The notes under the pieces: generated by a model
What the model was told of the DNA's origin: nothing
The model's database searches: none
The model's input: the letters and a program-made list of their open reading frames with translations, nothing else
In this document: positions 1 to 32,465 of the stretch, in pieces
How positions within the stretch are numbered: position 1 is the stretch's first letter
Layout of the letters: the number at the start of each line of letters is the position of its first letter
Made by a program: the position numbers and the translations under genes
Virus record (IMG/VR): IMGVR_UViG_3300042471_000334
Coordinates: 1 to 32,465 of that record
Strand: one strand, 5' to 3'
DNA: 32,465 bases
From: a virus

Positions 1-127
1 ATTCACGCGCCGAATCATCACGAGTTGATTACGGTTCCGAACCGTAAGGCAATCATCCGTGATGACAGCCACGAGGTTCTCGGAGTCGTATCCGAGTCCT
101 ATGAGCCGCATCAGTACGACGAGGTGC
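1..127. repeat. Terminal direct repeat, left copy (contig closure)
   Basis: Bases 1-127 are identical to 32339-32465. The repeat lies inside a gene that reads continuously across the junction, so it is not a biological terminal repeat bounded by genes. An exact 127-base overlap is what a de Bruijn assembler with k=127 leaves on a circular contig. The molecule is therefore either circular or circularly permuted, with a 32,338-bp unit. Confidence 0.93.
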
Positions 128-822
128 TGTTATCAAAGGTGTCCGACATCATTGACGACAGCGAACTCGCCATCGGTTCAGCCGGGCTACTCAAGGGAGG
201 CGCTATCGCGTGGCTTCAGATTGAGATGCCTGAGAATCTGAAGGTTGCCGATGTGGAGTTCAGGCCGCACCTGCTCGCGACGACCTCGTTCAACGGCAGT
301 ATCGCCACCACCTACAAGCGGTGCGTGACGGTAGTTGTCTGCGACAACACTCGGGCGATGGCTCTCCGCGAGGAAGGTCAGGAGTACCGAATCCGCCATA
401 CGGCCAACAGCCAAATGCGGATAGCGGAGGCTCGTGAAGCCTTGAACATCGTGTTCCGTCTCGGTGAGTCCTTCACCAAAGAGATTGAGCAACTGCTCAA
501 GGTCAAGGTCAGCGATGCGAACTACACGAAGTTTGTGGAACGCATTGTGCCGTTGAAGAAGGATGCGAGCAAGACCGCCACGACGAAGGCTGACGGTGAC
601 CGCGCCGCCTATCAAGCGTTGTGGGCAGACGACCCTCGCGTTGCGCCTTGGCGTAACACCGGGTTCGGCGTGGTACAAGCCGTGAACACCTACCGACAGC
701 ACATCCGCCCGACGCGAGGTGACACCATCCGCGTTGAGAGGAATATGATGGACAACCTCACAGGGCAAACTGAACTGAGCGACTCGGAGGCGTTCAAGAC
801 TCTGCTCACCATCGTTAAGTGA
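1..822 (+). CDS. DUF932 / phage-plasmid-like protein (3' part of a gene that crosses the window ends)
   Basis: The frame is open from base 1. The true start is the GTG at 32132, so the joined gene codes for 342 aa (69 codons before the junction, 273 after). The N-terminus has the family's Trp-His element (AWHHR, about residues 24-28), followed by a VPNRKAIIRDD segment and an SESYEPHQYDE segment at which DUF932 proteins align well. The family (TIGR03299-like) is widespread on phages and plasmids and has no settled biochemical role. It is the last gene before a strong hairpin at 834-875, so it probably ends the transcription unit that starts near 29082. Confidence 0.85.
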   Translation: MHAPNHHELITVPNRKAIIRDDSHEVLGVVSESYEPHQYDEVLLSKVSDIIDDSELAIGSAGLLKGGAIAWLQIEMPENLKVADVEFRPHLLATTSFNGSIATTYKRCVTVVVCDNTRAMALREEGQEYRIRHTANSQMRIAEAREALNIVFRLGESFTKEIEQLLKVKVSDANYTKFVERIVPLKKDASKTATTKADGDRAAYQALWADDPRVAPWRNTGFGVVQAVNTYRQHIRPTRGDTIRVERNMMDNLTGQTELSDSEAFKTLLTIVK

Positions 823-833
823 GCAACCCATCC

Positions 834-875
834 GTTCCCCGGCCTCAACATCCGCCCAAGTTGAGGCCGGGGAAC
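834..875 (+). terminator. Perfect 15-bp hairpin after the DUF932 gene
   Basis: GTTCCCCGGCCTCAA (834-848) pairs perfectly with TTGAGGCCGGGGAAC (861-875) across a 12-nt loop. It lies between the stop at 822 and the next start at 895. No U-tract follows, so it may be an attenuator, an RNA-processing or stability element, or an actinobacterial I-shaped terminator, which often lack U-tracts. Confidence 0.7.
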
Positions 876-894
876 AACCCCAAGAAGGATTCAA

Positions 895-1047
895 ATGACA
901 ATCACAGATTTACGGAATGCCGTAAGGTTCCTAGAGAAAGTCTTCGTCGGTCAAGCCGATGAGGAATCGTTAGTTAGAACAATCGCCAGCCTTCGGGCTG
1001 AAATCATCAAGAGGGAGAAACTCAATGTCAAATCAAAGCATCGCTGA
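895..1047 (+). CDS. Small hypothetical protein (50 aa)
   Basis: ATG at 895 follows an AAGGA ribosome-binding site about 7 nt upstream, and the frame runs to TGA at 1045-1047. The product starts MTITDLRNAVRFLEKVFVG and ends in a basic tail (KSKHR). It overlaps the next gene by 23 nt in another frame. It looks helical and amphipathic, with no recognised domain. The good RBS and its place just after a hairpin support it as a real gene. Confidence 0.6.
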   Translation: MTITDLRNAVRFLEKVFVGQADEESLVRTIASLRAEIIKREKLNVKSKHR

Positions 1048-1261
1048 GATAGCGGAATGGCAGGCGCGTTGCGGCGACCTGTCCACCAGCAACGAACAGT
1101 TACGGGAAGAGCGTGACGCGGCGCTCACATTGGCCGCCGAACACAAACTCAAGCACTCAATCCTCTGGGAACGAGTCACGGAACTTGAGCAAACCGTCAA
1201 GAGCCAACAGGCCACGATTGACCGTCTGCGCCTACACATCCAGCAAGGTGTGGAATTGTGA
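1025..1261 (+). CDS. Small coiled-coil protein (78 aa)
   Basis: ATG at 1025 is preceded by a GAGGGAGA ribosome-binding site. Residues about 18-72 form a heptad-rich, charged helix with Glu/Leu/Gln spacing typical of a coiled coil (for example ERVTELEQTVKSQQATIDRL). There is no catalytic motif. The stop overlaps the next start by 4 nt (GTGA), so the two are translationally coupled. Function unknown; it may act by oligomerisation. Confidence 0.65.
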   Translation: MSNQSIAEIAEWQARCGDLSTSNEQLREERDAALTLAAEHKLKHSILWERVTELEQTVKSQQATIDRLRLHIQQGVEL

Positions 1262-1449
1262 CCGAGGTGGCGTGGAATCAGTGGCCGAAGACAGTTGAAG
1301 AAGTGATGCTCGCGATAGAAGCGATTGAGTTCAAAGAAGTCATCACCGGGCAAGCGGTCAGCCCATACGAATCAATAGTCCTGACGAACGAACTGATGAA
1401 AGACATCTGCCGCCGAATCATCCGTCTGGAGGCCGACCATGCTATCTAG
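1258..1449 (+). CDS. Small acidic hypothetical protein (63 aa)
   Basis: GTG at 1258 overlaps the previous stop in a GTGA junction. The protein is helical and acidic (EEVMLAIEAIEF; DICRRIIRLEADHAI), with no recognised motif. It overlaps the next ORF by 11 nt. The dense coupled packing supports it as a real gene. Function unknown. Confidence 0.6.
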   Translation: MTEVAWNQWPKTVEEVMLAIEAIEFKEVITGQAVSPYESIVLTNELMKDICRRIIRLEADHAI

Positions 1450-1519
1450 TGTCCTAGCGTTGATAGTGATGGCGTTGGCTTCGTTGCTCATTGGATTGGC
1501 GGTTAGGGATTATGAGTAG
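1439..1519 (+). CDS. 26-aa single-pass membrane mini-protein
   Basis: ATG at 1439 follows a strong GGAGG ribosome-binding site 7-8 nt upstream. The 26-residue product is essentially one hydrophobic helix (residues 4-22: SVLALIVMALASLLIGLAV) with a charged C-terminal RDYE. The stop overlaps the next start (ATGAGTAG). It is too short for default gene callers. A strong RBS plus a clean transmembrane helix make it credible. It might be a small toxin-like, spanin-like or superinfection-exclusion peptide; its role cannot be told from sequence. Confidence 0.55.
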   Translation: MLSSVLALIVMALASLLIGLAVRDYE

Positions 1520-1676
1520 GCCGAAGGTCAAAGAACGGTGGCGTTGCCCGAAATGCGAGAACACGGTGACGCTGTTCGTGAGTTCGTCTCAGCCGCCGAC
1601 CTGTTGTAACCCGAAGCGGCACAGCCACACGCGAGTCAAGATGGAACGATATGGCACTGCTGACCCAGAACAGTGA
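1512..1676 (+). CDS. Small zinc-ribbon-like protein (54 aa)
   Basis: I chose ATG at 1512 (MSRPKVKERWRC) over an upstream TTG at 1491, because 1512 overlaps the preceding stop in the style of this region. A CPKC pair at residues 12-15 and a TCC plus His cluster at residues 31-39 could bind one zinc ion. The protein is basic, fitting a nucleic-acid-binding role. It overlaps the next gene by 26 nt. Confidence 0.6.
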   Translation: MSRPKVKERWRCPKCENTVTLFVSSSQPPTCCNPKRHSHTRVKMERYGTADPEQ

Positions 1677-2391
1677 ACTCAGGCCGCACGGCATCTGGAA
1701 CTTCTCAATCCCGGCGTGGTACGCGAGGCTTAGCGACGGTTCGCTGTTCGTGACTTGCCCGAACGCTGGCGCTTGCGCGAAAGTGTGCTACGCGAGGAAC
1801 GGTACTTACTTGTTCAAGAATGTGAAGGCGGCGCACACGCGCAACCTTGAACTGATTCTCAACTCACCGTACCTGTTTCAGGAACAGATGGTCGCGGAAC
1901 TCGGCTCACGAAAGTTCAGACCGTCAGGCAAGCCGCGTCAGATGCCCGATGGCGTTGATATGAGCCGCCTCATCCCGTATCTACGCAAATGGATAAACAC
2001 AGGCGGCAAGGCCGTTCGCATTCACGACGCAGGCGACTTCTTCAACGCTGACTATCTCGCGTTGTGGGTTGAGATAGCCCGGCTCGTTCCCGATGTGCTG
2101 TTCTACGCTTACACCAAAGAAGTGAAGATGTTCAAAGAGTTCGGTGAGTTCCCTGTGAACTTCCGCTACCTTTTCTCAACAGGCGGCCTATCAGATGACC
2201 TGATTGAGGATGGTGACCGTCACGCTGATGTCTTCCCCGGCGAGGCCGAGATGGCCGCCGCAGGCTACTTATCGCAAGACGCATCAGACCTGCTGGCGAT
2301 ACTCCTGCCCACGAACCGTATCGGAATCCCTGCGAACAACATTCCGCACTTCAATAAGAAGATGGCTGGTAGGCGCTTCTCCGAGTTGTAG
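1651..2391 (+). CDS. GP88-family phage protein with Cys cluster
   Basis: This 246-aa protein matches the 'gene product 88' family known from mycobacteriophages and other actinophages. The diagnostic element is CPNAGACAKVCYARNG at residues 36-51, with Cys36, Cys42 and Cys46 in a C-x5-C-x3-C pattern. A second conserved block, RIHDAGDFFNADYLALW (about 123-139), is followed by FYAYTK. The layout of an N-terminal Cys triad, a barrel-like GDF strand and a YTK strand recalls radical-SAM-type folds, but that is my inference. It sits directly upstream of a ParB-like gene, a pairing also seen in other actinophages. Function is unknown. Confidence 0.8.
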   Translation: MALLTQNSELRPHGIWNFSIPAWYARLSDGSLFVTCPNAGACAKVCYARNGTYLFKNVKAAHTRNLELILNSPYLFQEQMVAELGSRKFRPSGKPRQMPDGVDMSRLIPYLRKWINTGGKAVRIHDAGDFFNADYLALWVEIARLVPDVLFYAYTKEVKMFKEFGEFPVNFRYLFSTGGLSDDLIEDGDRHADVFPGEAEMAAAGYLSQDASDLLAILLPTNRIGIPANNIPHFNKKMAGRRFSEL

Positions 2392-2414
2392 GCTACGCTC
2401 GTAGTAGGAGTATT

Positions 2415-3053
2415 ATGAACATCAGAGAAGAAATCGCGCATCTCGCGCAACCGATAAGCAACTTCAAGACTCACCCGAAGAATGTCCGTCAAGGTGATGT
2501 CGGCGCTATTTCACAGTCGTTGAACGCGCACGGTCAATATCGCGCCATCGTCGTTCAGAAAAGCACCGGGTACATCCTCGCAGGCAATCACACATTCCTC
2601 GCGGCAAAGTCTCTCGGCTGGCAACAGATTGCGGCAACCTTCGTTGATTGTGATGACGAGCAAGCCATCAGGATTCTGTTGGTGGACAACCGTGCGAATG
2701 ACCTCGCGATGTACGACGACCGCGCTCTCGCTGACCTGTTGAAGGAACTGACCGCTACGAACAGCGGCCTTGACGGTTCACTATTTACCGGGGATGACCT
2801 TGACGACCTACTGTTCAGGCTTGAAGGAACGCTCGGTGAAGCGTATGTCGGGAACTCCATCACGGAGAACAAGGCAGATTACGAACAGCGCGACACGCGA
2901 ACCTTGCTCTTCCCGTTGAGCGTTGCTGACTACACGGATATGGCAATCAAACTGAAGGCGTTGCGTGAAGAGTACGGCGAAGACGACAACAGCGAACTGT
3001 TGAAGCGAATCATCAACGCGGCCTATGAACAGTTACCAACTGACGGTCAATGA
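2415..3053 (+). CDS. ParB/Srx-fold nuclease-like protein
   Basis: 212 aa, starting at ATG 2415 after a short spacer. Residues 12-100 form a ParB N-terminal (sulfiredoxin-fold) domain: an ISNFKTHPKNVRQGDV entry, SLNAHGQYRAIVV, then YILAGNHTFLAAKSLGW in place of the GERR box of chromosomal ParB, and VDNRANDLAMYDDRALADLL. Phage proteins of this class are usually stand-alone and occur beside DNA-modification enzymes. They may bind NTP or act as nucleases. The C-terminal 100 aa are acidic and lack a ParB-type HTH, so plasmid partition is unlikely. Its position upstream of two oxygenases and a glycosyltransferase suggests a part in DNA modification. Confidence 0.82.
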   Translation: MNIREEIAHLAQPISNFKTHPKNVRQGDVGAISQSLNAHGQYRAIVVQKSTGYILAGNHTFLAAKSLGWQQIAATFVDCDDEQAIRILLVDNRANDLAMYDDRALADLLKELTATNSGLDGSLFTGDDLDDLLFRLEGTLGEAYVGNSITENKADYEQRDTRTLLFPLSVADYTDMAIKLKALREEYGEDDNSELLKRIINAAYEQLPTDGQ

Positions 3054-3858
3054 ATGGGAACCTGCGGTACGGCTTGAAGCCGCATCGCAAGTACCCGGTG
3101 TAGACGGTGAACTGCTCGCCTATGTAGATGGCGAACCTGCGGTAGGGCAGTTTCTTGAGTGGGGTCAGAATGAGCAGACGCTCAAAGACCTGACGCGGTT
3201 CTTGCGATTCGGCGTGAAGTTCCAAACGCTCGGCCGCAACAACAAAGGCGGCATCCCCCGTATGTCTGGCATACGCGCCGCTAACGAATATTTCGGCACT
3301 ACGCCACCCGAGCAAGCGAAGAAGCGTTACGCCTGCCGCGACGGTCGCCTCTATGCGAAGCATCCTGAGTATCGCAAGATGATTGAAGACATCTCAGTTG
3401 CCGCGTGGCGCAAGTTCCAGCAAGAGTTCCCGAAGCAGGCCGCACAGCACGAAGACCTAGTGCGTACGCAAATACATCCCGATTGGCTTATCGCTGGAAC
3501 ACCGTTCACTTCAGGAATCGTGAACGACAGGTCAGCGTTGCCGTATCACAAAGACGCAGGCAACCTTCTCGGCAGTTGGTCAATGATGCTGACGCTCAGA
3601 GCGCACACGGAAGGCGGCGCACTCAACATCCCTGAACTCGGACTATGCCTCGGTGTACCTGACCACTCGTTGAGCATCTTTGAAGGGCAACGCTTCTGGC
3701 ACGGAGTAACGCCACTCATCTACCGTAAGAACGACGCTTACCGATTCACGCTCGTCTGGTATGTGAAGGAACGCATCCGCCAATGCGGTTGCCGTGAAGA
3801 AGAGGCTGAACGCGCAAGCCGCGAGGCCACGAAGATTCAGGACACCTACACGGAATGA
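3025..3858 (+). CDS. TET/JBP-like 2-oxoglutarate/Fe(II) dioxygenase
   Basis: 277 aa, overlapping the ParB-like gene by 29 nt (ATG at 3025 is the only early in-frame start). The C-terminal half has the double-stranded beta-helix motifs of 2OG dioxygenases: His175-x-Asp177 (PYHKDAGN), a GGALNIPELGLCLGV strand, distal His226 in FWHGVTP, and Arg240 in YRFTLVWYV for 2-oxoglutarate. The HxD plus EGQRFWHGVTP arrangement resembles the TET/JBP branch, which oxidises the 5-methyl of 5mC or thymine in DNA. About 150 N-terminal residues are basic and include aromatic-rich segments. A glycosyltransferase two genes downstream supports base hydroxymethylation followed by glycosylation. The fold is fairly sure; the substrate is inferred. 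Confidence 0.75.
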   Translation: MNSYQLTVNEWEPAVRLEAASQVPGVDGELLAYVDGEPAVGQFLEWGQNEQTLKDLTRFLRFGVKFQTLGRNNKGGIPRMSGIRAANEYFGTTPPEQAKKRYACRDGRLYAKHPEYRKMIEDISVAAWRKFQQEFPKQAAQHEDLVRTQIHPDWLIAGTPFTSGIVNDRSALPYHKDAGNLLGSWSMMLTLRAHTEGGALNIPELGLCLGVPDHSLSIFEGQRFWHGVTPLIYRKNDAYRFTLVWYVKERIRQCGCREEEAERASREATKIQDTYTE

Positions 3859-4040
3859 TTGTTCGCTGTATGACCTGTAAGGCAGTCGTAGTCGGGAAGC
3901 CCGGCGCGATTGTCGGTTGCCTCTGCGACCCTGACGCACCTACTTGGCTTGCGCTGGAGAACGAGAATCAACTACTCGGCGGCACTTACCGCTACTTCAT
4001 ACCGCTTACTGAAGTGCCGGATGACGCTGATGAGGTTTGA
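3855..4040 (+). CDS. Cys-rich mini-protein between the two oxygenase genes
   Basis: 61 aa, ATG at 3855 overlapping the previous stop by 4 nt (ATGA). Cys5 and Cys8 (CMTC) with Cys22 and Cys24 (GCLCDPDAPTW) suggest a small zinc-binding knuckle. The C-terminal half (GGTYRYFIPLTEVP) is not cysteine-rich. Being locked between two 2OG oxygenase genes suggests a role in the same pathway, but I recognise no defined family. Confidence 0.65.
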   Translation: MIVRCMTCKAVVVGKPGAIVGCLCDPDAPTWLALENENQLLGGTYRYFIPLTEVPDDADEV

Positions 4041-4812
4041 CCTTGAGGGATTCGTCACGCATATCGCGTCACGGTTAGCGAACGCTGATTGGCGTGACGA
4101 GCCGTATGGCCACGCCGAGATAGACGGGTTCTTACCTGAGATGGTGGCTGAGACAGTACGCAACGACTGTAAGCAGAAGTCGTTACAAGGTTATGTCTAC
4201 GACTCCGCTATTGAACGCAAGGAAGCGAGCAATCAGTGGAACGACTTCACGAGCGACACCTATGCGGTATTCGCGGCGATGAATCACCCTTACATCAACG
4301 CGGCGATACAACACCTGACTGGCCTTGACGGATTGTTCCTTGACGCCGGGCTACACGGTGGCGGCATCCACAGAACGAAGGCAGGCGGCCACCTGAACCT
4401 ACACATTGACTACGCGATACATCCAAAGTTGTTCGCCGAACGCAGACTCAACCTCATCATCTACCTGAACCCTGAATGGCGAACGGAATGGCTAGGGCAA
4501 CTAGAACTGTGGGCAGGTGACGGTAAGCCTGAACACTTCATCAAGAAAGTTGAGCCGGGCTGGAACAAGGCTGTTCTATTCGCCACAGGAGATAACTCGT
4601 GGCACGGCTTCCCTGAACCGTTGCGTTGTCCGACTACCGTGACGCGCACTTCCCTCGCTATGTACTACTGCTCGCTGACTAGGCCGAACACCAGCGAACG
4701 CTACAAGGCGAGGTTCGTGCCATCTCAACAGCAGGCGAATGACCCGGCGATAGTGGAACTGTGTGAGCGCCGAGCCGACGCGACACACGCCGAGAGCGTC
4801 TATCGGGGCTAA
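4030..4812 (+). CDS. 2OG-Fe(II) oxygenase (prolyl-4-hydroxylase-like fold)
   Basis: The frame is open from 3910, but the likely start is ATG 4030 (or 4021), just at the end of the preceding gene; this gives 260 aa. All oxygenase ligands are visible: His125-x-Asp127 (HLNLHIDY), distal His192 (SWHGFPEP) and Arg206 (TRTSLAMYYC). RLNLIIYLNPEW and GQLELW are typical of the P4H-like 2OG oxygenases. It differs clearly from the TET-like enzyme upstream, so this is not a simple duplication. Family members hydroxylate protein, nucleic acid or small-molecule substrates. In this cluster, further oxidation or maturation of a modified base is plausible but unproven. Confidence 0.8.
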   Translation: MRFDLEGFVTHIASRLANADWRDEPYGHAEIDGFLPEMVAETVRNDCKQKSLQGYVYDSAIERKEASNQWNDFTSDTYAVFAAMNHPYINAAIQHLTGLDGLFLDAGLHGGGIHRTKAGGHLNLHIDYAIHPKLFAERRLNLIIYLNPEWRTEWLGQLELWAGDGKPEHFIKKVEPGWNKAVLFATGDNSWHGFPEPLRCPTTVTRTSLAMYYCSLTRPNTSERYKARFVPSQQQANDPAIVELCERRADATHAESVYRG

Positions 4813-4814
4813 CT

Positions 4815-5636
4815 GTGAAGACATTCGTATTCGCCTACGACAGGTTCGCCACTATGACCACCCCAACAGCGCTTGAGCGTGAAGGCATTGACCACATCGT
4901 TCTATGCCATACCGAGGAACAGAAGGCCAGATTCATAGAACACGGCACAGCCAACCCTGACCGAATCATCGCGACAGGCAACCCGAAAGGGATAGCCCGT
5001 AACCGTAACAGTGCTCTTGAGATGATGGAAGAAGGCGAGTGGGCATTGTTCCTAGTGGATGACCTGAAGGCCATCAGCGAACTACGCAATCACGACCGCA
5101 TCACCGACACCGACATACCTATCAACGCGACGAATCAAAGGCACTATGCCGAAAGGTTCAAGACCCCGATAACGGCTACACAGTTCTTGAAGAGATGCCA
5201 AGAATTGGCTACTTACACAGACAAACTCGGCGGCCATCTCGCAGGCTTCTGTAACATAGACAATCCACTATTCAGAGCCAAGCACTACAAACTCAACACT
5301 CTGGCTGATGGCAGGGCAATCATCGTACGCAAGACGAAACTCAGGTACGACGAACAGGTACACCTACAAGACGACTACTGCTTCACCGCACTCAACCTGA
5401 GAACCTTCGGCGTGGTAGTAGTCAATCAGTGGGTACTGCCTGACTTTGATAGGTATACAGAAGGTGGCGCAGGCACGAAGGAAGAACGAATGCCCGACAA
5501 GATACGCGAGTGCGCCTACCTCGTAGAAAACTACCCAGAGTGGATAGCAGTCAGGGATAAGCCCGGCTGGCCTTACGGTTCGCACATCGCCATCAGGCAA
5601 CGCAAGAAACCTAAGCACCTGATGAACATCAGATAA
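4815..5636 (+). CDS. Probable TET-associated-type glycosyltransferase (TAGT-like, GT-A fold)
   Basis: 273 aa, GTG at 4815 just 2 nt after the previous stop. The N-terminus has a Rossmann-like strand (MKTFVFAYDRF), then HIVLCHTEEQKARF, GNPKGIARNRNSAL (about 56-68), and LFLVDDL with Asp82-Asp83 as the metal/nucleotide-sugar-binding DxD equivalent. HLQDDYCFTALNL (about 183-195) fits the second acidic motif that activates the acceptor. This order fits the glycosyltransferases associated with TET/JBP dioxygenases in phages, which add a sugar to a hydroxymethylated base. Gene order (dioxygenase then glycosyltransferase) agrees. The GT-A call is firm; the TAGT assignment and DNA substrate rest on my reading plus context. 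Confidence 0.72.
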   Translation: MKTFVFAYDRFATMTTPTALEREGIDHIVLCHTEEQKARFIEHGTANPDRIIATGNPKGIARNRNSALEMMEEGEWALFLVDDLKAISELRNHDRITDTDIPINATNQRHYAERFKTPITATQFLKRCQELATYTDKLGGHLAGFCNIDNPLFRAKHYKLNTLADGRAIIVRKTKLRYDEQVHLQDDYCFTALNLRTFGVVVVNQWVLPDFDRYTEGGAGTKEERMPDKIRECAYLVENYPEWIAVRDKPGWPYGSHIAIRQRKKPKHLMNIR

Positions 5637-5640
5637 TCAA

Positions 5641-5946
5641 ATGGGCAAGATAGGTAAGCCTTGCCTCAACTGCGGCAACATCAGCACCACAGGCTCACGA
5701 TGCGAACCCTGTCAAGCCAGATGGAATAGACAACACCCGAAACCCTTCAGGCCGCATTACTCAGGCAACTACCGCAAGAGAGCCAAACAAGTACGCGACA
5801 ACGCAACAATCTGTTGGCTATGTGGACAAGGTGAGAAGCCAAACGACATCTGGACAGCAGACCACATCATCCCCGGCGACCCAGACTCCCCACTTCTACC
5901 AGCACACCGCAGTTGTAACAGCAGTCGCGGTAACCTTCAACGCTAA
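5641..5946 (+). CDS. HNH endonuclease
   Basis: 101 aa, ATG at 5641. It has an N-terminal zinc knuckle (Cys8, Cys11, Cys21, Cys24) and a classic HNH core: CWLCG (58-62), TADHIIPGD with Asp74-His75, and LPAHRSCNSSRGN (86-98) with His89 and Asn98. HNH proteins just before the terminase genes are common in HK97-like phages, where they assist packaging-linked cleavage. It may serve that role, or be the last gene of the modification cluster. A terminator-like hairpin and T-run follow its stop. Confidence 0.85.
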   Translation: MGKIGKPCLNCGNISTTGSRCEPCQARWNRQHPKPFRPHYSGNYRKRAKQVRDNATICWLCGQGEKPNDIWTADHIIPGDPDSPLLPAHRSCNSSRGNLQR

Positions 5947-5950
5947 TCAG

Positions 5951-5979
5951 CGTCGGCCGCCAACTGCGACGATTTTTTT
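5951..5979 (+). terminator. Possible weak intrinsic terminator
   Basis: A 5-bp CGTCG/CGACG stem (5951-5955 and 5967-5971) is followed by seven T residues (5973-5979), 4 nt after the HNH stop. The stem is short, but this T-run is unusual for a GC-rich genome and it lies at a module boundary. Confidence 0.4.
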
Positions 5980-6089
5980 GGAAACGGTCGGGCTGTTCAC
6001 CCCTGCGCTCGCCTCGCGCATACAGCCGCGAATAATCCCATTTTCTTGGCGCGTGAACTACGATGATAAATCAACGATGTGGAGTAGCG
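5980..6089 (+). promoter_or_regulatory. Intergenic leader before the packaging genes
   Basis: This gap lies between the modification and packaging modules, behind a possible terminator, so it is the natural place for a late promoter. I see AT-richer spots (AATAATCCCA near 6031, GATAAATC near 6065) but no well-spaced -35/-10 pair. GGAG at 6081-6084 is the RBS of the small terminase gene. Confidence 0.3.
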
Positions 6090-6560
6090 ATGGGTGGTAA
6101 AGGTTCAGGCCGAAGGCCGAAGCCGATTGAGCAGAAACGCAGAATAGGCAATCCGGGCAAGCGTGCGTTGCCACGCGATAGCGCGGAAGTAATCGTGTTG
6201 CCGTTTAGGGAAGTGCCAGAACCGCATAGGCCGATTGCGACTGCGTTCGGACGCAGGATGTGGGATGCTGTCTGGAACGCTGGCGCGGCTTGGCTCAAAC
6301 CGCATATGGATGCGGAGATAGTCCTGATGGCGTGTGAGGCGATAGATGAGCGCGTTCAGTTGAGGAATCAGGTTATGCTGAACCCCGGCTCGTGGCGCGA
6401 GAGAAGAGGGTTGCGTGAACTTGATAGGCAGATTGCTTCGTTGCTCGGACAGATTGGATTCTCTCCTACTGACCGGGCGAATCTAGGATTGGGCGAGAGT
6501 AAGAACAGTGACCTCCACGAAATCCGCGCCAGAATCCAAGCAAAGAGGAATCAAGCCTAA
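6090..6560 (+). CDS. terS: Terminase small subunit
   Basis: I place the start at ATG 6090 (MGGKGSGRRPKPIEQ), 5 nt after GGAG, rather than ATG 6063; this gives 156 aa. The Gly/Arg/Lys-rich N-terminus with RRIGNPGKRALP is typical of P27-type small terminases. The middle is helical (WDAVWNAGAAWL; EIVLMACEAID) and the end FSPTDRANLGLGE is a common C-terminal signature in this family. The protein recognises phage DNA and feeds it to the large subunit. It overlaps the next gene by 53 nt. Confidence 0.85.
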   Translation: MGGKGSGRRPKPIEQKRRIGNPGKRALPRDSAEVIVLPFREVPEPHRPIATAFGRRMWDAVWNAGAAWLKPHMDAEIVLMACEAIDERVQLRNQVMLNPGSWRERRGLRELDRQIASLLGQIGFSPTDRANLGLGESKNSDLHEIRARIQAKRNQA

Positions 6561-8013
6561 GAGCGCTTGGGAACCTGCGTTCTACACTCAGCGCCGCTAC
6601 AAGCAGACTGATGGCGATGAGATAATCAAGTTCGCGGAGAATCACTTCCGCGTATTGAAGGGATTCCGCGCTGGTAATCCTCTTGAGTTCACAGCGTGGC
6701 AGAAGTGGCTTCTTCGCGGCCTGTTTGAGCGTAATGATGCTGGGCGGTTGAGGTATCGCCGCGCACTTATTGGCTTGCCGCGTAAGCAAGGGAAGTCGCT
6801 GATGGGTTCAGCGATAGCGGTCTACTCAATGATTGCTGGCGAGCCGGGCGCTGAGGTGTACGCAGTAGCAGGCGACAGACAGCAGGCGCGAATCATCTTC
6901 AATGAAGCGCGTCAGCAGGTTCAGAACTCTGAGATGTTGTCTCAGGTGACGAAGGTGTATCGGGATGCTTTGGAGATGCCAGCGTTCGGTTCCGTGTTCC
7001 GCGTGTTGTCGTCTGAGTTCAAGTCTCAGGCAGGCCTCAACCCTTCAACGGTTCTGTTTGACGAGTTGTGGAATCAGGGAGACAGTGAACTGTTTGACCA
7101 GATGACGCTCGGTTCTGGCGCTCGCCTTGAGCCGTTGGTGTTGAGCATCACGACAGCAGGCTTCAACCTAGATTCGCTGGCCGGGCGGTTGTATCACTAC
7201 GGGAAGCAGTGCGCGTCTGGTGAGGTTGATGATGAGTCGTTCGGGTTCTGGTGGTGGGAGGCCGCCGCCGACTGCGACATCAACGACCGCAAGCAGTGGC
7301 ATCGCGCCAACCCGAACATCGCTGAAGGCTTGCTTGACCCTGAAGATATGGCGACCGCTACGAAGCAGACCACCGAATCAGCGTTCCGACGCTGGCGCTT
7401 GAATCAGTGGGTACGAACACAGGAGTCGTGGCTACCTGTCGGCGCTTGGGAGCGTTGCGTCAGCGACCTAGACCTAGACCTTGAACTACCTGTATGGGTA
7501 GGGATTGATATGGCGTTGAAGCACGACAGTATCGCGGTCGTCATCGCGCAACCGCAAGCCGAGCGCGTGGTGGTGCGTTCTAAGATTTGGCAACCGAAGG
7601 ACGAGGGAGTGGATGTCTCAGAGGTTGAGGCCTACCTGCGGCAGGTTCACCAGACCTACAAGGTCACTGAGTTCGCGTTTGACCCGGCGTACTTTCAGCG
7701 TTCAGCGGAGGCTCTCGTTGATGATGGTCTACCGATGGTGGAGTTCCCTCAGTCAGGTCAGCGAATGGTGCCAGCCTGCGGTCAGACCTATGAACTGATA
7801 GTTCAGGGGAAGGTTGCTCACGATGGCTCACCAACTTTCACCGACCAAGTGTTGTCGGCCGCACAGCGTATGACTGATTCGGGTTGGCGCTTGAGTAAAG
7901 GCAAGAGCCGCCGCAAGATTGACGCTTGTATCGCGATGGTGATGGCAGTAGACCGGGCGACCCGTAGGCAGAAAGTCGTTGATGGCCCTAGTGTGGTGAA
8001 TGTATGGGATTGA
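6508..8013 (+). CDS. terL: Terminase large subunit
   Basis: 501 aa from GTG 6508; no closer start fits. The ATPase motifs are Walker A GLPRKQGKS (89-97) and Walker B TVLFDE (181-186). The C-terminal RNase H-like nuclease shows Asp334 in VGIDMALKHDS, Asp392 in FAFDPAYF and Asp472 in KIDACIAMVMA. This is a full-length motor and headful or cos nuclease. A circularly permuted assembly would fit headful packaging, but the sequence alone does not decide the mechanism. Confidence 0.95.
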   Translation: MTSTKSAPESKQRGIKPKSAWEPAFYTQRRYKQTDGDEIIKFAENHFRVLKGFRAGNPLEFTAWQKWLLRGLFERNDAGRLRYRRALIGLPRKQGKSLMGSAIAVYSMIAGEPGAEVYAVAGDRQQARIIFNEARQQVQNSEMLSQVTKVYRDALEMPAFGSVFRVLSSEFKSQAGLNPSTVLFDELWNQGDSELFDQMTLGSGARLEPLVLSITTAGFNLDSLAGRLYHYGKQCASGEVDDESFGFWWWEAAADCDINDRKQWHRANPNIAEGLLDPEDMATATKQTTESAFRRWRLNQWVRTQESWLPVGAWERCVSDLDLDLELPVWVGIDMALKHDSIAVVIAQPQAERVVVRSKIWQPKDEGVDVSEVEAYLRQVHQTYKVTEFAFDPAYFQRSAEALVDDGLPMVEFPQSGQRMVPACGQTYELIVQGKVAHDGSPTFTDQVLSAAQRMTDSGWRLSKGKSRRKIDACIAMVMAVDRATRRQKVVDGPSVVNVWD

Positions 8014-8162
8014 AACGGCTACTGACCCGGCGCACATTCACCACGCTTCTTGAGTTGATAGGCGCTTGTTTGGTCGTGATTGGTGTATCATCTGTGTCGG
8101 TCGCGGCTGGATTAGTCGTGGCTGGCATCGCCTTGGTCGGGATTGGATACTTACTTGAATGA
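8004..8162 (+). CDS. Small two-helix membrane protein between terminase and portal
   Basis: 52 aa, ATG at 8004 inside the end of the large terminase gene; its stop overlaps the portal start (ATGA). A basic N-terminus (MGLKRLLTRR) is followed by two hydrophobic helices (about residues 14-32 and 34-50). Tiny membrane proteins occupy the terminase-portal gap in many actinophages. No function is established. Confidence 0.65.
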   Translation: MGLKRLLTRRTFTTLLELIGACLVVIGVSSVSVAAGLVVAGIALVGIGYLLE

Positions 8163-9322
8163 GCCTCTTCAAGAGAACTGAACAGCGCGCACTACCGACG
8201 AACATTGACCCGTACCAGATTACGGCTCGGCCTCTCTACAACAACTATTCAGGCGAGATAGTCAATGAGAACACAGCGTTCGCACAGTCGGCTTTGATGG
8301 CGGCGGTGACGCTTCTCGCTGACGCTATCGCGGTGATGCCGCTTGAACTGACTCGTGAACGCGCAGGCCGTATTGAGCAACTACCGACACCATCAGTTCT
8401 CATCAAGCCGAACGAACACCAGACGATGTTTGACTTCATTCATCAGACGGTCTTGATGCTGGCGCTACACGGTTCCGCGTACATCTACGCGCCACGCCGA
8501 CCCGGCGAACTACCGCCAGAAATGAAGAACATTCACCCGAATCAAATCAAAGGATTCATTGATGTTGATGACGGTTCGCTCTATTGGGAGATTGGGCGAC
8601 AGAAGTATTCGCCTGCCGAGATACGCGCAATCCATTGGGTTCTGTTCCCCGGCAAGACTCGCGGCCTCTCACCGCTTGAGGTTCAACGCAACACAATCGG
8701 TATGGGCATCGCGATGGACAGATTCCTCTCGCAGTTCTACGGCGAAGGCGCAACGCCATCATCAGTTCTTGAAACTGAACAACAACTAACGCCACAAGCG
8801 GCAGACCTTCTTCGCCAGACTTGGGAAGATTCGCATAACAAGCGCCGCAGACCTGCTGTTCTTTCAGGCGGCTTGAAGTGGCGTAGCGTCACCGTCAGCG
8901 CGTCGGATATGCAGATGATTGAGCATCGCGAGAGCATCATCCGCGATATCGCTCGCGCCTACCGTATTCCGTTGAATCTGATTCTCGGTTCAGGTGGCGA
9001 TTCGCAGACTTATCAGAATGTTGAGCAGGCTGGTATCAACTTCGTTCGCTACACGCTTCTCCCTTGGATGCGCCGTATTGAGGATGCGATTAGCGAAATG
9101 CTTCCCTTGACGCAGAAGGTTCGTTTCAACGCGGATGAGTTTATGCGCGCAGATTTGATGACTCGCGTGAACGCACAAAGAGTTCAGATTCTTTCAGGTA
9201 CTCTGTCACCGAACGAGGCGCGACAAGAAGAGAACCGTGAACCGTATGAAGGCGGAGATGCGTTCGTGAATCCGAGTACACTGCCCCCAGCAGGAACAGA
9301 CGCAGTACCACCTGAAAGGTAA
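8159..9322 (+). CDS. Portal protein (HK97-type)
   Basis: 387 aa. Typical portal elements are an N-terminal ENTAFAQSALMAAVTLLADAI helix, LMLALHGSAYIY, HPNQIKGF, HWVLFPGKTRGLSPLE, and a C-terminal wing (RIPLNLILG, SQTYQNVEQAGINFVRYTLLPWMRRIEDAI). The product forms the dodecameric DNA gate at one vertex. The C-terminus ends in a Pro-rich tail. It is slightly shorter than many portals but appears intact. Confidence 0.95.
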   Translation: MSLFKRTEQRALPTNIDPYQITARPLYNNYSGEIVNENTAFAQSALMAAVTLLADAIAVMPLELTRERAGRIEQLPTPSVLIKPNEHQTMFDFIHQTVLMLALHGSAYIYAPRRPGELPPEMKNIHPNQIKGFIDVDDGSLYWEIGRQKYSPAEIRAIHWVLFPGKTRGLSPLEVQRNTIGMGIAMDRFLSQFYGEGATPSSVLETEQQLTPQAADLLRQTWEDSHNKRRRPAVLSGGLKWRSVTVSASDMQMIEHRESIIRDIARAYRIPLNLILGSGGDSQTYQNVEQAGINFVRYTLLPWMRRIEDAISEMLPLTQKVRFNADEFMRADLMTRVNAQRVQILSGTLSPNEARQEENREPYEGGDAFVNPSTLPPAGTDAVPPER

Positions 9323-9328
9323 ATAACT

Positions 9329-9592
9329 ATGAGGTCATTACAGTTCACAGTCACAGACGAGCGCTCAATCATCGTTGCGGCGGATGACATCAACCGAACC
9401 GTCTACATCAATGTCACAGGCAACACTGCTATCGCTGTCGGTGGAAGCAATGTCACCTATGCGAACGGCCTCATCTTTGAAAAGCACGATACACCGCACG
9501 AAGTTTTCGTTCCACTCAAGGAACTGCTGTATGCGGTGTGCGATACGGGCGCTTCGGCTGATGTTCGTGTTCTGTTGCCTAATGGTGATTGA
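9329..9592 (+). CDS. Small beta-rich hypothetical head-region protein
   Basis: 87 aa, ATG at 9329. It is rich in short beta strands (RSLQFTV, RTVYINVTG, AIAVGGSNVTY, ADVRVLLP). It sits between portal and the protease region, so a virion or assembly role is likely. I do not recognise a family; decoration protein and assembly factor are both possible. Confidence 0.6.
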   Translation: MRSLQFTVTDERSIIVAADDINRTVYINVTGNTAIAVGGSNVTYANGLIFEKHDTPHEVFVPLKELLYAVCDTGASADVRVLLPNGD

Positions 9593-9594
9593 GG

Positions 9595-10461
9595 ATGCCG
9601 TACACGATTACCGATACGGCGGATGGCTGTTCAGGTTGGGCGGTCGTAAAGGAAGGAAGCAACACGCCGATACCGGGCGGATGCCATACCAGCCGTACCG
9701 ATGCCCTTGCGCATATGGTCGCGGTAGAAGCCGCCTATCAAGACACGGAGGCCGCTTCCGCGATTTCTGAACGCGACGGTGAAGAGAATCTCATTCCACG
9801 CCAGAAGATGCTTTATGGCGTTCTTGAAGCAATCTCTGAAACCTTCGGTCAGTTCTCGCAGGACAACAGCCCGAACGGTTGCGGATACAAGGCAGAATCG
9901 CCATACAAGTCTGAAGGGATTATGTGCGGTAACTGCGTGTTCTATGAGGAAGGAATATGTGAGATTGTCGCTGGCGAAATAGCGATGGAAGGGTTGTGCC
10001 GCTTCTGGGTGATTCCGTCATCTTCCGAAACGGAGACCGTTCCTGTCGTGGTCGTTGAGGCGGAAGAAGAAGACGGTGATGAAGCAGAAGTTGATGATGA
10101 GATGGAATACGAATCGCGACAAATAAATCTCGTCGCGCCGGGCTTTATGCGAGCATCGGCTAGGCGCGGCCTCGCGTTACACGAAGAAGGTGAAAGCGGT
10201 GGCGGTCTACGGCCGCAGACCGTTGAAGATGCGCGGAAGATGGCTAACGGTGACGCACTATCAGAACAGAAGTGGCGGAAGATTGGTCCTTGGATTGCTA
10301 GGCACATCGTTGATTTAGATGCCGTTCAAGGGAATGAGATTACGCCGGGCTTGGTCGCGATGCTCTTATGGGGTGGCGGTAGCAGTAAGGCTTCGGCTCG
10401 TCGCGCTCAAGATTACGCGGAACGGCTAGTCGCAAGACTTGACGAGCAAACGGCTGAATGA
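9595..10461 (+). CDS. Head-associated protein with four-Cys (HiPIP-like) motif
   Basis: 288 aa with start at ATG 9595 (MPYTITDTADGC), 2 nt after the previous stop. Three parts are visible: an N-terminal module (DGCSGWAVVKEG) common upstream of actinophage prohead proteases; a four-Cys motif Cys111-x2-Cys114-x7-Cys122-x12-Cys135 (CGNCVFY, CEIVAG, CRFWVI); and a C-terminal helical domain from about 185 (ASARRGLALHEEG, WRKIGPWIARHIVDLDA, AMLLWGGGSSKASARRAQDY). An acidic Glu/Asp linker of about 30 residues separates the last two. The Cys pattern resembles HiPIP-like or zinc-binding motifs in phage head proteins. It probably acts in head assembly. Confidence 0.7.
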   Translation: MPYTITDTADGCSGWAVVKEGSNTPIPGGCHTSRTDALAHMVAVEAAYQDTEAASAISERDGEENLIPRQKMLYGVLEAISETFGQFSQDNSPNGCGYKAESPYKSEGIMCGNCVFYEEGICEIVAGEIAMEGLCRFWVIPSSSETETVPVVVVEAEEEDGDEAEVDDEMEYESRQINLVAPGFMRASARRGLALHEEGESGGGLRPQTVEDARKMANGDALSEQKWRKIGPWIARHIVDLDAVQGNEITPGLVAMLLWGGGSSKASARRAQDYAERLVARLDEQTAE

Positions 10462-10468
10462 ATCGTCT

Positions 10469-11104
10469 ATGATGAACAACGAAATGGCGACCGAAACCTT
10501 GGCAACGAACGGATGGGTCACGAAGACCGTTGATGAGCGTCGTTCGCTCGCGTTCACTAACTACGAAATTCGCGCTGAAGGCGACAACAATATGCTTGTC
10601 GGTTACGCGGCCGTGTTTGATTCACCTAGTGAACCGTTGCCGTGGACAGAGTTCGTTCGTCGTGGCGCGTTCTCCAAGACGCTGAATGATGGCGCTGATG
10701 TGCGCCTCTTGATTGACCACGAAGGTGTGCCGCTTGCGCGCACGAAGTCAGGAACGATGTCGCTTGAAGAAGATGAGCGCGGCCTCAAGGTTGAAGCAGA
10801 ACTTGACCCGGCGAACCCTGATGCGATGCGCGTCTTGTCGGCGATGCGCCGAGGCGATATGACTCAGATGAGTTTCGCGTTCAGAACAATCAAGGATTCT
10901 TGGTCTAATGACCGTTCCGTGAGGGAACTCAAAGAGGTTCAACTTTACGATGTTTCAATCGTTACCTTCCCGGCCTATGAGGAGACTGTGGCCGAGTTGC
11001 GAAGCCGTAATCAAACGGCTATGGTAGATGTCGCTAATAGTTTGTTGATTCGTAAGAATCAGTTGGCGATAGCGAAATACAAGCAGTCGGAGCGAAGCCG
11101 ATAA
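10469..11104 (+). CDS. Prohead protease (HK97 family, S78)
   Basis: The frame is open from a TTG at 10439, but ATG 10469 or 10472 is more likely, giving 211 aa. HK97 prohead protease hallmarks are VGYAAVFDSPSE, FVRRGAFSKTL, catalytic His84 in LIDHEGVPLART, Ser135 in QMSFAFR, and LYDVSIVTFPAYEETVAELR. It cleaves the scaffold region of the capsid protein during head maturation. It lies directly before the capsid gene, as usual. Confidence 0.92.
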   Translation: MMNNEMATETLATNGWVTKTVDERRSLAFTNYEIRAEGDNNMLVGYAAVFDSPSEPLPWTEFVRRGAFSKTLNDGADVRLLIDHEGVPLARTKSGTMSLEEDERGLKVEAELDPANPDAMRVLSAMRRGDMTQMSFAFRTIKDSWSNDRSVRELKEVQLYDVSIVTFPAYEETVAELRSRNQTAMVDVANSLLIRKNQLAIAKYKQSERSR

Positions 11105-11156
11105 CTCACTTCAAGCCACCACTGTCCAAAGCAACTACTCACCGGGAGAAACCCAA

Positions 11157-12470
11157 ATGAAGTATTCGGACACACTCAAAGAAAAGCGTTCGGCTCTGCT
11201 CGCAGACGCTGATGGCTTCGTCGCCGCCGCACAAGCGGAGAAGCGCGACCTCACCTCTGATGAGGACAAGGCAATCGCCGCGAAGTTGGATGAAGTGCGC
11301 GACCTTGATGAGCAAATCAAGCGCCACGAAGAGTTGGAAGAGCGTCAGGCCAAAGCGGCTGAGGTTCGCGCCAACACGAAGATTGAATCGGCTGTGACCT
11401 CGGTTAAGTCCGAGCCTCGCACCTACGCACCCGAAGCACAGCACTCGTTCGTGCGTGACGCTTACGCCGCGCAGTTCAGCAATGACTTCTCGGCTCAAGA
11501 GCGTCTCGCCCGGCACATGGCTGAAGAGCGCGTAGAGCGCCGCGATGTCACCAGCGCGAACTTCGCTGGCCTCATCGTGCCGCAGTTCCTCACCGAACTC
11601 GCCGCACCGTTCGCTCGCGCTGGTCGCCCATTCCTTGATGTCGCTCGTAAGCACGCTCTGCCTGCTTCGGGTCTGACGCTCAGCATCAGCAAAGTCACCA
11701 CCGGGTCGGCAACTGCCGTTCAGACCGAAGGTGCGGCTGTTCAAGAAACGAACATGGACGACACCAAGTTGGATGTCTCGGTCGTGACCGTCGCTGGTCA
11801 GCAGAATGTCTCGCGTCAGGCTCTTGAGCGTGGCACAGGCATTGACTCGCTCGTGATGGCAGACCTCGTCTCCGCCTACCACACGAACCTTGACTCGCTG
11901 TTCGTCACCACAAGCGCGACCTCGCTCACGAATGTCATCACGCAAGTCGTGACCTACACCGACGCCAGCCCGAGTGTCGCGGAACTGTACCCGAAGTTGC
12001 TTGATGCCGTTCAGCGCATCCAGACCAACTTCTTCGGTGGTCCGAACTTCATCTTGATGCACCCGCGTCGTCTCGCGTTTATTCTCGCCGCAGTGGACAC
12101 CACGAACCGCCCACTCGCGGTTCCGACTCCGCACGGTCCGATGAACGCAGTCGCGACTGGCTCTTCGTCAGTCGTCTACGGCAACAGCGGCTACACCATC
12201 GCAGGCCTCCCGGTCATCACCGACGCGAATGTCTTGACGACCAATGGCGCTGGAAGCAACGAGGATGTCATCATCATCGGCAACACGCAGGAAGCCCACC
12301 TCTGGGAACAGGGCGATGGCGCACCGATGATGCTTCGCTTTGAACAGCCGAAGGCCGCCGAACTTGATGTCACGATGATTGTGTACGGCTACTCAGCCTT
12401 CACCGCGAACCGCTACCCGAATGCGTTCGCTCTCATCGGTGGCACGGGTCTCATCTCCCCGACCTTCTGA
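11157..12470 (+). CDS. Major capsid protein (HK97 fold) with N-terminal scaffold domain
   Basis: 437 aa, ATG at 11157 after GGGAGAAA. Residues 1 to about 85 are helical and charged (delta/scaffold domain, to be removed by the protease). The mature part begins near an FVRDAYAAQFSND segment. HK97-fold markers are ANFAGLIVPQFLTELAAPFARAGRPFLDVA, VSVVTVAGQQNVSRQALERG, FILMHPRRLAFILAA and a C-terminal AFTANRYPNAFALIGG. It is the only capsid gene and is followed at once by a strong hairpin. Confidence 0.95.
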   Translation: MKYSDTLKEKRSALLADADGFVAAAQAEKRDLTSDEDKAIAAKLDEVRDLDEQIKRHEELEERQAKAAEVRANTKIESAVTSVKSEPRTYAPEAQHSFVRDAYAAQFSNDFSAQERLARHMAEERVERRDVTSANFAGLIVPQFLTELAAPFARAGRPFLDVARKHALPASGLTLSISKVTTGSATAVQTEGAAVQETNMDDTKLDVSVVTVAGQQNVSRQALERGTGIDSLVMADLVSAYHTNLDSLFVTTSATSLTNVITQVVTYTDASPSVAELYPKLLDAVQRIQTNFFGGPNFILMHPRRLAFILAAVDTTNRPLAVPTPHGPMNAVATGSSSVVYGNSGYTIAGLPVITDANVLTTNGAGSNEDVIIIGNTQEAHLWEQGDGAPMMLRFEQPKAAELDVTMIVYGYSAFTANRYPNAFALIGGTGLISPTF

Positions 12471-12489
12471 TTGACTTCCCTGAATAGCG

Positions 12490-12524
12490 GCGGCGACCTC
12501 ACCTGATTGTGGTGGGGTCGCCGC
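12490..12524 (+). terminator. Strong GC-rich hairpin after the capsid gene
   Basis: GCGGCGACCTCACC (12490-12503) pairs with GGTGGGGTCGCCGC (12511-12524) with one G-T wobble and a 7-nt loop. It lies 20 nt after the capsid stop. A weakly T-rich stretch follows. Such partial terminators let the capsid be made in excess over downstream tail genes. Confidence 0.72.
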
Positions 12525-12556
12525 GCTGGGATAGTCTCTCTTGGTCGGAGGTCTTT

Positions 12557-12757
12557 ATGGACAAGAAAGCATCGTTGATTCAAAGCCTGTTGGCTGAACG
12601 CGCCGGGTATGTTTCGCGCGGTCTTCACGCACGAGTCGCGGCTGTTGATGAAGTGCTGGCTTCTTTGGGTCAGCGTGAACTTGCTTCCGTTGAACCTGAA
12701 GTTGAAGTAGCAACCGTTACGAAAGGCAAGCGGCGCAAGAAGACTGAGAGCCGCTGA
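12557..12757 (+). CDS. Small basic-tailed head protein (66 aa)
   Basis: I chose ATG 12557 (MDKKASLIQSLLAERAGYVSRG) after a clear GGAGG; the upstream GTG at 12509 lies inside the hairpin. A helical start is followed by a Glu/Val linker and a Lys/Arg-rich end (KGKRRKKTESR). Short proteins of this kind occur after capsid genes in actinophages. The stop overlaps the next start by 1 nt. Confidence 0.7.
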   Translation: MDKKASLIQSLLAERAGYVSRGLHARVAAVDEVLASLGQRELASVEPEVEVATVTKGKRRKKTESR

Positions 12758-13353
12758 TGAGCATCAACAACGGTTACTGTACGCTGAGCGAACTCAAGGC
12801 CGCGTTGCGTATCACGGATAACACCGATAACACGCTTCTTGAGAACTGTATTGAGGCCGCGTCTCGCCGTATTGACGGCTATTGCGGTAGGTACTTCTAT
12901 CGTCAAACGGCGACTGTGAAGATGTTCGCGCACGATGACCTCTCGGTGTTTCTGCGTGATGACCTCGTTTCAATCACGACGCTCAGCACCGACGATGACG
13001 GTGACGGAACCTTTGAAACTGTCTGGACAGCGAACACGGATTATGCCCTTGAACCGTATGACGCGAACCTTCTCGGCATCCCCTACTTCCGCATCACGGC
13101 CGTAGGCGGTAAGACCTTCCCGATGTTCACCGTTCCGCCTCTCCCCGGCGTTCAGGTGACAGGTAGTTGGGGTTATCCGTCTACTCCTGAGGATGTGCGT
13201 GAGGCTTGCGTTCTGCTGGCTATGCGAGGTTTCGCTCGCTACAACTCTGCGCTCGGCGTTGTCGGGTTCGGTGATATGGCGCTTCAGGTGCGAGCCGTAG
13301 ACCCTGATGTGCGCGACTTCTTGAATCAGTACCGCAAGATGGGTATCGCCTGA
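12757..13353 (+). CDS. Head-tail connector (gp6/Ad1-like)
   Basis: 198 aa. The N-terminus CTLSELKAALRITDNTDNTLLENCIEAASRRIDGYCGRYFY is the signature helical part of HK97 gp6-like connectors. The C-terminal half has GSWGYPSTPEDVREACVLLAMRGF, also usual in actinophage head-to-tail connectors. It binds below the portal. It starts at the previous stop (TGATG). Confidence 0.88.
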   Translation: MSINNGYCTLSELKAALRITDNTDNTLLENCIEAASRRIDGYCGRYFYRQTATVKMFAHDDLSVFLRDDLVSITTLSTDDDGDGTFETVWTANTDYALEPYDANLLGIPYFRITAVGGKTFPMFTVPPLPGVQVTGSWGYPSTPEDVREACVLLAMRGFARYNSALGVVGFGDMALQVRAVDPDVRDFLNQYRKMGIA

Positions 13354-13760
13354 TGGCGGCTACTGCTTCAGAGGTCTTGACCGGGTTGAAGAACAGGCTC
13401 GCGACTATCAGCGGCCTGAGAACCTTCAACTATCAGCCTGCGAATATCGTTCCGCCGTTGGCGTATCCTGTGATTACGCAGGTGAACTATCACCGTGCGA
13501 TGGGTGGCGGCCTCGTCGTCTACGACTGCGTCGTGTATGTGATTGTCGGTAGGTGGACGGATGACCGCGCGAACGCCGACATTGATGACTATCTCGCGTT
13601 CTCAGGTACGAAGTCAATCCGCGCCGCCATTGAGGGAGACGAGACGCTCGGCGGCAAGGCTCAGAGTCTTACGGTGGCTTCTTCTACGGATATCACGGCA
13701 CTTCAGCAGGCTGATGCGGAATATCTACAAATCGCGACACAAGTGACTGTGAACGGCTAG
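13353..13760 (+). CDS. Tail terminator / tail completion-like protein
   Basis: 135 aa. The opening SEVLTGLKNRLATISGLRTFNYQPANIVPPLAYPVITQVNY matches small tail-completion proteins in actinophages, where a helical start is followed by a beta sheet with a PPxAxP turn. The rest is beta-rich (YDCVVYVIVGRWTDD). It lies between the connector and the major tail protein, as expected for a tail terminator or head closure protein; the two cannot be separated with certainty. Confidence 0.7.
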   Translation: MAATASEVLTGLKNRLATISGLRTFNYQPANIVPPLAYPVITQVNYHRAMGGGLVVYDCVVYVIVGRWTDDRANADIDDYLAFSGTKSIRAAIEGDETLGGKAQSLTVASSTDITALQQADAEYLQIATQVTVNG

Positions 13761-13761
13761 T

Positions 13762-13950
13762 ATGTCGGATATGAAACAGTTCAAAGTAGTTTCTTCACGC
13801 CTCGCGAATCACCCGGCAGGTTCAACTGTGAGCGAAAGTGACCTCGCTGGTGCTAATGTGGATGCGTTACTTGAAGGCGGCCACATCGCTGAAATCGGTA
13901 GCAAAGTAATCAAGAACAGTAACGACAAACAACCGAAGGTTGAGGAATAA
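13762..13950 (+). CDS. Small neck-region protein (62 aa)
   Basis: ATG at 13762 lies 1 nt after the previous stop. The pattern FKVVSSRLANHPAGSTVSESDLAGANVDALLEGGHIAEI is typical of small phage proteins near the neck and major tail genes: a beta-turn module with an 'L..aNVdaLleGGHi' motif. The C-terminus is Lys/Asp/Gln-rich. Its function is not established. Confidence 0.7.
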   Translation: MSDMKQFKVVSSRLANHPAGSTVSESDLAGANVDALLEGGHIAEIGSKVIKNSNDKQPKVEE

Positions 13951-13952
13951 CT

Positions 13953-14360
13953 ATGGCCATCATCGCATTCAAAGATGTTCAAGTCGGAATCAACGGCGTC
14001 AATCTTTCAGACCGCGCGAACGCCGTCACGCTCACTTACGAAATTGAAGCGCAAGACGCAACCGTGATGGGCGGCAACCGTGCCTCAGTCGGTGGTATTC
14101 AGAACAACACGCTGGAAGTAACTTTGTATCAGGACTTCGCCGCAACGGAAGTGGAAGCAACCATTTACCCACTCGTCGGAACGACAACCACGGTTACGGT
14201 ACAACCAACCAGCGGTGCGAACTCGGCACAGAACCCTTTGTACTCTTTGGCAGGTTGCTACCTGGCCTCGCACACGCCTATCGCGGCTGGTGATGTCGGC
14301 GCGACTTCACCCGTAACACTTACCTTCACTGGTGGAACGCTTACCAAAATCATCGTTTAG
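13953..14360 (+). CDS. Major tail protein
   Basis: 135 aa, ATG at 13953 after GAGGAA. It opens AIIAFKDVQVGINGVNLSDRANAVTLTYE and includes QNNTLEVTLYQDFAATEVEATIYPLV and PVTLTFTGGTL, the beta-sandwich pattern of siphovirus tail-tube proteins. The size is at the small end for tube proteins. Position just before the frameshifted tail chaperone agrees. Confidence 0.85.
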   Translation: MAIIAFKDVQVGINGVNLSDRANAVTLTYEIEAQDATVMGGNRASVGGIQNNTLEVTLYQDFAATEVEATIYPLVGTTTTVTVQPTSGANSAQNPLYSLAGCYLASHTPIAAGDVGATSPVTLTFTGGTLTKIIV

Positions 14361-14390
14361 TAATCTTCAATAACAATCAGGAGGCACGAA

Positions 14391-14651
14391 GTGAAGATTC
14401 AGTTGAAAGTCAAGTTCATGAACGGGCAGAGCGCCGATGTTGATGCGATGTTCCCTGACTTCATCGCCTTTGAGAAAGAGCGCCGCCGTAGCGTCGTGAA
14501 ACTTGAGGCCGATATGCAACTCACTGACCTTGCGTGGCTCGCGTGGCACAGCGAGAAGCGGCGCGGTTCTACGACTCTGAAGTTTGAGCCTGATTGGGTT
14601 TCAACGGTTGAAGCCGTTGAGGTGCGCGACGACCCAAAAGCCAGCAACTAA
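14391..14651 (+). CDS. Tail assembly chaperone, short (G-like) product
   Basis: 86 aa from GTG 14391, with a strong AGGAGG site upstream. Sequence features (FMNGQSADVDAMFPDFIAFEKE; LTDLAWLAWHSEKRRG) match the N-terminal part of actinophage tail assembly chaperones. The frame has the slippery heptamer CCCAAAA at 14633-14639, three codons before the zero-frame end region. It coats and folds the tape measure with its frameshifted form during tail assembly. Confidence 0.85.
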   Translation: MKIQLKVKFMNGQSADVDAMFPDFIAFEKERRRSVVKLEADMQLTDLAWLAWHSEKRRGSTTLKFEPDWVSTVEAVEVRDDPKASN

Positions 14652-14803
14652 CACCTGACCGCGATTCGGCGCATTGGCAAATCGCCGGGCTATCGGTTGA
14701 AACAGGAATCGCACCACAACTTCTGCTAGAAGCAGGAGACGAAATGATTGCGACAATGTTCGCGTATCTACAGTGGCGAGCCGATAGAGCGAAACGCAGA
14801 TGA
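14391..14803 (+). CDS. Tail assembly chaperone, -1 frameshift (GT-like) product
   Basis: Slipping -1 on C-CCA-AAA (14633-14639) makes AGC at 14639 the next codon and opens a 54-codon extension to TGA 14801-14803, giving about 137 aa. The extension includes HWQIAGLSVETGIAPQLLLE and MFAYLQWRADRAKRR, which is the conserved C-terminal part of tail assembly chaperones. The extension has no start codon of its own that would include that block. The frame, heptamer and location before the tape measure follow the conserved lambda G/GT arrangement. Exact fusion residues assume a simple tandem slip. Confidence 0.82.
14633..14639 (+). promoter_or_regulatory. Programmed -1 ribosomal frameshift site
   Basis: CCCAAAA fits the X-XXY-YYZ slippery pattern in the exact zero-frame phase (GAC CCA AAA). 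About 22 nt downstream, GCGATT and AATCGC can pair as a 6-bp stem, possibly a stimulator. Confidence 0.8.
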
Positions 14804-14820
14804 GAGTAAGATAAACAGTT

Positions 14821-15408
14821 ATGGCGGTTCCTTCAAGCGCGTATCACTTCAATATCGTCGTAGACGCGACGATGCTGAACGCCTTGCTTCGTGAACTCCG
14901 TTCATACGATAAGGATTTGTACAAGGAAGTCACCAAGAATCTGGTGAACTCGGCCGCACCTATCGCTACTGCCGTAGGTACAGCGTTCCCCGGTAAGCCG
15001 CCTCTTGAGTTCTGGCGTGAGAAAGGCCGTAGGCGTGGCGCGGCTCGTATGCCGCCATACAATCCGATGAATGTCCGTCGCGGTGTGAAGGCCGTAGTGC
15101 CGCGTATCAAGAGTAACCCGGTGGCGAATGTGAATACGGTCGGTATCTTGCGGCTACAACAGATGAACGCTGGCGGTCAGGTCTATGATGTCGCAGGTTC
15201 AGCGATGAAGAATCCGAAGGGCGACAGGTTTATTCAGAACCTTGATAAGCATCTGCGCACGAAGTCGCGTGGTAACGGCTTCCGTTCGCGCATTATGTTC
15301 CCGTACACGAAGAAGCATCTGCCGTTGATTGAGAAGTCGGTGGCGTTGAGTATCAAGGCGCAGAACTCTCGTATCCGCGCAAGGCTCGTTCAGGGTAAGG
15401 CTGAATAG
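14821..15408 (+). CDS. HK97 gp10-like tail completion protein
   Basis: 195 aa, ATG at 14821. The N-terminus (DATMLNALLRELRSYDKDLYKEVTKNL) and the basic middle region (GRRRGAARMPPYN, NVRRGVKAVVPRIK) resemble gp10-like/minor capsid proteins that join head and tail. The C-terminus has FPYTKKHLPLIEKSVALSI. It is very basic. Its position after the tail chaperone and before the tape measure is unusual, because these genes normally sit near the connector. Confidence 0.6.
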   Translation: MAVPSSAYHFNIVVDATMLNALLRELRSYDKDLYKEVTKNLVNSAAPIATAVGTAFPGKPPLEFWREKGRRRGAARMPPYNPMNVRRGVKAVVPRIKSNPVANVNTVGILRLQQMNAGGQVYDVAGSAMKNPKGDRFIQNLDKHLRTKSRGNGFRSRIMFPYTKKHLPLIEKSVALSIKAQNSRIRARLVQGKAE

Positions 15409-15410
15409 GT

Positions 15411-18095
15411 ATGGCACTTGGCGTAGATATCATCTCAGCGTTTGATGGCTCAGGCATCAAGAAAGCGATTGAAGAGTTCAAGACGCTGGAGACGACGAGC
15501 CAGAAGGCTCAGTTCGCGATTCAGAAGGCCGCCATTCCTGCGGCGGCGGCTCTCGCCGGGCTTGCGGCGGCGGCAGGGTTCGCGGTCAAAGCGGCCATAG
15601 CAGACCAGCAAGAGCAGGAGAAACTCGCGCTCACCATCCGCAACACTACGGATGCGACGACAGGGCAGATTGAGGCGAACGAGGAATACATCGCGAGCCT
15701 CGCGGCTTCTTCAACCTTCACGGATAGCGAGATGCGCCCAGCGCTGGAAGCGTTGGTGCGTACTACAGGTGACCTCAGCACCGCGCAGTCTTCGCTCAGG
15801 TTGGCGATGGATATCTCGGCGGCAACAGGGCAAGGCCTCGTTGAAGTCTCTTCAGCGTTGGCTCGCGCCCACACAGGGAACTACCGCGCACTACAGATGC
15901 TCAGCCCGATGTTGCGCGACAACATCAAGGAAGGCCAAAGCCTTGACCAAATCTTCAAGGAACTGACGGACACATTCGGGGGTTCCGCAGAGGCGATGGG
16001 TGAGACTACGGCCGGGCAACTCACACGGTTGAAGAATCAGGTCGGGGAACTTCAAGAGAGTTTCGGTGTCGCGTTGCTTCCTGTTGTGGAAGCCATCGTG
16101 CCTGTGTTCTCGTCGCTGGCGACATTCGCGCAGAATAACCGCACCGCGTTCTTGGCTCTCGCCGGGGTTCTCGCAACGCTGTCGGCGTCAATAGTCGCGG
16201 TCGCGGCGGTCACGAAGATTTACACGACCTACCAGAAGTTGATGGCGATAGACACCGTGCAAGCGGTTCTCGCGTTGAAGGACGCGGAAGGCCAACTCAC
16301 GAAAGTTGGTCAGGCTGTGATGGCGGTTGGCAAGGTATTCGCCGTTGTAGCCCTTGCGCAGACCTTCTTCGCTATCGGTAACTCGGCGATGAATATGGGG
16401 CAGAAAATTAAGGTTGCGACCGAAGAAGTGATTATCGCTGTTGATGATATGGCGATGGGAACGGCGCAAGATACGGCGACGGTTGCTGAATCGTTCATCA
16501 AGACTGCTCGCACGATTCAAGACCAACTGCGATTGAACGATGTGTTCAACGAGTTCGGCCGTGACTTTCAGTTCGTCGTAGGTGGCATCAAGGTCAATAT
16601 TGAGGCGGCGGATGAAGCGTTTGAGAACTTCCTGAATCAAGACCCGAACCTTGCGCAGAAGATTATTGATGGGTTGAAGGCGCAACTCGCGGTGACTGAC
16701 CCGACGAGCCGGGCTTATCAAGACCTGACTGATGCCATCGCTCGGTATGAGGCGCGGCTGAATACGGCTCGTGCGGCTCAATCGGCGTTCAATAGCGCGG
16801 TTCAAACGACACCAACTCTTGCGTGGAGTGCTGCGTTGGTGCGTCTTGAGACTCAGACGCAACGAGAGTTCAAGGCACGGTTGGCTTCTGCTGGCGCTAT
16901 TGAGGAATGGAACAAGCAGGTTGAGCAGTCACGCAACAAGGCTTCTGGTGCGGCGAAAGAAGTAAAGACATTTCAGGAGAAACTCACGGAGTTCACTTCT
17001 GCTTTGAAGGGTAGTTATGACGCGCAACGGTCAATGACTGCGGCGACGAGGTCGCGTGAGGCGGCTGAGCGTTCTGTTACGGAGGCCACCGCGAACGCGA
17101 GCAAAGCGCAAGAGTATTTCAACAAGGTTGTGAAGGGATTCCCGAAGGACAGCAAGCAAGCGATTGACGCGACGCGACAGTATGAAGAGGCACAGCGCCG
17201 GGTTCGTGATGCCGCGCTATCGCAACGAGACGCAATCCAAGAGGTCAAAAACGCTGAGGCCGAACTACAGAAGTTGCGTGATATCAAGGCCGACCCTGAG
17301 AATGTCGCTGAGGCGGAACGGAACCTTGAGCGTTCTAAGTATGCGGTAGAGGAAGCGAACTTCGCGGTCACCGAAGCCGAGGCCGAACTCGCCGCGTTGC
17401 GTCTCAACCCCGAGTCTTCAGCGACGGAGATTCGCCGGGCTGAAATACGCCTCGCGGAAGCCAAACTCGCAGTCAGTGATTCAGTCGCGAGGGTCAAAGA
17501 CGCCGAACTCGCGCTCAATGAAGAAATCAACCGTAAGGCCACCGCCGAAGAAATCGCGGAAGCGGAACGCAACCTTGAGAAGGCTAAGGAATCGGTAGTC
17601 AAACAAACGGAAGAATTACGAGATGCGACGGTTCAAGAGGCCGCCGCACAATCGTTTATGAATCAAATCTTGAACGGTGCTACCGAGGACACCGACGAAT
17701 ACAAAGATGCTCTACGGGAACTGACGGAAGCCAAACGCGAAGAAGAAGACGCTCGCATCAATGTCGCTGAAGCCATCTTGAATGAGGCGGAAGCCACGCT
17801 CGCGCTCGCTGAGGCACAACGCATCCTGAACAAGGTTCGCGCCGAAACACCAGCCAACATCGTTGCTCGCGGCCAAGCCCAACTTGAAGGCGTATCAACG
17901 AGCAACCCGGCGCTCGCCGCGCTCAATGCCGCCAATAACGGCCAGAACAATACGACCGTTATCAACAACAACATCACGGCAGGTATGGGAACTGACCCGG
18001 CTACCGTCGCTCGCGAAATTATTGATGTCTTGAAGTCGTATGAACGCGCGAACGGCTATGTGCCAATCGTTACTGAGTATCAAGTAGCGGTCTGA
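15411..18095 (+). CDS. Tape measure protein
   Basis: 894 aa, the longest gene. The N-terminal domain (GVDIISAFDGSGIKKAIEEFKTLETTSQKA, then an Ala-rich hydrophobic helix at about 40-65) and a hydrophobic central segment (about 250-330) are typical of tape measures. From about 530 to 830 it is an Ala/Glu-rich coiled coil with imperfect repeats (EAERNLERSKYAVEEANFAV; EAERNLEKAKESVVKQTEEL). Using 0.15 nm per residue, the tail would be about 134 nm. No peptidase or transglycosylase domain is obvious. Confidence 0.93.
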   Translation: MALGVDIISAFDGSGIKKAIEEFKTLETTSQKAQFAIQKAAIPAAAALAGLAAAAGFAVKAAIADQQEQEKLALTIRNTTDATTGQIEANEEYIASLAASSTFTDSEMRPALEALVRTTGDLSTAQSSLRLAMDISAATGQGLVEVSSALARAHTGNYRALQMLSPMLRDNIKEGQSLDQIFKELTDTFGGSAEAMGETTAGQLTRLKNQVGELQESFGVALLPVVEAIVPVFSSLATFAQNNRTAFLALAGVLATLSASIVAVAAVTKIYTTYQKLMAIDTVQAVLALKDAEGQLTKVGQAVMAVGKVFAVVALAQTFFAIGNSAMNMGQKIKVATEEVIIAVDDMAMGTAQDTATVAESFIKTARTIQDQLRLNDVFNEFGRDFQFVVGGIKVNIEAADEAFENFLNQDPNLAQKIIDGLKAQLAVTDPTSRAYQDLTDAIARYEARLNTARAAQSAFNSAVQTTPTLAWSAALVRLETQTQREFKARLASAGAIEEWNKQVEQSRNKASGAAKEVKTFQEKLTEFTSALKGSYDAQRSMTAATRSREAAERSVTEATANASKAQEYFNKVVKGFPKDSKQAIDATRQYEEAQRRVRDAALSQRDAIQEVKNAEAELQKLRDIKADPENVAEAERNLERSKYAVEEANFAVTEAEAELAALRLNPESSATEIRRAEIRLAEAKLAVSDSVARVKDAELALNEEINRKATAEEIAEAERNLEKAKESVVKQTEELRDATVQEAAAQSFMNQILNGATEDTDEYKDALRELTEAKREEEDARINVAEAILNEAEATLALAEAQRILNKVRAETPANIVARGQAQLEGVSTSNPALAALNAANNGQNNTTVINNNITAGMGTDPATVAREIIDVLKSYERANGYVPIVTEYQVAV

Positions 18096-19360
18096 TGGCG
18101 ACAGTCCTGCCTTGGGGCGAGACGGTTACCGTCTTGATGGAACTCGGATTTCCCGTCAATGTGTTCACGCTGGACAGCGCCGCTGACGGTGTTCTTGATG
18201 AAGACTACCTAGATGGAACCCTGCTAGGTGACGATGTCTCCGCCTACGCGAAGCAGATATCCATCAACCGAGGCCGCCAAGACCAACTCGCCAACTTCTC
18301 GGCAGGTAGTTGCTCTATCACGCTGTTGAATAACGACCGTCGCTTTGACCCGACGAATGAAGATTCACCGTATTGGGATGTGCTGACCGGGCGTAGCGGT
18401 GTGACTCCGCGCCGCAAAGTGACCGTGAAACTCGGCGCTGAAACTCTGTTCGTAGGCCGAATCACCGATATTGACCTCTCCTACGCGACAGGTAAATCAA
18501 CGGATATCTCGGATGTGGTAATCGGTGCGGCTGATGACTTCGTGCTGTTGGCGAACACATTCACTCAGCAAGACCGTATTCCCACGCAAGAACTATCAGG
18601 CGCAAGGTTGAACTACCTATTGAATCTGCCTGAAATCGCCTACACCGGGGCAACCGACATTGATACAGGAACCGCAACCCTCGGCAACTATGAACTCGCA
18701 ACGAACACGAACGCGCTCACTTACGCGCAAGCCATCGCGACCGCCGAACAGGGGTTCTTCTTCGTGGCGCGTGACGGAACCCTCACCTTCACCGACCGTA
18801 CCTCGGCCGCGTTCGCGACATCCGCAGGCACATTCACCGACAATGACGGAACAGGCATCAAGTATCAGAACTTGAGCATCCTCTACGGTCAAGAGTTCCT
18901 CTACAACAAGATTGTCGCAACTCGGCAGAACGGCACTAGCCAAATCGCTAACGATGCTGGTAGCCAGACGGAGTTCGGTATCAGCACCTTGAGCCTCGGT
19001 GACTTGTTGTTGGCGGATGATGCGGCCGCGCAGACCCTCGCGAACGACCTGCTTGACCTCTACGCGGAACCGGGTTACCGCTTTGACAATATGACCTTCC
19101 TCGTTTCAAGCCTCACTTCAGGCAACCGAACCGTAGTCAATCAATTAGAACTCGGTGACACGGTCACGGTTGAACGCAACTACCAGACAGGAACCCCGGC
19201 CACAGTCACGAAGTATCAGACCGTTGAACGCTTGACGCACCTCATCACGCCAAGTTTTCACAGGCTGGAAGTCGCGATGTCCGATGCCTATGTCCTGTTC
19301 CCATTCATCTTGAATGACCCGGTCTACGGCATTATGGATGCGGATAACGCACTCACCTAG
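18095..19360 (+). CDS. Minor tail protein (distal tail / baseplate hub-like)
   Basis: 421 aa, ATG overlapping the tape measure stop by 1 nt. The N-terminal part has DVSAYAKQISINRGRQDQLANFSAGSCSITLLNNDRRFDP and VTVKLGAETLFVGRITDID, a pattern shared by actinophage minor tail proteins that cap the tail tube. The C-terminal half (YRFDNMTFLVSS, VNQLELGDTVTVE, VERLTHLITPSFHRLEVAMSD) is typical of hub proteins. It probably forms the tail tip with the following gene products. Confidence 0.85.
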   Translation: MATVLPWGETVTVLMELGFPVNVFTLDSAADGVLDEDYLDGTLLGDDVSAYAKQISINRGRQDQLANFSAGSCSITLLNNDRRFDPTNEDSPYWDVLTGRSGVTPRRKVTVKLGAETLFVGRITDIDLSYATGKSTDISDVVIGAADDFVLLANTFTQQDRIPTQELSGARLNYLLNLPEIAYTGATDIDTGTATLGNYELATNTNALTYAQAIATAEQGFFFVARDGTLTFTDRTSAAFATSAGTFTDNDGTGIKYQNLSILYGQEFLYNKIVATRQNGTSQIANDAGSQTEFGISTLSLGDLLLADDAAAQTLANDLLDLYAEPGYRFDNMTFLVSSLTSGNRTVVNQLELGDTVTVERNYQTGTPATVTKYQTVERLTHLITPSFHRLEVAMSDAYVLFPFILNDPVYGIMDADNALT

Positions 19361-19380
19361 TTGCTAGGATACGGATAACT

Positions 19381-19659
19381 ATGGCTGGCGCTGGCGCGAA
19401 ACTCTTCGTATCAGGTGATGTGCTGACTGCGGCACAGGTGAATACCTATCTGATGGACCAAACGATTATGCGGTTCGCCACTACTGCGGCGCGTGACGCG
19501 GCCTTCGGTGGAACCGGGGAGCCGACGCTCGCTGAAGGAATGTTCGCATACATTGATGCCGACAAAACGGTTTATTATTACACAGGTTCTGCTTGGCAAT
19601 CATACGGCATCACAAACGACAGCGACCAACTCGTCCTCGCGGCATCACTATTCGCATAA
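19381..19659 (+). CDS. Small tail-tip/fibre-associated protein
   Basis: 92 aa, ATG at 19381. AGAGAKLFVSGDVLTAAQVN followed by IMRFATTAARDAAFGG and MFAYIDADKTVYYYTGSAWQ is a recurrent module at tail-fibre loci of actinophages and aquatic phages. The N-terminal piece resembles an attachment peptide and the rest a small beta domain. It is probably a virion component. Confidence 0.75.
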   Translation: MAGAGAKLFVSGDVLTAAQVNTYLMDQTIMRFATTAARDAAFGGTGEPTLAEGMFAYIDADKTVYYYTGSAWQSYGITNDSDQLVLAASLFA

Positions 19660-19668
19660 GGAGAAACA

Positions 19669-20031
19669 ATGGCAACATACAGCAAAATCAAACTCGGCGG
19701 TTCAACCGATGGCAAACTCATCAAAGTTGCCGCTACCGCTACGCCTGGCACGACCATTCACACCGGGTCATCAACTGCCACGACCATTGACGAAGTATGG
19801 CTCTATGCCGTGAACAGCGATACGACCGACCGCAAACTTACGATTGAGTTTGGTGGCGTGTCCGCACCTGATGACCTGATTGAACAAACAATCACCGCCG
19901 AATCTGGCCTGATTCTGGTCGTACCCGGCCTCGTCATCGTCGGCAATTCCACACCGCTTGTGGTTCGTGCTTTCGCCGCTACAACGAATGTCGTGATGAT
20001 TGGCGGTTATGTGAACCGCATCACCGCATAA
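19669..20031 (+). CDS. Small beta-rich tail protein (120 aa)
   Basis: ATG at 19669 follows AAGGAG. The sequence alternates short beta strands and turns (IDEVWLYAVNSDTTDRKLTIEFGG; LILVVPGLVIVGNSTPLVVRAFA; NVVMIGGYVNRI), resembling small jelly-roll-like structural proteins near phage tail fibres. A receptor-binding or decoration role is inferred from position. Confidence 0.7.
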   Translation: MATYSKIKLGGSTDGKLIKVAATATPGTTIHTGSSTATTIDEVWLYAVNSDTTDRKLTIEFGGVSAPDDLIEQTITAESGLILVVPGLVIVGNSTPLVVRAFAATTNVVMIGGYVNRITA

Positions 20032-20040
20032 GGAGTAGCG

Positions 20041-20877
20041 ATGCGTTACGGTGAGCGCACACGCTCAGGCACGAATGTCTCAGGGTGGACAAAGCGTGGT
20101 GCGGTTAGCAACACGGTAGAAGTTGAGTATCTCGTCGTGGCTGGCGGCGGTAGCGCAGGTCTTCAGCAGGGCGGCGGTGGCGGCGGTGGCTTTCGCACGA
20201 ATGTCGCTGGTGCGACATCTGGTCGTGGTGCTTCTGCTGAGCCTGCGATGTTCTGTATCAAAGGTGTTTCGTACACTGCGACAGTTGGCGGTGGCAACGC
20301 CAATAGTTCGTTCGGTTCAACAACACTAGGTTCGCAGTCAGTGATTTCACAGGCTGGCGGCGTTAGTCCGAACGGTAACGGTGGCTGTGGCGCAGGTGGC
20401 GACAATAGCGGTACTTCCAAAGGCAACGGTGCGGCTGGTCAAGGCTATGACGGTGGCACAGGTGGCGGCGGTAATGAAGCAGGTGGTGGTGGCGGCGGTG
20501 CTGGTCAGGCAGGCGGCAACAGCACAGCACAAGGCGGTAACGGCGGCAATGGTCAAAGCACAACGATCACAGGCTCATCGCTGACCTTTGCAGGTGGTGG
20601 CGCAGGTGGGTCAAGGTTCGGTGTCGGTGGCGGTAGCGCAGGCTCAGGTGGCGGTGGCACTGTCGGCGTGGCTGGCGGCGTGAACACAGGCGGCGGCGGC
20701 GGCGGAAGCACTGGCTCAGGTGGGTCACCTGCATTTACCACTGGCGGTGGCGGTTCAGGTGTCGTGATTGTAAGAAGCACAACACCAGCCGCATCTACGA
20801 CAGGTAGTCCGACAGTGACCACAACAGGTGCGTACACCGTGTATCGATTCAACGGCACAGGAACGATTACTTGGTAG
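20041..20877 (+). CDS. Glycine-rich tail fibre / adhesin-like protein
   Basis: 278 aa, ATG at 20041 after AAGGAG. From about residue 28 it reads VEYLVVAGGGSAGLQQGGGGGGGF, followed by some 190 residues dominated by Gly with Ala, Ser, Asn and Thr, then a compact end (YTVYRFNGTGTITW). The VEYLVVAGGGSAG start and a TVYRF...GTITW end mark the glycine-rich domains of phage tail fibres and adhesins. Polyglycine-sandwich tips (as in T4-like gp38) bind receptors and vary quickly, so it may set host range. Long reverse-strand ORFs here are a by-product of GGN codons. Confidence 0.82.
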   Translation: MRYGERTRSGTNVSGWTKRGAVSNTVEVEYLVVAGGGSAGLQQGGGGGGGFRTNVAGATSGRGASAEPAMFCIKGVSYTATVGGGNANSSFGSTTLGSQSVISQAGGVSPNGNGGCGAGGDNSGTSKGNGAAGQGYDGGTGGGGNEAGGGGGGAGQAGGNSTAQGGNGGNGQSTTITGSSLTFAGGGAGGSRFGVGGGSAGSGGGGTVGVAGGVNTGGGGGGSTGSGGSPAFTTGGGGSGVVIVRSTTPAASTTGSPTVTTTGAYTVYRFNGTGTITW

Positions 20878-20883
20878 ACGCTT

Positions 20884-21138
20884 ATGGCTCACTTTGCGAA
20901 ACTAGATACGAACAACATCGTGCAGACTGTCGTTGTGGTGAACAACGATGTGTGCGGTAGCGATTTCCCTTCTAGCGAATCTGTCGGGCAACAATTTCTT
21001 GCCGCTTGTGGTTTAGGCGATGGCTGGAAGCAGACTTCGTACAACGGCAACTTTCGTGGCAAGTACGCAGGTATCGGCGATAAGTATGACGCTGAGGCCG
21101 ATGAGTTTGTCTCCCCGGTTATTGAAGTAGCGGAATAA
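20884..21138 (+). CDS. Conserved small tail-region protein of aquatic phages
   Basis: 84 aa, ATG at 20884. MAHFAKLDTNNIVQTVVVVNND, GDGWKQTSYNGNFRGKYAGIGDKYD and the C-terminal FVSP fit a small protein repeatedly found in cyanophage, pelagiphage and other aquatic phage structural regions. Its biochemical role is not established; a tail-fibre accessory or virion protein is likely. Confidence 0.8.
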   Translation: MAHFAKLDTNNIVQTVVVVNNDVCGSDFPSSESVGQQFLAACGLGDGWKQTSYNGNFRGKYAGIGDKYDAEADEFVSPVIEVAE

Positions 21139-21146
21139 CTACTTGA

Positions 21147-21386
21147 GTGAAGCCGAGCGGCCTCGTAGCGTTGTTTACGGCTGTCGCGTTTAGTTTGTTC
21201 GCGCCGGGCGCTCAAGCGAAGACTTTGGAGTGCCGAGAAGTTGAAACAAGTCCGCCTTGGGAATGGGCGTATGAATGTAAGGCGGATTGGGATGACGGTT
21301 CGCGGATTACGGATGAGCAACGCAAGACGGTGAACGCGGTTGTAGTCACGACCTTCGTTATTCCGTTATCCTCTCGGCGTAGATGA
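21147..21386 (+). CDS. Small secreted protein at the start of the lysis region
   Basis: 79 aa from GTG 21147. A signal peptide is clear: MKPSG, a hydrophobic core (LVALFTAVAFSLF) and an AQA-KT cleavage site near residue 24. The mature part is about 55 residues with Cys at about 29 and 44 and an aromatic PPWEWAYE patch. Its stop overlaps the next start (ATGA). It may help lysis or alter the host envelope; I do not recognise a family. Confidence 0.6.
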   Translation: MKPSGLVALFTAVAFSLFAPGAQAKTLECREVETSPPWEWAYECKADWDDGSRITDEQRKTVNAVVVTTFVIPLSSRRR

Positions 21387-21553
21387 AATGGCGTGACTAT
21401 CTCCTTGAGAATGTTTGGGTGTGGGCTGGCACAGGCCTCGTTCTGCTGACCTTGACAGGTACGACTTTGATTCAGGCGGTCGTTCTCACATCGTTAGCGG
21501 TATTGCTACACTTGGCTTTGACAACGGCGACGGGAGGCGAAAGCGATGAATGA
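21383..21553 (+). CDS. Small two-helix membrane protein (holin-like candidate)
   Basis: 56 aa, starting at ATG 21383 in the previous stop. After MKWRDYLLENV there are two hydrophobic segments (VWAGTGLVLLTLTG and LIQAVVLTSLAVLLHLAL) and a short acidic end (GGESDE). It overlaps the next membrane-protein gene by 8 nt. Context and topology suggest a holin or antiholin partner. Confidence 0.6.
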   Translation: MKWRDYLLENVWVWAGTGLVLLTLTGTTLIQAVVLTSLAVLLHLALTTATGGESDE

Positions 21554-21821
21554 TGAAATGATTATCAAGCAGAACGCGAGCCTCGCGAAGTTCTTTGATA
21601 TCGGGCAACGGCTATTCAGCCTGTTTCTCGCTACGGCTCTACCTGCGATTACGACCGGGGCAATCATCGGGGTTTCGGTGGCGAAGTCGGCGATTATGGC
21701 TGGCGCGATGGCCGTGATTAGTGTGATTCAGAAACTTGCCGCCGCGTCGGTGGATGGGGATTTATCTAACGATGAAATCAAAGAAGCGTTCTCAGGCGCG
21801 AGCAAGCCGAAGAAGAAGTGA
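21546..21821 (+). CDS. Holin-like membrane protein
   Basis: 91 aa, ATG at 21546. After a polar start (MIIKQNASLAKFFDIG) come two hydrophobic helices (about 23-44 and 46-63) and a charged end (DLSNDEIKEAF, SKPKKK). Size, Lys-rich tail and direct linkage to the endolysin gene 4 nt downstream make it the best holin candidate. Confidence 0.7.
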   Translation: MNDEMIIKQNASLAKFFDIGQRLFSLFLATALPAITTGAIIGVSVAKSAIMAGAMAVISVIQKLAAASVDGDLSNDEIKEAFSGASKPKKK

Positions 21822-21825
21822 TGTT

Positions 21826-22353
21826 ATGTATCCCGTCAGGTCGGTCGTTCTCCCTGCTGACCTGCGTGGCGTAAAGCCGGGCGAACTACCGAAGGAACTG
21901 TTGCGTGAGGTTAAGCCGCACGGCTGGCTTCACCATCTGGCGGCGGATGCGTATCACGCGCTACGGTCGGCCGCAATCGGTGACGGTATCAAGCCGTTCA
22001 AGCCGACATCGGCTGGCGACACTTACCGTTCAATCGCGATGCAGAGGGCAGGCTTTCTTCAGCGTTATCAGACAGAGATGATTATGGGTGCGTCTACGCG
22101 GCAGTGGGATGGAAGGACTTGGTATTTGAAGCCCGGCTTCGCGCCGATGGCCGCACCGGGTACGAGTAATCACAACCTCGGTATCGCCGTAGATATCCAT
22201 ACGGCTAGCGGTGAGCGTTTGGCGTGGATGTTGAAGAACTGTGCGCGGTTCGGTTGGTCGTGGGAAGTTCAGTCTGAGCCTTGGCATATCCGCTATGTGG
22301 CTGGGGATGCGGTTCCTGATGCGGTGAAAGCGTGGAAGGAAGCCAATGGATAA
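21826..22353 (+). CDS. Endolysin, VanY-type D-Ala-D-Ala carboxypeptidase (peptidase M15)
   Basis: I chose ATG 21826 (MYPVRSVVLPADL) rather than the open frame from 21736, since this is the first start after the holin stop; this gives 175 aa. Zinc ligands and catalytic motifs are SNHNLGIAVDIH (His116, Asp123) and EPWHIRY (Glu151, His154), the M15/VanY layout. QRYQTEMIMG and TWYLKPGFAPMAAPGTSNH are also typical. There is no separate cell-wall-binding domain, so it is a compact single-domain lysin that cuts peptide cross-links. Confidence 0.88.
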   Translation: MYPVRSVVLPADLRGVKPGELPKELLREVKPHGWLHHLAADAYHALRSAAIGDGIKPFKPTSAGDTYRSIAMQRAGFLQRYQTEMIMGASTRQWDGRTWYLKPGFAPMAAPGTSNHNLGIAVDIHTASGERLAWMLKNCARFGWSWEVQSEPWHIRYVAGDAVPDAVKAWKEANG

Positions 22354-22630
22354 CGGATTGGCGATGATTATCGTCGCGGTGATTACGACTATGGGCGGCA
22401 TTATGGTCGCGTTGATTCAGTCGCTACGGAAGGAGAACCGTGAAGACCACGCGATTGTCCGTATCCGTTTGAACGCCATCAAGGACATTGCCGCGCGAAC
22501 CGAGAAGAAGGTTGATACTGTGAAGAGGGAACTACACGACCATCTGAGTTGGCACAACGGAGGGAACGATGGGGAAGTTAGCGGAACAAATCAAAGACGC
22601 GAGAGACAAGGCGAAAGTCAAACCGCTTAG
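22346..22630 (+). CDS. DUF2746-like single-pass membrane protein
   Basis: 94 aa, ATG at 22346 overlapping the endolysin stop by 8 nt. A transmembrane helix at residues 4-26 (GLAMIIVAVITTMGGIMVALI) is followed by a charged coiled-coil stretch (ENREDHAIVRIRLNAI, TEKKVDTVKRELHDHLSWHNGG). This layout matches DUF2746-type proteins next to actinophage endolysins, proposed as holins or lysis accessory proteins. Its end overlaps the next gene by 62 nt. Confidence 0.68.
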   Translation: MDNGLAMIIVAVITTMGGIMVALIQSLRKENREDHAIVRIRLNAIKDIAARTEKKVDTVKRELHDHLSWHNGGNDGEVSGTNQRRERQGESQTA

Positions 22631-22805
22631 GGTTGATTCGGTTCTCGCTGAGTTGTCGGCCGAAGACCGCAAAGATTTGCTGGCGGCGCTGAATGATGTG
22701 GCTGTGCCGGGGCGAACGATTGAGAATGTGCTTCGGGCGCGTGGCGTGTCGTTGAGTCAGACTGCGATTCGGAACTATCGGATAACACGCAATGTCTCTA
22801 AGTGA
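22569..22805 (+). CDS. Small putative DNA-binding protein
   Basis: 78 aa, ATG at 22569 with GGAGG just upstream, despite the 62-nt overlap with the preceding frame. The C-terminal half (VPGRTIENVLRARGVSLSQTAIRNYRITRN) looks like a helix-turn-helix with a recognition helix ending in AIRNYR. The N-terminal half is basic and helical. It is coupled to the metallophosphoesterase gene that follows, so DNA metabolism is likely. Confidence 0.65.
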   Translation: MGKLAEQIKDARDKAKVKPLRVDSVLAELSAEDRKDLLAALNDVAVPGRTIENVLRARGVSLSQTAIRNYRITRNVSK

Positions 22806-23841
22806 CGAGATAAGCGCCGAACGCAACGGTGAGTCGCGCTTGTTGCGTCGTGAGCGTGACCAAGCGGTTCATCGTGCCGCAGAACTTCAGCGTCAGTTAG
22901 AGGCCGCGCAACGCGCACTCACCGTCATTGAGAAGACGGAGACGCTGGAGATATCGCCGCCGAAGTGGCTCTCCCCGGCGAAGCCGAAACCGAAAGCCGC
23001 GACCGTAGTGGCGATGCTGTCGGATACGCACTTTGATGAAGTGGTGCTACCTGAAGAGGTTGATTACTTGAACTGCTACAACCGTGAGATTGCGGTGATG
23101 CGTCTTGAGGCTTGGGCGAAAGGCCTCGTCAAGATGGCGCGTCACTATCTCGCCGGGTTGTCGTATGACGGATGCGTTCTGATTCTCGGTGGCGACATCT
23201 TCTCAGGTGACATTCACGAGGAACTCGCGCAAACGAACGAGGACACGATGATTGGGTCGCTGTTGTTCTGGAGTGAGCAACTATGCGCCGCGACGAACCT
23301 GCTCGCGGAAGAATTCGGGAAGGTTCACATCACGGCAGTCGTCGGTAATCACGGCCGCACGAGCCGTAAGCCGCGTATGAAACTTCGCGCCAAAACGAAC
23401 TTTGATTGGCTATTGGCGAAGATGATGGAACGCCACTTCCAGAACGACAAGCGTGTTTCGTTCCTGATTCCTGAAGGTGCTGATGCGTTCTTCAACATCT
23501 ATGGTCACGGACAACTCGTTACTCACGGCGACCAAGCAACAGGTGGCTCAGGTATCGGTGGTATCTATCCGCCGATTATGCGTCTACGCGCACGGAAGGC
23601 GCAACGGTATCTCGCGACAGGTCAGAACTTTACGACGCTGTGGATGGGGCATTGGCATCAATATCTGCCTTCGCCCGGCCTCATCGTGAACGGAAGCCTG
23701 AAGGGTTTGGATGAGTATGCGTTCATCAATAACTTCGGTCACGAGGTTCCGCAACAAGCGATGGCGATAGTTACGCCTGAACACGGCATCACGGTTCAAG
23801 CGCCTATCTTCTGCCTTGACCGCAAGAAAGAGAAGTGGTGA
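22792..23841 (+). CDS. Calcineurin-like metallophosphoesterase
   Basis: 349 aa, ATG at 22792. Residues 15-50 form a short coiled coil, followed by a linker. All five family motifs are present: SDTH (Asp78-His80), GGDIFSGD (133-140), GNHGR (185-189), THGDQ (244-248) and GHWH (286-289). These hold two metal ions for phosphoester cleavage. Phage members of this type are thought to act on nucleic acids (Mre11/SbcD-like) or nucleotides. It stands alone, with no SbcC-like ATPase visible. Confidence 0.88.
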   Translation: MSLSDEISAERNGESRLLRRERDQAVHRAAELQRQLEAAQRALTVIEKTETLEISPPKWLSPAKPKPKAATVVAMLSDTHFDEVVLPEEVDYLNCYNREIAVMRLEAWAKGLVKMARHYLAGLSYDGCVLILGGDIFSGDIHEELAQTNEDTMIGSLLFWSEQLCAATNLLAEEFGKVHITAVVGNHGRTSRKPRMKLRAKTNFDWLLAKMMERHFQNDKRVSFLIPEGADAFFNIYGHGQLVTHGDQATGGSGIGGIYPPIMRLRARKAQRYLATGQNFTTLWMGHWHQYLPSPGLIVNGSLKGLDEYAFINNFGHEVPQQAMAIVTPEHGITVQAPIFCLDRKKEKW

Positions 23842-24083
23842 TGAAGCACTCACTCGTTGTCTGTGAATGGACAGATGCTTTCTCATCAGACGGTTGGGAT
23901 GTGCTGAGTGAGGTGGACACTAACGAGGTGATTTGTGAATCGGTCGGGTTTCTGTTGGCCGGGTTCAAGGAAGGTTATGTAGTCCTTGCTCAATCCCTCA
24001 ACAACGCTGAGCATTATTGCGGCTACTTGTTCATTCCCGTTGCGATGGTGAAGCGTCTTACGGTAGTTTCTTCAGTCGCGTAG
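23841..24083 (+). CDS. Small hypothetical protein (80 aa)
   Basis: I chose ATG 23841, which overlaps the previous stop (TGATG). The sequence (VCEWTDAFSSDGWDVLSEVD, VGFLLAGFKEGYVVLAQSLNN, YCGYLFIPVAMVKRL) looks like a small alpha/beta domain similar to short hypothetical proteins in many phages. The Trp/Asp-rich opening is characteristic. The function is not known. It is the last gene before the 155-bp regulatory gap. Confidence 0.65.
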   Translation: MKHSLVVCEWTDAFSSDGWDVLSEVDTNEVICESVGFLLAGFKEGYVVLAQSLNNAEHYCGYLFIPVAMVKRLTVVSSVA

Positions 24084-24238
24084 GGTTCCCTTCTCCCCTG
24101 CGTCGGCTTGAGCCGCCGCCGATGCCTCCTGTCGGCGGCTGGCTCGCCGTTACTTGCTCATTCCATTTGGCATACCTCGTGACACCCGACCGCCATACTT
24201 GAAGTCACGGCTCAACCGAGCCGCCACGAGGAGGAACA
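24084..24238 (+). promoter_or_regulatory. Palindrome-rich gap before the recombination/replication genes
   Basis: This gap holds three inverted repeats. CGGCT-tg-AGCCG lies at 24104-24115. GCCGCCGA/TCGGCGGC forms a stem at 24115-24122 and 24132-24139. CGGCTC-aacc-GAGCCG lies at 24208-24223, just ahead of a GAGGAGG ribosome-binding site. The first pair could end the upstream transcripts. TTGGCA at 24167 and CATACT near 24194 are a poor promoter match because the spacing is too long. This is the best candidate for an early promoter and operator region. Confidence 0.45.
24208..24223. repeat. Perfect 6-bp palindrome upstream of the exonuclease gene
   Basis: CGGCTC and GAGCCG flank an AACC loop. 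It ends 6 nt before the GAGGAGG ribosome-binding site, so it could be an operator or a translational control hairpin. Confidence 0.5.
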
Positions 24239-25186
24239 ATGCGAAAGATAATCAAGCCACCGCACGGAAGTCTTGAATGGCTTCAGCGCAGACACAGAGC
24301 AGAGGATGGTCGCGTCGTATTCGGCGCGTCGGAAGCGCCAGCGTTGATGGGCGCGTCACCGTACACGACCCGGCCTGAACTGTTCGCCGCGAAACTCAGC
24401 GAGCCGCAGGTCGGCAAGCAGACGGAAGCGTTCTGGCGCGGCAACCTACTTGAGCCAGCACTTATCAACGGTGCGAGCGCGGTGCTAGGTGTTCCGTTCA
24501 TCACGCCGAACCTGATGTACGAATCGGGAAGGTTCATCATCTCGCTTGACGGTGTGGATGACGAGGACAACCCGAAGATTGTGATTGAGGCCAAGACCAC
24601 GACGCGCTACCGCATCGGTGACCAAGAAGACCTACCTGCGGAATGGCTGTGGCAGGGATGGGCGCAACGGCTCGTCACCGGGGCTGATGTCTACTTCGCG
24701 ATACTTGACCAGAATCAACGCATCAGCGTCATCCTCTGCCCTGAGAACCCTGAGGCGGAGAAGCAACTCATTGAGACTGCGGAAGTGTTCGCGCAGGCCG
24801 TTGAAGCCAACGAGCCGCCGAGCGACTTCCTTGATACGCCGATGGATGCGTCTACGGTTGCCGCAATCTGGAAGGCCACGCCTACCACTACGGAGATACC
24901 GCACGAAGAGATGGTCTGGCTACAAGAGTTAGTCAGGGCGAAGGAGATGGCGGCGGAAGCCGAGACGCTGAAGAAGTTCGCGGAAGACCGTATCGCGTTG
25001 CTGTTGAAGAGCAACGAGGTCGGTACTTACCGAGGCGAGAAGGTGGTGTCGTGGAAGGAACAAGCCGGGCGAAGCAGTCTTGATACGAAGGCTCTCCGTG
25101 AGGCGCATCCTGATATCTGTGCCGCGTTTGAGAAGCAAGGTAAGCCGTTCCGCGTTATGCGTACTCACAAGGTGGCCGCAGAATGA
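24239..25186 (+). CDS. YqaJ-type recombination exonuclease (PD-(D/E)xK)
   Basis: 315 aa, ATG at 24239. Motifs follow the lambda-exonuclease/YqaJ plan: GSLEWLQRR then FGASEAPALMGASPY (28-42), GNLLEP with Glu72, SLDGVDD with Asp104, IEAKTT with Glu117 and Lys119, and WQGWAQRLV (138-146). It degrades one DNA strand to expose 3' ends for annealing. The single-strand annealing protein two genes downstream is its expected partner. It opens the replication and recombination operon. Confidence 0.9.
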   Translation: MRKIIKPPHGSLEWLQRRHRAEDGRVVFGASEAPALMGASPYTTRPELFAAKLSEPQVGKQTEAFWRGNLLEPALINGASAVLGVPFITPNLMYESGRFIISLDGVDDEDNPKIVIEAKTTTRYRIGDQEDLPAEWLWQGWAQRLVTGADVYFAILDQNQRISVILCPENPEAEKQLIETAEVFAQAVEANEPPSDFLDTPMDASTVAAIWKATPTTTEIPHEEMVWLQELVRAKEMAAEAETLKKFAEDRIALLLKSNEVGTYRGEKVVSWKEQAGRSSLDTKALREAHPDICAAFEKQGKPFRVMRTHKVAAE

Positions 25187-25422
25187 GAACCTTCTTCGTC
25201 TATCACGAAGCGCCACCGTCAGGTCGGCGTATCGCGGCGCAGTTTATGGCGCATAGCGACAGCGATGCGGTCACGCTCGCGAACCGATTCATTATTGAGT
25301 CACGCTCTCTGAACGGTCGCGTTGAGGTCGTGAACGATATGGGTGTCGTCTTGGCGGAACGCTGTTCCTTGCCGAGATGGGCAAGCAATACCAACAACAA
25401 CAACAATCAACAGGAGGAATAA
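25183..25422 (+). CDS. Small hypothetical protein between exonuclease and annealing protein
   Basis: 79 aa, ATG overlapping the exonuclease stop (ATGA). An alpha/beta segment (RTFFVYHEAPPSGRR, SDAVTLANRFIIESRS, GRVEVVNDMGVVLAER) ends in an Asn/Gln/Glu-rich tail (NTNNNNNQQEE), likely disordered. Conserved placement inside the exonuclease/annealase pair suggests a recombination accessory role, but no family is recognised. Confidence 0.65.
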   Translation: MRTFFVYHEAPPSGRRIAAQFMAHSDSDAVTLANRFIIESRSLNGRVEVVNDMGVVLAERCSLPRWASNTNNNNNQQEE

Positions 25423-25425
25423 GCA

Positions 25426-26067
25426 ATGTCATTTGACCTAAGCGGTTATGTGGATGTCGCAGAACGCATCCGCATCTTCAGGGAGAAGCACCCAAGCGGT
25501 TCGCTTCAACCTGTCAATCCAGAGAAGCCGTATGAAGTAGTCGCTATCGGTGAACGGATGTTCATCGTTTATGCGGCCGCCGCGTACCGTGACTCGTCAG
25601 ACCCGAAGCCGGGAATCGGTGTCGCGTGGGAACCGTTCCCCGGTCGGACTACCTTCACTAAGGACTCGGAGTTGATGAACGCCGAGACGAGTGCTTGGGG
25701 TCGCGCCATCATCGCGGCTCTAGCGGCTGATACGCAGAAGATTGCGTCAGCCGAAGAGGTACGCAACCGTCAATCGGAAGGCTTCACGAAGCAGGATGAG
25801 GAACCGATTCCGTTCAAGCCGACGCGAGAAGAAATGATTGCTCGCGCCGACCAGCGTGGCAAGGAGATGAAGCAGAAGGCGACGGTGTCGTCGGTGAACA
25901 TCTCTGACGCGCAACTCAGGTTGCTGAACAAACTCGCTACAGAACGAAGCATCAACATCGTGGCGTTCGCGAGTGAGCGAATCGGGCGCACCATCAGCGA
26001 CCCGGCGCAACTCACGAAGAAGGAAGCCTCAGGCCTGCTCAACGAACTGATGAATCAGGGAAGGTGA
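25426..26067 (+). CDS. Single-strand annealing protein (ERF-like)
   Basis: 213 aa, ATG at 25426 with AGGAGG upstream. SGYVDVAERIRIFREKHPSG, then YRDSSDPKPGIGVAWEPFPG and TKDSELMNAETSAWGRAIIAALA (79-101) with IASAEEVRNRQ match ERF-like annealing proteins of actinophages. The NAETSAWGRA block is the most diagnostic. The C-terminal 80 residues hold a separate small helical domain (SDAQLRLLNKLATERS). With the YqaJ exonuclease it makes a two-component recombinase, useful for concatemer formation and escape from DNA damage. Confidence 0.78.
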   Translation: MSFDLSGYVDVAERIRIFREKHPSGSLQPVNPEKPYEVVAIGERMFIVYAAAAYRDSSDPKPGIGVAWEPFPGRTTFTKDSELMNAETSAWGRAIIAALAADTQKIASAEEVRNRQSEGFTKQDEEPIPFKPTREEMIARADQRGKEMKQKATVSSVNISDAQLRLLNKLATERSINIVAFASERIGRTISDPAQLTKKEASGLLNELMNQGR

Positions 26068-26069
26068 CC

Positions 26070-26243
26070 GTGACCACGAAGTATCTGAATGCCCTAGAAC
26101 GGATGGGCGACAACGAATTGCTTGACGCAATCCGCCGCCGCGATGTGAGTATCACTGACCGATTGTGGTGGATGGCGCAGGCCTCGTTCTATGAGCGTGA
26201 TGACCTGATGAGAGCCGAAGCGAAACGGAGGAATCTGCTGTGA
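26070..26243 (+). CDS. Small hypothetical protein (57 aa)
   Basis: GTG at 26070, 2 nt after the preceding stop, with AAGG upstream; the end overlaps the next start (GTGA). The short helical protein (NALERMGDNELLDAIRRRDVSI, LWWMAQASFYERDDLMRAEAKRR) is charged and basic at the end. It has no recognised domain. Coupled placement supports it as a real gene. Confidence 0.6.
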   Translation: MTTKYLNALERMGDNELLDAIRRRDVSITDRLWWMAQASFYERDDLMRAEAKRRNLL

Positions 26244-26476
26244 GCCGTACTCACTATCTCACCTATGTCGGGCGCAACCCGAAAGACCCTGAGACTGAAC
26301 TCACCTATGAGGTTCAGTTGCGTAAGCGCGGAGAGAAGTACCGCACCGTGTTCAAGGGAACGCGCCGATATCAGGCGTATCTCATCTATCACGGCTACAA
26401 CCTGAGCGCTCGCTACGGCAAGCGCCTGCTCTGTGACGGTGTCGTTATGGAGAAAGAGACGGTTCTCAATGGCTGA
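26240..26476 (+). CDS. Small hypothetical basic protein (78 aa)
   Basis: GTG at 26240 overlaps the previous stop. The sequence is rich in Arg, Lys and Tyr (VQLRKRGEKYRTVFKGTRRYQAYLIYHGYN), with an apparent beta-alpha character. It may bind nucleic acid, but no family is recognised. It overlaps the winged-helix gene by 8 nt. Confidence 0.55.
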   Translation: MSRTHYLTYVGRNPKDPETELTYEVQLRKRGEKYRTVFKGTRRYQAYLIYHGYNLSARYGKRLLCDGVVMEKETVLNG

Positions 26477-26948
26477 GACTCAACTGCCGTACCTCGGCAC
26501 GGAGGGCTATGTGACGCGGCCTGCGTCTATCGCTCGCGCTCAACGCGAAGCGTTGGATGGCACGGTCACGGAACGCCAAGCCCGAATCCTCGCGTATCTC
26601 AACGAGAAGCCTGAAGGCGCAATTTGGGCTGAAGTGGGCGAAGGGTTGGGGCTTCATCACGGTCAGGTGTCGGCATCGCTGTCGGTGCTTCATCAGGCCG
26701 GGGAAGTGTTCCAACTACGGCACACCATCAACAGGTCGCATCCGTATGTTCATAAACGGTTCAGGTATCTCTACATAGCGAACGAGCGTTATGACGAGCC
26801 GACGCGCACCAGCGCCAAACTGCTACGAGGCAGGATTGACCTCGCTATCAGTTGGCTTGAAGCGTCTGACTGCGAGGCCTACGACCCGGCGTTCTGTATC
26901 AAGGCGGCGCTATCCGCGTTGAACGGAGAGTCCGATGCTCAGGTCTGA
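26469..26948 (+). CDS. Winged helix-turn-helix protein
   Basis: 159 aa from ATG 26469 (MAETQLPYLGTEGY). Residues about 37-77 form a winged helix: TERQARILAYLNEKPEGAIWAEVGEGLGLHHGQVSASLSVLHQAGEVFQL, with recognition helix HGQVSASLSVLHQAG and a wing around RHTINRSHPYVHKRFRY. The C-terminal helical region (LLRGRIDLAISWLEASDCEAYDP) may mediate dimers. It sits directly upstream of WhiB and is the best candidate for a phage transcriptional regulator. Confidence 0.75.
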   Translation: MAETQLPYLGTEGYVTRPASIARAQREALDGTVTERQARILAYLNEKPEGAIWAEVGEGLGLHHGQVSASLSVLHQAGEVFQLRHTINRSHPYVHKRFRYLYIANERYDEPTRTSAKLLRGRIDLAISWLEASDCEAYDPAFCIKAALSALNGESDAQV

Positions 26949-27216
26949 ACGGTGGCGCAATCAGGCGGCCTGCGTAGGGTTACCTACGGAATGGTTCTTC
27001 CCTGAAAGCGGCGGAGACAAAGCGTTTATGGAAGGGAAGAAGGTCTGCTCGCAATGCCCGGTGAGGGAATCTTGCCTGCTGTTGGCGGATGATTTCGTCG
27101 CAACAGGAGATAGGTACGGGTTGTTCGGTGGTCTTACGCCTAACGAACGCAGATTGAAGAGGCGGATTGAAGTGAACCGATTCTTATGGAGGGAAGATGG
27201 AAGAACGCAAAGGTGA
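26935..27216 (+). CDS. whiB: WhiB-family iron-sulfur transcription factor
   Basis: 93 aa, ATG at 26935 overlapping the previous gene by 14 nt. All WhiB markers are present: Cys13 (NQAACVGL), Cys38-x2-Cys41-x5-Cys47 (VCSQCPVRESC) for the [4Fe-4S] cluster, the GLFGGLTPNERR turn (62-73) and a basic tail. WhiB proteins bind the primary sigma factor and are confined to Actinobacteria and their phages, which fixes the host phylum. Phage homologues can override host WhiB2-controlled genes. Confidence 0.95.
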   Translation: MLRSERWRNQAACVGLPTEWFFPESGGDKAFMEGKKVCSQCPVRESCLLLADDFVATGDRYGLFGGLTPNERRLKRRIEVNRFLWREDGRTQR

Positions 27217-27643
27217 ATGTCAGGGTGACGCTGAACGCTGTTCGCTGAAAGAGAAGTGTCCGTTATTCGGTCTGCTCGGTAAGGCAGGTCGTGACGGTAA
27301 GCGCCGGGTTCGCGGTTGCGGCGACCCTCGCGCTCGCGGTAAGCGGAACCGTGCGAAAGGCGATAGCAAGGCGCGTCGGGCTAGGAAGAAACTCGGTATC
27401 TCTGGCGCGAACACGCGGCACGAAGAGCATTGGGGAGGCCACCTGCGGATGGAAGTGAAGTCGGGCGCTCAGGTGTCACCGATAGCGACCCGGTTCTTCG
27501 CGGCTGAGAAGCAGTCGGCGCAAGCCAAAGCGATAGGCGACATACGGCCGTTCGTGATGGTGGCGATGCCTGACGATACGCAAGAGGGAATCGTGCTGAT
27601 GCGGCTGTCTCAGTTCGCGTTGCTGTTCGGGGCGACCGAATGA
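27197..27643 (+). CDS. Putative PD-(D/E)xK-like nuclease with zinc knuckle
   Basis: 148 aa, ATG at 27197. Cys8, Cys15, Cys21 and Cys41 form a possible N-terminal zinc-binding motif (CQGDAERC, EKCPLFG, RGCGDPRARG). A strongly basic middle (KRNRAKGDSKARRARKKLG) precedes NTRHEEHWGGHLRMEVKSG, where Glu86-x-Lys88 looks like the ExK end of a PD-(D/E)xK nuclease core; QSAQAKAIGDIRPFVMVAMP follows. Placed before the initiator gene, it may be a Holliday junction resolvase or recombination nuclease. The nuclease call rests on one motif. Confidence 0.55.
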   Translation: MEERKGECQGDAERCSLKEKCPLFGLLGKAGRDGKRRVRGCGDPRARGKRNRAKGDSKARRARKKLGISGANTRHEEHWGGHLRMEVKSGAQVSPIATRFFAAEKQSAQAKAIGDIRPFVMVAMPDDTQEGIVLMRLSQFALLFGATE

Positions 27644-28389
27644 GTATCAGGATGATGGCGATTGTCTGGGCGCACTCGCCGTACCGGGGTGAGGCGTTGC
27701 TTCTACATCTGGCGCTTGCTGATTTCGCTAACGATGAAGGTACTTGCTTCCCATCGCAGAAGACGCTGGCGAAGAAGGCTCGCTGTTCCGAGAACTTCGT
27801 TCGCGTGGCGATTAGGCGTATGGTCAAGGATGGATTTGTGGAGATTCTGGAGGCGGCACACGGTCGGGGTAACGCGATTACCTACCAACTGAAACCCCAT
27901 TCAGGGAATCCCCATTCAACAAATCCCCATTCGCCACGACGAGAAACCCCATTCGCGGACACTTCCGTACCTATTATTAACCGTAATGAACCGTCAATAA
28001 CTCTTGACGCTGACTTTGAGTCATTCTGGGATGCGTACCCTCGCAAGGTTGCTAAGGGTTCCGCGAAGAAGGTGTGGAACCGTTTAGCGAAGCAGGGAAC
28101 GCTTCCCCCGGTGGCGGAGTTGATTACTGCGGCGAAGGCCTACGGTGAGTCCGTCAGCGAGAAACGGTTCGTCGCGTACCCTGCCACTTGGCTGAACGGT
28201 GAACGCTGGTCAGACAATCTTGAAACGAAATCGGCTAGTGTTCAGGTCACGACGCATAACGCGGCGCGTTCGTTCGGCGCGGCGATGCGGAACACCGGGC
28301 GCACAGAGGCGCAACTGATTGAGTCAATAGGCCACTACACAGCCGCAGAACAGCAAGCGGCGATAGACGAGTATCGGAAGGCACGATGA
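27640..28389 (+). CDS. Replication initiator with HTH domain (lambda O-like organisation)
   Basis: 249 aa, ATG overlapping the previous stop (ATGA). Residues about 10-80 are a winged HTH (EALLLHLALADFANDEGTCFPSQKTLAKKARCSENFVRVAIRRMVKDGFVEIL). A Pro/His/Asn linker (about 86-110, repeats of NPHS) is encoded by four CCCCATTC DNA repeats. The C-terminal domain (FESFWDAYPRKVAKGSAKKVWNRL; FVAYPATWLNGERW) is common to phage replication proteins. It probably binds the internal origin and recruits host replication proteins. No phage helicase, primase or polymerase is visible. Confidence 0.82.
   Translation: MSIRMMAIVWAHSPYRGEALLLHLALADFANDEGTCFPSQKTLAKKARCSENFVRVAIRRMVKDGFVEILEAAHGRGNAITYQLKPHSGNPHSTNPHSPRRETPFADTSVPIINRNEPSITLDADFESFWDAYPRKVAKGSAKKVWNRLAKQGTLPPVAELITAAKAYGESVSEKRFVAYPATWLNGERWSDNLETKSASVQVTTHNAARSFGAAMRNTGRTEAQLIESIGHYTAAEQQAAIDEYRKAR
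27893..27954 (+). repeat. Four iteron-like direct repeats (CCCCATTC) inside the initiator gene
   Basis: CCCCATTC occurs at 27895-27902, 27910-27917, 27925-27932 and 27947-27954. Three copies are spaced exactly 15 bp and the fourth 22 bp. Each is preceded by AAA or AAT (consensus AAWCCCCATTC). They encode the linker between the two protein domains, where selection on protein is weak. The layout matches binding sites for an initiator. Confidence 0.8.
27893..28005 (+). other. Predicted replication origin (iterons plus AT-rich DNA)
   Basis: The four iterons are followed at once by the most AT-rich stretch in the neighbourhood (27965-28005, with TATTATTAACC and GTCAATAACTC). Within it AACCGT recurs at 27979-27984 and 27989-27994. 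Iterons then an AT-rich unwinding region, inside the initiator gene's linker, is the lambda ori/O arrangement. It has not been tested here. Confidence 0.65.
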
Positions 28390-28874
28390 ACAAACTTCAA
28401 GCCTTAGGCGTTTCATTAGCGATGGTGGTGGGGTTGTTCACCGCCGCCGACAGTAACGCGGTTGCGCCAGCGCCAACCGTCAAAGCCACCACGACTACGA
28501 CTACGGTTGCCCCGGCGATAACGACTACGACGACGCTTCCGCCTGCGGCGCATCCTGAGTGCGCGGAATGGCTAGGCCTCGCGGTCAGCGTCGGCTGGCG
28601 TGAAGTGAACCTTCCGATGCTTGAGCGCGTCTTGTGGAAGGAATCGCGCTGTCTTACAGATGTCCACAACCCCTACGACCCGAACGGTGGTAGTCACGGA
28701 TTGGCGCAAGTGAACGGATTCTGGTGTCAGGGTTCGCGTTACTATCCACAGGGTTATCTACAGTCGTTAGGCATCCTGTCAAGGTGCGATGACCTCTACG
28801 AACCCGAAATCAACTTGAAGGCCGCACTCGCCATCTTTGACTACGCGCAAGGATGGTCGCAGTGGGGTCTGTGA
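28386..28874 (+). CDS. Secreted lytic transglycosylase / lysozyme-like protein
   Basis: 162 aa, ATG overlapping the previous stop (ATGA). A signal peptide (about residues 1-25) is followed by a Thr/Pro-rich linker (about 30-55) with runs of Thr. The catalytic domain has the expected Glu86 in LWKESRC, then HNPYDPNGGSHGLAQVN (94-110), the SLT core signature, and CQGSRYYPQGYLQ. The C-terminal LKAALAIFDYAQGWSQWG is a typical SLT helix. It would act on host peptidoglycan from outside the membrane. It is unusual here because it lies in the replication operon, not with the endolysin. Confidence 0.82.
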   Translation: MNKLQALGVSLAMVVGLFTAADSNAVAPAPTVKATTTTTTVAPAITTTTTLPPAAHPECAEWLGLAVSVGWREVNLPMLERVLWKESRCLTDVHNPYDPNGGSHGLAQVNGFWCQGSRYYPQGYLQSLGILSRCDDLYEPEINLKAALAIFDYAQGWSQWGL

Positions 28875-28908
28875 CGCGATATGCCGCGAGTTGATGCGTG
28901 AATCGGGG

Positions 28909-28933
28909 GATGGGCGCGGCAAATGCGCCTATC
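28909..28933 (+). terminator. Hairpin after the transglycosylase-like gene
   Basis: GATGGGCGC (28909-28917) pairs with GCGCCTATC (28925-28933) with one G-T wobble and a 7-nt loop. It lies 35 nt after the stop of the replication operon, a natural site for transcription to end. Confidence 0.6.
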
Positions 28934-29081
28934 GTTCCCTGCTGGGGGTTTCGCCGGGCTGAGCCTTCGGAATCGTTCCAATCCCTGAGGTTCTTAGCGA
29001 AACGCCTAAGGTTCGGCCGCCTGCGGTAGGCTTGAGTCAAGCGGCCGAGAGGCGGTCGCCCGACAGAAGGGATAATCAGGG
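28934..29081 (+). promoter_or_regulatory. Structured leader before the third early gene group
   Basis: This 148-nt gap holds overlapping inverted repeats. CGGCCGC (29014-29020) pairs with GCGGCCG (29041-29047). GCTTGA/TCAAGC (29030-29042) forms a palindrome with a 1-nt centre. CCGCCT/AGGCGG and CCGC/GCGG can form alternative stems. No -35/-10 pair is convincing, though GATAAT is present near 29070. It may be a structured RNA leader or terminator-promoter junction. Confidence 0.4.
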
Positions 29082-29585
29082 ATGAGGAATCGTTACGCAG
29101 GTAACTGCCACTACTGTGGCGCGTTCGTTGCCGCTGGCGCTGGCGACTACGACCCGACACTCGGCGCTGGCCGTCTGAGTTGTTCTGAAGTAGTCACATT
29201 CTCGCAACCGGGTTCAGAGTGCGATATGCCGCACAGCGAATGGAACGCTCACCATCAGAAGTTCACTCAGGTTGAACTACATCGCGGTCACACTTGCTTG
29301 AGCCGATACAACGCGGTATGCGGCACGGCTTACGCCAGCGTGAATGAGATGCGCGCAACGCGCCGCGCTGAGATGGAAGCGAACAAGCCCACTCCTGAAC
29401 AGGTGGCGCGTAATCAAGCCGCGTCTCGCGCCATCAACGAGGCTGACCGTAAGCGACGGCGCACTGAGTTGGCCGCACTCAAGGCCTCCAACACTTGTCC
29501 GCGCTGTAACGGTGCTGGCGGCTCAGAGACTTGGCGTGCGACCGGATGGACTTGCAACCGTTGTCACGGAACAGGCAAGTACTAA
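29082..29585 (+). CDS. Zinc-finger protein with DnaJ-like Cys repeats
   Basis: 167 aa, ATG at 29082. An N-terminal CHYCG (Cys9, Cys12) pairs with further Cys at 34, 47, 72 and 80. A helical middle (PEQVARNQAASRAINEADRKRRRTELAAL) precedes CPRCNGAGG (139-147) and CNRCHGTGK (158-166), two CxxCxGxG-type zinc repeats like those of DnaJ. The stop TAA overlaps ATG 29585, one of several possible starts of the next gene. A nucleic-acid or chaperone-like role is possible. Confidence 0.72.
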   Translation: MRNRYAGNCHYCGAFVAAGAGDYDPTLGAGRLSCSEVVTFSQPGSECDMPHSEWNAHHQKFTQVELHRGHTCLSRYNAVCGTAYASVNEMRATRRAEMEANKPTPEQVARNQAASRAINEADRKRRRTELAALKASNTCPRCNGAGGSETWRATGWTCNRCHGTGKY

Positions 29586-29637
29586 TGCTCACCACCGACC
29601 ATCTCTCATCAGCATCCGTTGATGAGGTAATGAATAC

Positions 29638-29662
29638 CAACTACAGAAGGGAACAAGCAATG
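29638..29662 (+). repeat. Gene-junction motif, copy 1
   Basis: CTACAGAAGGGAACAAGCAATG is a close match to the consensus ACAGARRGGAACAAGTAATG. It ends in an ATG at 29660 that is in frame with the long downstream gene. Confidence 0.65.
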
Positions 29663-29689
29663 ACCACCGCAATATCCACCAGCAATATC

Positions 29690-29713
29690 CAACACAGAGA
29701 GGAACAATCAATG
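29690..29713 (+). repeat. Gene-junction motif, copy 2
   Basis: ACAGAGAGGAACAATCAATG, 51 bp after copy 1 and in the same reading frame, ends in ATG 29711. The two copies form a tandem repeat that includes the following ATGxCCAC. Confidence 0.65.
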
Positions 29714-30622
29714 TCCACATCCACCACTGAGGTCAAACCCGGCCTCGTCTTCCGTGAGGAAGTAGCAGTCAACAACCGTCTCAAGGTTGCTCGTATGGCA
29801 AAAAACTTCAGCGAGATGAAAGGCGTTTATAGCGCTACGGTCGGAACACTCAGCGCCACTTCAAGCCGAGGTGAACCGAACCGTCTCATCAATCACAACC
29901 TCGTTGAGGTGTGCTACGACCTGATGGATTGCTACTTCGTCGGCTCGTTCTCACCGTTCACAGTGGTACGCGCCTACTACGACCGCGATGAAAACCTCGT
30001 CGGCGCAACCTTCCGCACCAATCCGTACGACGCGCAGGACTATCACTTCTACGCCGACTACCGCCCGGTGTTGCTCGGCGTTCCTGAAATCACCGTCGCT
30101 GGCGAAACCTACGACCGCTACGCGGTTCAGAAAGCGTTGAACGAAGCGCTCGGTTATCACGGTGACCAATACGGTGTCGCTCTCGCGAAGAGCAACGCCA
30201 AGCGCGAGGAACAGGAACGCCTTGAGAAACACAAGGCCGCTATCGCCGCCGCTTACGCGGAACGCGAAGAGACTGGCCGTGCTGACTATCGCGGTCTCCG
30301 ACCGCTCTACAAGGCGGAAGATGCTGGCGTGAAAATCACCAGCATTGAGGAACTGCGCGCTCACGCTCGCGGCAACAACGATGCGTTGAAGGCTCTCCGC
30401 GCTCAGTGGTACACCGAACTCTTCGGCTACTGCCAACTCGCGCTCGGCAAACTTCGCACCGAGGTTGAGTTCCTCTATGACGGAACTGACCCATACGGCT
30501 TCGTCACGCCTGCTGAGGTCAGCAACTACATCCTCACCCGATGGGTTCGCGACGGTTGGGGCAACGACGAACGCGCTATCCGCGCCATCATCGCCCAAGA
30601 GTTCGTCTCGGACAACTTCTAA
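29711..30622 (+). CDS. Hypothetical protein (303 aa) with several possible starts
   Basis: I place the start at ATG 29711 after AGAGG, because that motif ends in a real start elsewhere. ATG 29660, 29630 and 29585 are in the same frame and could add 17, 27 or 42 residues. The protein includes VSATVGTLSA-like and DLMDCYFVGSFSPFTVVRAYY segments, then a charged coiled helix (AKREEQERLEKHKAAIAAAYAERE) and TPAEVSNYILTRWVRDGWG near the end. It looks like a large early protein. I do not recognise a family. Confidence 0.65.
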   Translation: MSTSTTEVKPGLVFREEVAVNNRLKVARMAKNFSEMKGVYSATVGTLSATSSRGEPNRLINHNLVEVCYDLMDCYFVGSFSPFTVVRAYYDRDENLVGATFRTNPYDAQDYHFYADYRPVLLGVPEITVAGETYDRYAVQKALNEALGYHGDQYGVALAKSNAKREEQERLEKHKAAIAAAYAEREETGRADYRGLRPLYKAEDAGVKITSIEELRAHARGNNDALKALRAQWYTELFGYCQLALGKLRTEVEFLYDGTDPYGFVTPAEVSNYILTRWVRDGWGNDERAIRAIIAQEFVSDNF

Positions 30623-30624
30623 CG

Positions 30625-30852
30625 ATGACCGCCAAACAGTTCGCTTGCGTCTCGTGCGCCGAGGTCTTCACTTCGGCGCACGAGAAGGCGAGCCATTGGG
30701 TTGCCGTTCACGACCGAGGCCTCTTGCCCCGGTCAGAGCGGATGCGCCGCGCCTGCTACTGCTGGCGTTGCGCCAACGAAATAGCCGTAGGAGAGAACAC
30801 TTGCTCTTGCGGTTGGGTACATCCACACATCAACACAGAAGGGAACAAGTAA
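30625..30852 (+). CDS. Small zinc-finger protein (75 aa)
   Basis: ATG 30625, 2 nt after the previous stop, is preferred to an open frame from 30541. Cys8-x2-Cys11 with His22, His25 and His29 (FACVSCAEVF, KASHWVAVHDRG) resembles a C2H2 finger. A second cluster (CYCWRCANE, TCSCGW) resembles a zinc ribbon. Its last codons (NTEGNK and TAA) lie inside the junction motif that starts the next gene. It probably binds nucleic acid. Confidence 0.72.
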   Translation: MTAKQFACVSCAEVFTSAHEKASHWVAVHDRGLLPRSERMRRACYCWRCANEIAVGENTCSCGWVHPHINTEGNK

Positions 30853-30854
30853 TG
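30831..30854 (+). repeat. Gene-junction motif, copy 3
   Basis: ACAGAAGGGAACAAGTAATG encodes the C-terminal NTEGNK and stop of one gene and the RBS and ATG (30852) of the next. Confidence 0.7.
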
Positions 30855-31166
30855 AACATCCACATTCCAGCGGAGGCGGTCGCGGCTGTTGAAGCCACGC
30901 GCAAGCGCCACCGTGAACAGATTGAGGCGCACTGCCGCCGCACCGCTGAGGCGCGTCAGGCAGACCACGCGATGAAGCGTGTCGTCTCCGCACTCACCAC
31001 CGCGAAGGTTCGCCTCGTCGCACTCGCTGAGGAGTACGGCATTGACCTGACGGAGTCCGATGATGAACTCTTCGGCCTCATCAATAAGGCAATCGCCCAA
31101 GCCAAAGCAGACCGTGAGGCGCTTGTTGAGATGGTACAAGCGTTCACGGAAGACGCGCCGAAATGA
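30852..31166 (+). CDS. Helical hypothetical protein (104 aa)
   Basis: ATG 30852 is preferred to the longer open frame from 30465, which overlaps the upstream genes. The protein is almost all helix with Ala, Arg, Glu and His (EAVAAVEATRKRHREQIEAHCRRTAEARQADHAMKRVVSAL; FGLINKAIAQAKADREALVEMVQAF), likely a coiled coil. The stop overlaps the next start (ATGA). Its function is unknown. Confidence 0.65.
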   Translation: MNIHIPAEAVAAVEATRKRHREQIEAHCRRTAEARQADHAMKRVVSALTTAKVRLVALAEEYGIDLTESDDELFGLINKAIAQAKADREALVEMVQAFTEDAPK

Positions 31167-31726
31167 CGAAGGCGCGTATCCCATTCGCTGAGGCTCACGC
31201 CACCGCGACACTCATCCGCAATCACATCCTGCTGAGCGCGAAGGCCTGCCATCTCGCAGGCTCGTTGCGCCGCGAGGCTGAGACTGTCGGTGATATTGAC
31301 CTCGTCGTTCTCGCCTCGTCACTTGACTCGGTGCGCCTACCGAAGACGGTGAAGAAGCGTTCAGGCGGCGCGAAGTACCGCCGCTACGACACCGTCACCG
31401 AAGAAGGCAACACCATCGGCGTAGACATCTGGCTCTGCGAGTCCGAGCAACAACTCGGCGCGTTCCTCTGGTTCGCCACAGGTCCGGCAGAACTCAATGT
31501 CTGGATGCGGCAACGCGCCAAGCAACGCGGCCTCACGCTGACGCAGTATGGTGTCGCGCTTCGCACGGTCGCGGTCAAGCAACCGAAGGCGAACTGCCGC
31601 ACCGAAGAGAGCGTGGCTCGCCTACTTGAGATGCCGTACCTCACGCCACAAGAGCGCCAGATATGGCGCGAGAAGGTTCCTGCCGCCACCCGGCGTCAGG
31701 CGAACAACACAGAGAGGAACAAGTAA
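31163..31726 (+). CDS. Minimal PolX/Pol beta-like nucleotidyltransferase
   Basis: 187 aa, ATG at 31163. CHLAGSLRREAETVGDIDLVVLA is the family X polymerase palm signature: Gly33-Ser34, Arg36-Arg37, catalytic Asp44 and Asp46. The third Asp is Asp88 in NTIGVDIWLC. FLWFATGPAELNVWMRQRAKQRGLTLTQYGV (101-131) matches the thumb region of PolX (TGS..N...R..A...G..L). The N-terminal lyase domain and HhH motifs of full-length Pol beta are missing. It may fill gaps or add nucleotides in DNA repair. Its last codons (NTERNK) lie inside junction motif copy 4. Confidence 0.8.
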   Translation: MTKARIPFAEAHATATLIRNHILLSAKACHLAGSLRREAETVGDIDLVVLASSLDSVRLPKTVKKRSGGAKYRRYDTVTEEGNTIGVDIWLCESEQQLGAFLWFATGPAELNVWMRQRAKQRGLTLTQYGVALRTVAVKQPKANCRTEESVARLLEMPYLTPQERQIWREKVPAATRRQANNTERNK

Positions 31727-31728
31727 TG
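31705..31728 (+). repeat. Gene-junction motif, copy 4
   Basis: ACAGAGAGGAACAAGTAATG encodes the C-terminal NTERNK and stop of the PolX-like gene and the RBS and ATG (31726) of the next gene. Confidence 0.7.
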
Positions 31729-31926
31729 AAGATGCGATACTTCAAGGTGACCGCGATAGTGGCGGTCACGCAGTACGAGGCCGAGGACTTGTGTGATGAA
31801 CACGCTTCTCTCGGAACTCGCACCGCGCTTGACGCGGTGGAACTCATCAACGACAGCGATGACTACCTGCTGGAACTGACGGAAGAAGAACTCTTCCTCA
31901 CCCCGGCGGAACGGAAGCAGTCGTGA
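31726..31926 (+). CDS. Small acidic hypothetical protein (66 aa)
   Basis: ATG 31726 directly follows AGAGGAAC. The protein is a small acidic alpha/beta unit (MRYFKVTAIVAVTQYEAEDLCDE; LDAVELINDSDDYLLELTEEELFL). No family is recognised. The end overlaps the next start (GTGA). Confidence 0.65.
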   Translation: MKMRYFKVTAIVAVTQYEAEDLCDEHASLGTRTALDAVELINDSDDYLLELTEEELFLTPAERKQS

Positions 31927-32129
31927 AAGTAGTTGATTGGCGCAAGTGGCAACGAGCGAAGATGTTCGTTGTTCTGATTCTTACGCTCATAGCACTTGCT
32001 TGTGCTGGTGGGCTTGAGGCCGAAGGTACGGAACCTATTCCGTCCGTAGGAGGGTTCATCGCCGCTATGTCGTGCGCGGCGCTGTTGCTCTACAACATCA
32101 TTCAGTGCGACAGACAAGGGAAGAAATAA
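31923..32129 (+). CDS. Small two-helix membrane protein (68 aa)
   Basis: GTG 31923 overlaps the previous stop. A basic start (VVDWRKWQRAK) is followed by a hydrophobic helix (MFVVLILTLIALACAGG), an exposed acidic loop (EAEGTEPIPS) and a second helix (FIAAMSCAALLLYNII), ending CDRQGKK. Topology suggests an inner-membrane protein with short cytoplasmic ends, perhaps superinfection exclusion. Its role is not established. Confidence 0.65.
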   Translation: MKVVDWRKWQRAKMFVVLILTLIALACAGGLEAEGTEPIPSVGGFIAAMSCAALLLYNIIQCDRQGKK

Positions 32130-32131
32130 CC

Positions 32132-32465
32132 GTGAGTACCGAAACAATGGAGTGGCTCAATCAGAATGTTCTGATTGGGTTCACCGACAAGAGAGGCCAA
32201 GCGTGGCATCACCGCGCTTCGGCTCAGGGAAGCGAACCGAATCACTATCCGCAGGCGATTCCTGTGGATGATGTGCGTCGTCGTCTCTTCTCGTGGAAGG
32301 CAATGGAAGTGCCGATGTTCGTGCGTGGCAGAGAATCCATTCACGCGCCGAATCATCACGAGTTGATTACGGTTCCGAACCGTAAGGCAATCATCCGTGA
32401 TGACAGCCACGAGGTTCTCGGAGTCGTATCCGAGTCCTATGAGCCGCATCAGTACGACGAGGTGC
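32132..32465 (+). CDS. DUF932 / phage-plasmid-like protein (5' part, continues at base 1)
   Basis: GTG 32132 lies 2 nt after the previous stop and opens MSTETMEWLNQNVLIGFTD, KRGQAWHHRASAQG, a typical DUF932 start. The frame is uninterrupted to the window end, and base 32339 equals base 1 in the same phase. See the entry at 1-822 for the remainder. Confidence 0.85.
   Translation, partial: MSTETMEWLNQNVLIGFTDKRGQAWHHRASAQGSEPNHYPQAIPVDDVRRRLFSWKAMEVPMFVRGRESIHAPNHHELITVPNRKAIIRDDSHEVLGVVSESYEPHQYDEV
32339..32465. repeat. Terminal direct repeat, right copy
   Basis: Identical to bases 1-127 (see that entry). Remove one copy to obtain the circular genome. Confidence 0.93.

Follow-up and report, generated by a model that had tools for sequence, protein, structure and literature searches.

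Which base is modified, and with what, by a phage gene cassette that joins a ParB-like protein and a TET/JBP-family oxygenase to a glycosyltransferase (GT), and that comes without a C5-cytosine methyltransferase? We address this question for IMG/VR record IMGVR_UViG_3300042471_000334 (positions 1-32,465; the whole 32,465 nt are called the window here), in which gene calls and family profiles confirm the five-gene cluster at 2415-5636 that an earlier sequence-only reading had proposed. On balance, we lean towards a post-replicative hypermodification of thymine, which would be oxidised to 5-hydroxymethyluracil (5hmU) in DNA and then glycosylated, so that the cassette would constitute a phage analogue of base J.

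Genome context and cassette layout

The window ends in an exact direct terminal repeat of 127 bp (1-127 and again 32339-32465, without strand; identified by sequence identity), which joins the contig ends to give a circular molecule of 32,338 bp, with a DUF932 gene spanning the junction. The genome of this small phage, whose host group is probably the actinobacteria, therefore looks complete, and on the strength of the repeat we reject that the record is a fragment.

All genes described in the following lie on the plus strand. The cassette opens with a ParB-like protein (2415-3053; PF02195 (ParB_N), 28.1 bits versus a cut-off of 26.3; phrog_723, E 3e-38), the gene of which overlaps by 29 bp with that of the TET/JBP-family 2OG-Fe(II) oxygenase (3025-3858; PF12851 (Tet_JBP), 40.1 bits versus a cut-off of 34.9). 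There follow a Cys-rich, zinc-ribbon-like mini-protein of 61 residues (3855-4040; 95% identical in the sister contig L012), a second, prolyl-hydroxylase-like 2OG-Fe(II) oxygenase (about 4030-4812; PF13640 (2OG-FeII_Oxy_3), 56.4 bits versus a cut-off of 27) and a TAGT-like GT-A glycosyltransferase (4815-5636; phrog_842, E 1e-6, and fold model). We placed the start of the second oxygenase at 4030, since the gene then overlaps the mini-protein's stop and begins with the homologous part; the longest open reading frame opens with TTG at 3910. A small open reading frame related to the mini-protein is located after the GT gene in L022, and similar matches are found near the cassettes of other relatives.

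Immediately upstream of the cassette, a GP88-family protein is encoded (1651-2391; PF17338, 152.5 bits), for which motif alignment reveals invariant C-x5-C-x3-C and RIHDxGDF motifs; it adjoins ParB in L021, L023, L026, L031 and L034 and is placed between TET and GT in L041. Directly downstream are an HNH endonuclease-like protein (5641-5946; phrog_338, E 8e-7), probably a packaging neighbour outside the pathway, and the small and large terminase subunits TerS and TerL (6063-8013; phrog_83 and phrog_9), the terminase being the fixed landmark 3' of the cassette. ParB precedes TET in nearly all relatives, and is presumed to be the DNA-binding or targeting partner of the TET enzyme; the order ParB, TET, module, terminase is near universal among them. 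Since ParB-TET pairs ahead of a terminase are found in 89 sequenced phage records and 399 viral contigs, the suggestion that the gene combination as a whole represents an undescribed pathway is not supported: the unusual part is the second oxygenase.

Module exchange and the substrate of the TET/JBP oxygenase

The catalytic residues H175-x-D177 and H226 of the TET enzyme, as well as the distal R240 (2OG), are invariant in 11 sequences. Many records annotate the family as queuine tRNA-ribosyltransferase, an assignment that we reject: the window protein scores above the Tet_JBP cut-off and matches no such family.

The gene or genes after TET form an exchangeable module, which may be a GT, an amino acid:DNA transferase (PF18724) together with a P-loop kinase (PF18751), or others, and these two exchange partners are thymidine-hypermodification enzymes. 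PF18751 is present in all 20 records having PF18724 above cut-off (in 19 of them likewise above its own cut-off), and neither family occurs in any window-type GT record tested. The window itself has no PF18724, and no kinase gene is seen in its cassette, as judged by gene content rather than by a PF18751 profile search. On the TET tree the module label changes 13 times, at least 10 of these changes being forced by starred branches, with two label errors included in the counts: L004 (TAGT and kinase, no PF18724) is scored as transferase/kinase, and L069 as GT. L025, carrying PF18724 and a kinase, falls within the window's own TET clade, and in L051 the TET is fused to PF18724 in a single protein of 662 residues. 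The TETs of L061 (transferase and kinase) and L075 (window-type GT) are 83% identical, those of L052 (kinase) and L054 (GT) 93%; in both pairs the active-site stretches are the same save for a few conservative changes, and they fail to separate the GT types from the thymidine types. Because the modules exchange on one TET tree, we infer thymine to be the probable substrate, and the window TET is predicted to hydroxylate its 5-methyl group in DNA. Among the options raised by the sequence-only reading (host-methylated cytosine, thymine as for JBP, or another base), thymine is thus the best supported, on the grounds of module exchange and the TET-PF18724 links. If this is right, a rule emerges: one ParB-TET core makes a reactive hydroxymethyl base, which an exchangeable module decorates with sugars, amino acids, possibly methyl groups, or others, and the type of base in hundreds of phages would be predictable from the gene after TET.

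The claim that the phage has no C5-methyltransferase of its own is also supported, as a search for PF00145 gives no match anywhere in the contig, not even with the threshold relaxed to E<=10; this absence is meaningful because the contig is closed by the 127-bp repeat with the DUF932 gene crossing the junction. Such a methyltransferase is usually absent where ParB-TET precedes the terminase: PF00145 occurs in none of nine sequenced isolates with this TET, in only 9 of 78 viral contigs, and in none of the TAGT-type isolates PRodriguez, Altadena and Bumble. GT-type relatives with the gene include L022 and L023, the two closest contigs of nearly full length, and among records of at least 24 kb the gene is present in 5/17 of GT type versus 1/11 of transferase type. 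As a marker of cassette type it was rejected, since its positions vary and it occurs in both types. Close relatives pair the same oxidase with enzymes of thymine chemistry, so the missing cytosine methyltransferase is what one would expect if the substrate is thymine, which already bears the methyl group. The window likewise holds no thymidylate synthase/hydroxymethylase homologue, and hence no nucleotide-level route.

The glycosyltransferase and the second oxygenase

The GT is divergent. It scores 13.2 bits against the TAGT profile (PF20691), below the curated cut-off of 27.5, and its relatives (E 0.003-0.005) fall below the cut-off as well, while phrog_842 is a beta-glucosyl-HMC-alpha-glucosyltransferase family. 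A strict HMM of window-type GTs that leaves out bridging sequences does not reach the TAGTs, for which reason we do not file the enzyme as a TAGT, and profile-profile comparison of the two groups yields a probability of 1%. D82 and D83 of the acidic GT-A motif, together with D187, are invariant across the aligned sequences. Among viral models, Foldseek matches the fold model (pLDDT 92) to TAGT-domain proteins, with E values as low as 4e-16 and TM scores reaching 0.73; its nearest named viral folds include TET-associated GTs and a beta-glucosyl-HMC-alpha-GT, and no cell-envelope GT is a close fold match in the PDB. Combining a TAGT/HMC-GT-like fold and the acidic motif with a position behind a TET, the enzyme is predicted to add a sugar to a hydroxymethyl base. 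The sequence-only reading was to be given up if the dioxygenase left TET/JBP and the GT joined the cell-envelope enzymes; with the former within the Tet_JBP profile and the latter of DNA type, a DNA-base hypermodification cassette is supported.

The second oxygenase is the new and unusual element. Its residues H125-x-D127, H192 and R206 are invariant in 4 sequences, and its single-sequence fold (pLDDT 34) is unusable. A single-sequence query retrieved no close relatives from viral contigs; an alignment query gave 300 matches there, none of the 80 fetched being near a TET. The relatives are placed among epimerases, nucleotide-sugar dehydratases and GTs, and L012, although 98-99% identical, lacks the gene and has a different GT (60%), so that gain or loss of the oxygenase coincides with a change of GT. 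For these two reasons the enzyme probably tailors the sugar. Unrelated PF05118-type second oxygenases recur in the transferase-type cassettes L018, L063 and L084, a pattern that hints at a tailoring role on whatever group is attached. If the module rule is right, the second oxygenase would mark a further, unexplored decoration.

Weighing the pathway and its known counterparts

In the favoured thymine pathway, ParB would bring the enzymes to phage DNA, TET/JBP would oxidise the 5-methyl group of thymine to 5hmU, as module exchange indicates, and the TAGT-like enzyme would place a sugar on the resulting hydroxymethyl group, giving a base-J-like glycosylated thymine that may shield the DNA from host nucleases. 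That the prolyl-hydroxylase-like enzyme hydroxylates or oxidises this sugar is less certain, and we regard it as nearly an even matter. The complete series, in which two successive 2OG oxygenases act before and after the GT on one thymine derivative, appears unlikely as a whole; if true, it would mean a hypermodified base that is new, and a counterpart of base J in viruses of prokaryotes. The closest solved relatives of the second oxygenase by profile, OGFOD1 and prolyl hydroxylases, act on proteins, and we hold it unlikely, though not remote, that the enzyme hydroxylates a protein outside the DNA pathway or oxidises the hydroxymethyl base to formyl or carboxyl. Its gene sits within the modification cassette, however, and its gain or loss with a change of GT, its viral relatives among sugar genes and the PF05118-type oxygenases speak against either role.

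Phage TET / C5-methyltransferase / GT systems, and characterised phage TETs, reportedly act on 5-methylcytosine (Burke et al. 2021, a study cited in PMC12730594); such systems share TET and GT with the window, which lacks their C5-methyltransferase. A cytosine pathway, with 5-methylcytosine supplied by a host or co-infecting-phage methyltransferase, oxidised by TET and glycosylated as 5hmC, would also fit the C5-methyltransferases of L022 (directly upstream of ParB), L023, L026, L047 and L064, and the ties of phrog_842 and TAGT-like folds to HMC glucosylation, glucosylated 5hmC being the substrate of TAGTs of known function (PMC13216743). These points, together with the sub-threshold TAGT score, count against thymine. 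Nevertheless, we consider the cytosine pathway improbable: the methyltransferase lies in different places in L022, L023, L026 and L047 and thus looks independently acquired, the transferase and kinase phage L058 has one that shares 69% identity with the L047 enzyme across 203 residues, the window and the TAGT-type isolates have none, and TET active sites fail to set GT and thymidine types apart. That the cassette acts on something else instead of phage DNA, such as glycans of the host surface, an RNA or a protein of the virion, is highly improbable; 2OG relatives and some GT2-like folds do occur in glycan clusters, but the conserved order up to the terminase and the exchange for DNA-base enzymes argue otherwise.

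The thymine pathway can be compared with several known systems. Cluster B mycobacteriophages and Arthrobacter phages (PRodriguez, Altadena) have the same order of ParB, TET and GT-A and, like the window, no C5-methyltransferase in the genome, the PRodriguez cassette lying just upstream of the large terminase. Their GTs are clear TAGTs (131 and 60 bits), in contrast to the divergent window GT, and they add a predicted deacetylase (PRodriguez also a kinase) where the window adds the mini-protein and second oxygenase. Rhodococcus phage Tonitrus and phages like it hypermodify thymine through a set of five genes (PMC11955845), which opens with ParB and TET homologous to those of the window; Tonitrus adds an amino acid:DNA transferase and a 5hmU kinase instead of a sugar transferase. 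With kinetoplastid base J (JBP1/2, JGT) the cassette may share its logic, hydroxylation of T in DNA by TET/JBP and subsequent glycosylation, although it has a ParB partner and no J-binding module is seen. Finally, phages M6, ViI and phiW-14 (PMC6449724) would share the 5hmU intermediate and use the same transferase and kinase families as TET relatives of the window; in those phages 5hmdU is believed to be formed ahead of replication, whereas the window TET would make 5hmU in DNA.

The cassette and its exchangeable module

Five genes lie, nearly overlapping, where the sequence-only reading had placed them on the + strand at 2415-5636: ParB (ParB_N by profile search), a TET/JBP oxygenase (TET; Tet_JBP above the curated cut-off), a Cys-rich mini-protein, a second 2-oxoglutarate (2OG) oxygenase (2OG-FeII_Oxy_3 by profile search) and a GT-A glycosyltransferase (GT). 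Both oxygenases retain all their catalytic residues, which do not vary among relatives. The suggestion of an undescribed pathway found no support for the ParB-TET-GT cassette, which is already known in actinobacteriophages and was reportedly predicted computationally by Iyer et al. in 2009 and 2013. New are the variant with a second 2OG oxygenase, module exchange within lineages, and the exchange-based argument for thymine as substrate.

TET has 89 relatives in sequenced phages, for the most part actinobacteriophages, and 399 among viral contigs (L-numbers). In the closer relatives the order ParB, TET, module, (HNH), small and large terminase is near universal, and the module varies: (i) GT-A; (ii) a PF18724 amino acid:DNA transferase with a PF18751 P-loop kinase, sometimes extended by GNAT and FAD oxidoreductase (L034, L037); (iii) an FkbM-type methyltransferase as sole gene from TET to HNH/terminase (L027:10452-11147; L046:10685-11380), which could methylate the hydroxymethyl group; (iv) a MobA-like nucleotidyltransferase, an APH-like kinase and a GT (L021:4498-6730; L024 and L055, there preceded by a HAD-like gene), a set reminiscent of phosphocholine-type (LicA/LicC) activation that could signal a further kind of base decoration; and (v) unassigned proteins. 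The kinase accompanies above-cut-off PF18724 in 20 of 20 records (one kinase match being below cut-off), and neither family was found in the window-type GT records tested.

The proposed oxidised base

Thymidine hypermodification, a route that phosphorylates 5-hydroxymethyluracil (5hmU) in DNA before substituting it, was reportedly described by Lee et al. in 2018 and 2022. This same route is the home of PF18724 and its kinase (PMC6449724), and thymidine hypermodification has been described for Rhodococcus phage Tonitrus (PMC11955845). In a phylogeny of 69 TET domains, the label (GT or transferase/kinase) changes 13 times, with at least 10 changes forced by well-supported branches. Opposite modules follow TETs that are 93% (L052, kinase; L054, GT), 83% (L061, transferase and kinase; L075, GT) and 65% identical (L032, transferase and kinase; L010, GT). 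In the first two pairs the residues near HxD, the distal His and Arg are equal, barring a few conservative changes, and the alignment columns best separating GT and transferase TETs all lie outside the active-site stretches. Moreover, a single 662-aa ORF (L051:3801-5789) fuses a TET/JBP domain to PF18724. Most simply read, the module swaps, nearly identical active sites and this fusion would mean a common product for all these TETs, namely 5hmU formed by oxidation of thymine in DNA.

A PF18724 enzyme acting on 5-hydroxymethylcytosine (5hmC) is conceivable, and a cytosine pathway has to be weighed for the window cassette itself. As had been noted, no C5-cytosine methyltransferase turns up in the window (none even at E<=10), although a very divergent one may hide among its unassigned genes; the thymidylate synthase/hydroxymethylase family likewise has no match there. 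The methyltransferase family PF00145 is absent from all nine sequenced isolates with the TET and present in 9 of 78 viral contigs, where three of the matches are weak and partial. For records of 24 kb or longer, the counts are 5 of 17 cassettes of GT type and 1 of 11 of transferase type, too close to be decisive. The location of the gene varies, being directly upstream of ParB in L022 (where the window has the gene GP88), next to WhiB in L023, and elsewhere in L026 and L047, so that it looks independently acquired. Still, both nearest near-full-length relatives, L022 and L023, carry it, which leaves cytosine as an unlikely but live substrate beside the preferred reading, thymine.

Glycosyltransferase and second oxygenase

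As of 2019, glycosylated 5hmU was unreported in phages (PMC6449724). The TET-associated glycosyltransferase family (TAGT, PF20691) adopts a GT-A fold; glucosylated 5hmC is its substrate in T6, and it occurs as a solitary protein of unknown function in 288 of 753 phage genomes (PMC13216743). In profile searches, the window GT matches TAGT only below cut-off, but phrog_842 (beta-glucosyl-hydroxymethylcytosine-alpha-glucosyltransferase) with E 1e-6. Its AlphaFold model (built from 23 sequences; pLDDT 92) has TAGT-domain proteins as best named matches among predicted viral structures, with a beta-glucosyl-hydroxymethylcytosine-alpha-glucosyltransferase within the top ten, and retrieves from the PDB only generic GT-A and nucleotidyltransferase folds (TM <0.5). 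None of these structure matches indicates a cell-envelope enzyme, the outcome that the sequence-only reading had named as refuting; the assignment as a DNA-type GT stands. A window-type GT also lies at L011:1375-3412, after two ParB genes and before a radical SAM protein, with TET absent from that 7.4-kb contig.

Among solved structures, the second oxygenase is nearest by profile to OGFOD1 and prolyl hydroxylases. It is missing from the sister contig L012, whose TerL and TET are 98-99% identical to those of the window; there the gene right after the Cys mini-protein is a GT with just 60% identity to the window GT. Either a 2OG-GT block was therefore exchanged, or the oxygenase was gained or lost with a change of GT. 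None of 80 fetched viral relatives of the oxygenase lies near a TET; they adjoin GDP-mannose dehydratases, epimerases, GT2 and methyltransferases. Transferase-type cassettes hold an unrelated second oxygenase, an Asp/Arg hydroxylase in L018 with homologues in L063 and L084. We tentatively suggest, with slightly less than even confidence, that both kinds tailor the group added to the base, which would be the sugar in the window and the amino acid in transferase-type cassettes.

Genome, host and neighbouring genes

The window covers a virus record of 32,465 bp from end to end. Its last 127 bases are identical to its first 127 and a DUF932 gene is divided between the two ends; the contig thus circularises, and its genome appears to be complete. 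WhiB (26935-27216), like the hosts of relatives, suggests that the phage infects actinobacteria. A small phage protein with DNA polymerase beta-type thumb and palm domains is encoded at 31163-31726.

In several phage records (H5, H10, H13, H14 and others, from cluster B mycobacteriophages and cyanophage MED4-117), TET/JBP proteins are labelled queuine tRNA-ribosyltransferase or DpdA-like, and a MED4-117 'DNA methylase' matches ParB_N; these labels look like misannotations. ParB, TET, PF18724 transferase and kinase are consecutive on contig L193 (RGDC01000007.1), which belongs to a metagenome-assembled genome assigned to Actinomycetota and is probably phage or prophage. Finally, the GP88 family (window 1651-2391), placed between TET and GT at L041:4240, shows C-x5-C-x3-C and RIHDxGDF motifs that are invariant; it could act in this pathway as an iron-sulphur enzyme.
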